From positions 1 to 64,000 of the forward strand of contig JAGRHC010000020.1 in assembly GCA_020445145.1 (NCBI GenBank): a DNA stretch of 64,000 nt. Reading direction: 5' to 3'. A program made the translations under genes and the position numbers. Of the stretch, positions 1 to 64,000 are shown one piece after another (position 1 is the first letter of the stretch; each line of letters opens with the position of its first letter). The notes under the pieces are model-generated. The model saw only the letters and a list, made by a program, of their open reading frames with translations, had not been told where the DNA came from and searched no databases. Origin of the DNA: Alphaproteobacteria bacterium. Lineage in GTDB: Bacteria; Pseudomonadota; Alphaproteobacteria; Micavibrionales; Micavibrionaceae.

Positions 1-340
1 GGCCGATGATGTGGACGATGCCCTGACGCTTGTCGGTCAGGTCGAACAAAGGTACGCCGAATTCCTCGCAGTTGTGGCGGAGGGTTTCGATTTGTGTGCG
101 GCTTTCCGGTTCTTCGATCGGCAGGCTGCGATCGGTTGTGGGGACGTTGTGGTCCATGACTGCCAATGTTGCTTCGGTTTTGCGCACTTTGCGGCCTGCC
201 ATGCGGAGCCCCTCGAAGGCCTGCGGCGAGGTGACCTCGTGGACGAGGTGGCGGTCGATGTAGAGCAGGCAGGTGCCGTCTTCACTCTTTTCGACAACAT
301 GATCGTCCCAGATTTTCTCATACAGGCTGCGCGGTTTCAT
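1..340 (-). CDS. leuC: 3-isopropylmalate dehydratase large subunit, N-terminal part (cut by window edge)
   Basis: The start codon (ATG, complement of 338-340) and the first 113 residues are present; the rest lies beyond position 1. The protein begins [16 protein letters not shown] and continues with [20 protein letters not shown] and AVMDHNVPT, the conserved opening of the aconitase-family LeuC, which with LeuD isomerises 2- to 3-isopropylmalate in leucine synthesis using a [4Fe-4S] cluster. The cluster cysteines are in the missing part. An AGGA Shine-Dalgarno lies about ten bases before the ATG. The next gene at 487 is divergent, so the 146-bp gap should hold promoters for both. Confidence 0.95.
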
Positions 341-486
341 CGTTTTCCTATCCTTGTTTGGAGGAATAGCATATAGCGGTTGGCGGGGGTTTTGTCGAGA
401 AAAGCGAAGAAAAAAGTTGCTTTTCGTCTTTATGCATTCCATAACTTTTGTAACGATATAAAAAAATTCAGGAACAGGGGAACGTT

Positions 487-1308
487 ATGGGAGAAGGCAC
501 TTCTCAGCAATTTTCTATGAAAGCACAGGATACACTCGTCGGCAGGATCGCTGCCTCGGGTGTGGTTTTGCCGTTGTTTGATGTTATGCAGGAGGCGCGT
601 AACAGGGCAACGGAGTTGGCCGGGGGTAGCGTTTCTCGTGAAGAGCGTTTGCTTGTTTATGCCGGATCGCCTCGAGATGGCGGCAGTGTTCAGGGGCATA
701 TTTATGAGGTCGGGCCTAAAGAATGGCAGATACTTTGGAATATGCCGGGGGATAACAAATCCAATATGTTTACGTTGTCTCCTGAAGGGCTTTCGCCTTT
801 CAAGGAAGGGAATATGAATATGGCCAATATTCTTTTGAATGGGCCTACGACAGCGTCTCGAGATGGTGGTTTTTCGGTAGGCAATGGTGGTCTGTTTGCA
901 AATGAGGAGCGTCGGCAGGATGCGGAAGACCTTACGATAGACGGACTTCGCGATGATCTTGTTGTTGCTGTTGATCGATGGAAAGAGGAGTTGAAAGCTC
1001 TTACTTTCGGCAAGACGGAGGATGACATTGGTGCGTTAGAAGCGCAAAGCATTGCGGTTTTGCGCGAACATATTGGCTCTGCCGGACAGTTGCTTGTTCG
1101 TCTTGATATCATTCAGAATACAGAGGCGTATCGGCATGATCTTTTAGAAAACCTTGAAACTGTGGATGTTGGGGGTGCGCAAAAGGCCATGGTTGCGGAT
1201 ATGGTGACGCGGGGTGATCCGGGGCGAAGTGTGGTTCGCGCTCCTGTTATCAGGCAAGAGGAGGTTTCTGCCGGTTTTACTCCTGTTTCGCTGGGGGCGA
1301 TGCGTTAG
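487..1308 (+). CDS. Hypothetical protein, 273 aa
   Basis: I do not recognise this family. The product is soluble-looking, without signal peptide or membrane segment, acidic in the middle (a helix-rich stretch around residues 130-220 with heptad-like Leu spacing) and ends in a short Pro/Val segment (TPVSLGAMR). AGGGGAA six bases before the ATG supports the start. A weak promoter-like pair (TTGCTT, 17-bp spacer, CATAAC) lies at about 417-445. Codons are T/G-ending like other + genes here, so it is not obviously foreign. It is the first of three consecutive unknown + genes and may share their lineage-specific character. Confidence 0.7.
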   Translation: MGEGTSQQFSMKAQDTLVGRIAASGVVLPLFDVMQEARNRATELAGGSVSREERLLVYAGSPRDGGSVQGHIYEVGPKEWQILWNMPGDNKSNMFTLSPEGLSPFKEGNMNMANILLNGPTTASRDGGFSVGNGGLFANEERRQDAEDLTIDGLRDDLVVAVDRWKEELKALTFGKTEDDIGALEAQSIAVLREHIGSAGQLLVRLDIIQNTEAYRHDLLENLETVDVGGAQKAMVADMVTRGDPGRSVVRAPVIRQEEVSAGFTPVSLGAMR

Positions 1309-1399
1309 ACGTGCTGTTATGTCGAAAGACGTTGCATTTTTAAGCGGTTTTATTGCATAATTACTGGGTAATTATAAAAATATATAAAGGGTGATTTTT

Positions 1400-2095
1400 A
1401 TGGCTTCTATATTCTGCGGCAACTCATTTGCAGCGGCGGCTGACAACGATACTCTCAAAGGGCGTGCTATTGTTATTGAGCTTGGTGCTACCCAGAATGG
1501 TGGCGACAAGTATCTTTATGTTGGCGATAAGGGCAAAGGTGAAATTCAAGACATAGATCCAAAAGAGCTCGCTTTTGTTAAAGAGCGTAAGGATGTGACT
1601 GTTCTCCCGGTTGGTAGTTTGACCTCTCAAAATATTGAGGCTGCTCAGCATACTGCGGCTGTTGACGGGGCTAATCTTATTATGGACCATTACGGTGTTT
1701 ATAGTCGTGGTGGGTATGGGCGTTTGCCGTTTGATCTGGAGCATCCTGAAAAAGCTACTTCGGCAATGCTTCCTCAGATAAAGGGGGCCCTTCAAAATAT
1801 TCGGGCGGACATTTATTCTGGATTGGCTCCTGAGGTTATTGAGGGTGAACACAATGCTCAGATTATCCCTAAAGATGACAAGACGTTGGCCAAAGGCGCT
1901 GCGGTTCTGAGTGAGCTTGATCGTGTTTATGATAAGGTTTCTTTTGCCTTGGATATGCCTTCATATCGCGCAGATATGACTGCTAAGGTAACAGGTGATG
2001 ATTGTATTAAGTATGAAGATCAGGCTGGAATTATGAGGGCTCTCGAAGGCACTTCTGTTGCTCCCGTATCTTCTGCACCTGCTGCTGGACGTTGA
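1400..2095 (+). CDS. Hypothetical protein, 231 aa
   Basis: Unknown family. An in-frame GTG at 1391 exists, but AAAGG at 1386-1390 sits directly against it and is properly spaced for the ATG at 1400, which I chose. The N-terminus (MASIFCGNSFAAAADND) is short and only mildly hydrophobic, so it is not a convincing signal peptide. The body is mixed alpha/beta with a Gly/Tyr-rich patch (GVYSRGGYGRLPF, about residue 105) and the C-terminal 15 residues are Ala/Pro/Ser-rich linker. It follows the 273-residue gene by 91 bp and could be cotranscribed. Confidence 0.65.
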   Translation: MASIFCGNSFAAAADNDTLKGRAIVIELGATQNGGDKYLYVGDKGKGEIQDIDPKELAFVKERKDVTVLPVGSLTSQNIEAAQHTAAVDGANLIMDHYGVYSRGGYGRLPFDLEHPEKATSAMLPQIKGALQNIRADIYSGLAPEVIEGEHNAQIIPKDDKTLAKGAAVLSELDRVYDKVSFALDMPSYRADMTAKVTGDDCIKYEDQAGIMRALEGTSVAPVSSAPAAGR

Positions 2096-2174
2096 TTAAC
2101 CCTTTCCTAACCCCTTGTTTGTAAAATGATTACTGCGGTGCAATGGGTGCGCTGCAGCATTGCAGGGGGACTTT

Positions 2175-2477
2175 ATGTTTTGCGATATGGTTAACGAAAA
2201 GGCGGTGCAGGCGGCGTTTGAAGAGAACGGTGCGGCGCACGAGCCTTGTATTCATTTTTATGATCCATCTTATGTTCGCGCCGAGGCGATTTTGTTTGAT
2301 CCGTCGACGCGCGCGGTTCATGCGCTTTTGCATGAGGCTTTGCATTATGTCGGGCAGGTGCCTGAGACGATGAGTGCGAAGTTTGCCGCGCTTGAGGATG
2401 TTTCGCTTTATGCGGATCACTATTCCGGCTGTACGGTGCGGATGCATGCGCCGGTTTGTGTTGAAGGTCGGTCATAA
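2175..2477 (+). CDS. Small hypothetical protein, 100 aa
   Basis: Unknown family. The ATG at 2175 is preceded by a strong AGGGGGA four bases upstream; a TTG at 2160 in frame lies upstream of that site and is rejected. The protein is His-rich and acidic (ALLHEALHYVGQVPE around residues 52-66, LYADHYSGC near 83). The HEALH stretch resembles the HExxH zinc motif on its face, but nothing else supports a metalloprotease. It ends on a bidirectional terminator shared with rplS. Confidence 0.6.
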   Translation: MFCDMVNEKAVQAAFEENGAAHEPCIHFYDPSYVRAEAILFDPSTRAVHALLHEALHYVGQVPETMSAKFAALEDVSLYADHYSGCTVRMHAPVCVEGRS

Positions 2478-2507
2478 AAAAAGAGGGAAAGTGATTTCCC
2501 TCTTTTT
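2478..2507. terminator. Bidirectional Rho-independent terminator
   Basis: A perfect 13-bp stem (AAAAAGAGGGAAA / TTTCCCTCTTTTT) with a GTGA loop. The A-run and T-run flank it on either strand, so it can end both the + gene finishing at 2477 and the - rplS transcript finishing at 2531. Confidence 0.9.
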
Positions 2508-2530
2508 GTATTTTATCGCGTTTCAGCGGC

Positions 2531-2935
2531 CTATTTTTTCTTGGCCTTTTTTTCTTCTCTTGTTTCGATGCCGTGGCCGGTTGTGCGCTCGACAATACGG
2601 GCGGATTTACCGCGACGGTCGCGCAGGTAGTAGAGTTTCGCACGGCGGACAGAACCGCGGCGGATGAGTTCGATTGAGTCTACGCGAGAGCTCCAGAGCG
2701 GGAATACACGCTCAACGCCTTCGCCGTAGCTGATTTTACGAACTGTGAAGCTTTCGTTGATGCCGTGGCCTTCGCGGGCGATACAGACGCCTTCATAGGC
2801 CTGGATACGCTCGTTGTTACCTTCACGGATTTTTACGTTGACCTTGACCGTGTCGCCGGGGCTGAAGTCCGGGATGGTTTTCTGGTCTTTGAGTTGGTCG
2901 AGTTGTTTTGCCTCGAATTTTTGCAAAATGTTCAT
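2531..2935 (-). CDS. rplS: 50S ribosomal protein L19
   Basis: 134-residue L19, a protein at the 30S/50S interface. Recognised from the [19 protein letters not shown] segment (about 27-45), the [17 protein letters not shown] motif and the RRGKSAR stretch. The tail is Lys-rich (EEKKAKKK). AAGGA lies 10 bases before the ATG. It is the last gene of the rpsP-rimM-trmD-rplS order; 120 bp separate it from trmD, a longer gap than elsewhere in the set. Confidence 0.97.
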
Positions 2936-3055
2936 GTCTTTTATCCTTTATCAGAACCCGATTTCGAAGCGTTTTGGCGCCCGGCGGTTCGTTTGTCTTT
3001 TTATGGATTATTCCAAATTCGCGCCGTTTTATAATATTTTGCGCTTTGGGGCAAG

Positions 3056-3763
3056 TTATTTTTTCGTTTTTTCATAGGTTTGCCAAAGGTCGGGGCGTCG
3101 ATCGCGGGTCAGGTTTTCGGCTTGTTCGCGGCGCCATTTTTCGATGTTGGCGTGGTGGCCGGAGGTCAGGATCTCCGGGACGGTATGCTCGGCGCCGCTG
3201 GCATCGGTCCAGCTTGCGGGTCTTGTGTAGTGCGGGTATTCGAGGAGGCCGCTTGAGAAGCTTTCCTCGTCCGGGGTTTCCTCGTTGCCCATGACGCCGG
3301 GGAGAAGGCGAATGCAGGCGTCCATCAGGATCATGGCGGCCGGTTCCCCGCCGGAGAGGACGTAGTCGCCGATGCTGACTTCTTCGTAGTCGCAGGAGTC
3401 AAGAACGCGCTGGTCTACGCCTTCGTAACGGCCGCACAGGATGGTCAGGATCGGGGTGCTCGTCAGTTCGATTACTTTTTCTTGTGTGAGCGGTTTTCCG
3501 CGGGGAGACATGTAGATGCGCTTGCCTGTTTGCGGCAGGCTCAAGGTTGCCTGTTCGATGATGTCCGGGCGCAGGACCATACCGGCGCCGCCGCCAAAGG
3601 GCGTGTCGTCGACTGTTTTGTGGACGCCTTGTCCGAAGTCTCTGATGTTGACGGTGTTGAACGACCACAGTTCTTTTTCGAGCGCTTTACCGCTTAAGGA
3701 TTGTCCAAGAAGGCCGGGAAACATTTCCGGGAACAGAGTCAGGAGGTTTACATGCCAGCTCAT
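3056..3763 (-). CDS. trmD: tRNA (guanine-37-N1)-methyltransferase
   Basis: 235 residues, the usual TrmD length. It methylates G37 next to the anticodon of tRNAs reading CNN codons, preventing +1 frameshifts. SPOUT-knot motifs are visible: PFGGGAGM (55-62), CGRYEGVD (110-117) and [10 protein letters not shown] (131-140), the AdoMet-binding trefoil. It starts 4 bp after the rimM stop, as in most bacteria with this operon. Confidence 0.98.
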
Positions 3764-3767
3764 GTGC

Positions 3768-4262
3768 CTAGTCCACGTTGAATGTGGCGGTGTTCATGAC
3801 GATGACGGTTTTCTTTTCCAGATCGACGGTGCCGACATAGTCGTTTGTGAAGGGAAGAAGGTAGGTTTTTCCGTTTGGGGCTTTTATATCCAGCAGAGGG
3901 CCTGCGCCGTAATCGGGGACATCGATGATTTTTCCTGCGGTTTGGTCGTTTTCGATGGCGGTCATGCCAATCAGGTCTTCGATGTAGTATTCGTCTTCGT
4001 CTGTTTCCGGCAATGTGTTGCGCGGGACGTAGAGGGCGTGTTTGCAATTTTCTGCGGCTTCGCGTGTTGTGATGCCGTCGACTTTGGCGAGGATGTATTT
4101 GCCGAGCGGGTTGAGCAGGGTGATTTTGATGCTGTCTTCCCCGGTTTCGCCTGTGTAGAGTTCACCATCGAGCAAGCTGACGTCATCGCCGAAGGGGGCG
4201 ATTTTGACGAGGCCTTTGACGCCGTGGGCGGCGACGATTTTGCCGAGGCAGATTCTTTTCAT
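3768..4262 (-). CDS. rimM: Ribosome maturation factor RimM
   Basis: 164 residues. RimM binds S19 and helps assemble the 30S head. The N-terminal beta-barrel motif [15 protein letters not shown] (about 7-21) and the PRC-barrel part with YYIEDLIGM (about 111-119) followed by GAGPLLDI and LLPF are diagnostic. Lies between rpsP and trmD. No clear Shine-Dalgarno precedes the ATG. Confidence 0.96.
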
Positions 4263-4340
4263 TTTATTTTTGTCGCAAGGGACAAGGTGCTTTGGGTTTT
4301 ATGCCTCATTTTGCACCTTGTCCATCTTTGCAAGCGCCGA

Positions 4341-4835
4341 TTATTCGGCAGCTTTTTCTTCTTCAGCGGCTGGTTCTGCTGCTGCTGCTTCTTCTGCCGG
4401 TGCTTCTGCGGCCGGCTCTTCAGCAGGCGCGGCTGCGGCGGCTTCAGCGGCTGCCTTTGCTTCTTCTTCAGCGGCTTGTGCAGCTTCTTTTGCGGCTTGC
4501 AGTTTTGATTCCTTGTCCGCGATTTTCATTTTTGTTTTTTCAGATTGCTCTGATTTTTTCGGACGGTTCGGCTGTGCAGGCATTGCGATGATGCCGGCTT
4601 GACCGAGGAAAATTGCAACGCGTTCAGATGGTTGTGCACCTTGACCGATCCAGTATTCGATACGGTCTTTTACAAGGCGTACGCGCTCATTGTTTTCTTT
4701 TGGAAGCTGTGGGTTGTAGGTTCCTACTTTCTCGATGAAACGGCCATCGCGCGGCATGCGCTTGTCCGCTACAACGATGCTGTAGAACGGGCTTTTTTTA
4801 CGTCCCCCGCGGGACAGTCTGATTGCCAATGCCAT
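4341..4835 (-). CDS. rpsP: 30S ribosomal protein S16 with long Ala/Glu-rich tail
   Basis: The first ~85 residues are a normal S16 ([19 protein letters not shown], then [14 protein letters not shown] and GAQPSERV). The remaining ~80 residues are low-complexity, Ala, Glu, Lys and Pro only, likely helical and unordered on the ribosome. Many alphaproteobacterial S16 proteins carry extensions, but this one doubles the length. Good AAGGAG-type site upstream (complement of CTCCTT). First gene of the ribosomal/tRNA set; ffh lies 89 bp upstream on the same strand. Confidence 0.96.
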
Positions 4836-4877
4836 AATTTAACTCCTTCGTCTTTCTAGTCATATATGATTGGATTG

Positions 4878-4913
4878 TTAGATGATCGGAGGATTGGGGG
4901 GCCAATCATCTAA
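4878..4913 (-). other. Hairpin between ffh and rpsP
   Basis: TTAGATGAT (4878-4886) pairs with ATCATCTAA (4905-4913); an alternative inner pairing GATTGG/CCAATC with a GGGG loop is also possible. No T-run follows on the - strand, so it may be a processing or attenuating structure in the rpsP leader and not a clean terminator. Confidence 0.5.
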
Positions 4914-4924
4914 GCATCAAATCA

Positions 4925-6502
4925 TTATCGTTTCTTCTTCCGGTTTTTCTTTGTGCCGCCGCGCGTTTGCATTCCGGGAAGTCCCATGCCGGGGAGGCCG
5001 CCGCCCATTCCGCCCATTCCGCCGAAATTCGGGAGGCCTGCGCCGCCGCCTGCGAACGGGTTGGGGCCGAGGGCGCCGTGATCGCCGGAGAGGCCTTCCA
5101 TATCCGCGCCGAGGGCGTCCGGGTCCATGCTCTGGGCCATAAGTTCCATTTCGTCGGCTTTGCCGCCCATCATCTGTTTCATCATCCCCATCATCTGGCC
5201 TTTGCCCATTTTGCGCATGCGTTTCATCATGATTTGCATCTGTTTTTGCTGTTTGACCAGCATGTTGATGTCTTGGACGGTTGTGCCGGAGCCTGCGGCG
5301 ATGCGTTTCTTACGGGCGCCGGTCATGATGTCGGGCTTGGCGCGTTCTTTCGGGGTCATCGAGAGGATGATGGCTTCCTGTTTTTTGACGAGACTGTCGT
5401 CCATGCCGGCGGCTTCGAGTTTACCGGCGATGCCGGAGATGCCGGGCATGAGTTTCATCAGCGCGCCGACGCCGCCCATTTTTTTCATCTGGCGGATTTG
5501 TGAGAGGAGGTCGTTGTAGTCGAACTGGCCCTTTTTGAATTTCTGCGCCATTTTGGCGGCTTCTTCCTGATCGACGTGCTCGACGGCTTTTTCAACCAAG
5601 GAGACGACGTCACCCATGCCGAGGATGCGGCCCGCGATACGCTCGGGGTGGAAGGGCTGGATTTCGGTCCATTTTTCGCCGGTCCCGATGAGTTTGACAG
5701 GCTTGCCGGTGACGGCCTTCATGGACATGGCCGCGCCTCCGCGGGCGTCGCCGTCTACGCGGGTCAGCATGATACCGGTGAGGCCGACGCGCTCGTTGAA
5801 GTTCTGGGCGGTGTTGACCGCGTCTTGTCCGGTCATGGCGTCGGCGACGAGAAGGGTTTCGGTTGGTTTGGCGAGGGCCTTCACGGCCTCGACTTCCTGC
5901 ATCATGTCTTCGTCGATGGTCAAGCGGCCTGCGGTGTCGAGCATGACGACGTCGAAGCCTTCCTTGCGGGCGGTCTCTAAGGCGCGTTTTGTAATGTCGA
6001 GGGGTTTTTGGCCCTCAATGATCGGAAGGGTGGCGATTTCTGTTTGCTCGCCGAGGATTCTCAGCTGTTCCTGCGCGGCGGGGCGGTAGACGTCGAGGCT
6101 TGCCATCAGGACTTTTTTGTTGCTCTTTTCGGTGAGCATTTTTGCGATTTTTGCGGTCGATGTGGTTTTCCCGGAGCCTTGCAGGCCGACCATCAGGTAG
6201 GCGCAGGGGGCAGAGCCGAATGTCAGCTCTGCGCTTTCGCTGCCGAGCATTTCGACGAGGGCGTCGTGGACGATTTTGATGACTTGCTGGGCGGGGTTGA
6301 CGCCCTTGATGATGTCCTGTCCGACGGCTTTGTCTTTGATAGCGGCGATGAAGTCCTTGACCACGGGCAGGGCAACGTCGGCTTCAAGCAGCGCGATGCG
6401 GATTTCGCGGCTGACGGCCATCACGTCGTTTTCACTCAAGGCTGCCTTGCCTCGGAGTTTGGTAAAGACGCCGCCCAGTTTTTCGGTCAGGGAGTCAAAC
6501 AT
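4925..6502 (-). CDS. ffh: Signal recognition particle protein Ffh
   Basis: 525 residues. Ffh binds 4.5S RNA and signal sequences and docks with FtsY (encoded at 10449). The GTPase G domain shows GLQGSGKTTSTAK (near 108), DTAGRLTIDE and TRVDGDARGG; the M domain is Met-rich (KQMQIMMKRMRKMGKGQMM). A Gly/Met-rich extension of about 45 residues ending in a basic KKNRKKKR tail makes it longer than the ~450-residue E. coli protein. The gene begins one base after the stop of the preceding membrane protein gene. Confidence 0.98.
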   Translation of the reverse strand: MFDSLTEKLGGVFTKLRGKAALSENDVMAVSREIRIALLEADVALPVVKDFIAAIKDKAVGQDIIKGVNPAQQVIKIVHDALVEMLGSESAELTFGSAPCAYLMVGLQGSGKTTSTAKIAKMLTEKSNKKVLMASLDVYRPAAQEQLRILGEQTEIATLPIIEGQKPLDITKRALETARKEGFDVVMLDTAGRLTIDEDMMQEVEAVKALAKPTETLLVADAMTGQDAVNTAQNFNERVGLTGIMLTRVDGDARGGAAMSMKAVTGKPVKLIGTGEKWTEIQPFHPERIAGRILGMGDVVSLVEKAVEHVDQEEAAKMAQKFKKGQFDYNDLLSQIRQMKKMGGVGALMKLMPGISGIAGKLEAAGMDDSLVKKQEAIILSMTPKERAKPDIMTGARKKRIAAGSGTTVQDINMLVKQQKQMQIMMKRMRKMGKGQMMGMMKQMMGGKADEMELMAQSMDPDALGADMEGLSGDHGALGPNPFAGGGAGLPNFGGMGGMGGGLPGMGLPGMQTRGGTKKNRKKKR

Positions 6503-6503
6503 G

Positions 6504-7055
6504 CTATTTTATCTCCTTCAGGCCGGAGGCGATTTTGAATGCAGAGGTTAGGCGCCATAGGATGTAAATATAGATAATGACGGTTCCAGCAAGACTAAAA
6601 GGGCCCATTTTGAACTTAGCCATTGTTTTTAGCATTTCATCTGCGAGAGCCGATTCATCAATATTCGTGGATTGACCTAATATTTCTGGGTGTTCCGAAT
6701 ATAGCAGGAACATTAAATCCAAGGGCGCGCAGACTATTCCTAATATGAGGGATGTAATTCCTGCTTGAATGGCAATAGGGACGCAGAGAGATATATAGCG
6801 CAAGATAAAGTCACGCTTGTCTCCAGTCATGTTAATTTTGTATGTCCAGATAACAGAAATTGACATGGTTATTATTACAATGATGTCGGCCAGTATGCTG
6901 TATACAGTTTGTTCAGTAGCAGATGAACCTAAAATCGATGTTGATATAAGGCTTGTTAAAACAGTGCTGATCAGCAAATAGATCATTTGCTGTTTTTCTG
7001 TGACCGTTCCCTTGTGCAGGGCTTGGGCTAGTTTTCTGTCTCTAAAAAAATACAT
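6504..7055 (-). CDS. Hypothetical membrane protein, 183 aa
   Basis: No family recognised. Four hydrophobic segments can be seen at about residues 26-44, 54-72, 87-110 and 152-170, with a polar loop (EHPEILGQSTNIDESALADE) between the last two. Base composition is lower in GC than ffh. It ends one base before ffh, so it is probably cotranscribed and may be a recent arrival in front of that gene. The Shine-Dalgarno is weak. Confidence 0.6.
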   Translation of the reverse strand: MYFFRDRKLAQALHKGTVTEKQQMIYLLISTVLTSLISTSILGSSATEQTVYSILADIIVIITMSISVIWTYKINMTGDKRDFILRYISLCVPIAIQAGITSLILGIVCAPLDLMFLLYSEHPEILGQSTNIDESALADEMLKTMAKFKMGPFSLAGTVIIYIYILWRLTSAFKIASGLKEIK

Positions 7056-7123
7056 TCAAACGTTGTCCAAAAACATTGTGGCCCCAGTGAGCGTAAGTTC
7101 GCCGACTGAGGTGTACCGCTAAG

Positions 7124-7146
7124 CACTGAAAAACCGCTTTTCAGTG
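7124..7146. other. Hairpin in dapF upstream region
   Basis: Perfect 9-bp stem CACTGAAAA / TTTTCAGTG with a 5-base loop, about 70 bp before the dapF ATG. A second, imperfect stem (CAGTGAGCG / CGCCGACTG, 7 of 9 pairs) lies just upstream at about 7086-7109. No T-run follows on either strand. Could be a leader structure or the end of something on the - strand. Confidence 0.4.
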
Positions 7147-7215
7147 GAAATTTTCGGCAAAATATGTCTATTTGTGCCGGATGTCAAGAAAAGGTTTCTA
7201 TTTAGGAGGCGGGCG

Positions 7216-7983
7216 ATGAAATTCAAGAAAATGCATGGGATCGGCAATGATTTTGTTATTTTCGATGCGCGGATGGAAAATCTGGTTATTACGCCTGATG
7301 ATATGTCTTTGGTCGCGGATCGCCATTTTGGTGTGGGGTGTGATCAGGTTGTTGTCATTGATGAGTCTGACACGGCGGATGTGCGGGTTTATTTTTTTAA
7401 TGCGGATGGGTCCGAGAGTGGAGCTTGCGGGAATGCGTCGCGGTGCGTTGCGGATCTGGTGATGGCGGAGAGTGGTGAGGATTCTTGCTCGATTGAGGTG
7501 AATGACGGGGTGCTGCCTTGCCGGAAGGCCGGAGATTTGCTTGTTGAGGTGGATATGGGCGCGCCGCGTTATGTGCGGGATATGGATTTGTCTTATGGCG
7601 GGGTGAGCAAGCCTGTGGCGGTGGATATGGGGAATCCGCACCTTGTGTTCTTTGTGGATGATCTTGGGGATATCGATGTGGAAGAGGTGGGGGCTTATTT
7701 TGAGAACCATGAGGCTTTCCCGGACCGGACGAATGTCGAATTTGTTTCTGTTGAGGATGATGGCGGTTTACGGCAGGTGACGTGGGAGCGCGGGGTTGGC
7801 CTGACTTTGGCGTGCGGGTCCGGCGCTTGTGCGGTGGCTGTGGCGGCGGCGCATCGGGAGCTGGCCGGGCGGGCGGTCGAGATAACGCTGGATGGCGGCA
7901 CTCTGGAGCTTGTGTGGCGCGAGAGTGACGGTCATGTATTGATGACGGGGCCGGTGGCTTATGTCTTTGAAGGGCAGATTTAA
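7216..7983 (+). CDS. dapF: Diaminopimelate epimerase
   Basis: 255 residues. Converts LL- to meso-diaminopimelate for lysine and peptidoglycan. Both catalytic cysteines are visible in CGNASRC and ACGSGACA, with KMHGIGNDFVIFD at the N-terminus and the MGNPH motif in the middle. The ATG at 7216 follows GGAGGCGGGCG; an upstream in-frame start at 7144 has no ribosome site and adds non-conserved residues. The TAA overlaps the next gene's ATG (TAATG), so the two are translationally coupled. Confidence 0.98.
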   Translation: MKFKKMHGIGNDFVIFDARMENLVITPDDMSLVADRHFGVGCDQVVVIDESDTADVRVYFFNADGSESGACGNASRCVADLVMAESGEDSCSIEVNDGVLPCRKAGDLLVEVDMGAPRYVRDMDLSYGGVSKPVAVDMGNPHLVFFVDDLGDIDVEEVGAYFENHEAFPDRTNVEFVSVEDDGGLRQVTWERGVGLTLACGSGACAVAVAAAHRELAGRAVEITLDGGTLELVWRESDGHVLMTGPVAYVFEGQI

Positions 7984-9014
7984 TGGGTGAACATACTCGG
8001 CACATTGCGGGCCTCGATTTTGTTTCCGATGTCGGCGGGAATGCTGATGCGCTTGAGCGGCTATTGGCGAAGATGGGGTATGTGAAGTTTGAGGAGATTT
8101 ACAGGCATCCGGAGGGGCGCATTCTTGTGCAGCCCGGCGATTTGTTTGACGGGCTTCATCAAAATGTCAGAGTTTACGATATTCTCCGCCCGATGGTGGA
8201 GGAGGGGCATGCGCGGGTTATAAACGGCAATCACGAGGTTTTGCATATATGCTTTGCACGCGGGATTTTTGAGGAGGGGCCGGTTTGTAACCCGCCTTTT
8301 ATGCGGAAGGTTCTGAGGACGACTTTGGATGAGATCGTCGCAGGGTCTTCGTTGCATCGTGAGATGACGGGATGGTTGCAAACGCTTCCTTTGATGATCA
8401 CGTTTAAAGATGCGGGGGTGCGGACGGCCCACGCTTGTTATGATGAGCTGGCGGAGCGGATATTACTGCCTTATCGCGATGAGGGAGGGGCTTTATCTGA
8501 AGCGGTCTATGATAAGTTTTCACGCCGGATTATGACTCCTTCTTTTGAAGGCAGTTTGGGTGAAGAGCTCGTTGCCAGTGCGGTAAACAGGGTTGTGAAC
8601 GGGCCGGAAATAAAGCTGCCGTCTGAGTATTTTCTGGATTTTGGGAAAGGTGAAGGGGTGCGTCATTTTGTCCGGCCCTATTATTGGCGGGATGTTGACC
8701 GGATGTTTCCTTTTGAGCGTCTGTTTCGGGAAGGGCGGGAGGCTGCGATCGGTGATGATCCATTGGAGCGTGACAAGTTTTTTACTGCTCTTTGCGGGCA
8801 GGTTGAGGGTGGTTTGCATGCGCGTCAAGAGAGGATGCCCACGATTGTCGGGCATTTTAGTCTGGCGCAGGCGCCTCATATCAATGCGGATAAACTTTTG
8901 TGCGTTGATTATACGGATCGTTTGACGGCTTACCGCGTTGATGTTGATGCGGCGCGCGATGAGAACGGTCATCATATTTTTCATGAAGATAATCTGGTCT
9001 GGGTGCCGTTTTAG
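7983..9014 (+). CDS. Calcineurin-like metallophosphoesterase lacking the first-motif histidine
   Basis: 343 residues with most of the PP2A/ApaH-type phosphoesterase motifs: GDLFDG (52-57), NGNHE (81-85), TAHACYDE (near 150) and VGHF (near 290). The first motif, normally D-x-H-G, reads SDVGGNADAL (15-24): the metal-binding His is Gly (codon GGC). All other ligands seem intact. Related proteins hydrolyse phosphoproteins or dinucleoside polyphosphates; I cannot name the substrate. Overlaps dapF by one base and is followed closely by mtaB, suggesting one operon. Confidence 0.8.
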   Translation: MGEHTRHIAGLDFVSDVGGNADALERLLAKMGYVKFEEIYRHPEGRILVQPGDLFDGLHQNVRVYDILRPMVEEGHARVINGNHEVLHICFARGIFEEGPVCNPPFMRKVLRTTLDEIVAGSSLHREMTGWLQTLPLMITFKDAGVRTAHACYDELAERILLPYRDEGGALSEAVYDKFSRRIMTPSFEGSLGEELVASAVNRVVNGPEIKLPSEYFLDFGKGEGVRHFVRPYYWRDVDRMFPFERLFREGREAAIGDDPLERDKFFTALCGQVEGGLHARQERMPTIVGHFSLAQAPHINADKLLCVDYTDRLTAYRVDVDAARDENGHHIFHEDNLVWVPF

Positions 9015-9023
9015 GTTTTGGTG

Positions 9024-10352
9024 ATGGTGAAGAAAGAACCGCAAATTGTGACTTTTGGTTGCCGGCTCAATGTTTATGAGTCTGAGGTGATGCGCGGGGC
9101 TGCGCGGAAGGCAGGGCTGGAGGATGCCATCATTTTCAATACGTGCGCGGTGACGAAGGAGGCAGAACGGCAGGCGCGGCAGGCTATACGGCGGGCGCGG
9201 CGGGAAAATCCGGAGGCGAAGATTATTGTCACGGGGTGCGGGGCGCAGATTGATCCGCAGAAATATGCCGGTATGAAGGAAGTTGATACGGTTCTTGGGA
9301 ATGATCTCAAGCTTAAGGAGGAGATTTGGCAGGGGTTGTTTCCCTCACCCTCCCCGGCTGATGCCGGCTCCCCTCCCTCTCCCTTGGGGGAGAGGGCCTT
9401 TGATGCGGCAGGGGAAGCAAAAATTCTGGTGAATGATATTATGGCAGTCAAGGAGACTGCCGGGCATTTGTTGAACGGGTTTGAGGATCGGTCGCGGGCG
9501 TTTTTGCAGGTGCAGAACGGGTGCGATCATCGCTGTACGTTTTGTATTATCCCCTATGGCCGCGGGAATTCCCGGAGTGTGCCGATGGGGGTGATTGCCG
9601 ATCAGGTACGGGAACTGGTGGCGCAGGGGTATAAAGAGGTCGTGTTCACCGGTGTGGATGTGACCTCTTACGGGCCGGATTTGCCGGGTCAGCCTAGTCT
9701 TGGGCAGATGATCCGGCGGGTGCTTGCTTTGGTGCCGGATTTGCCGCGGCTTCGTCTTTCGTCGCTGGACCCGGTGGAGATTGATGACGATATGTGGCGT
9801 TTGATTGCCGAAGAAGATCGCTTTATGCCGCATTTGCATCTGTCGGTGCAGGCGGGGGATGATTTGATTCTGAAGCGCATGAAGCGGCGGCATTTGCGGG
9901 ATGATGTGATCGCGGTGTGTGAGAAGGCGCGAGCTCTGCGGCCGGATATGGCGTTCGGGGCGGATATTATTGCTGGCTTTCCCACCGAGACCGAAGAGAT
10001 GTTTGCTCAGACGCTGGATCTGGTGGAGCGGTGTGATTTGACTTATTTGCATGTGTTTCCTTACTCCGAGCGGGACGGGACACCGGCGGCGCGGATTCCG
10101 GACAAGGTTCCGGTTCCTGTGCGTAAGGAGCGGGCCGGGCGATTACGGGCTTTGGGCGCTCGGCAGGTGGAGAAGAGATTGGCCGGGCATCACGGGCGTG
10201 TGTTTGATGTTCTGGTTGAGAAGGGATCGCTTGGCCGGGCACCTGATTTTTCAGCTGTCCGTGTGCCGGATGAATTTGCGGTTGGTTCTGTCGTACGTAT
10301 GTGCGTAACGGGGGATGATGGCGCTAGTCTTCTTGCAAAAAAAATTGCCTGA
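9024..10352 (+). CDS. mtaB: tRNA t6A37 methylthiotransferase MtaB
   Basis: About 442 residues. Radical SAM enzyme converting t6A37 to ms2t6A37. The N-terminal UPF0004 domain supplies cluster cysteines C13 (GCRLNVYESE), C41 (NTCAVT) and one in VTGCGAQ near 77; the radical SAM triad is in CDHRCTFC near residue 170. Between the two domains there is an in-frame Pro/Ser/Gly-rich insertion (about residues 108-133) encoded by a palindromic element (see 9342-9417). TTG, GTG and ATG occur in series at 9018-9026; I took the ATG. In operon with dapF. Confidence 0.95.
   Translation: MVKKEPQIVTFGCRLNVYESEVMRGAARKAGLEDAIIFNTCAVTKEAERQARQAIRRARRENPEAKIIVTGCGAQIDPQKYAGMKEVDTVLGNDLKLKEEIWQGLFPSPSPADAGSPPSPLGERAFDAAGEAKILVNDIMAVKETAGHLLNGFEDRSRAFLQVQNGCDHRCTFCIIPYGRGNSRSVPMGVIADQVRELVAQGYKEVVFTGVDVTSYGPDLPGQPSLGQMIRRVLALVPDLPRLRLSSLDPVEIDDDMWRLIAEEDRFMPHLHLSVQAGDDLILKRMKRRHLRDDVIAVCEKARALRPDMAFGADIIAGFPTETEEMFAQTLDLVERCDLTYLHVFPYSERDGTPAARIPDKVPVPVRKERAGRLRALGARQVEKRLAGHHGRVFDVLVEKGSLGRAPDFSAVRVPDEFAVGSVVRMCVTGDDGASLLAKKIA
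9342..9417 (+). repeat. Palindromic element inserted in frame within mtaB
   Basis: Contains two hairpins: CCGGC TGAT GCCGG (9354-9367) and CCCTCTCCC TTGG GGGAGAGGG (9375-9396, perfect 9-bp stem). It translates to SPSPADAGSPPSPLGERA, a Pro/Ser stretch with no place in the MtaB fold. C-rich on the + strand, in contrast to flanking G-rich coding sequence. It looks like a mobile palindromic repeat that spliced into the gene without breaking the frame, comparable in concept to Rickettsia palindromic elements. Boundaries are approximate. Confidence 0.7.
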
Positions 10353-10448
10353 AATTATGTCGAAAAGAGGTGCGTTTTGCCCTTAATAAGCCTATATTTT
10401 TGACTATACTATCTGTCTTGAGTGGATAACAGGAAAGGCTTTCGGATC

Positions 10449-11633
10449 ATGGTTTTCTGGCGCAAAAAGAACAATATCTCGCAACAGGAAGAAGAAGAAC
10501 GCGAAGAGCGGCTGTTTCATCCGCGCGGGGAGCCGGGTATAGAGCCGTCGACTGATGAGGTTGATGCCGGGCTTGATGAACATTTTCTTGATGATCTTGA
10601 AGAAACGGGGACTGAGATCCTAGATGAGCTTGATGAAATTCCGGTTCCGGATTCCTCGCCTCTTGAGAAAAGCCGCGAGAGTGAGGAGCTTAGCGATCAC
10701 TCCGAGGAAGGTGGCTGGTTTTCGCGGATGACGCGCGGCCTTAGTAAGTCTTCGGCGAAGATTACGCAAGGGCTTACGGATATTGTTACCAAAACCAAGC
10801 TGGATCAGGAGATGCTGGATTCTCTGGAGGAGATGCTTATTCAGGCTGATACGGGGCCGAAGACGGCGTCGGCTTTGATTGCCGATTTCTCGAAGGGGCG
10901 GTTTGGTAAGGATTTGAGCGAAGAGGAAATTCGCGGTGCGCTGGCGGACAGCGTTTCGAAGGTGCTTGCGCCGGTTGCGAAGCCTCTGGAGATTACAAAG
11001 CCTGCGGACGGGCCGTTTGTTTTGCTGGTTTGCGGCGTGAATGGCGCCGGGAAGACGACGACGATCGGCAAGTATGCGAACTATCTTCATAAACAGGAAG
11101 GAAAGTCCGTGATGATTGCGGCGGCGGATACGTTCCGGGCGGCTGCGATTGAGCAGCTAGCGGAATGGGCGAAGCGCGCAGATGCAAAAATCATGTCCAA
11201 AGAGGTCGGGGCGGACTCGGCTTCTGTGGCCTTTGAAGCTTATGAACAGGCCAAGGCGGAAGGCGTTGATGTTTTGATGATCGATACCGCCGGGCGATTG
11301 CAGAACAAGGCTAACTTGATGGCTGAGCTGGAGAAGATTATCCGGGTTTTGAAGAAGAAGGATGAAGCTATTCCGCATGCGGTGTTGCTGGTTCTGGATG
11401 CGACAACCGGGCAGAATGCGTTTTCGCAGCTTGAGACTTTCAAGAATGCGGTGGATGTGACTGGCTTGATTGTGACGAAACTGGATGGTACGGCGAAGGG
11501 CGGCGTTCTGGTTGGTCTCGCGGATCAGTTCGGTATTCCGGTTCATGCGATTGGCGTGGGCGAGGGGTTGCGTGATATGCAGCCGTTCTCGGCGGAGGAT
11601 TACGCGCGTTCCCTTATGGGCGTTGCTGCATAA
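10449..11633 (+). CDS. ftsY: Signal recognition particle receptor FtsY
   Basis: 394 residues. SRP-family GTPase that receives Ffh-ribosome complexes at the inner membrane. An acidic A-domain (about 1-90, with QQEEEEREER) precedes the NG domain with GVNGAGKTTTIGKYA, DTFRAAAIEQL, DTAGRLQNKANLM and TKLDGTAKGG. AGGAAAGG ten bases upstream picks the ATG at 10449 over a GTG at 10422. About 95 bp after mtaB; a possible own promoter (TTGACT at 10400) lies in the gap. Confidence 0.98.
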   Translation: MVFWRKKNNISQQEEEEREERLFHPRGEPGIEPSTDEVDAGLDEHFLDDLEETGTEILDELDEIPVPDSSPLEKSRESEELSDHSEEGGWFSRMTRGLSKSSAKITQGLTDIVTKTKLDQEMLDSLEEMLIQADTGPKTASALIADFSKGRFGKDLSEEEIRGALADSVSKVLAPVAKPLEITKPADGPFVLLVCGVNGAGKTTTIGKYANYLHKQEGKSVMIAAADTFRAAAIEQLAEWAKRADAKIMSKEVGADSASVAFEAYEQAKAEGVDVLMIDTAGRLQNKANLMAELEKIIRVLKKKDEAIPHAVLLVLDATTGQNAFSQLETFKNAVDVTGLIVTKLDGTAKGGVLVGLADQFGIPVHAIGVGEGLRDMQPFSAEDYARSLMGVAA

Positions 11634-11689
11634 AGTCACTGATTTTTCTGCGTTAATTGAAAATAAACGCTCCTAGGGCATTATAGGGC

Positions 11690-13201
11690 ATGGCCATCAA
11701 TACCGATTTTCTTAGAAGCCGTAAATTTACTGATCCTGACAAGGCTGTTGAAGCAGTTCAGAAGATTTACGATATGCATGTTGAGTATTTGCGCGAGTCT
11801 TTTCGGGCTTATGCAGCGGGGACGCTGCCTGCGGGGAAGCGTGTGAGTGCCTGTTATCCTTATGTGAAGATTACGACGCAAAGTGCGCGGCGCAGTGATA
11901 CCCGGTTTTCCTATGGTTTCGCTTCCAAGCCGGGGACGTATATGACGACCCTGACGCGGCCGGAATTGTTTCGGCATTATTATGGCGAGCAGTTCAGACT
12001 TTTGATTAAAAACCATGGCGGGCCGCTCGAGATCGGGGTTAGTGATACGCCTATTCCGATTCATTTTGCTTTGGGTGAAGATTTTCATCTGGAGCAGGAT
12101 CTGGTAGCCGATCAAGTCGGGGATTTACCGCTTTATTTTGATGTGCCCAATCTTGATATTCTTGATGACGAGATTGCGAATTCAACGTACATGCCGCGCT
12201 CTGATGCGCCGCGGCCCTTGTCGCTTTTTATTGCGCCGCGGGTGGATTTGAGTTTGCAGAGGCTTCGTCATTATTGCGGGACGGGGCCGCAGCACTTTCA
12301 GAATTATGTGCTGTTCACCAACTACCAGTTTTATATCGATGAGTTTATCGGGCTTTGTCATGAGATGATGCGGGGCACGAATGATCCGGAAATGAAGGCG
12401 CAGCGCCAGCAATATACGGCGTTTGTCGAGCCGGGGAACAAGATTACGCTCAATAAAAATGTGGAGCATCATGAGGAAAGCGGACGCGGAGGCGAATCTT
12501 TGGCCCGATTGCCGCAGATGCCGGCGTATCACCTGAAGCGCGCGGACGGGTCAGGGATTACGATGATTAATATCGGGGTCGGGCCGTCGAATGCGAAGAC
12601 GATTACGGACCATGTTGCGGTTTTGCGGCCTCATGCGTGGTTGATGCTGGGGCATTGTGCGGGACTGCGGAACTCCCAGAGGCTAGGGGATTATGTTCTT
12701 GCGCACGGGTATTTGCGCGATGATAATGTTCTTGATAGTTCCTTGCCGCCGGATATTCCTATCCCGGCGCTGGCTGAAGTCCAACAAGCTTTGGAGAAAG
12801 CAGTGGCGAAGGTTACAGGGAACGAAGGCTATGATCTCAAGAAGATTATGCGTACCGGGACGGTGGCGACGACGAGTGACCGGAACTGGGAGCTGCATTC
12901 GTTTTTGACGCAGAACAGGCGTTTGAGCCAGAGCCGGGCGATTGCGCTGGATATGGAGTCGGGGACGATTGCGGCAAACGGGTTCCGGTTCCGGGTGCCT
13001 TACGGGACGCTTTTGTGCGTGTCGGACAAGCCGCTGCACGGGCAGCTCAAGTTGCCGGGGATGGCGGATTCCTTCTATCGTGAGCGGGTGGAGCAGCATT
13101 TACAGATTGGTTTGCTGACGATGGAGATGCTTCGGGAGCTTTCCCCTGAGAAAATTCATAGTCGGAAACTGCGCAGTTTCGACGAGCCTGCCTTCCAGTA
13201 G
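11690..13201 (+). CDS. amn: AMP nucleosidase
   Basis: 503 residues. Hydrolyses AMP to adenine and ribose 5-phosphate, regulating adenylate pools. The N-terminal domain (to about 190) and the nucleoside-phosphorylase-like catalytic domain (INIGVGPSNAKTITDH, LGHCAGLRNSQRLGDYVLAHGY, ALDMESGTIAANGFRFRVPYGTLL) match full-length proteobacterial Amn. The C-terminus RSFDEPAFQ is where the family normally ends. The TAG stop is the first three bases of a long palindromic repeat, so that repeat inserted exactly at, or supplied, the stop codon. Confidence 0.96.
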   Translation: MAINTDFLRSRKFTDPDKAVEAVQKIYDMHVEYLRESFRAYAAGTLPAGKRVSACYPYVKITTQSARRSDTRFSYGFASKPGTYMTTLTRPELFRHYYGEQFRLLIKNHGGPLEIGVSDTPIPIHFALGEDFHLEQDLVADQVGDLPLYFDVPNLDILDDEIANSTYMPRSDAPRPLSLFIAPRVDLSLQRLRHYCGTGPQHFQNYVLFTNYQFYIDEFIGLCHEMMRGTNDPEMKAQRQQYTAFVEPGNKITLNKNVEHHEESGRGGESLARLPQMPAYHLKRADGSGITMINIGVGPSNAKTITDHVAVLRPHAWLMLGHCAGLRNSQRLGDYVLAHGYLRDDNVLDSSLPPDIPIPALAEVQQALEKAVAKVTGNEGYDLKKIMRTGTVATTSDRNWELHSFLTQNRRLSQSRAIALDMESGTIAANGFRFRVPYGTLLCVSDKPLHGQLKLPGMADSFYRERVEQHLQIGLLTMEMLRELSPEKIHSRKLRSFDEPAFQ

Positions 13202-13306
13202 ATCTGTTCTATTTTCACCATGGCTGCGTTGCAACTCCGCTTACGTATTAATTATACGCTGCGCGAAGCTGCGTCTGGCCATGTCAAAAATAGAACAGAT
13301 CTACTC
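13199..13306. repeat. 108-bp palindromic repeat A at the amn stop
   Basis: Outer arms TAGATCTGTTCTATTTT (13199-13215) and its exact complement (13290-13306), then CATGGC on both sides, less exact inner blocks (TGCGTTGCAACTCCGC against GCGCGAAGCTGCGTC) and a central CGTAT/ATACG around TTAATT. The whole folds into a single cruciform or RNA hairpin. The element starts on the amn TAG. It is not the end of the IS30-type element in any obvious way, since both arms lie on the same side of the transposase. Confidence 0.85.
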
Positions 13307-14430
13307 ATTTGCGTCTTACAAAAACGGGCACTGTCTATTCCCAAACGCGAAAAACGAGTATTTCCAATGCCTACAGGAAAGGAAGTTTTTGCAAATGGGA
13401 CAGAAAAAACATCACACTCACCTCTCACTTGAAGAGCGCAGGCAGATTTATCTGATGCTCGGCAGAAAAATGTCAGCCGTCGAGATAGCCAGGAAACTTG
13501 GCCGTCATCATTCCACGATATATCGTGAAATCAATCGAAATATGTATTACGAGGAAGATGATCATAAAATGAACGGTTATTATCCGCTGAATGCGCAGGA
13601 ATATTATAGGCGCAGACGTCAGAGTTTGCAGTTGCTCCGGCGGTATCCTGATCTCAAGGCCTTTGTGGTTGAAAAGATCAGAGAATACTGGTCACCAGAT
13701 CAGATTGCTGGATATTTGAAAGATATGGGCATTCGGATGTTTTATGCTTGTGCAGAGACGATTTACCGTTTCATTTACAGCACTGAAGGCAAAGAGCTGG
13801 GATTATATCGCTATTTGTTCAAAGGCCGGAAACACAGACGCAAAGCTTACAGCCGCAAACCGCGTGGTAATCGCGTACCGGAAGAATTTGGCATTGCGTT
13901 CAGGCCGGAGATTATCAGCACCCGCGAAACATATGGCCATTGGGAAGGCGACCTTATGATCTTCACGCGCAAAGAAGGCTCTAAATCCAACGTCACCAGT
14001 CTGATTGAACGCAAGAGCCGTTATACCATTTTGGCAAAGAATGATAATCGAAAGCCTGATCCAGTGGCCAAAACAATCATTAACAAGCTGTCTGACCTGC
14101 CGGATAAAATGATACAAACCATGACGCTTGATCGCGGCTTTGAATTTATGTCCTATCCCCTGCTCCGCAAGAAACTAGGAATGAAAACGTATTTTTGTGA
14201 TCCACAAGCGCCATGGCAAAAGGGAGCAGTTGAGTGCAATAACAATCGGATTAGACGTTTCCTGCCGAGAGAAATTGATCTGGATAGTGTTACTAACAGA
14301 GATTTACAGCGTATTTCAGACATAATGAACAATACACCGAGAAGATGCCTTGGATACAAAACACCAAAGGAGGTGTTTCATAAACAAATTTATGTTTAAA
14401 TAGCTTTATGTATGTAAGCACTTTTGCTTT
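13307..14430 (+). mobile_element. IS30-like insertion sequence, ends unresolved
   Basis: The transposase and its immediate flanks clearly form an insertion sequence, about 1.1 kb. I could not find a convincing pair of 20-30 bp terminal inverted repeats or a target duplication: the left flank is palindrome A, the right flank an A/T-rich stretch with a small palindrome (AAGCACTTTTGCTT, 14416-14429). The limits given are therefore estimates. Confidence 0.6.
13395..14399 (+). CDS. IS30-family transposase
   Basis: 334 residues. An N-terminal helix-turn-helix (HLSLEERRQIYLML and MSAVEIARKLGRHHSTIYRE, about 8-47) is followed by a DDE integrase core: GHWEGDLM (first Asp), TLDRGFEF (second Asp), and DPQAPWQKGAVECNNNRIRR (Glu) with the usual RFLPREIDL and NNTPRRCLGYKTP ending. 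Start chosen at 13395 because GGAAAGGAAG lies ten bases before it; an in-frame ATG at 13281 falls inside palindrome A. Frame is intact, so it could be active. Usage is more A-rich than neighbours. Confidence 0.93.
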   Translation: MGQKKHHTHLSLEERRQIYLMLGRKMSAVEIARKLGRHHSTIYREINRNMYYEEDDHKMNGYYPLNAQEYYRRRRQSLQLLRRYPDLKAFVVEKIREYWSPDQIAGYLKDMGIRMFYACAETIYRFIYSTEGKELGLYRYLFKGRKHRRKAYSRKPRGNRVPEEFGIAFRPEIISTRETYGHWEGDLMIFTRKEGSKSNVTSLIERKSRYTILAKNDNRKPDPVAKTIINKLSDLPDKMIQTMTLDRGFEFMSYPLLRKKLGMKTYFCDPQAPWQKGAVECNNNRIRRFLPREIDLDSVTNRDLQRISDIMNNTPRRCLGYKTPKEVFHKQIYV

Positions 14431-14920
14431 TAGAGATAAACGCGGTGTTGTCTTCCTGTGTCGTTTTTTTACGGCATGGTTTATATTAGCGTTTCTTTAT
14501 TTTTGTTATAATCTCATTACTCTGCCGAATACGTTTATAGCGTATGTTTATGTTTTCCCACTCTTTTTTGCAGCCCTTTTAGGGGTGTTACTAGTGTTTT
14601 CAAAAGATGATTGGTTTATGACTGCCGAGGATGCAGCCGCACAACGCGCATTAGAAAAACAACAAGGAATAGAAAAACCGGAATATAAACCCAAATCAGA
14701 TATGGAAAGATTGAAAATAGCATTGCCTGTCGCTGTGCTAGGGATATTTTGTGTCTATGCCGTTTTGGCATCTGTTAGTCATACCGGTGAGCTAAGAGAA
14801 ACCTTTTACTTTGAAAGCTATCTAGAAAAACAAGGGTATAAAAGATGCCCACAACGAGATATAAGCGCCTTCCTGATAAATAATAAAAAGCCTAAAATTG
14901 GATATTGCTACACGAAGTAA
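14408..14920 (+). CDS. Hypothetical membrane protein, 170 aa
   Basis: Unknown. Hydrophobic segments at about residues 17-38, 42-64 and 99-118, with a charged cytoplasmic-type loop between the second and third (AEDAAAQRALEKQQGIEKPEY is its core). The last 50 residues are basic and contain two cysteines. A+T-rich and codon use differ from the flanking core genes; it begins 9 bp after the transposase stop without a visible Shine-Dalgarno. It may have come with the insertion sequence or be older accessory material. A strong terminator follows. Confidence 0.55.
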   Translation: MYVSTFAFRDKRGVVFLCRFFTAWFILAFLYFCYNLITLPNTFIAYVYVFPLFFAALLGVLLVFSKDDWFMTAEDAAAQRALEKQQGIEKPEYKPKSDMERLKIALPVAVLGIFCVYAVLASVSHTGELRETFYFESYLEKQGYKRCPQRDISAFLINNKKPKIGYCYTK

Positions 14921-14948
14921 AGAAGCCGCCTAATCAGGCGGCTTCTTT
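14919..14948 (+). terminator. Rho-independent terminator
   Basis: Perfect 13-bp stem AAAGAAGCCGCCT / AGGCGGCTTCTTT with AATC loop, overlapping the stop codon of the membrane protein gene ending at 14920. Confidence 0.9.
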
Positions 14949-15014
14949 ACTTCAACGTATCAACATTCTACCATAGAGTATCGTTTCTTCGCATTTGGAT
15001 TAGAGATGTCAACA

Positions 15015-15041
15015 AAAGGCGCTGTGGATTGCAGCGCCTTT
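15015..15041 (-). terminator. Rho-independent terminator for the - gene at 15066
   Basis: Perfect 10-bp stem AAAGGCGCTG / CAGCGCCTTT, 7-base loop. On the - strand it is followed by a T-rich run (TTTTGTTG). Confidence 0.85.
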
Positions 15042-15065
15042 GGCATTCTATGGTGTGTTTTTTGT

Positions 15066-15338
15066 TTAGACGGTAATGTCTACGAGGGAGCCGCGGGACT
15101 TGTTGTCTGAATCGCTGTCACCTGAAGACAGGGAGTTTTGTACAACATTGAAGTTGTGCTTATTGGTTTCTGTGCCCTGTGAATTGCCGACAGGGGCGCC
15201 TTTGACCTGTATGTCACCACGCTCAGGCTTTTGATCCTGCTGGCGGACAACCTTGCTGTCGTCATTGTTCGAGCCCGGTTGATACGGTTGCGATAGAGGA
15301 ACCTGTTGTTGGCCAATACCGGCGAGTGCTCCTGACAT
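15066..15338 (-). CDS. Small hypothetical protein, 90 aa
   Basis: Unknown. Polar and low-complexity throughout (Gln, Ser, Asn, Asp, Gly), with no hydrophobic core, so probably disordered; ends in RGSLVDITV. That a disordered chain closes on a short hydrophobic-acidic peptide suggests a C-terminal docking or recognition tag, which is inference only. AGGG about ten bases before the ATG. It has its own terminator and a 333-bp upstream gap, so it is probably a stand-alone transcript. Confidence 0.6.
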   Translation of the reverse strand: MSGALAGIGQQQVPLSQPYQPGSNNDDSKVVRQQDQKPERGDIQVKGAPVGNSQGTETNKHNFNVVQNSLSSGDSDSDNKSRGSLVDITV

Positions 15339-15671
15339 ATTTGTGACCCTATATATGCGTTAAAAAGCTTTATACATCCAGTCTACACAAAAAATCTTAA
15401 TGAAAGATTTCTACTCTTATAGAATGACATGAAATTTTATAGACTTCAAATTCATTTTTTCTAATATTTCTTGATTACGTTAATAAAGTAGTAACCTTTT
15501 TTCTATATAAGAAGGGGCAAGGGAATAATAATCGATAACAATAATTACTTTTGTAAGGTTGGGGCGGTCTTCTTATTTCCAATAATTGTGGTCTGGGGAA
15601 GCGTTTATTTTTGTGCTTTCCTATGAAAATATGAGAAACTATAAACATGACGTATGTGTGGGGCAAAAATC
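15339..15671. other. Intergenic region, A/T-rich, divergent promoters expected
   Basis: 333 bp between two divergent genes. It contains a small inverted repeat (AAATCTT / AAGATTT, about 15391-15409) and many TATAAA-like stretches, but no -35/-10 pair I would trust. No small reading frame with a ribosome site is evident. Confidence 0.5.
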
Positions 15672-16808
15672 ATGGAACTGGAATATCACGGGAGGAACCC
15701 GGGCACAGCCCCGCTGTTGGCCGGAGTATATGACGCGGATAAATTATATGAGCTGGCGCGGAATCCGGCGCCGGCGGCCAGAGCGGATCTGGCACGCGTT
15801 GTTGCAGCTATTTTAGAAAAGGGGGTTAGTCCCCGGGAAAGCGAACTTGTCGCAGATGTTTTGATCGGTTTGATGCGTCAAGCCGAGAAGGATCTTCGCC
15901 AGGCATTATCAGAGCAGCTCTCCGTTATGGACAATGTTCCATTGCGCCTTGTTCTTCAACTTGCAAATGATGATATCGAGATTGCACGGCCTGTGTTGAT
16001 GCAGAGCACTGTCCTTGGCGATATGGATTTGATTTACATTATTAAATCAAAGCCGGCCTCTTATTGGCAGGCGATTGCGACGCGTCAGGCGCTGGGGGAT
16101 CAGGTGATTAATATTCTGGTGGAGACACGCGATTTTGATACGGCGGTGGCTTTGGCTGAGAATGAGGGGATTACGCTGACCGAGCGGGCGATTACCGTTC
16201 TTTCCGATCTTGCTCAGGGGCATGATGCTCTGGCGGCACCGCTTTTGCGCCGGGATGAGACTACACCTGATGTTGCTGCGCAGCTTTATAATTTTGTCGG
16301 GCAGCAGATCAAGCAATTTATTCTTCAGAATTACGATGTGGATACAGGCGCCATTTTGAGAGCGGTTGATCGTACTGTTCAGGAGTTCTCGGTTGAGGTG
16401 AAATCAGACGAAACCATGTGTCCTGAAGGGTATATGGTTCGTGCGGCTGAGGAGCTTATGGAGAAGGAATTGCTGACGGTCAAGCTTATGCTGGAAACGC
16501 TGCGCTGTGGTCATCTTCGGTCTTTTATTGCGCAATTTTCAGTCTTTACCGGGTTGCCGTCCAAGACTGTTGGAGAGCTTTTGCGTCAAAGTCATGGGCA
16601 GGGGCTTGCCGTTATTTGTAAGGCCTTTGGTGTTGCCAAGCATGATTTTGTTTCTTTGTTTATGTTGACCAATCGTGTGCGCAGTATGGGGGCGACGGTT
16701 GATCTGAAGGATATGACGCGGGCGATCGGATATTATAACCGTATTTCCGAGCATATGGCCGAGGAAATTTTGAATACCTCTATTCGCGTACAGAATCACG
16801 TCCACTGA
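15672..16808 (+). CDS. DUF2336 domain protein
   Basis: 378 residues, all-helical, of the DUF2336 family that is common in Alphaproteobacteria and often present in several copies. Function is unknown; the repeated helical hairpins resemble HEAT-type repeats. Supporting segments: VADVLIGLMRQAEKDLRQALSE pattern (about 60), VPLRLVLQLANDDIEIARPVL (about 95), RSFIAQFSVFTGLP and CKAFGVAKHDFVSLFML toward the C-terminus. GGGG nine bases upstream supports the ATG at 15672. Ends 34 bp before a strong terminator, so monocistronic. Confidence 0.85.
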   Translation: MELEYHGRNPGTAPLLAGVYDADKLYELARNPAPAARADLARVVAAILEKGVSPRESELVADVLIGLMRQAEKDLRQALSEQLSVMDNVPLRLVLQLANDDIEIARPVLMQSTVLGDMDLIYIIKSKPASYWQAIATRQALGDQVINILVETRDFDTAVALAENEGITLTERAITVLSDLAQGHDALAAPLLRRDETTPDVAAQLYNFVGQQIKQFILQNYDVDTGAILRAVDRTVQEFSVEVKSDETMCPEGYMVRAAEELMEKELLTVKLMLETLRCGHLRSFIAQFSVFTGLPSKTVGELLRQSHGQGLAVICKAFGVAKHDFVSLFMLTNRVRSMGATVDLKDMTRAIGYYNRISEHMAEEILNTSIRVQNHVH

Positions 16809-16842
16809 AATTTTTTGATTTTCTTTCCAGTCCAACTTTTCC

Positions 16843-16867
16843 GGCCCCTTTCCAGGGGCCTTTTTTT
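16843..16867 (+). terminator. Rho-independent terminator
   Basis: GGCCCCT / AGGGGCC stem (7 bp, perfect) with TTCC loop followed by seven T. Ends the DUF2336 transcript. Confidence 0.92.
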
Positions 16868-16870
16868 ATT

Positions 16871-16984
16871 TATAGTCATTCCACTTAAGAACAGGACAGG
16901 CCTGCAAATACAACCCCGCTGCGCTTCCGGTTCTCGCGGGGTTGTATTTTCGTCTCTGTCCTGATCTTAATTGAAACGACTATA
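16871..16984. repeat. 114-bp palindromic repeat B
   Basis: Nested inverted repeats: TATAGTC / GACTATA at the tips, TTAAGAACAGGACAG against CTGTCCTGATCTTAA (one mismatch), and AAATACAACCCCGC against GCGGGGTTGTATTT (perfect 14 bp) around a 16-base centre. It sits between the DUF2336 terminator and the Lgt-like operon. Architecture resembles palindrome A but sequence is unrelated. Such long interrupted palindromes are typical of non-autonomous (MITE-like or REP/BIME-like) intergenic repeats. Confidence 0.85.
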
Positions 16985-17014
16985 TACTCTGTCTCTTGTC
17001 CAGTTGGAGGATGA

Positions 17015-17722
17015 ATGAACCCGGTTCATATGTTTTTTGATTTGAGCGCGGTGGTGCTGGCGATGGTTGGAGGCGGCCTTGTTTACTGGTGGCGGTTTCG
17101 CGGGGCGTTAGAGAAGACGGTGACGCGGATCGGCGGCGGGTATTTTCTGGCGCTGAGCGGTGGCAGCGTTTTGGGTTCCTATTTGCTGGGGACCGGTAAT
17201 CTGTACCTTTCAGGTGAAGAGATCGTCGGTCGCAGTATTCTCGGTGCATTGTGCGGGGCGATTGTGACGGTGGAGCTTTATAAGCTTTTCCGTGGGGCGC
17301 GCGGGTCGACGGGTTATATCTATGTCGTGCCGTTTTGCCTGCTTGTGATTGTCGGGCGGTTTGGATGCTATTTTTCAGGGATGGACGATCATACGTATGG
17401 CGTGGAAACGTCTTTCCCTTGGGCCGTGGATTATGGGGACGGGGTGCTGCGTCATCCGGTGCAGCTTTATGAGAGTTTGTCGATGGCTGGGTTTTTGGTC
17501 GCGGTTCTGGGGCTGCTGGCGGTTAAACCGCAGGTGATTGTGCGTTACGGGTTTTATTTGTGCGTCGGGTTTTATGCGGGGCAGCGGTTTGTTTGGGAGT
17601 TTTTCAAGCCATACGGGGCGGTTATCGGTGGTCTCAATCTCTTTCATATCGTATGCTTGGTTATGGTTGCTTATAGTGTGATGATGATTTTGAGGGAACG
17701 TAATGACAGCAGATGTGCGTAA
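17015..17722 (+). CDS. Lgt-like (prolipoprotein diacylglyceryl transferase family) membrane protein
   Basis: 235 residues, about seven hydrophobic segments. Two family hallmarks are visible: GRFGCYFSG (114-122), matching the catalytic R-x-G-x-(F/I)-x-x-G motif of Lgt, and RHPVQLYE (146-153), plus GRSILGALCG (72-81). Authentic Lgt moves diacylglyceryl from phosphatidylglycerol to a lipobox cysteine. This copy is shorter and more diverged than a housekeeping Lgt and overlaps the following radical SAM gene by 20 bp, so it more likely works with that enzyme. A further, canonical lgt would be expected elsewhere in the genome. Confidence 0.85.
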   Translation: MNPVHMFFDLSAVVLAMVGGGLVYWWRFRGALEKTVTRIGGGYFLALSGGSVLGSYLLGTGNLYLSGEEIVGRSILGALCGAIVTVELYKLFRGARGSTGYIYVVPFCLLVIVGRFGCYFSGMDDHTYGVETSFPWAVDYGDGVLRHPVQLYESLSMAGFLVAVLGLLAVKPQVIVRYGFYLCVGFYAGQRFVWEFFKPYGAVIGGLNLFHIVCLVMVAYSVMMILRERNDSRCA

Positions 17723-19112
17723 ACAGGCGCCTTATATTTTTTACGGCATGACGATGTCCTTGTGTGAGGAGTGTCTTGATTTGGTTCCGGCGAAGATTTT
17801 AATTGAGGAACAGGATGTCTATTATCAGAAGCGTTGCGCTGCGCATGGGGTGCAGAAGACCAAAGTGTCCAGCGACGCGGCGTATTTCAAGTCGTGCAAG
17901 GATTATATCAAGCCGGGGGACCGGCCTTTACAGTTTCAGACGAAGATTGATTACGGATGTCCGCTGGATTGCGGACTTTGTCCGTCGCACGAGCAGCATA
18001 GCTGTCTGGCGCTGATCGAGATTAACGAGGAATGTAACCTTGAATGCCCTGTGTGTTTTGCGGAGTCTTCGCCGGCGCGGAAGTCTCAACTGTCTCTGGA
18101 GGAGATCGAGGGGATGATGGACGCGCTGGTGGCCAGCGAGGGGGAGCCGGACGTTTTGCAGATCAGCGGCGGGGAGCCGACGATCCATCCGCAAATTCTG
18201 GAGATACTGGCTTTGGCGAAGACCAAGCCAATCCGGCATTTGATGATCAATACGAACGGGGTGAGGCTGGCGCGGGACAAGGCGTTTGTTGAGGCGCTGG
18301 CAGGATTTGCGCCGGGCTTTGAGGTCTATTTACAGTTTGACTCGCTGGAGAAGGGGGCGCTGGAGAATTTGCGTGGGGTGGATTTGCGGACTGTCCGGCG
18401 CAAGGCTCTGGAGAATCTTGAGGCGGCAGGGATTTCGACGAACCTTGTGGTGACGGTCAAAAAGGGTGTGAACGATCACGAGATCGGGGCGATTATCGAT
18501 TTTGCGCTGGGGTATCAATGCGTGCGCGGGATTACGTTCCAGCCGGTGCAGGATGTGGGGCGTAATGAAAGGTTTGACAAGAACCGCGACCGGTTTTTGC
18601 TGACCGATATAAGGCGGGCGATTTATGAGCAGTCTGCGCATTTTCAGGCGGCTGATATTATTCCTTTGCCGTGTAATCCGGAGTCGATTTCGATTGCTTA
18701 TGCTCTGCGGGATGGGATGGCTTTGACGCCGGTGACGTCTTTGATCCCGCAAGAGGAGCTTGTGAAAGAGGTGCCGAATGCTGTGTCGTTCGAGCGGAAT
18801 CTGGATTTGAAGAAGAAGGTGATTGATCTGTTTTCTCTGTCGAGTGGGGATTTGAATACGGCGGAGCGGATGGAGTCGCTGTTGTGCTGTTTGCCACAGG
18901 TGCCGGCGCTGGAGAAGCTGGGGTATGAGAATATTTTCAGGATTTCAATTGTGTCGTTTCTGGATCGGTACAATTTCTGTCTGGGCAATGTGAAGCGGTC
19001 TTGTATCCATTTTGTGACGCCGGACAAGCAGATCATTCCGTTCGATACGTATAATTTGATGTACCGGAACGGGGAGGTGCATGAATTGCGGAAAAGGAAG
19101 CGGCCTGCATGA
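17703..19112 (+). CDS. Cysteine-rich radical SAM enzyme, MJ0619 / tetraether-synthase-like
   Basis: 469 residues. The radical SAM triad is C111-NLE-C115-PV-C118. Upstream there are CEEC (21-24) with C45/H48, a zinc- or rubredoxin-like set, and a second CxxxCxxC (C86, C90, C93) with C101, suggesting auxiliary metal sites. Other motifs: QISGGEPTIHP (SAM-binding GGEPT), LMINTNGVRLA and a C-terminal CIHFVTPDKQIIPFDTYN. This layout is that of the MJ0619-like family that includes archaeal Tes, which couples lipid tails. Substrate here is unknown. Overlaps the Lgt-like gene (20 bp) and the next small gene (ATGA). Confidence 0.88.
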   Translation: MTADVRKQAPYIFYGMTMSLCEECLDLVPAKILIEEQDVYYQKRCAAHGVQKTKVSSDAAYFKSCKDYIKPGDRPLQFQTKIDYGCPLDCGLCPSHEQHSCLALIEINEECNLECPVCFAESSPARKSQLSLEEIEGMMDALVASEGEPDVLQISGGEPTIHPQILEILALAKTKPIRHLMINTNGVRLARDKAFVEALAGFAPGFEVYLQFDSLEKGALENLRGVDLRTVRRKALENLEAAGISTNLVVTVKKGVNDHEIGAIIDFALGYQCVRGITFQPVQDVGRNERFDKNRDRFLLTDIRRAIYEQSAHFQAADIIPLPCNPESISIAYALRDGMALTPVTSLIPQEELVKEVPNAVSFERNLDLKKKVIDLFSLSSGDLNTAERMESLLCCLPQVPALEKLGYENIFRISIVSFLDRYNFCLGNVKRSCIHFVTPDKQIIPFDTYNLMYRNGEVHELRKRKRPA

Positions 19113-19369
19113 TTTTGCTTGGGTGGATAGCTGGTATATGTCTTATATTTTCAGGGATTTCTCTGATTTTGTCTTCTTTGGCGATGTTGTTCGTGGGCGG
19201 TTGCACGATTATATTTTTTGGCGGCTCAGGGCAGAAATTAGAGGTATTTTTCTTCATCGGCATCTGCGTTTTTGTTTTTGTGTTTGGCATTTTTGTTCAG
19301 CGTTTTGGATTTAAAGTTATTCGCTGGGCGAGAAATAGGAAACGGATTAGTAAAGAGGACGCATCATGA
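19109..19369 (+). CDS. Small membrane protein, 86 aa
   Basis: Unknown. Two long hydrophobic helices (about 3-33 and 43-66) and a basic, probably cytoplasmic tail (RWARNRKRISKEDAS). It starts in a 4-bp ATGA overlap with the radical SAM gene and ends in another ATGA overlap with the next gene, so it is translated as part of that operon. Confidence 0.7.
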   Translation: MILLGWIAGICLIFSGISLILSSLAMLFVGGCTIIFFGGSGQKLEVFFFIGICVFVFVFGIFVQRFGFKVIRWARNRKRISKEDAS

Positions 19370-19659
19370 CGGTTCGTAAGTTTTTTGGTGGTTTGTTTAT
19401 GGTGTTTGGCGGGCTGGTTATGTTGCTGGCCGGGGGATGTGGTTTTTTTGTGATGTTTTCACCGGGCGGGGGCGATCCGGGGATGTTGATGATGGTTCTT
19501 ATTTTTAGCGGGGTGCCAATGCTTTTTGGAGCGGCGTTGTTTGCGTCGGGGCGCTGGATGTGCGGTAGCAAGGCTATGAAAAATCCATATTTGCCGGATG
19601 CCGAGGATGATGTGCCTGTGGCGCCTCAGGAAGACGATACGGATTTACCGTCTCCCTAG
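19366..19659 (+). CDS. Small membrane protein, 97 aa
   Basis: Unknown. Two hydrophobic, Gly/Met-rich helices (about 7-33 and 39-64), followed by an acidic, Pro-rich tail (DAEDDVPVAPQEDDTDLP). Translationally coupled to the preceding small gene by ATGA. Size and two-helix plan are similar to that neighbour though sequence is not clearly related. Last gene of the operon; pgk converges from the other strand 10 bp downstream with no terminator visible. Confidence 0.7.
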   Translation: MTVRKFFGGLFMVFGGLVMLLAGGCGFFVMFSPGGGDPGMLMMVLIFSGVPMLFGAALFASGRWMCGSKAMKNPYLPDAEDDVPVAPQEDDTDLPSP

Positions 19660-19669
19660 ACTTTTTATA

Positions 19670-20878
19670 TCAGGCTGCTTTGCCGATAGCGTTGGCCAGA
19701 GCGGTGACGCCGGGGAGGGATTTACCCTCGAGCCATTCAAGGAAGGCGCCGCCTGCGGTCGAGATGTAGGTGAAGTCTTTTGCTGTACCTGCGTTTTCAA
19801 GGGCGGCAACGGTGTCTCCGCCGCCGGCGACGCTGGTGCATTCGCCTTTTTGGGTTTGCTCGGCGACGATTTTGGCTAATGAATTGGTGCCGTTATCGAA
19901 CGGTTTGATTTCGAAGACGCCTAGCGGACCGTTCCAGACGATTGTTTTGCACTCGCGCGCTTTTTCTCCGGCGTAGCGGATGGTTTCCGGGCCGGCGTCG
20001 ATGGCCATTTGATCGGCGGGCATATTTTCAACGTCATAGATTGTGTAGTCGGCGTGTTCTTTTAGCTGGTTGACGGCGACGACGTCGAGCGGGAGAATGA
20101 TTTCGCAGCCGGATTTTTGCGCTTTTTCCATGATGCGAACGGCTTCGTCCTTCATCTCCTTTTCACAGAGCGATTTGCCCATGTTGATGCCTTTGGCATA
20201 GAGGAAGGTGTTGGCCATGCCGCCACCCAGAACGAGGTAGTCGACTTTTTCAATCAGGTTATTCAGGACGCTGAGTTTTGTAGAAATTTTGGAGCCTCCG
20301 GTGACGGCCATGACGGGGCGCTGCGGGGTCAGGAGGGCGGCGTTGAGGGCGCTTAATTCTTCCTCCATCAAAAGGCCTGCTGCGGCGGGGAGGATTTCAG
20401 CGATTGCGGCGGTGCTTGCGTGGGCGCGGTGCGAGGCCGAGAAGGCGTCGTTGACGTAGATATCACCTAAAGCGGCCAGTTTTGCGGCGAAGGCCGGGTC
20501 ATTCTTTTCTTCTTCTTTGTAGAAACGGACATTTTCGAGGAGGAGGATGTCGCCATCCTTGAGGTCTTTGGCGAGGGCTGCTGTGTGCGCGCCAATACAG
20601 TCCGGCGCGAAATGAACCGGACAGTTCCAGCGCTTTTCGAGGACCGGCGCCAAGAAGGCCAGAGACATTTCCGGGTTTTGTTCGCCATCGGGGCGGCCAA
20701 AATGGGAGATGATCAGGATTTTGGCGCCTTTTTCACGCAGATATTCGATGGTTGGCAACAGGCGGTCGATGCGCGTTGTGTCGGTGACTTCGCCGTTGTG
20801 GCGCGGGACGTTCAGGTCGGCGCGCAGGAGGATTGTTTTGCTGTGGACGCTTAGGTCTTTCAGGCTCTGGAATTTCAT
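19670..20878 (-). CDS. pgk: Phosphoglycerate kinase
   Basis: 402 residues, normal length. Interconverts 1,3-bisphosphoglycerate/ADP and 3-phosphoglycerate/ATP in glycolysis. Recognised from LLRADLNVP (17-25), SHFGRP, LLENVRFY, NDAFSASHRAHAS, VTGGSKISTKL, LGGGMANTFL and the C-terminal SVAGGGDTVAAL and STAGGAFLEWLEG. Stands alone without gap or fba beside it. Confidence 0.98.
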   Translation of the reverse strand: MKFQSLKDLSVHSKTILLRADLNVPRHNGEVTDTTRIDRLLPTIEYLREKGAKILIISHFGRPDGEQNPEMSLAFLAPVLEKRWNCPVHFAPDCIGAHTAALAKDLKDGDILLLENVRFYKEEEKNDPAFAAKLAALGDIYVNDAFSASHRAHASTAAIAEILPAAAGLLMEEELSALNAALLTPQRPVMAVTGGSKISTKLSVLNNLIEKVDYLVLGGGMANTFLYAKGINMGKSLCEKEMKDEAVRIMEKAQKSGCEIILPLDVVAVNQLKEHADYTIYDVENMPADQMAIDAGPETIRYAGEKARECKTIVWNGPLGVFEIKPFDNGTNSLAKIVAEQTQKGECTSVAGGGDTVAALENAGTAKDFTYISTAGGAFLEWLEGKSLPGVTALANAIGKAA

Positions 20879-20916
20879 GTTTACGCTACTCTTACTTTGC
20901 TTCTGGTCTATTTTCT

Positions 20917-21933
20917 TTACGTTATGCCTTTTGCGTTTTCGGTCGCCTCGATCAATCTTGATCTGACGGGCGCGTCAAGCGCGGAGTGCCCGGCGTCAGG
21001 CACGACGATGTAATCGGCTTCGGGCCAGAGCAGGTGCAGCTTGTTGGCTGTTCTGATCGGGCAGATGACATCGTACCGCCCTTGAATAATGGCTGCGGGG
21101 ATAGAACGCAAGAGATCTATGTTATGTAAGATACTTTTTTCCGTGGAAATGACCTGATTTTTGAAATAGTGGGCCTCTATGCGGGCCAGAGCGAGGGCGT
21201 GTTGTTTTTGTTCCTCGGTGGTGATGGTCTCGTAGTTGGGCATCAGGGAGGAGCAGGCGCCTTCGTAAAGGCTCCAGCAGATGGCCGCTTCGAGCTGGCG
21301 CTCGGGGTTTTTCTCATCGGTGAGGCGGGCGTAGTAGCTTTCGAGGATGTCGCCTTGTTCTTCGGGTTGCAGGATGCCGGCGAATTGTTCCCAGGCTTCC
21401 GGGAAAAAAGAATTCATGCCGTAGAGGAACCAGTCGATTTCTTCCTGTTCACACAGGAAAACGCCGCGCAGTATAAGGCTGAGGCAGCGTTTCGGGTGCT
21501 GGATTGCGTAGGACATGGCGAGTGTGCTGCCCCAAGAGCCGCCGAAAACGTGCCAGCGGTCTATGGCGAGGTGTTCTCTTAAGACTTCCATGTCGTCAAT
21601 GAGATGCTGGAGGGTGTTGTTCTTCAGACAGCCGAGGGGTTGCGAGCGCCCTGCGCCGCGTTGATCGAAGATGACGATGCGGTAGTGGTCGGGGTCGAAG
21701 AAGCGGCGGTGGATCGGTGTTGCGCCCGCGCCGGGGCCGCCATGGAGGAGGACGATCGGCACGCCTTCGGGGTTGCCGCTTTGCTCCCAGTAAATGTTAT
21801 GGATGTCATCAACAGCGAGGAAACCGCTGGAGTAGGGGGTGGTCGGTGGAAAAAGATCAAGCAGGGGCGGACGACGAGGGATATAGGTTTCCTTGTTGTC
21901 GGGGTCTTTACCGGGTTGTCTTGTTCCTGTCAC
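20917..21933 (-). CDS. pip: Proline iminopeptidase
   Basis: 338 residues, S33 alpha/beta hydrolase releasing N-terminal proline. Oxyanion-hole HGGPGAG (near 64), nucleophile Ser in GGSWGSTLAMSYA (near 131), catalytic Asp in GRYDVICP and His in DAGHSALD. GTG start preceded by GGGGAGAG. Lies 16 bp after the stop of the SNase-like gene on the same strand, so likely in one transcript with it. Confidence 0.95.
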   Translation of the reverse strand: MTGTRQPGKDPDNKETYIPRRPPLLDLFPPTTPYSSGFLAVDDIHNIYWEQSGNPEGVPIVLLHGGPGAGATPIHRRFFDPDHYRIVIFDQRGAGRSQPLGCLKNNTLQHLIDDMEVLREHLAIDRWHVFGGSWGSTLAMSYAIQHPKRCLSLILRGVFLCEQEEIDWFLYGMNSFFPEAWEQFAGILQPEEQGDILESYYARLTDEKNPERQLEAAICWSLYEGACSSLMPNYETITTEEQKQHALALARIEAHYFKNQVISTEKSILHNIDLLRSIPAAIIQGRYDVICPIRTANKLHLLWPEADYIVVPDAGHSALDAPVRSRLIEATENAKGIT

Positions 21934-21949
21934 GGCGATTCTCTCCCCG

Positions 21950-22948
21950 TTAATCGTTGTTATAGGACGGCAATGCGTTTCCTTTGCGGTTCAATATATC
22001 AGATGCAGGTGGTTTATCATTGTTTATTTTTTCTTCTTCGGGGACGTTTGGGGTTTCATTCCTGGCCTCTGGCGGCGGGGCGTCGTCTGGTAGAATTTCG
22101 AAGCGTTCGGGGTGGTCTATTTCCATGTATGGGCCGTTAAAGGACGAGACCCAGCCGCGGACACGTACGTTTTTTCCGCCCCACTGTATAGGATCAAATC
22201 CTTCTTTTCGGAAGGCGCGGCGGCTTTGGGTGTCTATGGCGACGGTGAAATCAGAGCGCCAGTTCTGTCCGAAGTTCAGATAGAGTTTGTTGCTTTTCAT
22301 CGCAGCGGTCACAATTTTTCCTTCGATGACGGCGTAGCTGCCGATGCTCATTTCTGCGTCATCCGCCGGGAGGATTTTATAGGCGTCAACTTCCCACAGG
22401 CCGGTTTTTGCGTCACGGGCCTTTTGTTCTATGTCGTACATTTGCTCGGCCATTTCCGGATTGGTTCTGTCTGTGCGGACACGGGCAAGGCCTAGCGTCA
22501 GCAGCATGCCCTGAACCCAGACGCCGTCGTCTTTTCTTTCGAGTTGCGCTATTTCATGGCCCATCCGGTTGACGCGGCCATCTGCCGGGTTTTTTGTATT
22601 GTAGATGATGACTTTCTTTCCTTTGAGAAAGTCATCGAGAATTTTGATCGCTGTTTGGGACAGTTCACCGGGGTCGTAGTAGTCGAGGTCCGGGTAATCG
22701 ATGCCTGCGAGGTGGATGGTGCGGCCATCGTCGAGGGTGACGGTCAGGGGGTCAATAATGTCTGTGACTGTGCGCACAGAGTCTTCGTTCAGGGAACTGA
22801 AATCGGCGGTGGGTAAGGCTCCGTCCTGAGCATGAGAGGGGGGGGCGGCAAAAAGGCTGGCAAGCATGAAAAAAAGCGTTAGTATTCGTTTGATGACGAA
22901 CCTAATGGGAAGAGACAGGATGACACGTTTTGGGGCCAGAGTATTCAC
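21950..22948 (-). CDS. Secreted staphylococcal-nuclease-like protein, catalytic residues altered
   Basis: 332 residues from the GTG at 22948, which has AGGAG ten bases upstream; it gives a long, Arg/Lys-rich signal peptide ending SLFAAPPSHAQ. The first ATG (22867) lies inside the hydrophobic core and lacks a ribosome site. The SNase fold is suggested by HLAGIDYPD, LKGKKVIIY, NRMGHEIAQLE and GLARVRTD. Positions aligned with the nuclease residues R35, E43 and R87 read H, D and H, so nuclease activity is doubtful. The C-terminal ~80 residues form a separate beta-rich part and an acidic Pro-rich tail. Confidence 0.75.
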   Translation of the reverse strand: MNTLAPKRVILSLPIRFVIKRILTLFFMLASLFAAPPSHAQDGALPTADFSSLNEDSVRTVTDIIDPLTVTLDDGRTIHLAGIDYPDLDYYDPGELSQTAIKILDDFLKGKKVIIYNTKNPADGRVNRMGHEIAQLERKDDGVWVQGMLLTLGLARVRTDRTNPEMAEQMYDIEQKARDAKTGLWEVDAYKILPADDAEMSIGSYAVIEGKIVTAAMKSNKLYLNFGQNWRSDFTVAIDTQSRRAFRKEGFDPIQWGGKNVRVRGWVSSFNGPYMEIDHPERFEILPDDAPPPEARNETPNVPEEEKINNDKPPASDILNRKGNALPSYNND

Positions 22949-24365
22949 GCTTGCACTTCTCCTGTTTTTGCCTGCCTGCACGACTAATCCCGCGACCGGG
23001 GAGAGCCAGTTTACCGCTCTGATGTCTCCGGAGCAAGAGGTTGGCGTCGGCTCACAGGAACATGAGAAAGTGATCAAGGAGTTCGGGGAGTATGATGATC
23101 CTGCGCTTCAGGCTTATGTGCGACAAGTCGGGGCGCGGGTGTCTGCGAGAACCGAGCGACCTGAGGTTCGGTATAATTTTTTCCTTCTGGATAGTCCGAT
23201 GGTGAATGCGTTCGCATTGCCGGGCGGGTATATTTACATTACGCGCGGACTTTTGGCGCTGGCGAACAGCGAGGCGGAGATGGCTTCGGTTCTGGCCCAT
23301 GAAACCGGGCATATTACTGCGCGGCATTCGGCGGCGCGTTATTCACGGGGCGTGGTTACTTCTTTGGGGGCGGCTATTTTGGCGTCGGCTGTCGGGACGA
23401 CCGGTGTTTCGCAGGCGTTGGGGGTCGGGTCCGATCTTTATATGAAGTCCTATTCACGGGGGCAGGAGAATCAGGCTGACGGTCTTGGAATTCGGTATTT
23501 GAGTCGCGCGGGGTATGATCCTACGGCTATGTCGTCTTTCTTACGGAATTTGCAGGCTGATAGCGCTCTTGAGGCAAGGGCGAGCGGGAAGACGTCCGGG
23601 GGAGGGGATTATTTCTCTACGCACCCGGCAACGGTGGAGCGTGTGAACAAGACGGTCGAGGAAGCCAGGCAATATATCTCGGGCGGGGTGGTTGATCATG
23701 ACGGCTACCTTCGGCGTCTGGAGGGACTGATTTACGGGGATAGCGCGGCGCAGGGCTTTGTGCGGGGGCAGAATTTCTATCATACGCAGATGGGATTTAC
23801 GTTTACTGCGCCGGAAGGTTTCAAGATACTCAATCAGCCGCAGCAGGTGATTGTTGCTTCTCAGAGCGGGGCTCTCTTTATTTTTGATATGGCGGGGAGT
23901 AAGGGGGCGAAGGGGCCAATGGATTATCTGCGCAATGTGTGGATGCAGGGCGAGGCTGTTCAGGATGCTCAGGTTATTCAGGTGAATGGTCTGGAAGGGG
24001 CGACGGCCTCTTTTGCTGGAAAGGTGAATGGTAAACCGATGACTATTCGTCTTGTGGCGATCGGTTGGTCCAAAGGGCAGGTTGCGCGATTCCAGATTGC
24101 TTATCCCAGGAATGCGCCTGCTCCGGTGGTTGATGCGCTTAAGCGTGTTACTTATAGCTTCCGGCGGTTAAGCCCTGATGAGCGCCAAAGAATACGGCCT
24201 TTGCATCTTGAGATCGTGACCGCGCGCGCAGGAGATAATGTTTCGTCTTTGGCCGGACGTATGGCTTTGCCGGCGTTGCGCGAAGAGCATTTTCGGGTGT
24301 TGAACGGTCTTGGGCCTCAAGACGGCGTTGTGCCGGGACGGCTTTATAAGATTGTTGTGGAGTGA
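22920..24365 (+). CDS. M48-family metalloprotease, lipoprotein
   Basis: 481 residues. Signal peptide with lipobox LPAC near residue 20, so anchored in the outer or inner membrane facing the periplasm. Zinc site HETGH (near 137) with the downstream Glu in ENQADGLGIRYL, as in BepA-type proteases that control outer membrane proteins. A C-terminal region (about 290-481) with RAGDNVSSLAGRM looks like a LysM-like end. GGAAGA eight bases upstream supports ATG 22920. The 5' end overlaps the divergent SNase-like gene by 29 bp. Confidence 0.92.
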   Translation: MTRFGARVFTLALLLFLPACTTNPATGESQFTALMSPEQEVGVGSQEHEKVIKEFGEYDDPALQAYVRQVGARVSARTERPEVRYNFFLLDSPMVNAFALPGGYIYITRGLLALANSEAEMASVLAHETGHITARHSAARYSRGVVTSLGAAILASAVGTTGVSQALGVGSDLYMKSYSRGQENQADGLGIRYLSRAGYDPTAMSSFLRNLQADSALEARASGKTSGGGDYFSTHPATVERVNKTVEEARQYISGGVVDHDGYLRRLEGLIYGDSAAQGFVRGQNFYHTQMGFTFTAPEGFKILNQPQQVIVASQSGALFIFDMAGSKGAKGPMDYLRNVWMQGEAVQDAQVIQVNGLEGATASFAGKVNGKPMTIRLVAIGWSKGQVARFQIAYPRNAPAPVVDALKRVTYSFRRLSPDERQRIRPLHLEIVTARAGDNVSSLAGRMALPALREEHFRVLNGLGPQDGVVPGRLYKIVVE

Positions 24366-24387
24366 GTGGACCCTACGGTACGTAAAA

Positions 24388-24416
24388 AAACACCCCGCTG
24401 GATGGGCGGGGTGTTT
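24388..24416. terminator. Bidirectional Rho-independent terminator
   Basis: AAACACCCCGC / GCGGGGTGTTT, 11 perfect pairs, 7-base loop, between the convergent M48 gene and carD. Flanked by seven A upstream, giving a T-run on the - strand. Confidence 0.88.
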
Positions 24417-24445
24417 GTACTTCTCTTGTGTTTAACCAAAACTTG

Positions 24446-24988
24446 TTAGGCGGCTTTCGCGTCGTCGTTGTTGGCTGGGGCCGCTTTGATTTTGCCCATG
24501 ATCTGTTCCAGTTTCTCGGTCGCGCTGAGTTCGCTGATAGCATCAACGGCGGCAACTTCGCGGGCCAGGCGCTCGAGAGCGGACTGGTAAATCTGGCGTT
24601 CGCTGTAGGATTGCTCCGTATCGTCGTTGCTGCGCTTCAGGTCACGCAGAACTTCTGCGATAGAGACTGGATCGCCTGAGTTGATCTTGGTTTCGTATTC
24701 CTGTGCCCGGCGGCTCCACATGGTGCGGCGGATGCGTGCACGCCCTTTGAGGGTTTTCAGTGCATCGTCAATACGTGCGCTGGAGCTCAGTTTACGCAGG
24801 CCAGTGTTTTGTGCTTTTGTTACCGGAATTTTCAGGCGCATACGATCTTTTTCAAAACCGATGACGTAGAGTTTCACTTCCATTCCAGCGATGGTCTGGG
24901 TTTCAATCCCTTCGACCTGTCCTACGCCATGGTATGGGTATACTACGTTATCACCTGCTTTGAAATCGACGTTATCGTTGTCAGCCAT
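24446..24988 (-). CDS. carD: CarD-family transcriptional regulator
   Basis: 180 residues. CarD/CdnL binds the RNA polymerase beta subunit and stabilises open complexes at rRNA and other promoters. The RNAP-interacting Tudor-like domain shows GDNVVYPYHGVGQVEGIE (12-29) and the C-terminal helical domain has the conserved RRTMWSRRAQEYETKI (about 88-103). Ends in an Ala/Asp tail. Has its own promoter and a long structured leader (see 25045-25155). Confidence 0.96.
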   Translation of the reverse strand: MADNDNVDFKAGDNVVYPYHGVGQVEGIETQTIAGMEVKLYVIGFEKDRMRLKIPVTKAQNTGLRKLSSSARIDDALKTLKGRARIRRTMWSRRAQEYETKINSGDPVSIAEVLRDLKRSNDDTEQSYSERQIYQSALERLAREVAAVDAISELSATEKLEQIMGKIKAAPANNDDAKAA

Positions 24989-25044
24989 ATTTGTCTTCCT
25001 TTTCTGTAGGTTGCCCTTTTCATCACCGTTACTGTGCGGGGCCG

Positions 25045-25082
25045 AAAAAAAAGGTGCCCTTTTCTTGAGAGAAAGTGGCGCC
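25045..25082 (-). promoter_or_regulatory. Terminator-like hairpin in the carD leader
   Basis: On the - strand the segment complementary to 25053-25082 folds into a stem with 10 of 13 pairs (GGCGCCACTTTCT / AGAAAAGGGCACC, CTCA loop) followed directly by eight T (25045-25052). It lies between the predicted carD promoter and the carD start, so it may be an attenuator. Confidence 0.5.
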
Positions 25083-25126
25083 TGACATGCTTTTCAGAGA
25101 ACCGCGGCCAGTAAGATATGTGGGGG

Positions 25127-25155
25127 AGACTACCAGAAAATTGGCTAATTTTCAA
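25127..25155 (-). promoter_or_regulatory. Predicted carD promoter
   Basis: On the - strand: TTGAAA (25155-25150), 17-bp spacer, TAGTCT (25132-25127). Predicted start of transcription near 25120, giving a leader of about 130 nt. Confidence 0.6.
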
Positions 25156-25212
25156 CTTTATTTGCATTAAAATGTGAATGGGCTGTTGGAAAATTGATTT
25201 TTGCTGTTTCTT

Positions 25213-25926
25213 TTAGCCTTGATCCCGTTTATACGGACCGGTTATCGGTTCGCGAATCTTGGCTTCCGGGGTGTAGTTTTCGTCGATAATGCGGGCGATT
25301 GCGGCCAGTCTTGCGGAAATCTGTAGCAGGGTTTGAGCCGACTTTCTTTTCTCTCCGTCATATTCAAAGACGACGACGTCGCGCAGTATGCGTTCCGAGA
25401 GTGCTTGCAAAAGTGTATGTATGTCTGCGGCTGCAACGCTTGCTGTATTACTGTGTACGCTTTGTATGCTGGCGCGGTAGAAATTGTCCTTGGCGATTTT
25501 GCTCTGGATCTTGTCGATTTGCAGTTTGTTGATGTCGTAATGCTGTGCAAAGAAATCTGTGAAGGTTGTGAAGCGATCGTTTTTGAGTTCGCAGGCTAGT
25601 TTTGCGGTTGTTACAACTGTACTGAGTATTGGTGTCAGTCTTGTACGGTGAATTGTTTTGCAAATGTCTATGCTGTTTTGGTCGCTGTAGGCGAGCGCAA
25701 AGATTTGTGCTGCTTTTTCTGTTGTGTTTGCCAGGAATACGGGGGTGCTCTCGGGGGGCAGCATCTTCATGTCCACACGATAGAGAAGGCTGCTTGTTTT
25801 TTGTTTTTGCGGCTTGTGGATGTCTAGAGACGATAACAGGGCATCATAAGAATAAAATAAGCTTGCACCCCTCGCCTCGAAACCCTCCCCATCGCCGGTT
25901 TCGTTATGCGTGATCTCTATACGCAT
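25213..25926 (-). CDS. Hypothetical protein, 237 aa
   Basis: Unknown. Starts with a beta-rich, amphipathic stretch (MRIEITHNETGDGEGFEA) and continues as mostly helical, with a Tyr-rich segment near 25 and Ala/Leu-rich helices at 165-215. No signal peptide or membrane segment. It lies 224 bp upstream of carD on the same strand, but carD has its own predicted promoter in between. Confidence 0.6.
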   Translation of the reverse strand: MRIEITHNETGDGEGFEARGASLFYSYDALLSSLDIHKPQKQKTSSLLYRVDMKMLPPESTPVFLANTTEKAAQIFALAYSDQNSIDICKTIHRTRLTPILSTVVTTAKLACELKNDRFTTFTDFFAQHYDINKLQIDKIQSKIAKDNFYRASIQSVHSNTASVAAADIHTLLQALSERILRDVVVFEYDGEKRKSAQTLLQISARLAAIARIIDENYTPEAKIREPITGPYKRDQG

Positions 25927-26028
25927 TTTACCTGTTCAGTTTTATTGTTTGATATTTAAGGGCATCATACTGTTTTGGCGGTAAAAATGCAAATTTATAT
26001 TAGGTAAGTCTGTTTTACGTGTTGCTTG

Positions 26029-26946
26029 CTATTTTTGTGTAGCAGGCTCAGTTGTTTTAAAAATTGATTTTTGGGTATCAATTTTTGCGTTTGTGCCGAT
26101 CGGGAGTGGGTAAAATGTTTTGCCGTGGCCGAAGGGGAGGTTCATGAGAACCGGGATTTTCAGGCCTTCTGTGTGTTCTTGAACAATGTCTTCCAAGGTG
26201 AAGCCGTAGGGGCGGCCGGTTTCTTTTTGGCCGGAGAATTCACCGAGGGCGAGGGCTTTTATGTTCTTTAGCACACCGACGCGTTTTAAATGCAGGAGCA
26301 TGCGGTCGAGTTTGCTTGGCTCTTCGTTGCAGTCTTCCAGAAAGAGGATTGAGTCTTTCCAGAATTCCTCCGGCAGGGTTTGGGGGAGGTATTGGAATAT
26401 GCTCAGGTTGCCGCCGATTAATTTTCCTTCGGCTCTACCGTGGTGAATAATTCTGGCTTTGTCCAGCGGGAGGGCGAGGTCTTGTTCTCCTGCGAGCAGC
26501 TTCAGGAGATCGGGGAGTTGATTGTACTTGTGCAGGCTTTTAAACACCGGGCCGTGGATTGTCGTTATCCCCGTGTGTGCGTTGACGGCGTTCAGGAGTG
26601 CGGTGACGTCGCTGAAGCCGATCAGGATTTTGGGCGTTGTCGGGAGTTTTTTGAAGTTGATGCTTTCGAGCAAATGGAGGCACCGATTTCCGCCGCCTGC
26701 GGCCCAGAGGGCTTTGATGTCTTTGCGCTGCCAGAGGCCTTGGAAGGCCAGTGTTTTCTGGAGCGCATTGCCGGCCGATTGGTTCAGTTTTTCGAAGGTT
26801 TGCGGGTGGATGAAAACTTTGTAGCCTTTGCTTTCGAGAAGCTCTTTTGATTTTTCGATGTCCTCGCGCTCGACGGTGCTGGAGGGGGCGAAGACTCCGA
26901 TGGTGTCGCCTTTTTCCAGTGCCGGTGGGAAAATGGGTGTGTTCAT
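26029..26946 (-). CDS. ldcA: LD-carboxypeptidase (S66, muramoyltetrapeptide carboxypeptidase)
   Basis: 305 residues. Removes the terminal D-Ala from tetrapeptides during peptidoglycan recycling in the cytoplasm. The Ser nucleophile is in GFSDVTALL (near 108), the Glu of the Ser-His-Glu triad in LFLEDCNEEPS (near 204) and the His in PFGHG (near 275). GDTIGVFAPSS is the usual N-terminal signature. Last gene of a - operon, 10 bp after phr. Confidence 0.94.
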   Translation of the reverse strand: MNTPIFPPALEKGDTIGVFAPSSTVEREDIEKSKELLESKGYKVFIHPQTFEKLNQSAGNALQKTLAFQGLWQRKDIKALWAAGGGNRCLHLLESINFKKLPTTPKILIGFSDVTALLNAVNAHTGITTIHGPVFKSLHKYNQLPDLLKLLAGEQDLALPLDKARIIHHGRAEGKLIGGNLSIFQYLPQTLPEEFWKDSILFLEDCNEEPSKLDRMLLHLKRVGVLKNIKALALGEFSGQKETGRPYGFTLEDIVQEHTEGLKIPVLMNLPFGHGKTFYPLPIGTNAKIDTQKSIFKTTEPATQK

Positions 26947-26956
26947 GACGGGCAGT

Positions 26957-28384
26957 CTATTTGATTTGCTGGTAGCATTCCAGCGCTTTGTCGCGGGAGG
27001 CTTTTAAATCGACGAGCGGGCGCGGGTAGTTTTCGCCGAGGTGGAGGTTTGCCATTGCGCATATGCCTTGCGGGGCGTCCCAAGGCTTATGGATGTAGTC
27101 TGCGGGCATTTCGCGGAGTTCGTGGACGTATTTTCGGACGTAGGTGCCTTTGGGGTCGAATTTTTCGCCTTGCGTGACGGGGTTGAATATCCGGAAATAG
27201 GGGGCTGCGTCGGCGCCGCATCCGGCAACCCATTGCCAGCTTGCGGCGTTGTTGGCCAGATCTGCGTCAACGAGGCAGTCCCAGAACCAATCTTGACCGT
27301 GGTGCCAGTGAAGGCGGAGGTTTTTGACGAGGAACGATGCGACGATCATGCGGACGCGATTGTGCATCCAGCCTTCGCGCCAGAGCTGTCTCATTCCGGC
27401 GTCGACGATGGGGATGCCGGTCTTGCCGCGTTGCCAGCTTTGGAGGTGATGGGGGTTGTTTTCCCACGGGAAGGCTTTGAATTTTGTTTGGAGCGGCTCC
27501 TTTGGCAGGTCCGGGTTATGGTGGAGCAGGGTATGAGAGAATTCACGCCAGCCGAGTTCGCTGCGGAATGTTTCGAGGTCAGACTCCAGATTGTTTGCGA
27601 GGGCGTAGCCTGTGGCTTCGTACCAGACAGTGCGGGGAGAGATTTCGCCGAAGTGGAGGTGGGGCGACAGGCGGGAGATATTTTCCATGTCGGGGCGGTT
27701 GCGAAGCTCGGCGTACCCCTTCAGGCCGGTTTTGAGGAAAGCTTTCAGGCGCTTTTGTGCGCCGTCTTCTCCTGGTTGCCACTGGGTTTTCATTTCCTTG
27801 TACCACGGGATTTTGGGGAGTAGGCCAAGCGCGGAGAGGGGCTGGCATGCTTCCGGGCGCGGCGCAAAAGGGATGTGATCCGGTGCATTTTGGTGCATAT
27901 TCGGTTCATCTCGGTTCAGGTATCCGGCGCGGAAAAATGGTGTAAATACCCTGTAAGGGGTGCCATCGTCCTTCAAAAGGTCGGGTGGCTCGCGTAGCAG
28001 GCTTGCATTATATGTTTGGCATTCTATCCCCATTTTATCCATAAGCTTTTCCACAGACTTATCCTGTGCTTCCTGCCAGGGCGTTGTGGCGCGATTCCAG
28101 AAGACTGCGTCTGCGTTGATCTGCTTCACGAGGCGGGTCATGATCTCTTGTGCGTCACCGGAAAAGGTGCAGAGATTTTCGTTCAGACTGTGGTTCAGGG
28201 CGGTGAGGCTGTGGTGGAGCCACCATTTGCTTGCGCCGCCTGGGGGCCATTCTCCGGGGGCGTTCCCGTCATGGATGTAGATGGGGAGAATTGCGTAGCC
28301 TTGGGTGATGGCTTGGTAGAGCGCGGGGTTATCGCTTAGCCTAAGATCCTTTCGGAACCAGAGGATGGCGTTTTTTTGCGTCAT
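26957..28384 (-). CDS. phr: Deoxyribodipyrimidine photolyase
   Basis: 475 residues. Light-driven repair of UV pyrimidine dimers with FADH2 and an antenna cofactor. N-terminal Rossmann antenna domain begins AILWFRKDLRLSDNPAL; the FAD domain has LSPHLHFGEISPR, SELGWREFSH, GIPIVDAGMRQLWREGWMHN and ASWQWVAGCGADAAPYFRIF, carrying the conserved electron-transfer Trp residues of class I enzymes. Set between ldcA and a CapK-like ligase with gaps of about 10 bp. Confidence 0.97.
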   Translation of the reverse strand: MTQKNAILWFRKDLRLSDNPALYQAITQGYAILPIYIHDGNAPGEWPPGGASKWWLHHSLTALNHSLNENLCTFSGDAQEIMTRLVKQINADAVFWNRATTPWQEAQDKSVEKLMDKMGIECQTYNASLLREPPDLLKDDGTPYRVFTPFFRAGYLNRDEPNMHQNAPDHIPFAPRPEACQPLSALGLLPKIPWYKEMKTQWQPGEDGAQKRLKAFLKTGLKGYAELRNRPDMENISRLSPHLHFGEISPRTVWYEATGYALANNLESDLETFRSELGWREFSHTLLHHNPDLPKEPLQTKFKAFPWENNPHHLQSWQRGKTGIPIVDAGMRQLWREGWMHNRVRMIVASFLVKNLRLHWHHGQDWFWDCLVDADLANNAASWQWVAGCGADAAPYFRIFNPVTQGEKFDPKGTYVRKYVHELREMPADYIHKPWDAPQGICAMANLHLGENYPRPLVDLKASRDKALECYQQIK

Positions 28385-28395
28385 GCGGGCCGTTC

Positions 28396-29790
28396 CTAGG
28401 AGGCTTTTTTCTGCTGGTAGTAGCCACCGACGACTTCAGCCAGTCCGTCGCCTTCACCGATAATTTTGAATTTTCTGGTGTAGTCGTGGTCAAAATGATC
28501 CCGGAATATAATCTCGACTTTGCTGTAGTTGGGAAAAATGGCCTGCATGGTGTCGCGGGCGGCTTGCTCGACATTTTTCTCCTGTTCCGGGTTTTGTAGA
28601 ACGAAATTGAGCTGGAGCGCGTTTTTATCGTGCCGGAGCATGAAGTGCATAATCGGGTCATCGAAGGCGGTGTTGATTTCGTTGATGACGGCGTTGAAGA
28701 ATGAGGCGTAATAGTGGTAGCCGTCTGCGCCGATGATGTAGTCGGTATTTTTGCCTTCGAGGTGAAGGATGCTTTGGCGTCCATCTGCTTCAGTGACGAC
28801 TTGTCCCATGTCTTCGATCTGGTAGCGGATGAAGGGGAAGGCCTTTTGGCGCAGGGCGGTGACGAGAATTGAATTTCCGGGGCCTTGTTCGATGTAGGCG
28901 TAGTCGGAGAAAACGTCGTAATCGAAGCTGCTGAGGCCGCTTTGGTGAGCAATTTCGCCGAATTCGACGGCGCCGTAGGTGGACTGGATGTCGGCGCCGG
29001 GGAACATTTTCTGGATGAATTTTTTGCTGCAATCGAGGAAAAATTCACCGCTGACGTTGATGTAGCGCAGGCCTTCGAACGGGGGAATGTTTTCCGCCTT
29101 CATGATTTCGGCGACGCGCTGAAGGACGCAAGGGAAGATAACCAGCAGGGTGGCTTTGCGCTTTTTCAGGGTTTTGAGCAGGTTTTCGACGGATTCCTTT
29201 GTAACGGTTTCAAAGGGGACCATGGTGAAGCCGAAGAGTGTGTTCAGGGGGCCTGAAAACTCGGCATAGGGGCCGGTGAAGTAGGATTTTAGCGGGTAGT
29301 AGACTACGAAACTTTCGCCCTGCTTCCAGCCGTTCATTTTGAAGGAATGGAGGAAGGATTGTGCGAAGACGTTGGCATCTTCGTAGTCAAGCCAGCGGTA
29401 GGTCGGTATGCCGGAGGTTCCGCCGGTGGATATTGACGTGAAGAAGTCTTTTTTGACCAGTCCATGGATGATGGCGTCTTTGGTGTTTGGCGTTTTGCCC
29501 TCATTCAGGAGATCGAATTTGCCGTTTAAAGTTTCGCTTCTGAAGGCTTCGTTGTGATCTTTGAGGTTTTGTTTTGTGACAAAGGGCAAGTGGCTGAAAG
29601 CGTAGAAAAACTCACTGTCGGTCAGGGATTGTTCTTCTGCGAGGAAGCTATCGAAGCGGCCTTGATAGAAGGGGACGGACGTGTTGGCATGCTGGACGAT
29701 CTGTCTGACCCGTTCGCGGCGGGAGAGCTTGCTTTCCGGTATGCTTGGAAGAGCCAGATTGTAGCCTAGAGTATGACGCAGAATTTTCAT
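28396..29790 (-). CDS. CapK/PaaK-like AMP-forming ligase
   Basis: 464 residues of the ANL superfamily, the branch of phenylacetate-CoA ligase and CapK. The AMP-binding loop reads STGGTSGIPTYR (near 118), then YGAVEFGEIA (near 270) and RYQIEDMGQV (near 319). The substrate is unknown; members activate aryl acids or serve polysaccharide loci. No phenylacetate genes are nearby. Neighbours are a DHH phosphoesterase upstream (8 bp) and photolyase downstream (11 bp), so an envelope or repair-linked role cannot be told from context. Confidence 0.85.
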   Translation of the reverse strand: MKILRHTLGYNLALPSIPESKLSRRERVRQIVQHANTSVPFYQGRFDSFLAEEQSLTDSEFFYAFSHLPFVTKQNLKDHNEAFRSETLNGKFDLLNEGKTPNTKDAIIHGLVKKDFFTSISTGGTSGIPTYRWLDYEDANVFAQSFLHSFKMNGWKQGESFVVYYPLKSYFTGPYAEFSGPLNTLFGFTMVPFETVTKESVENLLKTLKKRKATLLVIFPCVLQRVAEIMKAENIPPFEGLRYINVSGEFFLDCSKKFIQKMFPGADIQSTYGAVEFGEIAHQSGLSSFDYDVFSDYAYIEQGPGNSILVTALRQKAFPFIRYQIEDMGQVVTEADGRQSILHLEGKNTDYIIGADGYHYYASFFNAVINEINTAFDDPIMHFMLRHDKNALQLNFVLQNPEQEKNVEQAARDTMQAIFPNYSKVEIIFRDHFDHDYTRKFKIIGEGDGLAEVVGGYYQQKKAS

Positions 29791-29798
29791 TTTTTGAT

Positions 29799-30782
29799 CT
29801 AGCCGTTCGTCGTGATCGTGTCGATCAGTTCACGCAGAGTTTCTTCTGCGCTGAGGTTCGGCACCTGGCATGTTCCTGCAGCATTGTGACCTCCGCCGCC
29901 GTATTCGAGCATGAGTTTACCGATGTCTGTTTTCCCGGTGCGGTTCAAGATGGACTTGCCGGTGGCAAAAACAGTGTTTTGTTTGTTCTTGCCCCAAAGG
30001 ATATGGATCGAGGTATTACATTGCGGGAAGAGCGCGTAGATAACAAAGCGGTTTCCGGCCCAAATTGTTTCTTCTTTGCGTAAGTCTAGGACAACGAGGT
30101 TTCTGTTTACTGTGGAGCAGCGCTCAATTTGCTGGCGGCATTTCATCTGGTGTTCGAAATAGAGATCGACACGTTCCTTTACGTCGGGGAGAGCAAGGAT
30201 GTCGTTAATGTCGTTGTGATCCCGGCAGTAGTCGATAAGCTTCATCATAAGCTGGTAGTTTGAAATATTGAAATCACGGAAACGGCCCAATCCGGTGCGG
30301 GCATCCATGATAAAGCTCAGGAGGACCCATCCTTCGGGGGAGAGGATTTCCTCTTTGGTGAAATTCGCAGAGTCGGCTTTGTCGACAGCATCCATCATGA
30401 TGTCAGGGATATTTGTGAAGGTTGCGTTGCCTCCAAAGTATTCGTAGACGACGCGGGCTGCAGATGGGGCGCTGGTATTAATTACATGGTTTACAGGGTG
30501 GCCGTGGATACGTTCGGCTTCGCTGGCGTGGTGGTCAAAGCAGATATAGGCGGTGTCAACGTAGGGGAGGTTGGTTGTGATATCGCGCGGGCCCACTTCG
30601 ATCAGTCCGTCTTGCATATCTTTTGGGTGTGCAAACATAATGTCGTCGATGATGTCGAGTTCTTTTAGAAGGATACCGCAGATCAGTCCGTCCATGTCGC
30701 TGCGGGTGATCAGTCTATATTTCTTGCCCGGTTCAGGCATGATTTTGTTGGCTGAAGCGCTTTGGGGGGCATTTTGTGACAT
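29799..30782 (-). CDS. DHH-family phosphoesterase (exopolyphosphatase-like)
   Basis: 327 residues from an ATG with AAGGA nine bases upstream; a longer frame to 30851 lacks a site. Motifs: RSDMDGLICG (about 27-36), ICFDHHASE (about 78), and the DHHA1 GGGGHNAAG (about 298). DHH/DHHA1 enzymes with this layout cleave oligonucleotides, cyclic dinucleotide products or polyphosphate; which one is not evident. First gene of a four-gene - operon with the CapK-like ligase, phr and ldcA. Confidence 0.85.
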   Translation of the reverse strand: MSQNAPQSASANKIMPEPGKKYRLITRSDMDGLICGILLKELDIIDDIMFAHPKDMQDGLIEVGPRDITTNLPYVDTAYICFDHHASEAERIHGHPVNHVINTSAPSAARVVYEYFGGNATFTNIPDIMMDAVDKADSANFTKEEILSPEGWVLLSFIMDARTGLGRFRDFNISNYQLMMKLIDYCRDHNDINDILALPDVKERVDLYFEHQMKCRQQIERCSTVNRNLVVLDLRKEETIWAGNRFVIYALFPQCNTSIHILWGKNKQNTVFATGKSILNRTGKTDIGKLMLEYGGGGHNAAGTCQVPNLSAEETLRELIDTITTNG

Positions 30783-30907
30783 GGACGCAATTCCTTTTCG
30801 AAGTGAATACAAGGTAACGCAGTGGGCGCGATGAATTCGCTCAATTATCATAGCTGGTAAATTGATTCAGGAAAAGGGGAAGCGTATGTGCGGCGCGGTA
30901 AAAATGC

Positions 30908-31864
30908 CTATTCCAGCGTTTCGTCGATAAAGTAAAGGGGGCGCTTTTTGGTCTCACCGAAGATACGGCCGATGTATTCACCGAGAATGCCGATGGTTAG
31001 GAGCTGAATTCCGCTTAGGAACGTCACCATAACCATCAGTGACGGATAACCTGGGAGGTCATGAGACGATATCAGTGTATGCAGGATGATGAAAATTCCA
31101 AAGGCGAAGGCGAATAAGGAGATCAGGAAGCCGAACATACTTGCGATGCGCAGCGGCGTTATGCTGAACCCTGTTATTCCTTCCAGAGCCAAGTTCCAGA
31201 GCTTGATGTAGTTCCATTTTGTTGTGCCTGCGGCGCGCGGCTCCCGGTTGTAATGCAAGGCGATCTGCCGGAAGCCGATCCATGCGAAGAGGCCTTTCAT
31301 AAAGCGGTGGTTTTCGCGCAGTTTCAGGAGCGCGTCGAGGGCGCGGCGGTTCATGAGGCGGAAATCACCGGTGTTGACCGGGATGTCGATGGCGCTGATG
31401 AAGTTGATGATTTTGTAAAAGGCGCGGGCGGTTTTTCTTTTAAGCCATGTTTCACCTTGGCGGCGCAGGCGCTGACCGTAGACGACGTCGGCTTTTTCTT
31501 CTTTCCAGAGTCGCAGCATTTCCGGGATCAGGTGCGGCGGATCTTGCAGATCAGCGTCCAGAATAATTACGGCATCGCCTTTGGCGTGGTCAAGGCCGGC
31601 GGTCATGGCTGCTTCCTTCCCGAAGTTGCGGGAAAGGTGGAAGATTTTGGCGCGTTTGTCTTTTTTGTGCAGGGCGTCCAGCATTGAGCGCGTGTTGTCG
31701 CGGCTGCCGTCATTGATGTAGATTATTTCGAAGTCGTAGGGGAGCGCGTCAATGACTTCTGTGACTGCGCTATGACACTGCTCGATAACTTCCTCTTCAT
31801 TGTAGCAGGGGATGATGATTGAAATCAGCTCGCGGGCCGGTTTTTTCTTTTTTGCTTCTGTCAC
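30908..31864 (-). CDS. GtrB-like polyprenyl-phosphate glycosyltransferase (GT2)
   Basis: 318 residues. GT-A domain with IIIPCYNEEEVI (15-26), FEIIYINDGSRDNT and the metal-binding DADLQDPP (near 104), then two C-terminal membrane helices (about 230-260 and 268-290), as in GtrB/ArnC/DPM1 enzymes that load a sugar onto undecaprenyl phosphate. GTG start within a GTGA overlap with the upstream GT-C-like gene, so coupled to it. The ending RIFGETKKRPLYFI is typical. Confidence 0.93.
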   Translation of the reverse strand: MTEAKKKKPARELISIIIPCYNEEEVIEQCHSAVTEVIDALPYDFEIIYINDGSRDNTRSMLDALHKKDKRAKIFHLSRNFGKEAAMTAGLDHAKGDAVIILDADLQDPPHLIPEMLRLWKEEKADVVYGQRLRRQGETWLKRKTARAFYKIINFISAIDIPVNTGDFRLMNRRALDALLKLRENHRFMKGLFAWIGFRQIALHYNREPRAAGTTKWNYIKLWNLALEGITGFSITPLRIASMFGFLISLFAFAFGIFIILHTLISSHDLPGYPSLMVMVTFLSGIQLLTIGILGEYIGRIFGETKKRPLYFIDETLE

Positions 31865-33504
31865 GGTAGCGGCTCCAATGGATTGTCTTTTTTCATGATA
31901 AAGAGATCGTATGTCATATGCATGTCACTGTTATTGTCTCTTTTTGTTCCCTTGATGTAAATATATTCGTCGATGGTGAAGCTTTCTTCTAAATTATAGT
32001 GGGTCATATTTTCTCTGAATTTTTTGCTTTTCATAAGGGAGTTGTAGAAGGATCTTTCGTTTTTGTATGTTTCTGGATTGTAATATTGTGGGATCGCGAT
32101 GACAGAAGGGGTGAAATGTTTCATGTCGTCGGCGAGCAAGTCGGTGTAGAACAGCATTTGGCCGCGGATTTTCTCTTTTTGTTCGCTGGTGGTTGCGAGA
32201 GACATTTTTTCTATTAAGCCTAGAAAAGTCCAGAGTTCGCCGTAAGAAGAACCGTTTACAAGGCCTGTATAATAGGGCAGTGCGTTGGGGGCTGGCTTTA
32301 TGGTATAAAAGGCATAGATGTTGTTCCATGCCAGTTCCTTTATTTTTTGGTGAAAAGGAATTTGTGTGAATTCCCGTGGTGTGAGGAAAGGGCCCGTTAC
32401 ACCTGTCATTCCGTTTTGCATTATGATTGTCACTATGCTTAGGGTAATGAATGCGGAGATAGTTATGCTATGTTTGAGGAACTTAAAGACGATGGCATAG
32501 CATGCCAGCATGAAGGCCATGGTGCCAAATCCTAGATATGGAAGGCTTTGGTATTGAAACCCTTTATTTTGCAGGATGTAGGGGGGAATGCATAAGATGC
32601 TCAGACCGGACAGTGTGTAAATTGCTATTCTGAAGTCTGTCATATTGTCCTTGTTGTATATAAATCCTGTCGTCAGGGCGGATGCAATGATAGGTAGAAT
32701 TATATATCTCATATTGGTTGTGATTTCCGGATCTATTGATCCTGACCACACGTTGCTTACGTAAAGCTCGGATAATCTTGGAAGGCTGACAAACAGGAAA
32801 TCCGGGAAGAGTAATGCGATAAGGAGCATGTAGGATATTCCTGTGGCCAGCATGACAAGAAAATCGGGGCTGAGTATGACAGGTCCGATTTTTCGGGTTT
32901 TATAGAGCCTGTGGAGAAAGAATACTGTCGGGACGAGTGCATAATATGGTTTTAGGCATACCGCAAGAGCACCGGCGAAAGCGGCTGCGATGGAGACCAT
33001 TAGAGGTAATGTTTTTCTCTCTGTGATGAGGGGCTGTAGCAGGCATAGTGGAAGGAGCCAGAGAAAGATTAGCTGATCTTTCTGACCGAAAGCCGGCCCC
33101 ATCGCCCACGTTTGGGTGAAGAGAATGGAAATGGCTAGTGCTGTTACAAGATTTTTATCCAAGGCAGCAAATTTTGCAAGGCGAAAGAGTAACGCTGCTG
33201 TCAGGGCAATATAGAGAACAATGTTCAGGTAAATGCAAATATCAATGGGCCAGTTGAAGTATTTATAAAAACCAAGAGCCGGAAGGTAAATGAGAAAACT
33301 GAGGGGGGGGTTGGTCTCGAAGAAATCCTGTGCGTATGTGCCGCCGTTAAGAAACCGCTCAAGGCAAGTTAGAAGCCACCCAATATCTGCGTTTACATAA
33401 ATATTTAGTCGAAGGTAAGACCAAGTTAGAAAGGAAAACGCACACAGGGCAAAAACAATGGTTAACTGCATTTCGTCTAATGTCTGTTTTTTTGCTTCTG
33501 CCAA
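31861..33504 (-). CDS. GT-C-like membrane glycosyltransferase, paralog 3
   Basis: 547 residues, about ten or more membrane helices up to residue 370, then a soluble C-terminal domain. TTG start with AGGAG six bases upstream. The first periplasmic loop has ADIGWLLTCLERFLNGG and FFETNPPLSFLIY; the acidic residue followed by a Pro-Pro-Leu motif is like the catalytic loop of ArnT/PMT-type GT-C enzymes. Shares this loop and a C-terminal block (SFTIDEYIYIKG) with the genes at 33913 and 35559. Probably transfers a sugar from the polyprenyl carrier made by the coupled GtrB-like enzyme. Confidence 0.75.
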   Translation of the reverse strand: MAEAKKQTLDEMQLTIVFALCAFSFLTWSYLRLNIYVNADIGWLLTCLERFLNGGTYAQDFFETNPPLSFLIYLPALGFYKYFNWPIDICIYLNIVLYIALTAALLFRLAKFAALDKNLVTALAISILFTQTWAMGPAFGQKDQLIFLWLLPLCLLQPLITERKTLPLMVSIAAAFAGALAVCLKPYYALVPTVFFLHRLYKTRKIGPVILSPDFLVMLATGISYMLLIALLFPDFLFVSLPRLSELYVSNVWSGSIDPEITTNMRYIILPIIASALTTGFIYNKDNMTDFRIAIYTLSGLSILCIPPYILQNKGFQYQSLPYLGFGTMAFMLACYAIVFKFLKHSITISAFITLSIVTIIMQNGMTGVTGPFLTPREFTQIPFHQKIKELAWNNIYAFYTIKPAPNALPYYTGLVNGSSYGELWTFLGLIEKMSLATTSEQKEKIRGQMLFYTDLLADDMKHFTPSVIAIPQYYNPETYKNERSFYNSLMKSKKFRENMTHYNLEESFTIDEYIYIKGTKRDNNSDMHMTYDLFIMKKDNPLEPLP

Positions 33505-33546
33505 AGGAAAACTCCTGCTAAGACATAGAGAAATTCAGGGAAAACC

Positions 33547-33939
33547 ATGTTGCATCTTCTCAAAAGCCATTACAAGCAATTTCGCCGATTTTCGTTCGTG
33601 GGTTTGATTAATACAGCGGTCGATTTTGTTGTGTTTTCTGTTTTGTTTTATGCGGCCGGTGTTCCATATGTTATTGCCCATATGTGCAGTTTTGTTTTGG
33701 CGCTTACCAATAGTTTTTTGTGGAATTCACTTTGGACTTTTAAGAACCTGAAGCGGGATAAAATTTTTGCTCAGGTTGTTCGTTTTGTTGGGGTTGGTTG
33801 TATTGGTCTGGCGCTGAGCACGGTGACGATTTATGTGGCGGCAAACTATGTTCCTGTGCTCTTGGCTAAGTTGCTTGCTGTTGGTGTGACCATTGTCTGG
33901 AATTATTTCGGTTCATGGTTTTTTGTATTCCGGGACTGA
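33547..33939 (+). CDS. GtrA-like flippase
   Basis: 130 residues with four membrane helices. GtrA family signature: RRFSFVGLINTAVDFVVF (13-30), ALTNSFLWNSLWTFK (about 52-66) and a closing NYFGSWFFVF. GtrA proteins are thought to flip undecaprenyl-phosphate-linked sugars. It is alone on the + strand within a - cluster; its 3' end overlaps the 3' end of the gene at 33913 by 27 bp. Confidence 0.92.
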   Translation: MLHLLKSHYKQFRRFSFVGLINTAVDFVVFSVLFYAAGVPYVIAHMCSFVLALTNSFLWNSLWTFKNLKRDKIFAQVVRFVGVGCIGLALSTVTIYVAANYVPVLLAKLLAVGVTIVWNYFGSWFFVFRD

Positions 33940-35562
33940 TGTTTCTAGCCAAGGGCCGGATTTTCTTTTGTAGACATCATATTTCAGCATATAGCTCTGG
34001 TTCATTGTGGTGCCTTTGAAATACTCGGCGCGGTCCATGGTGAAGGTTCCGGTTTTTTCGTAGTTTTTCTCTATGATCTCTTTGTAAGTCGGGTTTGTCA
34101 TGAAAAACTTCATGAAATCGAAGTTTTCATTTTTGAAAATTTCGACGTTGGTGCCAATCAGGAGTAAGGATGGCTCATATTTTTCAAGGTCTTGCGCTGC
34201 AAAAAGTGTGTATTTGGTTTTCAGGTTTTCCAGACGGTCGCGGGTTAGCGGGACGTTTTCACCGTCATTCATCAATTCCAACTGCCCGTATATCTGGGGG
34301 ATGAACCATAGTGTCGCGAAGCGCGTTGCTGGTGTGTATCCCATGTAGGCGGCTGTGGGGGGCATGATTTCGATGTCATGGTGGAACATAAAAAACGTGC
34401 AGGGGGCCGGGCATTCTTTCTTTAAGAAGGCAGATAGGGGTAAGTTCGGAATTTCGCTGTGTTTCGGGAATTTCCAACTTGGGCGCTGAATGAGCTGGCT
34501 GCCGCCAAAAAGGATCAGGGGGAAGAGCAGAAGGTACGCTATGGGACGCTTGATGTATTGCTTCAGGCGGAAATAGAGGGACATGCCTGCGCCGGCGGCG
34601 AGGAAGGTTGTCGCCGGAATGAGGTGGTTGAAGTAGCCTTTCATTTGCACGATGGCCGGGATGATGGCGATCAGGCAGCAGAGGTAGAAGAAAATGACAA
34701 GTCGCTTTTTGCTTTTTTCTAGATCTTTGCTGAGCGTTTCGGTGAGTAGCAGAAATACACATAGCATCAGGCGTGGCTGGGTATAGGTTATTGTGTCCGG
34801 CACGTTGTGCTGGTGAACGTACAGATCGAGGGCGTCGGGAAGGACGATGTCTATGTATTCGCGGAATATTGTCAGAAGCAAGGTGACGTAGGATAATGTG
34901 GCAACGGCCAAGATGATAAAATCAGGGTCTTTGACTGCGGAGAACCGCTTTTGGCTTATCATGCGATGGATAAGCAGAATTGTCGGGATGAGGCCGAAAT
35001 GCGGTTTTACAAGAACACACAGTGCACCGATGATGAGGACCGGATAGAGGAGCGTACTTTTGATCTGAATTTTCTGCGTCAGGGCATACTGGCAGAGAAT
35101 AAAGGGGAATAGGCCCATTGTTATCAGGTTTTCCCGGTCAGGGAAAAAAATTGTCGAGGACAGGACGGTGATGCCGAGGATATAGCAAAAGAGCAAATTC
35201 CTCTTTTCATTCTGGTCCAGCATCGGGAAAGGTTTCAGAATTTCTCTGACGGTCAGGCTCGACAGGGCGACCAGAATGAAGGTGGTGATCGTCGCGCCCA
35301 GAGGCAGGCTGATGCCGAGAATCTGTGCCAGCAGGATGTGGGGGGCATAGATGAGCATGCTTAAGGGTGGATTTGTTTCGTAGTCGGCTTCGAGATAAGG
35401 GACGCCATGCAGGAGGCGCTCGGTTCCGATTAGCAGGGAGCTGACGTTTCCGGCGATCATGGCTTGAAGCTGGATGAATAGCCAAGGGGATATAGCGGCG
35501 AGTGCAACGGCCCAGATGAGTAGCGGCATGATTCTGGATGCTTTGTCCGTTTGTGCTGTCAT
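33913..35562 (-). CDS. GT-C-like membrane glycosyltransferase, paralog 2
   Basis: 549 residues, many membrane helices then a soluble C-terminal domain. The loop NVSSLLIGTERLLHG and YETNPPLSMLIYAP matches its two paralogs, as does the C-terminal TFTMDRAEYFKG and YDVYKRK. The ATG at 35562 sits in an ATGA overlap with the upstream paralog. Likely periplasmic sugar transfer onto an envelope polymer; acceptor unknown. Confidence 0.75.
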   Translation of the reverse strand: MTAQTDKASRIMPLLIWAVALAAISPWLFIQLQAMIAGNVSSLLIGTERLLHGVPYLEADYETNPPLSMLIYAPHILLAQILGISLPLGATITTFILVALSSLTVREILKPFPMLDQNEKRNLLFCYILGITVLSSTIFFPDRENLITMGLFPFILCQYALTQKIQIKSTLLYPVLIIGALCVLVKPHFGLIPTILLIHRMISQKRFSAVKDPDFIILAVATLSYVTLLLTIFREYIDIVLPDALDLYVHQHNVPDTITYTQPRLMLCVFLLLTETLSKDLEKSKKRLVIFFYLCCLIAIIPAIVQMKGYFNHLIPATTFLAAGAGMSLYFRLKQYIKRPIAYLLLFPLILFGGSQLIQRPSWKFPKHSEIPNLPLSAFLKKECPAPCTFFMFHHDIEIMPPTAAYMGYTPATRFATLWFIPQIYGQLELMNDGENVPLTRDRLENLKTKYTLFAAQDLEKYEPSLLLIGTNVEIFKNENFDFMKFFMTNPTYKEIIEKNYEKTGTFTMDRAEYFKGTTMNQSYMLKYDVYKRKSGPWLETSVPEYKKP

Positions 35563-37184
35563 TGCGTTGCTTTCGGTTTCTTTTTGTAGATGTCCCATGT
35601 GATGTTGTGGGGCTCATCATACGGGGTGTTTTTATAGTAATAAGCACGGTCTGTGCTGAACTCGCCAGTTTTTTCGTATTTTTGGATAAATGGGGCGAAA
35701 CCCGGATCGATTGAGAGAAAGTCAAACAGATCGAGGGCGTATTCTTTTGGGATTTCCGGCGGGTTGTGCATGATCATGAGCAGGGACGGATCGGTTTTTT
35801 CGAGGTCTTCGATCGCGTAGCGGGCGAAGCGTTTGTGCGTGTCTTCGTGGTGCTGTTTTTGTTGGTCCGTCATATTTTCTGTATCTTGGGAATTCCAAGA
35901 TGGAAAGAACCAGAAGGCGGGCAGCCTGGAGGCTTGCGTGTAGTTTTGGTAGAACATGGTTTGCGTGCCGATTCCCATATTTTCATTGATAAACAGGAGG
36001 TGGCAGGGGTGGTCGCAATTTTGCTCGATAAATTGGGTGAGGGGCGCGTCTTTGTAATCCTGGTGTGTTGGGAATTGTGCGTTTGGGGGCTGTTTTGCGT
36101 AGGCAAACAGGAAAATCAGCGCGCATGCGATCGCCGGCATGGCTTTTTTTGTTTTTGGTGTGATTTGATCGCGAAAGGTGAACTCGGTCAGGCTGTAGAG
36201 GCCAAGAGCGGTTCCGGCGGTGAAGAACGGAAAGATCGGGATTTTGTGGTAAAAAAACCCTTTTTTCTGGAGGTAGTAGAAGAACACGCATACAGCTCCG
36301 CCAAGGAATATTTGCGCGAGGAGATCCATTTTGGGGTTGTCTTTTTTTCTTCCTCTTACGCTTAGGGCAAGAATAGAAGCAATCAAGAAGTAGGGGCCGT
36401 AGGTAACGGCGGTTGGCATGATCAGCGGGTAATTGGATTGTTCTCCGTAGAACTCAATGGCGTCGGGGACGAGGACAAAGGGAAATTCCGGGTATGCCAG
36501 AAAAACGAAAGCGGTGTAGAGCGTTGTCAGGATTGCGAGGATGATGAAGTCTGGTTCTTTTAATATAAAGAAGATTTTTCGGCGGATGGCCATGCGGTGT
36601 AAAAGAAGAATTGTTGGGAGCAGGCCGAATTGGGGTTTGATGAGGATGGCCAGTGCGCCGAGGAACAGGACCGGGTAGAGAAGTTTTTTCGGTAAGCTGA
36701 TTTGTTTTGTCAGGCAAAACTGTGTCAGCAGAAATGGCATGAGGCCCAATACCATGATGTGGTCGCGCTCGGCGAAGGACAGGGCTGGAAGCAATGTGAA
36801 CCCTGCGAGGGCGCCGGCTGTGAATATTGTTCTTTCGTCCGCGGTCAGGAAACTCATATGTGCGAGGATTTTCCAGATTGCGATAGCTGACAGGGCGATC
36901 AGGGCGAATGTTAGAAGATAAATGCAATAATAGTCCGGGATACCAGTTAGTCGGCTTAGGAGCAGGGGGGGCGCGTAGAGGTAGATGCTGAGCGGCGGGT
37001 TTGTGTCGTAGCAGACGCTTAGCATATCGCTTCCGGCCATAAGGCGGGAGGCACAGCCGCTGAGCCAGGCGACGTTATCTTTGACGCTGGTGTTGAACTG
37101 GATGATGGCCCACGGGAGGAGGGCCATCAATGTTATGATCCATGGATTTAGGCGTGCTTTCGAGGCCGTTATTGTCTCTTGCAA
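35559..37184 (-). CDS. GT-C-like membrane glycosyltransferase, paralog 1
   Basis: 541 residues. TTG start with GAGGAGG six bases upstream, 18 bp after the clpX stop. Loop [15 protein letters not shown] and [14 protein letters not shown], with Asp in place of the Glu of the paralogs, a conservative swap at the putative catalytic position. Helices to about 370, soluble C-terminal domain ending [11 protein letters not shown] and WDIYKKK. May be cotranscribed with clpX. Confidence 0.75.
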
Positions 37185-37202
37185 GTGCGGCCTCCTCGCC
37201 TG

Positions 37203-38495
37203 TTATGCCGAGGCGGCGAGGTCCTTTTTCTTCGGAGCGGCTTTCTTTTTCTTTTTGTTTTCGCCCTTGATGAATTCGGGTTCCTTGCTTTCTTCTACAG
37301 TGTCTTTTTCAACAACAACTTCGATGACATCTTCCATATCGGGCACTTCGAACATGGCGTTCAGAAGCAAGTTCTCGATGATGGAGCGAAGGCCGCGGGC
37401 ACCGGTTTTGCGTTCGATTGCCTTTTTGGCGATTGCTTTCAGGGCATCGTCTGTGAACTGGAGCTTGACGTCTTCCATTTCGAAGAGCTTCTGGTACTGC
37501 TTGACCAGTGCGTTTTTCGGCTCTGTCAGGATGCTGACCAGCGCGTCTTCGTCGAGGTCTTCGAGTGTCGCGATGACAGGGAGACGACCGATGAACTCGG
37601 GGATCAGGCCGTATCTCAGCAGGTCTTCCGGCTCAAGCTGCTTGAAGAGCTGACCTGCTGTGCGTTCATCGGGGGCCTTGACGTCAGCGCCAAAGCCGAT
37701 TGTTGTTCCCTTGCCGCGGTCGGCGATGACTTTTTCAAGGCCTGAGAATGCCCCACCGCAAATGAAGAGGATGTTTGATGTATCCACTTGCAGGAATTCC
37801 TGTTGCGGGTGTTTCCGTCCGCCTTGGGGGGGGACAGACGCAACGGTTCCTTCCATCAGTTTCAGGAGGGCTTGTTGCACGCCTTCGCCGGACACGTCAC
37901 GGGTGATGGACGGGTTGTCTGATTTACGCGAGATCTTGTCGATCTCGTCGATATATACAATCCCCTTTTGTGCGCGCTCGACGTTGTAGTCAGAGGCTTG
38001 CAGGAGTTTGAGCACAATGTTTTCCACGTCTTCGCCCACATAACCGGCTTCGGTCAGGGTTGTGGCGTCGGCCATGGTAAACGGAACATCCAAAATACGG
38101 GCGAGAGTTTGAGCTAGCAGGGTTTTCCCGCAGCCGGTCGGACCGACGAGGAGGATGTTGGATTTTGCCAGTTCGACTTCGGAGCCCTTGCCGCCATGCT
38201 CGAGGCGTTTGTAGTGGTTGTGGACGGCAACGGAAAGGACGCGTTTTGCTCCTTCCTGACCGATGACGTAATCATCGAGAACCTGCTTGATTTCGCTTGG
38301 TGCAGGGACGCCTTCGCCGGGACGGACGAGCTGGGTTTTATCTTCCTCGCGGATGATGTCCATACAGAGTTCGACGCACTCGTTACAAATGAAGACATTC
38401 GGTCCGGCGATCAGTTTGCGGACTTCATGCTGGCTCTTTCCGCAGAAGGAGCAGTAGAGTGTGTTTTTAGAATCTGGTGTTTCGGATTTACTCAT
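37203..38495 (-). CDS. clpX: ATP-dependent Clp protease ATP-binding subunit ClpX
   Basis: 430 residues. AAA+ unfoldase partner of ClpP. N-terminal C4 zinc finger CSFCGK and CNECVELC (15-44), Walker [14 protein letters not shown] (near 116), Walker [11 protein letters not shown], pore loop GYVGED and sensor [10 protein letters not shown]. The C-terminus has an unusual Lys-rich tail. No clpP is adjacent (the gene upstream is sufE, divergent), which is unlike the usual clpP-clpX order. Confidence 0.98.
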
Positions 38496-38674
38496 GATTT
38501 TTAAGGCTTTCGTTGTCCTTGCGGTGAATCTCTTCCCTCAATCTGCCAACTGGGAGGGGTAAGTGCAAGCCCCTATGTGTATTATCCCGCTTTTTCTTTG
38601 AAATGAATTTTGGATTGTGTGTTGCAGGTTCCTGCGGCATTGGGGTAAAAGGGGCGGCAGACCAAGGAGTTTTT

Positions 38675-39082
38675 ATGATACCTGCTTCACTTGAAGATTT
38701 GGCTGAAAATTTTTCTCTCTTCGATGATTGGGAGGAGCGGTATCGCTATCTTATTGATTTAGGCCGTGAATTGCCTCATATGGATGAGGGGCTCAAGACG
38801 GATGAGCGTCTGGTGCGCGGATGTACAAGCCGGGTCTGGATGGATTTTAACGTTGAGGACGGTGTGTTGTCGTTTGTCGCGGATAGCGATGCGCATATTG
38901 TTCGCGGTCTGGTGGCGCTTTTGGTTGCAGCCTATCAGGGGCGGACGCTGGGGGAGGTGAGAAACATCGATATCGCGAAGGTTTTTCGCGATATCGGATT
39001 GGATCAGCATTTAAGCCCCAACCGCCGGAACGGGTTTTATGCGATGGTGGAGCGGATCAGGCTGTTAGCTCTGCCGTGCTGA
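38675..39082 (+). CDS. sufE: Cysteine desulfuration protein SufE
   Basis: 135 residues. Accepts sulfur from SufS for Fe-S cluster assembly. The sulfur-accepting Cys50 is in LVRGCTSRVW; SPNRRNGFYAMVERI is the standard C-terminus. AAGGAG five bases before ATG 38675 selects it over upstream starts. Not with other suf genes. Its last 26 bp overlap the convergent gene at 39057. Confidence 0.94.
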   Translation: MIPASLEDLAENFSLFDDWEERYRYLIDLGRELPHMDEGLKTDERLVRGCTSRVWMDFNVEDGVLSFVADSDAHIVRGLVALLVAAYQGRTLGEVRNIDIAKVFRDIGLDQHLSPNRRNGFYAMVERIRLLALPC

Positions 39083-39593
39083 GTTGGGGTGGGGGGGGCA
39101 GTGTATCGTTAATTCTGTTTCTTAGGTCAGGTATTTCGTCAATGATTGACGGAGCTCGAGCGTCGCATTCGTTGACTAATTCTTTCAGCACTTGGATGTG
39201 TTTTGTTTCCATGCTGATGTCACCGACTTCCCTTGCAATCTTGGCTAACCCTAAGTGCGTTTCGATTAACATTGTTTTTGTGTCGAATGATACTTTTTTA
39301 TGTTTTGAATCATTGGAGATGTTAGGCGCTTCGAGGATGTCAAGCGCATTGTGGTAAATTAGCCTTGCAAAGGCGATTCTATCAGGGCCTTGTAATTCGA
39401 AGAGTCTTGCCGCCATGATATAGGCGTGCGGATTTTTATTGTCTTCTAGGATCGCGTTGTTTGCATGTACTAGCCCTTTCTCAATATCTTGATTTTTCCC
39501 TGTAGTATTTGCAGGATTTATGGCTTTTTCAATAGCATCGCTAAGAAATGCGCGGGCCATATGTGCTTGGTCGTATGATTTTCCGTAACTCAT
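39057..39593 (-). CDS. Hypothetical helical protein, 178 aa
   Basis: Unknown. Helical, with helix pairs that resemble tetratricopeptide repeats (GLVHANNAILEDNKNPHAYI, about 40-59; THLGLAKIAREVGDISMETK, about 112-131), probably a small TPR-like scaffold. AAGGAG seven bases upstream of the ATG. Ends in a Pro-rich tail, overlapping the 3' end of sufE on the other strand. Confidence 0.6.
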   Translation of the reverse strand: MSYGKSYDQAHMARAFLSDAIEKAINPANTTGKNQDIEKGLVHANNAILEDNKNPHAYIMAARLFELQGPDRIAFARLIYHNALDILEAPNISNDSKHKKVSFDTKTMLIETHLGLAKIAREVGDISMETKHIQVLKELVNECDARAPSIIDEIPDLRNRINDTLPPPPQLSTAELTA

Positions 39594-39676
39594 ATTTTTC
39601 TCCTTTTGTTATGTTTTATACATAATGTTAAGGTGGGCTGCAATATTTATTTTGGAAGTTTGTGTGTGAATGAGTG

Positions 39677-40321
39677 TTATTGCTCTGTTTTGCTCTGTTT
39701 TGATTCCGAGGATTCCTCCTTGTCTTCCTTGATTTCTCCAGTGTATCCGATGGTTTTGAGGATTCCGGCGAAGAGTTCGTCGGCTGTATCGAGGGGTTCG
39801 CCGACCATTTCTGCTTCGACGGACATCAGGGATGAGGGGGAGGACCAGAGCTGTGCGATGTAGATACTATCTTTGACGCCGACGCGGCCTTTGCCGATGA
39901 GGGCGGCCTGACGGTAGTCATATTTTTCATCCTCGCGCGTGTTGACTTCAAAGGCTTCGATGACACTTCTACGGGTCATGGCGCGGACCGTTGTTTTCAT
40001 GGCTTGTTCGTCAAGCTGGTCATATGTTTCCTTCGTTGAAGGGTTACAGATGATTTCGACACGGATGCTTGTGTCGAAATTATCGAAGACTTTGGTGTAG
40101 GAAACCAGGTTGTAGCAGGTGTCGTCACTGTCGCCTTCGCAGCGGCGGGAAACATAGGGTTCTTCGGGGAAGGAGGCTGTGAAGGCGCAGTAGTTCGGGG
40201 CGTAGGTTTTGGCCGACATTTTCTCTTCCGGGCCGACTGTTTTGTCTTCTGCGCATGCGGGGGCGAATGCGGTGGCGCTTGTGAGAAGAAGGAGGGCGGT
40301 CAGGGCGGCCAGTTTTTTCAT
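39677..40321 (-). CDS. Hypothetical exported protein, 214 aa
   Basis: Signal peptide MKKLAALTALLLLTSATAFA with a likely cut after APACA (24/25). The mature domain has four cysteines in the first half (NYCAF, RRCEG, DTCYNL, EIICNP), probably two disulfides, and a polar, Ser/Glu/Lys-rich tail. No family recognised. The 3' end contains a direct repeat (GCTCTGTTTT twice). Follows hisS by 16 bp on the same strand. Confidence 0.7.
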   Translation of the reverse strand: MKKLAALTALLLLTSATAFAPACAEDKTVGPEEKMSAKTYAPNYCAFTASFPEEPYVSRRCEGDSDDTCYNLVSYTKVFDNFDTSIRVEIICNPSTKETYDQLDEQAMKTTVRAMTRRSVIEAFEVNTREDEKYDYRQAALIGKGRVGVKDSIYIAQLWSSPSSLMSVEAEMVGEPLDTADELFAGILKTIGYTGEIKEDKEESSESKQSKTEQ

Positions 40322-40337
40322 ATATTTTTCCTACGGT

Positions 40338-41654
40338 CTATTTTGTCCAGTTTTCGGGGGTGGCCGGGGCTTGCGTTCCGTTTGCCATGTCCTTGACTTC
40401 GTGCGGCTGTCCGTCTTCGAAGGGCGGGAACCAGATGTAGGGTATCCCTTTTTTCTCGGCGTAGGCCAGTTGTTTTTTGATTTTTTGCGGGGCGTGGTAC
40501 ATTTCCACGTTGAAGCCGCGTTTGCGCAGTGTTGACGCCGTTGCAGAGGCTAGCGCGCGTTTGTCTTCTGCGGGCAGGACCATCAGGATGTCGGCGGGGG
40601 ATGCGCCCTTTACGGGGAGTTTGCCCTGCTGTCTCAGGCGGTCGAACAGTCTTGAGAAGCCGAGCGAGATTCCGACGCCGGGGAGGGCCTTGTTGATATA
40701 TTGGCTGGCGAGGTCGTCGTAGCGGCCGCCGGAGCAGATCGAGCCGTAGCCGGGGTCGTCGAGGAAAACCGTTTCGTAGACGGTGCCTGTGTAGTAGTCA
40801 AGGCCGCGAACGATGGAGAGGTCCGCGACGATGGAGCCTTCGGGGAGGTGCTGCAATTGATCCATGACGAAAGCCAGTTCTTCGATGCCTTCCTTCATTT
40901 CTTCGTTTTCGGCAATGATGTCGCGCGGGTTTTTGCTCGCGAGTACGGAATCGACTTTTTCGATTTCGTCCATGGTCATGCCGTGCTGGAGCATTAATTC
41001 GATATATTGTTTTTTGGTGATCTTCGCGATTTTGTCGATGATCCGGGTGATTTCAACGATGTTGTCTTTCTTGAGGGCCTTCAGCAAGCCGATCAGGATC
41101 TTCCGGTTGCTAATGCGCATCTGGATTTTTTCGTTTTCCATGCCGGGGAGGGAGGAGAGGATTTCCCACATGACGGCTGGCATTTCGGCGTCGAAGTGCA
41201 TCGGCAGATTGTCTACGTTGATCACGTCGATGTCACATTGATAAAATTCTCTAAACCGGCCAGCCTGCGGACGCTCTCCACGCCAGACGCGCTGCATCTG
41301 ATAGCGTTTGAAGGGGAAGGTCAGTTCGTTGAAATGCTGGGCTGTGTAGCGGGCCAGCGGGACGGTCTGGTCGAAGTGCAGTGCAAGGCGCGCTTCTTTC
41401 TCGCCTTCTTCTTTGTGCAGGCGTTCGAGGACGTAAACTTCCTTATCGACGTCTGCGCCGCCGTCGCCGCCCTTGGCGTTGATAGCGTCCAGTTCCTCGA
41501 CGCTGGGTGTTTCGATGGAGCAGTAGCCGTAGCTTTCGAATGTTTTGCGGATGTGGTCGAACCAGAGTTGCTCGATCCGGCGGACTTCGGGAAGCCATTC
41601 CGGGAAGCCGCTGACGGGACGGGGTTTATAGATTTTTTTTGTGTTCTCGCTCAT
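40338..41654 (-). CDS. hisS: Histidyl-tRNA synthetase
   Basis: 438 residues, class II synthetase. Motifs: RPVSGFPEWLPEVRRIEQ near the N-terminus, ALHFDQTVPLARY (motif 1-2 region), FKRYQMQRVWRGERPQAGRFREF (motif 2, split here for reading as FKRYQM and RGERPQAGRF), VRGLDYYTGTVYE (histidine-specific) and GVGISLGFSRLFD (motif 3). C-terminal anticodon-binding domain is present. Confidence 0.97.
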   Translation of the reverse strand: MSENTKKIYKPRPVSGFPEWLPEVRRIEQLWFDHIRKTFESYGYCSIETPSVEELDAINAKGGDGGADVDKEVYVLERLHKEEGEKEARLALHFDQTVPLARYTAQHFNELTFPFKRYQMQRVWRGERPQAGRFREFYQCDIDVINVDNLPMHFDAEMPAVMWEILSSLPGMENEKIQMRISNRKILIGLLKALKKDNIVEITRIIDKIAKITKKQYIELMLQHGMTMDEIEKVDSVLASKNPRDIIAENEEMKEGIEELAFVMDQLQHLPEGSIVADLSIVRGLDYYTGTVYETVFLDDPGYGSICSGGRYDDLASQYINKALPGVGISLGFSRLFDRLRQQGKLPVKGASPADILMVLPAEDKRALASATASTLRKRGFNVEMYHAPQKIKKQLAYAEKKGIPYIWFPPFEDGQPHEVKDMANGTQAPATPENWTK

Positions 41655-41743
41655 CGCTTCTAGTTACGGCATCGCGGGGTTCAAGACAAGGGGGAAAAAT
41701 TTTTCTTGGTTCCGTGTGCTTGATTTGGATATGGTAAAAAGAT

Positions 41744-42298
41744 ATGTCTCTTTTGAATGGTGTTTATATGGCAATCAGTGAATCTTTTGGTGGTGGCGAA
41801 AAATCTCAGGATGCGTTTTACAAGCGTTTTATTCAGCCTATAGAGGATGCGGCGCCTCATATTTGTAAAAGTATGAAAACCAAGCATTGGTTGGACCGCG
41901 ATAATATTTCCGCCTTGCATGATGTTGCTGGGGAGAATGAAGACTTACGGCTTGGTGTGGCTTTGTTATCTATGCGGCATGTTTACACAGATCATCTATA
42001 TCAACATATTGTGGCTATGCCTTTGGCCTCAGAGTGGTTGAAGTGTGCTGTTCAAGATGAGCAGCAGGGGGATGAAGAGGTAAAAATTAAAAGTGCCTTT
42101 TTAATCAATGGTATTCTTAATTATCTGGGGCGTGATCCAGATCGTTTTTTTCATGGCCTGCTGGACAAAAAGCTTGAGGATTATCGTGCCGGGAGTGAGG
42201 CCAATCAGCGCGCTGCACAGACTCAGGCTCGTGATCTTTTAAAGAAAATTATGGGGCACGAAACTGACGGTTCTGCACCTGGGCTTGAGGGGGCTTAA
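41744..42298 (+). CDS. Hypothetical protein, 184 aa, tandem family member 1
   Basis: Unknown. No signal or membrane segment; helical. The block LRLGVALLSMRHVYTD (about 66-81) and the later INGILNYLGRDPDRFFHGLL (about 124-143) line up in order and spacing with blocks of the next two genes, so I take the three as diverged paralogs. The start could also be the ATG at 41768 (MAISESFGGG); neither has a good ribosome site. Confidence 0.6.
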   Translation: MSLLNGVYMAISESFGGGEKSQDAFYKRFIQPIEDAAPHICKSMKTKHWLDRDNISALHDVAGENEDLRLGVALLSMRHVYTDHLYQHIVAMPLASEWLKCAVQDEQQGDEEVKIKSAFLINGILNYLGRDPDRFFHGLLDKKLEDYRAGSEANQRAAQTQARDLLKKIMGHETDGSAPGLEGA

Positions 42299-42417
42299 GT
42301 CTATCTTTCCTTTGATTTTGTTTTTCATTGAGCATATGAGTTTTAAAAAAGGTTTTTCTTGATAAAAGAAAAGCATCGTGCTTATGTAAAGAAAAAATAA
42401 AAGCAGGGAGAAAATTT

Positions 42418-43065
42418 ATGTTGCTCGAAGAGCAGGTGCAGGCGTTTCGTCTGCGTCATTCTGATTTGTGTACTGTACTAGACGCTCGCGCTGCGACGGA
42501 GCAGCATGAGCGTCTTATTGATGATCTGGCTCGTCAGTTTGACCCTTCGATCGATCATAAATTGGTATTATCGCTTTTGTCTATTCATGCTTTTCCCGGG
42601 CAGAATTCGACTAGATTTCGTCAATCGTGTGATTTTGTCAGGGACTTCCTTGTTGATTCCGTGAGTAGTTGGGACGGGACGGCGGTGCATAATGAGCGTA
42701 TCTGGAAAGATGTTGGTTTTGTTTTGGACTATGTGAGGGATATGAATCCTGTCCATAGTGTTTTTGTGGATTCCATCGAAAGATATTTATCTTCTTCCCT
42801 AGGTGAAATGCCAATTTCGAGGCAAAAATTTCTTCCTGTTCCAGTATCACTAGCTTTTCAAGAGCAGCAGCCCTTTACCTTTATTGGACAACATCGCCAA
42901 AGGAATCATCGGAAGCATCCTTCCTGTTATTCTTTTAATGACCACGGGAGGACTGTTCATTATTCCCGCGATGTTACAGAAACGCTGGCGAATGACAGAA
43001 AAGATCCTCGTCGTGAGGCTGCGGCGATGGCTGTGCCGGATTTGGTTAAGCCTCAGGTGGATTAG
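42418..43065 (+). CDS. Hypothetical protein, 215 aa, tandem family member 2
   Basis: Unknown. HKLVLSLLSIHAFPG (about 46-60) and VGFVLDYVRDMNPVHSVFVD (about 100-119) match the family blocks. After about residue 150 the sequence turns into His/Arg/Asn-rich chain, while another frame over the same bases (about 42884-43020) reads as a hydrophobic helix (GSILPVILLMTTGGLFIIPA). The C-terminal third may therefore be frameshifted. GGGAGAAAAT precedes the ATG. Confidence 0.6.
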   Translation: MLLEEQVQAFRLRHSDLCTVLDARAATEQHERLIDDLARQFDPSIDHKLVLSLLSIHAFPGQNSTRFRQSCDFVRDFLVDSVSSWDGTAVHNERIWKDVGFVLDYVRDMNPVHSVFVDSIERYLSSSLGEMPISRQKFLPVPVSLAFQEQQPFTFIGQHRQRNHRKHPSCYSFNDHGRTVHYSRDVTETLANDRKDPRREAAAMAVPDLVKPQVD

Positions 43066-43133
43066 TCTATAAATTGGTGTCTCATTCTCTTGAAACGAAC
43101 CAATAATCGTTGAAAGTTTTAGTAGGTGCGGTG

Positions 43134-43577
43134 ATGTTGAAGGATCATGTTTTGAATTTTATTTCTGAGCGCGAGGAGATTGCAAATGCAATACGTCAGC
43201 GCGCTGTTTTTGCTGATACCGAGCAGGCAATTCATTTTTATACGCGTGGGCGGCCTGAGCGGAATGTTGCTGTGGCGTTGTTCTATCTTGGTTTTTATGA
43301 TCCGCGGGGTAGTGAGGCCCATAATGATGCTATTGATGTTTTGATGCAATATATTGATATTCTTATTGATTATTCGACCGGGATTTCTTCTGATCCGGAT
43401 GATCTTGAATGTTATCTTTCTTCCAGAGGGGTCGAAGAGGAGTTGGATTATATTCGTGATTTTTTGTCAATTCGTCCTGCTTCTCTCGCGTATGTTAATG
43501 CGTATATTGATATGAAGAAAACGGTGCATGAGGCGGAAGTTCGCGTTGAGCACAGGTTGCCGCCGCCGGGGCTATAG
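43134..43577 (+). CDS. Hypothetical protein, 147 aa, tandem family member 3
   Basis: Unknown. RNVAVALFYLGFYDPRGSEA (about 44-63) and EEELDYIRDFLSIRPASLAY (about 104-123) match the other two. AGG seven bases before ATG 43134. The 3' end meets the convergent cobT gene with a 3-bp gap, with no terminator seen. Confidence 0.6.
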   Translation: MLKDHVLNFISEREEIANAIRQRAVFADTEQAIHFYTRGRPERNVAVALFYLGFYDPRGSEAHNDAIDVLMQYIDILIDYSTGISSDPDDLECYLSSRGVEEELDYIRDFLSIRPASLAYVNAYIDMKKTVHEAEVRVEHRLPPPGL

Positions 43578-43580
43578 GTC

Positions 43581-45434
43581 TTACACTTTATCAAATAAAT
43601 CAGAGAGTTGCTGGGCCAGGGCTTCGGCGAGTTCGTCGGCGTCGGCGATGGTGATGGCTTTTTCGTAGTAGCGCGTGACATCGTGGCCGATGCCGATGGC
43701 GGTGAGTTCGATGTTTGATTTCTTTTCGATCCAGCCGATGACCGTGCGCAGGTCGGCCTCCAGAATATTGGCCGGATTGACGGAGAGGGTGGAGTCATCC
43801 ACGGGGGCGCCATCGGAAATGACCATCAGGATTTTACGCTCTTCGGGGCGGCGGGAGAGGCGGTTGTAGGCCCATGCCAAAGCTTCGCCGTCGATGTTTT
43901 CTTTCAGGATTCCTTCTTTGAGCATCAGGCCGAGGTTTTTCTTGCAGCGACGCATGGGAGCGTCGGCGGCCTTGTAGATGATGTGGCGGATGTCGTTCAG
44001 GCGGCCCGGGGTCTCGGGGCGGCCGTTTTCCAGCCAGAGTTCGCGCGCTTTTCCGCCCTTCCAGGCGCGGGTGGTGAAGCCGAGGATTTCGACCTTGAGG
44101 CCGCAGCGCTCGAGGGTCTGGGCGATGATGTCTGTGGTCATCGCGGCGATGGCGATGGGGCGGCCGCGCATGGAGCCGGAGTTGTCGATCAGGACGGTCA
44201 GGATGGTGTCCTTGAAGGGCATTTCCTTTTCCTGTTTGAAGGTCAGGGGGACGGTTGGGTTGGCGATCACGCGGGCGAGGCGGGCGGCGTCGAGGATGCC
44301 TTCTTCCATGTCGAATTGCCATGTGCGGCGCTGCCTTGCCATGAGTTTGCGCTGGAGGCGGTTGGCGAGGCGGGCGATCAGGGTCTGGTAGCCTGTGAGC
44401 TGGCGGTCGAGGAGGGCGCGCAGGCGTGTGAGTTCCGAGAGATCGGCGAGGTCTTCGGCGCGGACTTCTTCATCGAACGATGTTGTGTAGATGGTGTAGA
44501 GCCCTTCGGGGCCGTGGATGAAATCGCCTTTGTTATTCCCGATGGGGGTGAAGCTTTCGTCGGTGGAGAGTTCGTCGGTGACATCGCTCATTATGTCGTC
44601 GAGATCCATGTCGAAGGGCTGGCTGGAATCTGTTGCCATGGAGTCGTCGTCGGCCCCGGCGCCGGGATCGTCGAGGGCGGGGTCTCCTTCCAGCTCCTGC
44701 GGCGGGGTGTCGAGTTCCTGCGGCGGGGCGCCGCCTTCGGCCGGGTCATCCGGGTTTTGTTGAGCGCCGCCGGGTAGAGTGAGGTTCAGGGATTCGAGAG
44801 CGTTTTTGGCGGCTTTGGCGTAGGCGGCCTGATCCTTGAGGAGAGGGCGCAGGTTTTCGAGGGTCTCTGCGCCGCCGTTTTGGTCCAGCCAATCGTACCA
44901 GAGGGCGGCTGCGCGCGCGGCTGCCGGGGGCGGTGTTTCGCCAGTAAGGGCGAGGCGGGTGAGGAGGTGCAGGGCGTCGGCGGTGTTGATCTCTTCCAGG
45001 TCTTGCGCATCGGCGTAGCCGCGTCGACGGAATTTTTCGTCGAGAACGGCGGAGAGGTTGGCTGCGACGCCGTCCATTGTCTTGATCCCGAGCGCGTCGC
45101 AGCGGGCCTGTTCGAGGGCGTCAAGGATGGCCTGTGTCTGGAGGCTGCTTGAGCCGTTTGCGCGGTGCGTTTTGGGATCATGGTGCGCTAGCCTCAGGGC
45201 ATATGTGTCGGCGCAGCCGCGGATCAGTCGGACCGTTTCTGGGCGCATTTTTGAATCAGGGGCCGGAAGCTTTGGTATGCGGGCGCTTAAAGGGGATTCG
45301 CCGGCGGGCGTGGCGTCTGGAGAGAACGCGACATCCAGTTCTTTTTCGTGCGCCATGGCCCGCAAGGTTGCTGCGGTTGAGGTCTTGAATTCTTCTTCGG
45401 CGCTCGGGGCTTTGCTGTCGGATTTTTCACTCAT
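43581..45434 (-). CDS. cobT: Cobaltochelatase subunit CobT
   Basis: 617 residues, close to Pseudomonas denitrificans CobT in size. N-terminal helical part, an acidic Pro/Gly linker (about 215-275), and a C-terminal VWA domain with the metal site [10 protein letters not shown] (about 415). Together with CobS (AAA+) and CobN it inserts cobalt in aerobic B12 synthesis; cobN is not in this window. Here cobT and cobS are separated by an opposite-strand gene. Confidence 0.96.
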
Positions 45435-45541
45435 GCGGGGAGTGTATAATGGTTTGCTCGGGATTTCTTCTATAAATTTGACGGTGCGCCAGAAATCGTG
45501 ATAGATACAATCAAAATTTATATAATATTATGAGGGTTGAG

Positions 45542-46111
45542 ATGTCTGCTAAAGGTTGGTTGGCTGGAGTTCTTGTTTCGGTTACTGCTGTATTTGCTGT
45601 GACGCAGTGTTCTTTTGATGAAAATCCCAAGAATTTATCGGCTCCAGAGAAATTTGGAGAGAAATTTTTTGGCTCTTTGGTCTCTATTTTTAAGGGTGGG
45701 GCGAATGTTTTGAAGGAGCATGCTCCTGATTCAGAGGATATAGCAGATGGTTTGGAGGTAGTGAAAAGGAGCGTTGGCACAGTTGCTGATGGGGTTGATA
45801 AGTTTGCAAAGAGGAACGGTGTTGACTTAGCTGGCGGTGCTGACAGTGGTTTAGGGGCTAGCGAAAAGCAGCTTTCTGATTTTTGTCCAAATGTTACCTC
45901 GACTTGCACTATTGAGATCAATGGGACTTCTTATCGCGGCCTCCCTGTGTCTCAGGGAATGTGTTTTGATGTTCCGCTGTATCCTTCTCTGGATACTATC
46001 GAGTTGCGTAAAATGTTGGGCATGGATCCCGCTAACCCTAGAACTTTTGCTATGGGACAGTCCTGCTCTATTGACGGGCACGGGGTTATTGTGCCTGAGC
46101 CTGCTCCCTAA
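45542..46111 (+). CDS. Hypothetical exported or lipoprotein, 189 aa
   Basis: Starts [20 protein letters not shown] with a Cys soon after (TQCSF), a signal peptide with a weak lipobox. The middle repeats amphipathic helices; four cysteines in the C-terminal half ([23 protein letters not shown]) suggest disulfides and an exported domain. No family recognised. It lies between cobT and cobS on the other strand; its stop overlaps the cobS stop by 4 bp. Confidence 0.65.
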
Positions 46112-47172
46112 ATCTCTACGGCTCTGTTGTGGATGGCCGTTTGGGGCAGGTCCACGTTGAAGCAGCGTTGATAGTATTCGGCGACTGTGGGGCGTTCTGT
46201 TTCGTCGCATTTATTTAAGAACGACAGTTGGAATGCGAGTTCGCGGTTTCCGAAGATCAACATATTTTCTGCCCAGCTTATGACGGTGCGCGGGGACATC
46301 AGTGTCGATAGATCGCCGTTGATGAAGCCTTCACGGGTCAGGTCGGCGAGGGTAACCATTTTGCTCACGTTGGCGCGGCCTTCTTCGTTATCGAGTTCCG
46401 GGAGTTTTGCCAAGACGATTCCAGCTTCGGTGTCGTGGGGCAAGTAGTTCAGTGTTACGACGACATTCCAGCGATCCATCTGGCCCTGGTTAATGGCTTG
46501 TGTACCGTGGTAGAGGCCTGTTGTATCGCCAAGGCCAATGGTATTTGCTGTGGCGAAAAGGCGGAAGGCCGGGTGCGGGCGGATGACCATGTTCTGATCA
46601 AGCAGAGTCAGGCGGCCTTCGGCTTCGAGAACGCGCTGGATCACGAACATAACATCGGGGCGGCCGGCGTCGTATTCATCAAAGACGAGGGCGACCGGGT
46701 TCTGGATGGACCATGGGAGAAGGCCCTCCTTCCACTGCGTGATTTGCTTGCCTTCCTGCAGGACGATGGTGTCCTTGCCGATCAGGTCGACACGGCTGAC
46801 ATGGCTGTCGAGGTTGATGCGGACGCATGGCCAGTTCAGGCGGGCGGCGACTTGCTCGATGTGGGTGGATTTTCCTGTTCCGTGAAAGCCCTGAATCATA
46901 ACGCGGCGGTTATGGGCAAAGCCTGCGAGGATGGCCAGCGTTGTGTCGTTGTCAAATTTATAGGTAGGGTCAATTTCCGGGACGTTTGTGTTGTCTTCGC
47001 TGAAGCCGGGAACTTGCCAGTCGAGGTCGAGGCCGAAGGTTTCCCGGACGTTGTATTTTGTATCGGGAATCGACGTGTATTTGCCTTCCTTGGCTTTGAT
47101 CTGTGTGATGCTGAAGGACATGCCGCGTGCGGATTCCTTGTCTTTGTCGAGATCGTCAACCATCTGCTTCAT
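46108..47172 (-). CDS. cobS: Cobaltochelatase subunit CobS
   Basis: 354 residues. MoxR-type AAA+ ATPase with Walker [14 protein letters not shown] (about 95), Walker [12 protein letters not shown] (about 162) and sensor [14 protein letters not shown]. Powers cobalt insertion with CobT and CobN. The ATG at 47172 with AAGGA six bases upstream is preferred to one at 47223, which would overlap the J-domain gene by 26 bp. Confidence 0.96.
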
Positions 47173-47197
47173 CGTATTCCTTGTTATGGTTTCTTTT

Positions 47198-47803
47198 TTA
47201 GGCCCGGTCGGGGAGTTTTCCAAACTCCTCGTAGGCGAGTTTCAATATGGTATAGGCCATATTCACGCGTTTGAGAAGCTCTTCTGACTTAGGATCGTCT
47301 TTGTTGATGTCCGGGTGGTGTTTTTTGGCGAGGGTTTTGTATCTTGCCTTGATCTCATCCAGCGTGACCGGTGGTTCAAGGCCCATGATGGCCAGGGCTT
47401 CGAATTCTGGTGTGTTGGATGAAATTTGTTGTTTGCGCCGGGCCTGTTCGGATTTTCTTTCGAAGGATTCGTCGTCATCGTATGCTTCGCGGGCGGCTGC
47501 GCGCAGGATGTCTTCGGCGGCGCCTTCGCCGGCGTAGCGCCATGTCGGGCGATCGCCGTAGCGGCTTTTGTTCATATGTTCCTGTACTTCGCGCTCCGGC
47601 ATGCCGTCGAAGAAGTCCCATGCCTGATTGTATTCCCGAATGTGCTCTTCGCAGAACCAGTAATGTTCGTTCAGGCCTCTGTGTTTGGGGGCGCGGTGAT
47701 CGCCTTTGTGCGGGCATCCGGGCATGTCACAAGTGCGCGCGACAATTTCCTCATGCGGAGGCGCGTATTCGGGTGATTTATGCTTTAGTCTTATCGTTGG
47801 CAT
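47198..47803 (-). CDS. J-domain protein
   Basis: 201 residues. A C-terminal J-domain with [11 protein letters not shown] (HPD near 174) after [18 protein letters not shown]. The N-terminal part holds a possible zinc-binding set ([12 protein letters not shown], about 25-36, and WFCEEH, about 49-54). In Alphaproteobacteria a DnaJ-like gene commonly stands beside cobS, as here, and may serve CobS/CobT folding; that role is inference. Confidence 0.92.
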
Positions 47804-47860
47804 CTACATAGTATATAAAAGTCTGACTGGAAATTCTACTCTGATGGAGGTCTAAATTTG

Positions 47861-48124
47861 ATGAAAGACAGGATTGAAGCGGTTTTGCGGGAGGCATTTG
47901 CGCCTTCTTTGCTGGAAGTGATCAATGATAGTGCCAGGCATCACGGGCATGCGGGAGATGACGGGTCGGGGGAAAGTCATTTTACTGTGAAGATTGTTTC
48001 GGAGGCTTTTGTCGGGCAGTCAAGGCTACAACGCCAGCGTGCAGTTTTTTCAGCTTTGGTTGATGAAATGAATAGTATACATGCACTTTCAATAGATGCT
48101 GCTGCGTCGCAAGATAGAAACTAA
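47861..48124 (+). CDS. BolA-family protein
   Basis: 87 residues. BolA fold with MKDRIEAVLREAF, VINDSARHHGHAG (about 21-33) and ESHFTVKIVSEAF (about 39-51) including the conserved His. BolA proteins pair with monothiol glutaredoxins in iron handling. GGAGG 11 bases before the ATG; a TTG just upstream (47858) is better spaced but less likely. Divergent from the J-domain gene. Confidence 0.93.
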   Translation: MKDRIEAVLREAFAPSLLEVINDSARHHGHAGDDGSGESHFTVKIVSEAFVGQSRLQRQRAVFSALVDEMNSIHALSIDAAASQDRN

Positions 48125-48227
48125 AAGTTAAATTTGCTTTTTTTTTTGATACAAAGTATTATCCTCAGAATAGAATGCAACCAAGGGTAATTTTGCATTT
48201 TTCTCTTTAGTACTGTGTGGGGATATA

Positions 48228-48644
48228 ATGAATCATAATGTTAGCGATTTTTCTGCTCATGCGGATTGTCATGCGCAGAGTTCTTTGGTCAGTAAGAATA
48301 TTACTGTACTGGGGCGCCGTACGTCTATTCGTCTGGAGCCCGAGATGTGGCAGGCGTTATCTGATATAGCGCGGCGGGAAGTCTGTTCTATTCATGATAT
48401 CTGTTCTCTTGTTTATATGCGGAAGAATGAGGATACATCTTTAACGGCGGCTATTCGTGTTTTTCTGATGCTTTATTTTCGGGCTGCCAGCACAGAGCAG
48501 GGCCACACGCATGCCGGGCATGGCAGTTTTGAGGCTATGCTCAAAAGGGCGCGGGTTCAGCAGGGGGGGCTTTTTAATTCGAATAAGAAAAGCCTTCTTG
48601 ATTCGAGCAGCGAAAAGTCTTCCCAGAAAATTTCGGCCGTATAG
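48228..48644 (+). CDS. Ribbon-helix-helix protein (RHH_4-type)
   Basis: 138 residues. VLGRRTSIRLEPEMWQALSD (about 27-46) is a beta strand plus helix of an RHH DNA-binding domain, followed by SLTAAIRVFLMLYFRAA (about 74-90). Such proteins are typical of Alphaproteobacteria and function is unknown. The Ser/Lys-rich tail is disordered. GGGG seven bases before the ATG. Confidence 0.82.
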   Translation: MNHNVSDFSAHADCHAQSSLVSKNITVLGRRTSIRLEPEMWQALSDIARREVCSIHDICSLVYMRKNEDTSLTAAIRVFLMLYFRAASTEQGHTHAGHGSFEAMLKRARVQQGGLFNSNKKSLLDSSSEKSSQKISAV

Positions 48645-48669
48645 ATATTCAGGTATTCGGGATTGGTTT

Positions 48670-49617
48670 TTACAGGTCTCTGCCTGCCTGGAGGAACTTC
48701 TGGCGGCGGCTTTTTACGAGTTTTTCGCCATCCCAAGGGGTCAGTTCTTTTAACGCTTTTTCAATATGGCTTGCGACGCTTTCGATTGTTTCTTCTTTTT
48801 TACGGTGTGCACCGCCGACAGGCTCTTCAATAATTCCGTCGATCAGTTTTAGTTCGTAGAGATCCTGTGCGGTCAGTTTGAGCGCCGTTGCTGCGTCTTT
48901 TGCGAAGTCACCGCTGCGCCATAATATTGAGGCGCAGCCTTCAGGGGAAATCACTGAATAGATTGAGTGTTCGAGCATTAACACACGGTCGGCGACGGCG
49001 ATGGCGATGGCTCCGCCTGAGCCGCCTTCACCGATGACGACGGATATAATCGGTGTTTTTGTGCACAGGCATGTTTCGATTGATTTTGCGATGGCTTCCG
49101 ACTGGCCGCGTTCTTCTGCGCCTACGCCGGGATAGGCGCCGGCGGTGTCGACGAGGGTGATGATCGGGAGCTGGAATTGCTGGGCCATTTTCATCAGGCG
49201 CTGCGCCTTGCGGTAGCCTTCGGGGCGGGCCATGCCGAAATTGTGTTTCAATCGGCTTTGGGTATCGTGGCCTTTTTCGTGTCCCATGATGATGCAGGAT
49301 TGATCGCGGAACCGGCCTAATCCTCCGATCAGGGCGTGGTCTTCGGCGAAGTTTCTATCACCGGCCAACGGGGTGAAGTCTTCGATCATCCCGTTGATGT
49401 AGTCTAAAAAATGTGGGCGCTCCTGATGGCGGGCGACCTGGACTTTCTGGGCTGCCGTCAGTTTGCTGTATGTTTGAGACAGAAGGCGATCGGCCTTTGA
49501 CTGCATACGTGTGATTTCTTCGGCGATGTTGACTTCGCTGTCGCTGTTGACGTGGCGAAGTTCGGCGATTTTGCCTTCCAGTTCCAGAATTGGTTTTTCA
49601 AAGTCTAGCAATGCCAT
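48670..49617 (-). CDS. accA: Acetyl-CoA carboxylase carboxyltransferase subunit alpha
   Basis: 315 residues. Carboxyltransfer from biotin to acetyl-CoA in fatty-acid synthesis, with AccD. Signatures: [17 protein letters not shown] at the N-terminus, [19 protein letters not shown] (about 141-159), [18 protein letters not shown], and [19 protein letters not shown]. Downstream of xerD on the same strand, with a strong hairpin in between. Confidence 0.97.
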
Positions 49618-49654
49618 AGTGAATCACTTCATTTCAGGTGTTTGCGCGTCGAAT

Positions 49655-49691
49655 GCCGGAAATATTTGTGCTTATGCACTTTATTTCCGGC
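49655..49691. other. Long hairpin between xerD and accA
   Basis: GCCGGAAATA / TATTTCCGGC (10 perfect pairs) enclosing GTGC TTAT GCAC. Symmetric enough to fold in either strand. No clear T-run on the - strand; it may partially terminate xerD or be an RNA processing site in the accA leader. Confidence 0.6.
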
Positions 49692-49709
49692 TTCTTGTTT
49701 TTACGAGAT

Positions 49710-50702
49710 CTATTTTTTAGATCCGGTCTTGGACAGAGGGTGCTTTTCCTTGACCGTCTTTTTGGCTTCTTCGCCAAGAATGTGCGTGTAGATTTGCGTC
49801 GTTGCAATATCCGCATGGCCCAGCATTTTCTGAACAGAGCGCAGGTCTGCACCGTTGCTCAGGAGGTGGGTTGCGAAAGCGTGCCGCAGGATGTGCGGGC
49901 TGACGCGGTCTTCATCGATTTTGGCTTCCTTGGCCAGATCCTTCAGGAGCTGGGCAAAACGCTGGCGAGTCAGGTGGCCGCTCCCGGATGTTTTGGATGG
50001 GAAGAGCCATGTGTTTTTCTTGGCTTCTGCTGGATCGATGAACAGCTCCGGGCGTACTTCGGTATATGCAGAAAGAGCTTTTTGTGCCGGGTCTGAGAGC
50101 GGGACCATGCGTTCACGTCCTGCTTTGCCTTCGACCATAATGAACTGGCTGTTTTCGCCGATTGCAGAAAGCGGCAGACCAACGAGTTCGGAGACACGCA
50201 GGCCGGTCGCGTAAAGCATTTCAAGCAGGCAGACGAGGCGGATGCCCTCGACGGTGCCGCGCTCGCCGGCTGTTTTGATCAGAGCTGTGACTTCGTCTTC
50301 GCTCAGGGTCTTTGGCAATGTGCGGCCTTGTTTCGGGCTTTCGATAGTTGATGTCGGGTCGTCAGTACGGGCGTTTTCTGAAACTAGAAAACGGTAGAAC
50401 TGGCGAAGAGCCGACAGGCGGCGTGCAACGGTGCGCACAGCGATTTTTGATTTGTTTGCGCCTTTGGTGTGTGTCTTTCCAGACAGATCCTTGATGTAAG
50501 CCTTCAGGTCTTCTGTGTTTGCTTTATCAATATCTGTGCTACGGTTTGCTTTCAAAAACAGGCTAACGTCTGCCAGATCGCGCCAGTAAGCCTGACGGGT
50601 ATTCATGGCGGCACCGCGCTCGGTTGTTAACATATCCAGAAATGAGTCTACTGTTGGACTAAGTTCGGGTTTGGGCATTGCCGGACGGCCTGGACGTGCC
50701 AT
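49710..50702 (-). CDS. xerD: Tyrosine recombinase XerD
   Basis: 330 residues. Tyrosine recombinase resolving chromosome dimers at dif with XerC. Catalytic residues visible: Arg in ATGLRVSEL, HILRHAFATH (His-x-x-Arg), LGHADIATTQIY (His and the Tyr nucleophile). An N-terminal SAM-like core-binding domain precedes. GGAG before ATG 50702; an in-frame start at 50726 is less favoured. Lys-rich C-terminus. Could be a XerC or another Xer by sequence alone. Confidence 0.93.
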   Translation of the reverse strand: MARPGRPAMPKPELSPTVDSFLDMLTTERGAAMNTRQAYWRDLADVSLFLKANRSTDIDKANTEDLKAYIKDLSGKTHTKGANKSKIAVRTVARRLSALRQFYRFLVSENARTDDPTSTIESPKQGRTLPKTLSEDEVTALIKTAGERGTVEGIRLVCLLEMLYATGLRVSELVGLPLSAIGENSQFIMVEGKAGRERMVPLSDPAQKALSAYTEVRPELFIDPAEAKKNTWLFPSKTSGSGHLTRQRFAQLLKDLAKEAKIDEDRVSPHILRHAFATHLLSNGADLRSVQKMLGHADIATTQIYTHILGEEAKKTVKEKHPLSKTGSKK

Positions 50703-50855
50703 GTGCTTTCTCCTTTTATATTTCATTTTATTGCGCTCTCACAGCTAGAGGGCCGATCGAACGAGGTTGTTGTTCTTCCGTACTTTTTTACGCCTAGAAA
50801 GTGATTTTGACTTTATTTACCACACAGACGGGTTCAGTGGTCTGAACGAGCGCAT

Positions 50856-50884
50856 GATATATCCCGAAATTTTGTTCAAGTCAA
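50856..50884 (-). promoter_or_regulatory. Predicted xerD promoter P2
   Basis: On the - strand TTGACT (50884-50879), 17-bp spacer, TATATC (50861-50856). Strong sigma70-type match about 155 bp before the xerD start. Confidence 0.65.
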
Positions 50885-50907
50885 AAGCATTTTCATAAAT
50901 TTTCCAC

Positions 50908-50936
50908 ATTATTATTAGGTATTACACGCTTGTCAA
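50908..50936 (-). promoter_or_regulatory. Predicted xerD promoter P1 (tandem)
   Basis: On the - strand TTGACA (50936-50931), 17-bp spacer, AATAAT (50913-50908). Lies 52 bp upstream of P2 in an A/T-rich stretch. Confidence 0.5.
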
Positions 50937-50983
50937 TATTTTCTATAATATTTTTTGTTGTGCTTAAGGATAGGTGTATTTCT

Positions 50984-51145
50984 TTATTCTTCTGCTGGTT
51001 TCACTTGTTCTGCCGGGGTTGGTTTGAGCTGGACTGTTTTTGTGACTTCCTGTTGCGGTATTTTTACGTTGGCAACGGCGAAAAAACCGAATGTTCCGAT
51101 GATGAGAAATACGACAACCAGAAGGGCAAGCCGGATAATAGACAT
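50984..51145 (-). CDS. Small single-pass membrane protein, 53 aa
   Basis: MSIIRLALLVVVFLIIGTFG opens a single hydrophobic helix (about 5-26), followed by a short polar, Pro/Gln/Glu-rich chain ending KPAEE. C/A-ending codons match real - genes around it. Position between xerD and divergent aroK is a usual place for small conserved alphaproteobacterial proteins, but I do not know a function. It lies upstream of the xerD promoters. Confidence 0.6.
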   Translation of the reverse strand: MSIIRLALLVVVFLIIGTFGFFAVANVKIPQQEVTKTVQLKPTPAEQVKPAEE

Positions 51146-51243
51146 TGTAAAACAGCCTTTTGTTTATTCTATCTGTTCTATATATCAAAGAAGGGCAGAG
51201 ATTTAAACCTGCAATTCTAATTGTATGTAAAGGATTCTTCATA

Positions 51244-51789
51244 ATGTCTGATGCGGTGGAACTGGACAAACCTGTTGTTCTTGTCGGTATGCCGGGGAGC
51301 GGGAAAAGCCATGCGGGGCGGTTACTTGCCGAGCGGCTCAGGGTTCCTTTTTATGACACGGATCATTTGATTGAAGAGGCGCAGCGGTCTTCGATTGCAG
51401 ATTTGTTCGCCTCTAGAGGTGAGGCTTTTTTCAGGGGTCTTGAGCATGAGACGATTGCACGGGTTTTGCGTCAGGGGCCTGGCGTTATTTCTACGGGCGG
51501 CGGGGCTTTGACGACCCCTGCTGTTCTTGAGGATATCAAGGCGCATGCGATATCGATATGGCTTACGGCGGAGATGGATGCTTTGGTTGATCGGGTTCGT
51601 CGTCATGCGGGTAAGCGACCTCTTCTTGCGGATGGAGATCAGCGTAGCCGTATGGAAAGGTTGTGGCAGGATCGTAAAGGACTTTACGCGCAGGCTGATC
51701 TTGTGGTTGATAATACGCACAATGATGTCGTGCGCATGATGGATGATATTATTTTTGCGCTTAATGATTTTATGAGGAAGCAAGACTAG
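51244..51789 (+). CDS. aroK: Shikimate kinase
   Basis: 181 residues. Phosphorylates shikimate in aromatic amino acid synthesis. Walker A VGMPGSGKSHAGRLLA (about 14-29), shikimate-binding FYDTDHLIEE (about 37-46), FASRGEAFFRGLEHE and STGGGALTTP, and the lid RPLLADGD. AAGGA ahead of ATG 51244. The TAG stop is directly followed by the aroB ATG. Confidence 0.96.
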   Translation: MSDAVELDKPVVLVGMPGSGKSHAGRLLAERLRVPFYDTDHLIEEAQRSSIADLFASRGEAFFRGLEHETIARVLRQGPGVISTGGGALTTPAVLEDIKAHAISIWLTAEMDALVDRVRRHAGKRPLLADGDQRSRMERLWQDRKGLYAQADLVVDNTHNDVVRMMDDIIFALNDFMRKQD

Positions 51790-52908
51790 ATGACGATCAG
51801 GACTGTTCATATTGATCTGGGGGATCGGCGTTATGATATTTCTATTGGCCGGGATGTTTTGGCTGATGTGATTCGTTACTTGCCTTTTCAAATGGCCGGT
51901 AAGAAAGCCTTTGTCGTTACAGATGAAAATGTTGAACCCTATGCGCGGCGTGTGGAAAAGCAGCTTTTGGGGGCGGGAGCCAGTTTTTGTGATGTTCTGG
52001 TTTTGCCTGCCGGGGAGGCGACAAAATCTTATGAACATTATGAGCGCGTCCTTGGGTGGATGCTGGAGCATAATATTCATCGCGGGTCGATGATTTTTGC
52101 TGTTGGCGGTGGCGTGATCGGTGATCTTGCCGGGTTTGCGGCGGCAAGTGTTTTGCGCGGGGTGCCGTTTGTGCAAATTCCAACGACGCTGCTTTCGCAA
52201 GTTGATAGTTCTGTTGGTGGGAAAACCGGGATTAACACGCCGCAGGGAAAGAACCTTGTCGGCGCGTTTTATCAGCCTTTGGCCGTTATTGCGGATACGG
52301 GCGCACTCTCTACATTGTCCAAGCGTGAGTTTATGGCCGGTTATGCCGAGGTTGTGAAATACGGATTGCTTGGTGATCTGGCGTTTTTTGAGTGGCTGGA
52401 GGCGAATGGCACGCGGGTTTGCGCGATGGAGGATGAGGCGCTTTCGCATGCGATTGAGGTTAGTTGCCGGGCCAAGGCTGCGATTGTGCAGGCGGATGAG
52501 CGGGAGAGCGGCGCGCGGGCGTTGCTTAATCTCGGGCATACGTTCGGTCATGCGCTGGAGGCTGCGGCGGGGTATGATGGCAGGTTGCTGCATGGTGAAG
52601 CTGTGGCGATCGGGATGATGATGGCGTTTGAGGCCTCGGTGCGGATGGGGCTTTGCCCAGCTTCGGAGGCTGCGCGGGTTCGGGCACATTTTGAGGATGT
52701 CGGTTTGCCGATTAATCCAGGCGCTGTTTGGGGCGCGGAGGATGAGGTGTTTATTGATTCTCTTGTTGCGACGATGAAGCGCGACAAAAAGGCGAGCGAT
52801 GATAAAATGACTTTTGTTCTGGTTCGCGGAATCGGGCAGGCTTTTGTGACACAGGATGTTGAGGAAGAGCTTGTGCGATCTGTTTTACGGGATTTCTTTA
52901 AGGACTAA
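51790..52908 (+). CDS. aroB: 3-dehydroquinate synthase
   Basis: 372 residues. Cyclises DAHP to 3-dehydroquinate with NAD and Zn. Signatures: VTDENVEPYA, PAGEATKSYEHYE, GGGVIGDLAGFAAAS, PTTLLSQVDSSVGGKTGIN, YAEVVKYGLLGD and GHTFGHALEAAAGY with metal-binding His. Zero spacing from aroK and 17 bp to the CNNM gene suggest a three-gene operon. Confidence 0.97.
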   Translation: MTIRTVHIDLGDRRYDISIGRDVLADVIRYLPFQMAGKKAFVVTDENVEPYARRVEKQLLGAGASFCDVLVLPAGEATKSYEHYERVLGWMLEHNIHRGSMIFAVGGGVIGDLAGFAAASVLRGVPFVQIPTTLLSQVDSSVGGKTGINTPQGKNLVGAFYQPLAVIADTGALSTLSKREFMAGYAEVVKYGLLGDLAFFEWLEANGTRVCAMEDEALSHAIEVSCRAKAAIVQADERESGARALLNLGHTFGHALEAAAGYDGRLLHGEAVAIGMMMAFEASVRMGLCPASEAARVRAHFEDVGLPINPGAVWGAEDEVFIDSLVATMKRDKKASDDKMTFVLVRGIGQAFVTQDVEEELVRSVLRDFFKD

Positions 52909-52925
52909 CTCAGTCAGGCGCGCAG

Positions 52926-54221
52926 ATGGAATCGGATATTCAGTTTGTCATTTCATTTTTCGGGATTTTGATCCTGATGGTGTTGTCTGCGTTTTTCTCA
53001 GGCTCAGAGACGGCGTTGACTGCGGCTTCGCGGGTTCGGCTTTTGTCGCGGGAAAAAGAGGGCAATAAGCGGGCGGCGATGGTGAACAGGATTCGCGAGC
53101 ATAAGGACCGGATGATCGGGGCTTTGCTGCTGGGGAATAACCTTGTGAACATTATGGCTTCGGCGCTGGCGACCAGTGTTTTGATCAAGGCGTTTGGTGA
53201 GGCCGGCGTTATTTACGCGACCTTTATTATGACGTTGCTGGTTTTGATTTTTGCGGAGGTTTTACCCAAGACCTATGCGTTTCATCATGCGGAGACTTTG
53301 TCGATGCGGATTGCGCCGGTTGTGCGGATGGTGATTGTGATTTTCGCGCCGGTGACCGAGACTGTCACATGGATCGTGCGGCGGGTTTTGAAGTTGTTTG
53401 GTATCGATATTTCCAAGGTTATGGCTGGATCGCATCTGGAGCTTTTACGCGGCGCGATCGAGATGCATGAAGGGCCTGAGCAGGAGACGCAGGATCAGCG
53501 GGCGATGTTGCGGTCTATTCTTGATCTGGCGGATGTCGAGATTGCCGAAATTATGGTTCACCGGAAGAGTGTGATGTCGATTGAAATGGACCAGCCTATT
53601 CCGCAGCTGGTGGAAGAGGTTCTGAACAGTCCTTATACGCGGTTGCCGCTTTGGAAGGACAACCCGGATAATATTGTCGGGGTTTTGCATGTGAAGCAGC
53701 TTTTGTGTGAGCTTCGCGATGTTGGTGGCGATTTCGAGAAGGTCAATGTCCGGCGGATTTCTATGGAGCCATGGTTTGTTCCCGAGACGACCAATCTGTA
53801 TGACCAGTTGCAGGCTTTCCGTCAGCGGCGGGAGCATTTTGCTCTGGTGGTGGACGAGTATGGTGCGTTTATGGGGATAGTGACGCTTGAGGATATTCTG
53901 GAGGAGATCGTCGGAGAAATTGACGATGAGCATGATACGCCCGGTGTTCAAGGGGTTCGGCGGTTGGCGAACGGGTCTTATATTATTGACGGGACTGTAA
54001 CAATTCGGGATTTGAACCGGGAGCTTGATTGGGGGTTGCCGGATGAGGATTATGCGACGCTGGCGGGGCTGATTTTGTATGAGTCTCAGATGGTGCCGCA
54101 GGCCGGGCAGGCGTTTGTTTTTCACGGGTACAGGTTTGACGTCGTCCGGCGGCAGAGGAACCAGATTACTTTGATTCGCGTGACTCCGCTGGAGGATGAC
54201 GGCGCGGCTGAAGAGGTGTAA
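52926..54221 (+). CDS. HlyC/CorC (CNNM-like) transporter-associated protein
   Basis: 431 residues. DUF21/CNNM membrane domain (about 1-190; AFFSGSETALTAASR near 22, GNNLVNIMASALATS near 69), a CBS pair (about 200-330, with YTRLPLWKDNPDNIVGVLH and FALVVDEYGAFMGIVTLEDI) and the C-terminal CorC_HlyC domain. Linked to Mg or Co efflux in related proteins. Its 3' end overlaps the convergent methyltransferase gene by 56 bp. Confidence 0.93.
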   Translation: MESDIQFVISFFGILILMVLSAFFSGSETALTAASRVRLLSREKEGNKRAAMVNRIREHKDRMIGALLLGNNLVNIMASALATSVLIKAFGEAGVIYATFIMTLLVLIFAEVLPKTYAFHHAETLSMRIAPVVRMVIVIFAPVTETVTWIVRRVLKLFGIDISKVMAGSHLELLRGAIEMHEGPEQETQDQRAMLRSILDLADVEIAEIMVHRKSVMSIEMDQPIPQLVEEVLNSPYTRLPLWKDNPDNIVGVLHVKQLLCELRDVGGDFEKVNVRRISMEPWFVPETTNLYDQLQAFRQRREHFALVVDEYGAFMGIVTLEDILEEIVGEIDDEHDTPGVQGVRRLANGSYIIDGTVTIRDLNRELDWGLPDEDYATLAGLILYESQMVPQAGQAFVFHGYRFDVVRRQRNQITLIRVTPLEDDGAAEEV

Positions 54222-54972
54222 AGCCGCTTCCCGAAAGGCCTGGTGTTGCTGGCCGGGCGCCGATCAGGCCGCGGAGGCGTGCGGGGACCTTTGAGCCGGG
54301 TGTGCGGTCGACGCCGGCGTAGATTTGTTTGCTGGCTTCGACGATGTGGACGCCGCCGAGGAAGGGCCAGACGATTTTTCCCATATGTTCCCAGAATATG
54401 GCCGAGCGCATGATGATCTTCATCGGCAACGGTAGCAGGAAGAGGGCGCTTTCGGTGCGTTCCTGTACGAAGAGATTATCTCGCAGGGAGTGGCAGAGTT
54501 GCGGGAGGGAAAACGGGCTGCCGTGGCCGAAAGGCGACCAGTCGGCGCGGGCCCAGAAGCCGGTTCGGTTGGGGACGATGACGAGGAGGCGACCGTTGGC
54601 TTTGAGGATGCGCCAGATTTCGCTCAGGTGCGATTGAAGGTGCTCGTTGCACTCAAGATCATGGATCAGGATGATGCGGTCGACGGAGCTGTTTTCCAGC
54701 GGGATGGCTGATTCGTCGGAGAGGAAGACGAGGTTCTTTGCATCTTCCGGCCATTGGTGTGCGCCTTGTCCGGCTGGCATCATGGCAAAGACCCTTTCGG
54801 CCTGTTGGTCGCGGAAGTACTGGAGATAAGGGAGTGCGTAGCCGCAGCCCATGATGCGCAGGTTCTTTACGTCTGGCCAGAAGCTTTCGATATGTTTTTG
54901 CAGGATGCGCTGGACGCCGAGCCCTGCGGGACTGGTGTAGAAGGTTTTGAGGTCGTAGACGGAACGGTACAT
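54166..54972 (-). CDS. Class I SAM-dependent methyltransferase
   Basis: 268 residues. A Rossmann-type methyltransferase with LRIMGCGYALPYLQYF (about 38-53), PLENSSVDRIILIHDLECNE (about 92-111) and RILKANGRLLVIVPN. The glycine motif MGCGYALP departs from the usual G-x-G-x-G. Substrate unknown. It overlaps the CNNM gene end and is followed upstream by mutT (9 bp). Confidence 0.82.
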   Translation of the reverse strand: MYRSVYDLKTFYTSPAGLGVQRILQKHIESFWPDVKNLRIMGCGYALPYLQYFRDQQAERVFAMMPAGQGAHQWPEDAKNLVFLSDESAIPLENSSVDRIILIHDLECNEHLQSHLSEIWRILKANGRLLVIVPNRTGFWARADWSPFGHGSPFSLPQLCHSLRDNLFVQERTESALFLLPLPMKIIMRSAIFWEHMGKIVWPFLGGVHIVEASKQIYAGVDRTPGSKVPARLRGLIGARPATPGLSGSGFTPLQPRRHPPAESRESK

Positions 54973-54981
54973 GGATTTATT

Positions 54982-55443
54982 CTACAGGCGATCGCGAAGC
55001 TGGTAAATAAGGGGAATGTCGGCTTCGGGCATTGGGTAGTCGTACATGTCTTGCGGTGCGACCCATTTTACTGCTTGCCCTTCCTGAGGGTTTATTTCTC
55101 CCTTCCAGATGCGGCAGACGAAGAGCGGCATCAGGAGGTGGAAGTCGTCGTATGTATGTGAGGCGAAGCCGATCGGGGAGAAGCAGCATTCTCGGGTTTC
55201 GATACCGAGTTCTTCCTCCAGTTCGCGCATGAGAGCGTATTCCGGCGTTTCCCCGGCATCGACTTTGCCGCCGGGAAATTCCCAGAGACCAGCCATGGAT
55301 TTGCCTTCGGGTCTTTGGGCGAGGAGGACTTTTCCCTCTTTGTTTACGAGTGCTGCTGCGGCGACTAGCAGGACGGGAAGATTTGGTGGATTTTGCGGCT
55401 TGGGCAGTGCCAAGGCTTCGTGGCAATTCATTTTCTTACGCAT
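54982..55443 (-). CDS. mutT: 8-oxo-dGTP diphosphatase MutT
   Basis: 153 residues. Nudix hydrolase that removes oxidised guanine nucleotides. The Nudix box starts GGKVDAGETPEYALMRELEE (about 59-78) and ends ELGI. LLVAAAALVNKEGKVLLAQRP precedes it, as in MutT. AGGA with good spacing to the ATG. Confidence 0.94.
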   Translation of the reverse strand: MRKKMNCHEALALPKPQNPPNLPVLLVAAAALVNKEGKVLLAQRPEGKSMAGLWEFPGGKVDAGETPEYALMRELEEELGIETRECCFSPIGFASHTYDDFHLLMPLFVCRIWKGEINPQEGQAVKWVAPQDMYDYPMPEADIPLIYQLRDRL

Positions 55444-55623
55444 TTGGTGTCCTGCATTTTTACTCTGTAACGTTTTGTTTTTATTGACTGATTCGAGTTG
55501 TTCAGTTTGTTTGGCGTTTTTGAAGGCGGGGGTGCCTTTTGGGTTGTTTCTGTATATATTTCAGAGGGTTATAATAGGAATTTTTTCATCTTTTGTCAAG
55601 ACTGGATGAGGGGTGTTTCATAA

Positions 55624-55655
55624 AAAAAGCCGCTGCGGCGGGGCAGCGGCTTTTT
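55624..55655 (-). terminator. Rho-independent terminator
   Basis: AAAAAGCCGCTG / CAGCGGCTTTTT, 12 perfect pairs with an 8-base loop, 17 bp past the stop of the parvulin gene. A/T flanks could let it work both ways. Confidence 0.9.
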
Positions 55656-55671
55656 GTGATTGGAGAGCTGC

Positions 55672-56766
55672 TTATTCAGCAGGTTTTTCTGCCGGTGCTT
55701 CTTCTGCGGCAGGTGCAGGTGTTTCTGTCGGAGCTGTTTCTGCGCCTGCTGCAGGTTCTTGCGCCGGTGCAGATTCGCTTTGCGCAGCAGCTTGATCTTC
55801 CGGTTTCAGAGGGTTGCCGTTGATATCAAAGCGCTCGATCTGGGCTTTGTTGCGCCAGTCCATGACGATCTCGTCCAGAATCTTGCGGCGCAGTTCCTGC
55901 TCGAGATATGGCTTTGCTGTGGCGAAGTCTGCCGGCGGGCGGATGCGCTTGTCTTCAACTTTGATGATGTGGTAGCCGAAATTGGATTTGACAGGCTTTT
56001 TGGTGTACGTGCCTTTTTCTGTTGAGAATGCCGCTTCGGCGAATTCAGGGACAACATCCGCTTTGGCAAAGTATCCCAGGTCGCCGCCGTTTTTGGCGGT
56101 GCCGTCTTTGGAGTTTTCTTTTGCCAGTTCAGCAAAATCAGCCCCTTTTTCGAGTTTGGCGATGATTTCTTTTGCTTTGGCTTCACTGTCGACGAGGATG
56201 TGAGCGGCTTTGACTTCTTCGGTTTTCGGAAAGTTTTTTACATAGTCCTCGTAGGCTGCCTTGACACGGTCTTCGGTCATTTTCTTGTTGACCTCGTTCT
56301 CGAGGAATTTGGCGCGGATCAGCTGTTGCTTAACGTTCGCCATTTGCTGGAGCACTTGCGTATCGTTTGTGAGGTTTGCGTTTGCAGCCTTGTTGTCAAT
56401 GATCTTGTTATTGATTTCCTGCTCAATGGCCATCGGAAGAAGTTGTTCGGATGGCATTTGCTGCATTTGTTGCGGCATGTTCTGGAGCAGGGCGAATACT
56501 TCGTTTCGTGTGATTTTTGATCCGTCAACTGTGGCCAGTGTCGGGCTGTCGTCGGGTTGTGCGGAGGCTGTTTGTTCGTCTTGTGTCCCGGCGGGTTGTG
56601 TTGACGCTATTTGCGTTTTCGGGGCTATGTCGGCACTTCTTTTTCCAGCCATGAAGGACAGGACGCCGATGGCTACGCCGATCAGCAGCACAAGAATGAT
56701 GATTGCGGCATTGCCGGATTCTGCGTGACGCGCCGCATTGCGGGGGGTGAGTTGGGTAATAGACAT
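55672..56766 (-). CDS. Parvulin-type peptidylprolyl isomerase, membrane-anchored
   Basis: 364 residues. One N-terminal membrane helix (AAIIILVLLIGVAIGVLSF, about 20-38), a SurA-like helical domain, and a parvulin domain (AAHILVDSEAKAKEIIAKLE, GADFAELAKENSKDG, GGDLGYFAKADVVPEFAEAAF, NFGYHIIKVED). It probably helps fold exported proteins in the periplasm. Pro/Ala/Glu-rich C-terminal tail of about 45 residues. AGAGGA in front of the ATG; own promoter, divergent from secA. Confidence 0.93.
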   Translation of the reverse strand: MSITQLTPRNAARHAESGNAAIIILVLLIGVAIGVLSFMAGKRSADIAPKTQIASTQPAGTQDEQTASAQPDDSPTLATVDGSKITRNEVFALLQNMPQQMQQMPSEQLLPMAIEQEINNKIIDNKAANANLTNDTQVLQQMANVKQQLIRAKFLENEVNKKMTEDRVKAAYEDYVKNFPKTEEVKAAHILVDSEAKAKEIIAKLEKGADFAELAKENSKDGTAKNGGDLGYFAKADVVPEFAEAAFSTEKGTYTKKPVKSNFGYHIIKVEDKRIRPPADFATAKPYLEQELRRKILDEIVMDWRNKAQIERFDINGNPLKPEDQAAAQSESAPAQEPAAGAETAPTETPAPAAEEAPAEKPAE

Positions 56767-56811
56767 TGGAATCCTCTGGGTTCTCGTGAAAACGAAATAA
56801 TGGTGAAGTAG

Positions 56812-56840
56812 AGCCTAGCGAATGAAATACGTGTTTTCAA
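56812..56840 (-). promoter_or_regulatory. Predicted promoter of the parvulin gene
   Basis: On the - strand TTGAAA (56840-56835), 17-bp spacer, TAGGCT (56817-56812), 45 bp before the ATG. Confidence 0.55.
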
Positions 56841-56873
56841 CATATAATGTACTTTCAATACACAGGGCTTTTA

Positions 56874-56902
56874 TTGACGTGCCTCGATTTGGGGCTTATA
56901 TG
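56874..56902 (+). promoter_or_regulatory. Predicted secA promoter
   Basis: TTGACG (56874-56879), 17-bp spacer, TATATG (56897-56902), about 30 bp before the secA ATG. Confidence 0.65.
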
Positions 56903-56933
56903 ATGACGACTTGCTTACATTTGGGAAGATATT

Positions 56934-59693
56934 ATGGTTCTGGCTCTGGCTTCTAAAATTTTTGGTTCATCGAATGATCGCGCGCTGAAAGGCTTGTGGC
57001 GACATGTTGGGCCGATCAACGATCTTGAGGCCAAGTACCAGCCGATGAGCGACTCCGAGTTGCAGGCGCAGACGAATGTTTTCCGGCAGAGGCTAGAGAA
57101 CGGGGAGCCTCTGGATAATCTGACCCATGAGGCTTTTGCCGTCGTTCGTGAGGCGGCGCGCCGGTCTTTGGGGCAACGTCATTATGATGTGCAGTTGATC
57201 GGGGGGCTTGTTCTTAATCAGGGTAAGATCGCCGAGATGCGGACCGGGGAAGGGAAGACTTTGGTTGCGACGCTTCCTGTTTATTTGAACGCGATTTCCG
57301 GGAAGGGCGTTCATGTGGTGACGGTGAACGATTATCTGGCGCAGCGCGACTCATCCTGGATGAGTCAGGTTTACGGGTTTTTGGGTTTAAGCACCGGGGT
57401 TGTGACGAATAATATTCGCGAGGATGCGCGGCGGAAGGCTTATGCGGCGGATATTACCTATGGGACGAACAACGAGTTCGGGTTTGATTATTTGCGCGAC
57501 AATATGAAGTTCCGTCTGGACCAGATGGTTCAGCGGCCTTTTAATTTTGCGATTGTGGACGAGGTTGACTCGATTTTGATCGACGAGGCGCGGACACCAC
57601 TGATTATTTCCGGTCCTTCGGAAGGGTCGACGGAGCTTTACGGGCTGGTGGACAAGATTATTCCGAAGCTGGTGGATGAGGATTACGAGAAGGAAGAAAA
57701 GCACCGGACTGTGGCTTTGACCGAGGCAGGGCAGGAGCATGCAGAGGCGCTGTTGCTGGAGCATGGGATTATGCAGGACGGGAGCATGTATGACCTGCAC
57801 AATATTGCTTTGGTGCACCATGTGAATCAGGCTTTGCGGGCGCATAAATTGTTCCAGGCGGAGAAGGATTATATCGTTAAAGACGGCAAGGTTATGCTGA
57901 TTGACGAGTTTACAGGCCGAATGATGGACGGGCGCCGTTTGTCGGAGGGGCTGCATCAGGCGATCGAAGCCAAGGAGCATGTGGAGATCCAGAAGGAAAA
58001 CCAGACATTGGCGTCGATTACGTTCCAGAATTATTTCCGGATGTATCCGAAGCTGGCCGGGATGACCGGGACGGCCTTGACGGAGGCTGCGGAGTTTGAG
58101 GAGATTTACAATCTGGGTGTGGTCGAGATTTCGACGCACAGGCCGATTGCGCGGATGGATTATGAGGACAAGATTTATAAGTCCCTGCGCGAGAAGGAAG
58201 ATGCGATTGTTGAGCTGATCAAGGAATGTCATGCGCGTAAGCAGCCGGTTCTTGTGGGGACTGTGTCGATTGAGAAGTCAGAGATTTTGGCAGCGCGGCT
58301 GAAGAAGGAAAAGATCAAGCATAATGTTTTGAATGCGCGTCACCACGAGCAGGAGGCTTATATTATTGCGCAGGCCGGGCAGCCGGGTGCGGTGACGATC
58401 GCGACCAACATGGCGGGGCGCGGAACGGATATTCAGCTTGGGGGTAATGCGGAGATGCGCGTTGCGACCGAGATTGACGAGAGCTGGGACGAGGACAAGA
58501 AGCAGGCTGCTATTGCCAAGATTGACGCCGAGATCGAGGCGGATAAGCAGATTGTGAAGGAGGCCGGCGGGCTTTATGTGATCGGGACGGAGCGGCACGA
58601 GTCGCGGCGGATTGATAATCAGCTCCGCGGGCGTTCCGGGCGTCAGGGGGATCCGGGGGCCTCGATGTTCTTCCTGTCGGTGGAAGACGAGTTGCTACGG
58701 ATTTTTGCCGGGGACAGGCTCGAAGGGTTGCTGGCAAACCGGAAGATCGGGTTGCAGGAAGGCGAGGCGCTGGAGCATCCTTTGATTTCGAAGATGCTGG
58801 AGCGGGCGCAGGCCAAGGTCGAGGCGATGAACTTCGAGATCCGGAAGAATTTGCTGAAGTTTGATAACGTGATGAACGACCAGCGGAAGCTGATTTACGA
58901 GCAGCGCCGGGAGATTATGGAAGCGGATCACGTTGAAGAGTTCGTCGCGGATATGCGTCATCAGGCGATTGAAGATATGATTGACCGGACGATGCCGCAA
59001 AATGCCTATGCCGAGCAGTGGGATGTCGAGACTCTGGAGACGGAGTGTCAGCGGGTCTTGGGGCTGTCTTTGCCGGTGAAAGACTGGGCGAAGGAAGAAG
59101 GAATTGCGGACCGCGAGGTTGAGGAGCGGATTAAAGAGGCTTCGGACAAGAAGATGGCCGAGAAGGCGGCAAATGCCTCCCCGGAAATCTGGCGGCAGGT
59201 AGAGAAGAGCATTTTGCTTCAGATTCTTGATCAGAACTGGAAGGAGCATTTGCTTAATCTCGACCACTTGCGGCAGGGGATTAATTTGCGGGCTTTCGGG
59301 CAGCGCGATCCGCTGAATGAGTATAAGACCGAGGCGTTTTCCCTGTTTGAAGGGATGCTGGCGTCGATGCGGGAGACGGCGACGATGACGCTGGCTCTGG
59401 TGGAGCTGAATTTCGGGGATATGCCGCCTCCGCCGCCTGAAGCGCGCGGGTTGTTTGGCGGCGGGCCGCAGGAGATGCGGGAAAGCCGCAGCGATCCGGC
59501 GATGACGCAGGATCAGGGGGCAGAGCAGGCTTCTTTGCCGGGCGGGCCTCAGCCGGGCACGCAGATGGCGAGCGTCAAAAAGCTGCCGTTTGATAAAGAC
59601 GATCCGGCGACGTGGGGCAAGGTTCAGCGCAATGCGGTTTGTCCTTGCGGGTCAGGCAAGAAGTACAAGCAGTGTCATGGGAAGATCGGCTGA
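56934..59693 (+). CDS. secA: Protein translocase ATPase SecA
   Basis: 919 residues. Motor of the Sec system that drives proteins through SecYEG. Walker [20 protein letters not shown] (about 102-120), Walker [32 protein letters not shown] near 565, and the C-terminal zinc motif [14 protein letters not shown] that binds SecB and lipid. GGGAAG before the ATG. The last 17 bp overlap the next gene. Confidence 0.98.
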
Positions 59694-60846
59694 CGTCGTT
59701 ATCTTTGGGGGCGGTGTTGCAGGGCTTTGGACTTTAGCGCGGCTTAAGGCGCTGGGGTATGAGGTTTTGCTGCTGGAGAAGGCGGCGCTGGGCGGTGTTC
59801 AGAGTATTGCTTCGCAGGGGATTATCCATTCAGGTTTGAAATTTGCGATTGCCGGGAAGGTGAGTAACCTTGCGCAGTTGATTAGCGCGATGCCTGGGAA
59901 ATGGCGGGATGCGCTGGCGGGGGGCGGGCCGGTTGATTTGTCGGGCGCGCGGGCGCTTGCGGAGTCGCAGATTCTCTTGATTCCCAAGGGGCTTTTCAGC
60001 GGGGTGAAGGCGGTGGCGGCGCAGAAAATCCTCGGGCGCGGGGCGCGGGAGATTGCGCGGGAAAATTGGCCGGAAGGGCTAAGGCTTTCGGGGTTTGATG
60101 GCTCGGCGATCTTTATGGATGAGATTGTGCTGGATATGCCTGCGGTGGTGCGGGCGCTGGCGGCGCCTTATATGGATTGTATTCGCAAGATTTCAGAAGA
60201 CGAGGCGGCTGATCCGCTGGGGTTTTTGGAAAAAAGCGGGATTGAGGCGCGGAAGGTTCTTTTTACCGGGGCGGGGTCTAATCATGCGATTGCATGCCGT
60301 TATGGGCGGGATAAGGGGATGGAGACACAGACGCGGCCTTTGCTGATGGGAATGATGAAAGGCGCGCCTTATCCTTTGTTTGCGCATCTGGTCGGGAATG
60401 GTGAGAAGCCTGTGGCGACGATTACGACGCATACGGCGCCGGACGGGAGCCTTGTCTGGTATCTGGGCGGGCAGGTGGCTGAGCGGGCGAAGGAGGACGA
60501 TCCGGGCGCGGTTTATGCGGCGGCGCTTGATGCTTTTAAACGCTATTTGCCAAAAGTCGATTTGTCGCAGGTGGAATGGGCGGTTTATCCCGTTGACAGG
60601 TGTGAGGGGAAATCGAAGACGGACGGGTGGATGCCCGATACCCCGACGATCCACCGGGCGGGGGATCATCTTTATTGTTGGCCGACGAAAATGACGTTTG
60701 CGCCGATGCTTGGTGATATGATCGTGCAAATCTTTGAAGAAGAGCGTATGATGCCGGGTAATCTGACAAGTGACTGGTCGTTCTTGCCGCAAGTAGACTT
60801 TGCCGCGCCGCCGTGGGGGAGGTGTTCATGGACAAAAGACCGTTAG
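59677..60846 (+). CDS. FAD-dependent oxidoreductase (DadA/GlpD-like)
   Basis: 389 residues. FAD-binding [19 protein letters not shown] (about 5-23) and a second half with [16 protein letters not shown]. The family oxidises amino or hydroxy acids, but the substrate here is unclear. ATG 59677 lies in secA (17 bp overlap), so it is translated from secA mRNA; it overlaps the next gene by 19 bp. Confidence 0.85.
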
Positions 60847-61613
60847 GCCATACAGGTATCGATGTTTCTCCGTTGGGGCTTGGGACTGTGAAGTTCGGGC
60901 GCAATGAGGGTGTGAAGTATCCGCAAGGGTTTGCGATTCCCGGTGAGGCGTTTTTGGCTGACTTTCTCACTTTGGCGCGGGATATGGGCGTGAACCTGAT
61001 TGATACGGCGCCGGCTTATGGGGAGAGTGAGGTGCGCCTTGGGCGTTTGTTGCGTGGGCAGCGCGAGAAGTGGGTGATTGCCGGGAAGGCGGGGGAAGAG
61101 TTTACGGACGGGGTTTCGGCTTATGATTTTTCACCTTCTCACTTTGAAGAGAGTTTGACGCGGAGTTTGAAGCGGCTCAATACTGATTATCTTGACGTGT
61201 TCTTGATCCATTCGGACGGCCGGGACGAGGAAATACTCGGGAATGACGATTTGATCCGGGCCATGCAGGGGTTTAAGGATCGCGGGATGGTTCGCGCTGT
61301 CGGTGCTTCGACGAAGAGCGTTGCCGGTGGTTTGATGGCGTTGGAGCTGTTGGATGTGGTGATGGCGACTTATAATCCGTCTTATACGGATGAGATGGCT
61401 GTGCTGGATCAGGCTTATGCTCTGGGCAAGGGCTGTTTGATTAAAAAGGCGCTGGCGAGCGGGCATGTGGATGCTTTCGGGGGTAATCCTGTGGAGAAGG
61501 CGATGGATTTTGCTTTGTCGCATCCCGGCGTGAGCAGTGTGATTGTCGGGACGATCAGTCCGGTTCATCTGGATGAGAATATCAGGGCCGCTGAAACGGT
61601 GCTGGCGGCTTGA
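60828..61613 (+). CDS. Aldo/keto reductase
   Basis: 261 residues. TIM barrel with NLIDTAPAYGESE (catalytic Asp and Tyr), WVIAGKAG (Lys), SLKRLNTDYLDVFLIHSDG (His) and SSVIVGTISPVHLDENI. Strong GGGGGAGG six bases before ATG 60828. Overlaps the FAD gene; the pair may act on the same metabolite. Confidence 0.93.
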   Translation: MDKRPLGHTGIDVSPLGLGTVKFGRNEGVKYPQGFAIPGEAFLADFLTLARDMGVNLIDTAPAYGESEVRLGRLLRGQREKWVIAGKAGEEFTDGVSAYDFSPSHFEESLTRSLKRLNTDYLDVFLIHSDGRDEEILGNDDLIRAMQGFKDRGMVRAVGASTKSVAGGLMALELLDVVMATYNPSYTDEMAVLDQAYALGKGCLIKKALASGHVDAFGGNPVEKAMDFALSHPGVSSVIVGTISPVHLDENIRAAETVLAA

Positions 61614-61663
61614 TGTATTGGATTTTTTATTGATGTAATATTTTTTGTCTGGTATGGTTTGTT

Positions 61664-62866
61664 ATGGATAAAGAAGGTGAAAAAGCTCAAGGAAATATGA
61701 GGAACCATTTGAATGATGGATCTGAAGGGTACATTGAGGGTTTTATTCGCCCTAAGATAACTGGGCTTACACTTAATAATGACGTACAAGGACCGTATTC
61801 TAGGGACCCGGAAACAGGTGAAGATACTTCGTTAGGTATATCTCAGGACTTCGAGGCTCGTGGATATATCGATTTTTTTCCCGGTACAACGACTGCTCCT
61901 GATGTGCATATTTTTCGAGGCGATGCTTTGCCTCAGAGGATGACTGGTTCTCATGCACCTTTAGAAGTTTACTTACCTAGCGGTGCTTATGATACTCAAA
62001 ATCCAGATTATAATGCTGGTGCGCCTGTTGATAATATTTCTGGGGAAGGCGGTTATGATGTCGTTATTCTGCCTGGAAAAATTGAAGATTATACGTTTTC
62101 TTTGCCAAGGTTTTCCCCTTTAATTCCTGACGCAGAGGATTGGAAGACACGGGATAGTGTCTATGGTAAAGTTGAGGTTGTCGGTCATCGTACCGTGGAT
62201 GATGGGTATGGCAGTGAAATAACAGAAGAAGTCAGGCTTACCGGTGTTGAGCGTATTATATTTTCTGGCGAAGTTTCTAATGCCAACTCTTGGTATGGAT
62301 TGCAATATGAGGATTTGCCGGAATTTTTTGAGGCTGCGCGGAATGGTACTTTTCGCACACTCACGGCGCAAGAATTGGTTGCTCATATAGAGGCACAGTC
62401 TTCTCCCGAAGATGTAGCGCTTTACAAAGCTGCTGCTTCGAGGGAATGTGCGGATTTTGAGGCAGATATTCGGAAAATTTTGTATTTGGAAATTGAAAGT
62501 CTTGCAGGCCAGGGTACTGATTTTAAGAATGGAGATGAGGCTCGGAACGGGTATCAAGCCATCAAAGAGAGTCTGGACGTACGTTATCGTATGGCAGAGC
62601 AAGGGGGCGGCGATGTTTCTTTGTCAGAGAGAGAGCGTGACGTTGCTCTGCGGGCTTTAGAATATGCTATAGCTAACATTGATACGGATTATAATCCTCA
62701 GGAGGGGCTCAGGGATCATGCTTTGTTTCGACATGTTGGCCGTTCGGCTGCTGAGAGGATTCGCGATGATCATGTTGAGCGTTCTGAGCCTTTGCCACAA
62801 AACCCTGATCTTAGGAATGATAGTTCTCATGACCCTGTTGCAAACCCACAGGTGTTTTCTCGTTAG
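61664..62866 (+). CDS. Hypothetical protein with an RTX-like segment, 400 aa
   Basis: Unknown overall. The part YDVVILPGKIEDYTFSL to VRLTGVERIIFSGE (about 129-202) resembles the segment that ends many RTX/calcium-binding adhesins (G-V-E-R-(I/L)-x-F), but no nonapeptide repeats are present here. C-terminal half is helical and acidic. No signal peptide; type I secretion would be consistent with the RTX-like part, as an inference. Codon use is A/T-richer than neighbours. Confidence 0.65.
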   Translation: MDKEGEKAQGNMRNHLNDGSEGYIEGFIRPKITGLTLNNDVQGPYSRDPETGEDTSLGISQDFEARGYIDFFPGTTTAPDVHIFRGDALPQRMTGSHAPLEVYLPSGAYDTQNPDYNAGAPVDNISGEGGYDVVILPGKIEDYTFSLPRFSPLIPDAEDWKTRDSVYGKVEVVGHRTVDDGYGSEITEEVRLTGVERIIFSGEVSNANSWYGLQYEDLPEFFEAARNGTFRTLTAQELVAHIEAQSSPEDVALYKAAASRECADFEADIRKILYLEIESLAGQGTDFKNGDEARNGYQAIKESLDVRYRMAEQGGGDVSLSERERDVALRALEYAIANIDTDYNPQEGLRDHALFRHVGRSAAERIRDDHVERSEPLPQNPDLRNDSSHDPVANPQVFSR

Positions 62867-62883
62867 TTTTTTTGATTTCTTCT

Positions 62884-63927
62884 CTATATCAGATGGCCGA
62901 GTGGGTTGTTCGGGTCGATGCCTTCCATGAATTGTTTGGTTTTGTCGGCGTTGGTGACCTGATAGACGAGGCCGATCCAGCTGGCGAGGATGCTACGGGC
63001 GCTGTCGGTCCAGGTGTTTTCGAGGCTCGGGAGGATTGTGTTTTCGAAGTCTTCGATGCTTGCCGTTTTTAGTTTTTCGATGATGTCGGGTCTAAAGTAG
63101 TTTTCCGGGACGGGAGGGGCGTCCGGGCGTTCGCCGTTCTGGTGACGGAGGACTTCGCGTTTGTATTCCTTGAAGAGGCTGACGGTGTCGTATTCGGGGT
63201 GGCCTTGCAGGCAGATCAGGCGGAAGCCGTCGGGGCTGACGGCGAGGTGGGTGCCGGTTTTTTCTTGCGCGCCGCGGACGAGGGTTTTCATGCCCGCGCG
63301 GGTGAATTGTTCCTCGGTGATGCGGTTGAAGCGGGAGTGCGGGACGTCGAAGATGGTATTCATGTTGCGCACGAGCGGGTGGTGGCGGTCGACGACGCGG
63401 TGGCCATAGACGCCCCAGAGTTTTTGGTCGTCCTCGAAGGGGGCCCTTTTTTCGCCGTAGCGGAACTGCATGACGGCGTGGGTGGCGAGGCATGAACATA
63501 ATGTGGAGGTGACGTTGTCCCATGCCCAGTTGACGATTTTCTCCAGCGGTTGCCAGAATGGCTCGTTTTCGAGATTCGCCTGTGTGATGTTGGCGCCGGT
63601 GATGATGAGAGCGTCGAGGCCGTTTTCTTGCAAGGCTTCGAAGGGTTCGTAGTATTCTTTTATGTAGGCGTTTGTTTCTTCGTTGCGGGCGAGCTCGGGC
63701 AGGGTGAAGGGGTGGACGTAGAGCTGGGCGATCTGATTACTTTCGCCGACGAGGCGGAAGAACTGGCGCTCGGTGGCGGTGAGCGCGGCGTCCGGCATCA
63801 TGTTCAGAAGGCCGATGTGGAGTTCGCGGATGTCCTGATGCTTTGCACGCTCGGGGGCGAGGACGGTGCGGCCTTCTTCTTTGAGGCGGGCGAAGGTCGG
63901 GAGGTTCTTATAAGCGACGAGTGGCAT
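62884..63927 (-). CDS. metA: Homoserine O-acyltransferase (MetA type)
   Basis: 347 residues. Acylates homoserine in methionine synthesis. Active Cys146 is in CSCLATHAVM, with GHPEYD supplying His and Glu; IGLLNMMPDAALTATERQF and YGHRVVDRHHPLVRNMN are family signatures. In E. coli MetA residue 111 (Gly for succinyl, Glu for acetyl) follows TGAPL; here the segment is TGANITQANLE with Thr at that place, so the acyl donor cannot be stated. Upstream 73 bp hold no riboswitch I can recognise. Confidence 0.94.
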   Translation of the reverse strand: MPLVAYKNLPTFARLKEEGRTVLAPERAKHQDIRELHIGLLNMMPDAALTATERQFFRLVGESNQIAQLYVHPFTLPELARNEETNAYIKEYYEPFEALQENGLDALIITGANITQANLENEPFWQPLEKIVNWAWDNVTSTLCSCLATHAVMQFRYGEKRAPFEDDQKLWGVYGHRVVDRHHPLVRNMNTIFDVPHSRFNRITEEQFTRAGMKTLVRGAQEKTGTHLAVSPDGFRLICLQGHPEYDTVSLFKEYKREVLRHQNGERPDAPPVPENYFRPDIIEKLKTASIEDFENTILPSLENTWTDSARSILASWIGLVYQVTNADKTKQFMEGIDPNNPLGHLI

Positions 63928-64000
63928 AAAACATCCGTTTGATTTCTCGGTTACGAGTCTGTAAAAACTCTGGAGGTACGTTGGGACAAAAGGGCGCTCA

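Follow-up and report, generated by a model that had tools for sequence, protein, structure and literature searches.

The window, i.e., the whole stretch of 64,000 nucleotides that was analysed, carries at positions 17015-19659 a cassette of four genes that are all encoded on the plus strand and overlap by 20, 4 and 4 bp, as proposed in the preliminary description. The upstream neighbour of the cassette is a DUF2336 gene and the downstream neighbour is a phosphoglycerate kinase gene in convergent orientation. The locus encompasses the following features:

16843..16860, plus strand: terminator-like hairpin with a T tail, between the DUF2336 gene and the cassette
16871..16984, no strand: near-perfect palindrome of 114 nt just upstream of the operon, recognised by its arms and its fold
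17015..17722, plus strand: ORF 1, Lgt-like gene, encoding a seven-helix membrane protein of 235 aa
17703..19112, plus strand: ORF 2, Tes/TrsS-related radical SAM gene, encoding 469 aa
19109..19369, plus strand: ORF 3, gene of small membrane protein A, 86 aa, with a GGC motif and a family HMM match
19202..19204, plus strand: codon of the GxC cysteine Cys32 of small protein A, as read from the sequence
19366..19659, plus strand: ORF 4, gene of small membrane protein B, 97 aa, with a GGC motif and a family HMM match
19438..19440, plus strand: codon of the GxC cysteine Cys25 of small protein B, an invariant alignment column and the proposed lipidation site

The four-gene operon is confirmed and chance is excluded, because homologues show the same arrangement elsewhere. 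Judged by its sequence, the 86-aa ORF 3 is the weakest of the four ORFs, matching the family HMM with E = 7e-3 and containing the GGC motif. The palindrome is composed of 49-nt arms that are 82% complementary, it starts with TATAGTC and ends with GACTATA, its fold has an energy of -52 kcal/mol and it is located approximately 30 bp 5' of the start of the Lgt-like gene. Elsewhere in the genome it is present as fragments only, and it is possibly a 5' regulatory element or a small repeat element. The cassette and the window have the same GC content, so composition gives no sign of recent transfer. An IS30-type transposase-like ORF lies at 13281-14399 of the window, 2.6 kb upstream of the cassette, and may bear on its spread.

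The motifs GRFGCYFSG and RHPVQLYE, by which an Lgt-like protein had been recognised in the preliminary description, are both located within ORF 1. Its product scores 43.9 bits against PF01790 (Pfam LGT; gathering cut-off 24.9) and thus belongs to this Pfam family, and it stays outside the NCBIfam Lgt equivalog models (best score 24 bits, cut-off 428). A separate canonical Lgt is encoded in the same genome (G000:C60, 250 bits), and the ORF 1 product is an Lgt-fold paralogue of it. The AlphaFold2 model (pLDDT 85) consists of seven long helices. Searching the PDB with this model by Foldseek gave no match at E <= 0.001; in a second look with VIA-align, the top match was E. coli Lgt (5azb; Z = 11.2, 208 residues aligned), followed by a structure with 5.7, and as helical bundles can reach such Z values through their common arrangement, the sequence match to Lgt weighs equally. 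Essential residues of E. coli Lgt are Y26, H103, R143, N146, G154 and R239 (PMC13251419, PMC4728403). R115, corresponding to R143, is kept in 29 of 31 Lgt-like relatives and R191, corresponding to R239, in all 31; equivalents of Y235 and E243 are kept as well. The position of N146 is occupied by cysteine (C118) in 31/31 relatives, and at that of H103 variable residues other than histidine are found (L76 in the ORF 1 product).

The ORF 2 product matches PF04055 and PF23545 and encompasses a rubredoxin-like site, an N-terminal FeS site, an RS cluster site and a Cys-containing C-terminal domain. The three cysteine sets described earlier were found as C21-x2-C24-x20-C45-x2-H48, C86-x3-C90-x2-C93 and C111-x3-C115-x2-C118, and together with H96 and H99 they are invariant among 26 sequences. 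Their spacing at the rubredoxin, FeS-N and RS sites is identical to that of Tes, for which C9X2C12X20C33X2H36, C73/C77/C80 plus a histidine, and CX3CX2C were reported (PMC9433317). The suspected kinship with Tes was borne out in the PDB, where Tes (7tol) is the only strong match (profile E = 2.6e-92, residues 13-462 aligned). Among the NCBIfam models TrsS (NF045646) matches best with 320.2 bits at a cut-off of 490, and Tes (NF045702) follows with 279.2 bits at a cut-off of 450. An assignment as Tes or TrsS is ruled out by these cut-offs, and since both scores stay below them the enzyme is, on sequence grounds, a Tes/TrsS homologue that is a member of neither named family. In the alignment with 7tol, with a tag offset of 20 residues assumed, Met439 and Tyr459, which are conserved in archaeal Tes, correspond to V417 and F437; mutants of Tes showed that both are dispensable there. 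The radical SAM core weakly matches peptide maturases, among them those of sactipeptides, and no match to a SPASM domain was found in ORF 2. One Bradyrhizobium carries the radical SAM gene in two adjacent pieces (G909:C52:41435-42834), likely a pseudogene or an assembly error.

Both small ORFs encode hydrophobic proteins, for which no family of Pfam or NCBIfam was found at its cut-off. The family HMM matches small protein B with E = 8e-13 (1.9e-17 in another search). The AF2 model of small protein B (pLDDT 78) contains two helices, 3-31 and 38-67, and Cys25 would be placed near the outer end of the first helix if the basic N-terminus is inside, as expected from the positive-inside rule. Among 22 diverse small proteins with a mean column identity of 24%, the G and C of the GxC motif are the only invariant columns. 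GxC is present in 135 of 146 small-protein domains, and in 94 of these the cysteine is positioned 21 residues past the last Lys/Arg. The motif takes forms such as AGGC, SGGC and PGLC, and the combination of the lipobox [LVI][ASTVI][GAS]C with a secreted domain is not present. A shuffle control reproduced the motif geometry in 2-6% per protein, a value that has to be read with the motif having been picked after inspection of the data; by this shuffling, a chance origin of GxC is unlikely across unrelated families. Small proteins lacking the cysteine occur in a few cassettes (L011 10481-10960, L020 6593-6784, L102 10416-10787), and GxC-like small proteins occur in the cassette-free genomes G027 and G004 and weakly in G054 and G088. 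Of these four small-protein matches outside cassettes, one is located at a contig edge together with transposase genes. In the match of the relative G004 (L122:3463-4209), a GxC-like small membrane domain with the motif LSGGCILLF forms a fusion with a GNAT-like acetyltransferase domain; neither a radical SAM gene nor an Lgt-like paralogue was found in this genome.

A survey of co-occurrence had been suggested in the preliminary description, and the pairing turned out to be strongly conserved. A scan of 84,980 GTDB genomes yielded 80 radical SAM loci, which belong mostly to Bradyrhizobium and further to Rhodoplanes, other Hyphomicrobiales and uncultured Alphaproteobacteria, so that the number of independent observations is far smaller than 80. 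The Lgt-like gene is located directly upstream of the radical SAM gene in 78 of these loci, and the remaining two start at the edge of a contig. One to six copies of the small proteins are detected by the family HMM at each of the 80 loci; their genes nearly always follow directly on the radical SAM gene; in one locus they lie between both enzyme genes. Among 95 relatives, the radical SAM enzyme of the cassette subfamily and the Lgt-like protein (at least 299 bits, canonical Lgts at most 79 bits) are present in exactly the same five genomes, which also have the strong small-protein matches; weaker ones occur in four others. In a sixth relative, G032, a 30%-identical radical SAM protein and a GTC protein are encoded at the end of a contig; no Lgt-like gene was seen. 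Neither an unconserved pairing nor a best match to an unrelated characterised radical SAM enzyme, the two findings named beforehand as contradicting the proposal, was observed.

In a sample of the phylum the radical SAM gene is present in 12 of 398 genomes, three of these outside Alphaproteobacteria. Six of the loci were opened: the Lgt-like gene adjoins the radical SAM gene in five, a lipoprotein-like gene separates them in the sixth (L120), and GxC small proteins are encoded in all six. The distant loci L101 and L102, with about 30% radical SAM identity, comprise the radical SAM gene, genes of unrelated GTC membrane proteins, the Lgt-like gene and a gene of an ICMT-family methyltransferase. 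The latter (isoprenylcysteine carboxyl methyltransferase family; L101:6938-7912 and L102:11754-12755) directly follows the Lgt-like gene and possibly represents a further lipid or cysteine modification step. The trees of the Lgt-like and radical SAM proteins agree (r 0.92 over 38 loci, none of 2000 permutations as high), a correlation that is partly due to shared species history.

Beyond Pseudomonadota, cassettes were searched for in a plasmid collection. Persicobacter psychrovividus (Bacteroidota) encodes an Lgt-like protein, a radical SAM protein (46%) and a 59-aa membrane protein ending in GTGICGSLLS. Plasmids of Mycobacterium avium and M. branderi as well as Nonomuraea (Actinomycetota) encode an Lgt-like protein, a radical SAM protein and membrane proteins that end in [AGV]GxCTG[LI]NP and a short tail. 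The small proteins of both phyla have no recognisable relation to the alphaproteobacterial ones, and nearly all of them have GxC 16-21 residues past a basic residue. Related radical SAM genes at plasmid loci of Mycolicibacterium vanbaalenii and haloarchaea are located beside a methyltransferase gene instead. It is well supported that an Lgt-like gene, a radical SAM gene and one to six genes of GxC small proteins form a conserved cassette across at least three phyla.

The chemistry of the cassette is what we infer from its relatives. Lgt transfers a diacylglyceryl group to a cysteine at the outer end of a hydrophobic helix with a basic start (PMC4728403), and for this reason the GxC cysteine is a candidate acceptor for the Lgt-like enzyme. 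The small proteins would act as acceptors, their in-to-out helix with basic start and outer cysteine mimicking a lipoprotein signal peptide. As they have no lipobox and this helix is followed by another membrane helix or a short tail, cleavage by signal peptidase II is not expected. With its phosphatidylglycerol-binding Arg pair retained, the Lgt-like enzyme would transfer diacylglyceryl onto the GxC cysteine. Like Tes, which joins two lipid tails, the radical SAM enzyme may act on lipid tails, applying Tes-type chemistry from the cytosolic side to the acyl tails of the anchored lipid, possibly tail-to-tail joining or another C-H functionalisation. The end product would be a small membrane protein bearing a remodelled, possibly membrane-spanning, lipid. 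As the best explanation we put forward tentatively, at close to an even chance, that uncleaved membrane proteins receive a lipid at their GxC cysteine from the Lgt-like enzyme and that the radical enzyme remodels this lipid. More doubtful, and in our view possible rather than probable, is the wider proposal of a second, lipobox-independent bacterial lipidation system, in which an Lgt paralogue lipidates GxC and a Tes-type enzyme fuses or remodels the tails to yield a protein-anchored, possibly membrane-spanning lipid.

Several observations speak against this lipidation pathway. H103 is not conserved and N146 is replaced by cysteine in the Lgt-like protein, and the radical SAM enzyme lacks Met439 and Tyr459 of Tes and has a different C-terminal cysteine set. 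Some cassettes encode small proteins without cysteine, and GxC-like proteins exist in some cassette-free genomes. Lgt chemistry is periplasmic and the radical SAM enzyme should reside in the cytosol, so both steps would have to meet through the membrane. The preliminary claim that a lipid or lipid-linked protein is modified, with the small proteins as possible substrates, is partly supported: it gained the invariant GxC, which it had not included, and lost ground with an enzyme below the Tes and TrsS cut-offs and an Lgt-like protein without two residues essential in E. coli.

A rather unlikely rival is that both enzymes modify a free membrane lipid, e.g., to a phospholipid that spans the membrane or has altered tails. 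The small proteins would then serve as scaffolds or regulators, and their cysteine would be used for packing, metal binding or a disulfide. The nearest solved relative, Tes, is indeed a free-lipid enzyme, and membrane-spanning lipids were proposed to originate from bacterial Tes homologues (Zeng et al., PMC8941075). However, Met439 and Tyr459 of Tes are absent, and it would be left unexplained why GxC is the sole invariant feature of otherwise unrelated small proteins and why the radical SAM enzyme is always accompanied by a protein-acylating fold.

It is improbable that the radical SAM enzyme instead matures the small proteins as peptides, for instance by forming a thioether at the GxC cysteine, with the Lgt-like protein delivering or anchoring them in the membrane: the weak core matches to peptide maturases and the several substrate-like small ORFs per locus, as in RiPP systems, are confronted with the missing SPASM match, a whole-length kinship with Tes/TrsS and a cysteine predicted on the membrane side opposite the cytosolic enzyme. 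Least probable is a catalytically dead Lgt-like subunit that binds phosphatidylglycerol and supplies the radical SAM enzyme with lipid. The replacement of the essential H103 and N146 would fit such a role, but the equivalents of R143, R239, Y235 and E243 are kept, H103 varies among Lgts, and L. interrogans Lgt, which has cysteine at the position of N146, functions partially in E. coli (PMC13251419).

Tes homologues occur in bacteria that are not known to make such lipids, and the function of the bacterial homologues is not known (Lloyd et al., PMC9433317). In a search of titles and abstracts, with subscription literature and preprints outside its range, no paper was found that describes the pair of Lgt and radical SAM enzyme or that links bacterial Tes homologues to Lgt paralogues or GxC proteins. 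The superfamilies of the parts are known; neither the cassette nor the GxC signature appears to have been described. That Lgt-like and radical SAM enzymes travel together with small proteins alike in little more than one buried cysteine suggests that lipid is attached to membrane proteins and remodelled there by a route not described so far. The constant partners thereby provide a testable substrate for one branch of the bacterial Tes homologues, namely the cysteine of a very small membrane protein. If this holds, protein lipidation would be extended beyond the lipobox and tied to tail-joining lipid chemistry. Bradyrhizobium, a culturable genus in which 34 of 79 sampled genomes carry the radical SAM gene, would allow this to be tested.

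Compared with known systems, the ORF 1 product resembles E. coli Lgt (5azb) in fold, in Arg143, Arg239, Tyr235 and Glu243 and in the RHPxQxYE motif. In contrast to canonical Lgt it lacks H103, has cysteine for N146, comprises 235 aa and is an additional paralogue with dedicated gene neighbours. The ORF 2 enzyme is homologous over its whole length to Tes/GDGT-MAS (MJ0619; PDB 7tol, 7tom) with the same metal-site spacing, whereas it differs in the C-terminal cysteine set, in the absence of Met439/Tyr459, in a score below the NF045702 cut-off, in its bacterial origin and in the Lgt-like gene as constant neighbour. It likewise matches the TrsS radical SAM (seleno)protein (NF045646) over the whole length, but it stays under the cut-off and has Lgt-like and GxC genes as neighbours. 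The small proteins share with bacterial lipoprotein signal peptides the basic start, the hydrophobic helix and a cysteine at its outer end, but unlike these they carry GxC in place of the lipobox, and what comes after it is another membrane helix or a short tail rather than a secreted domain.
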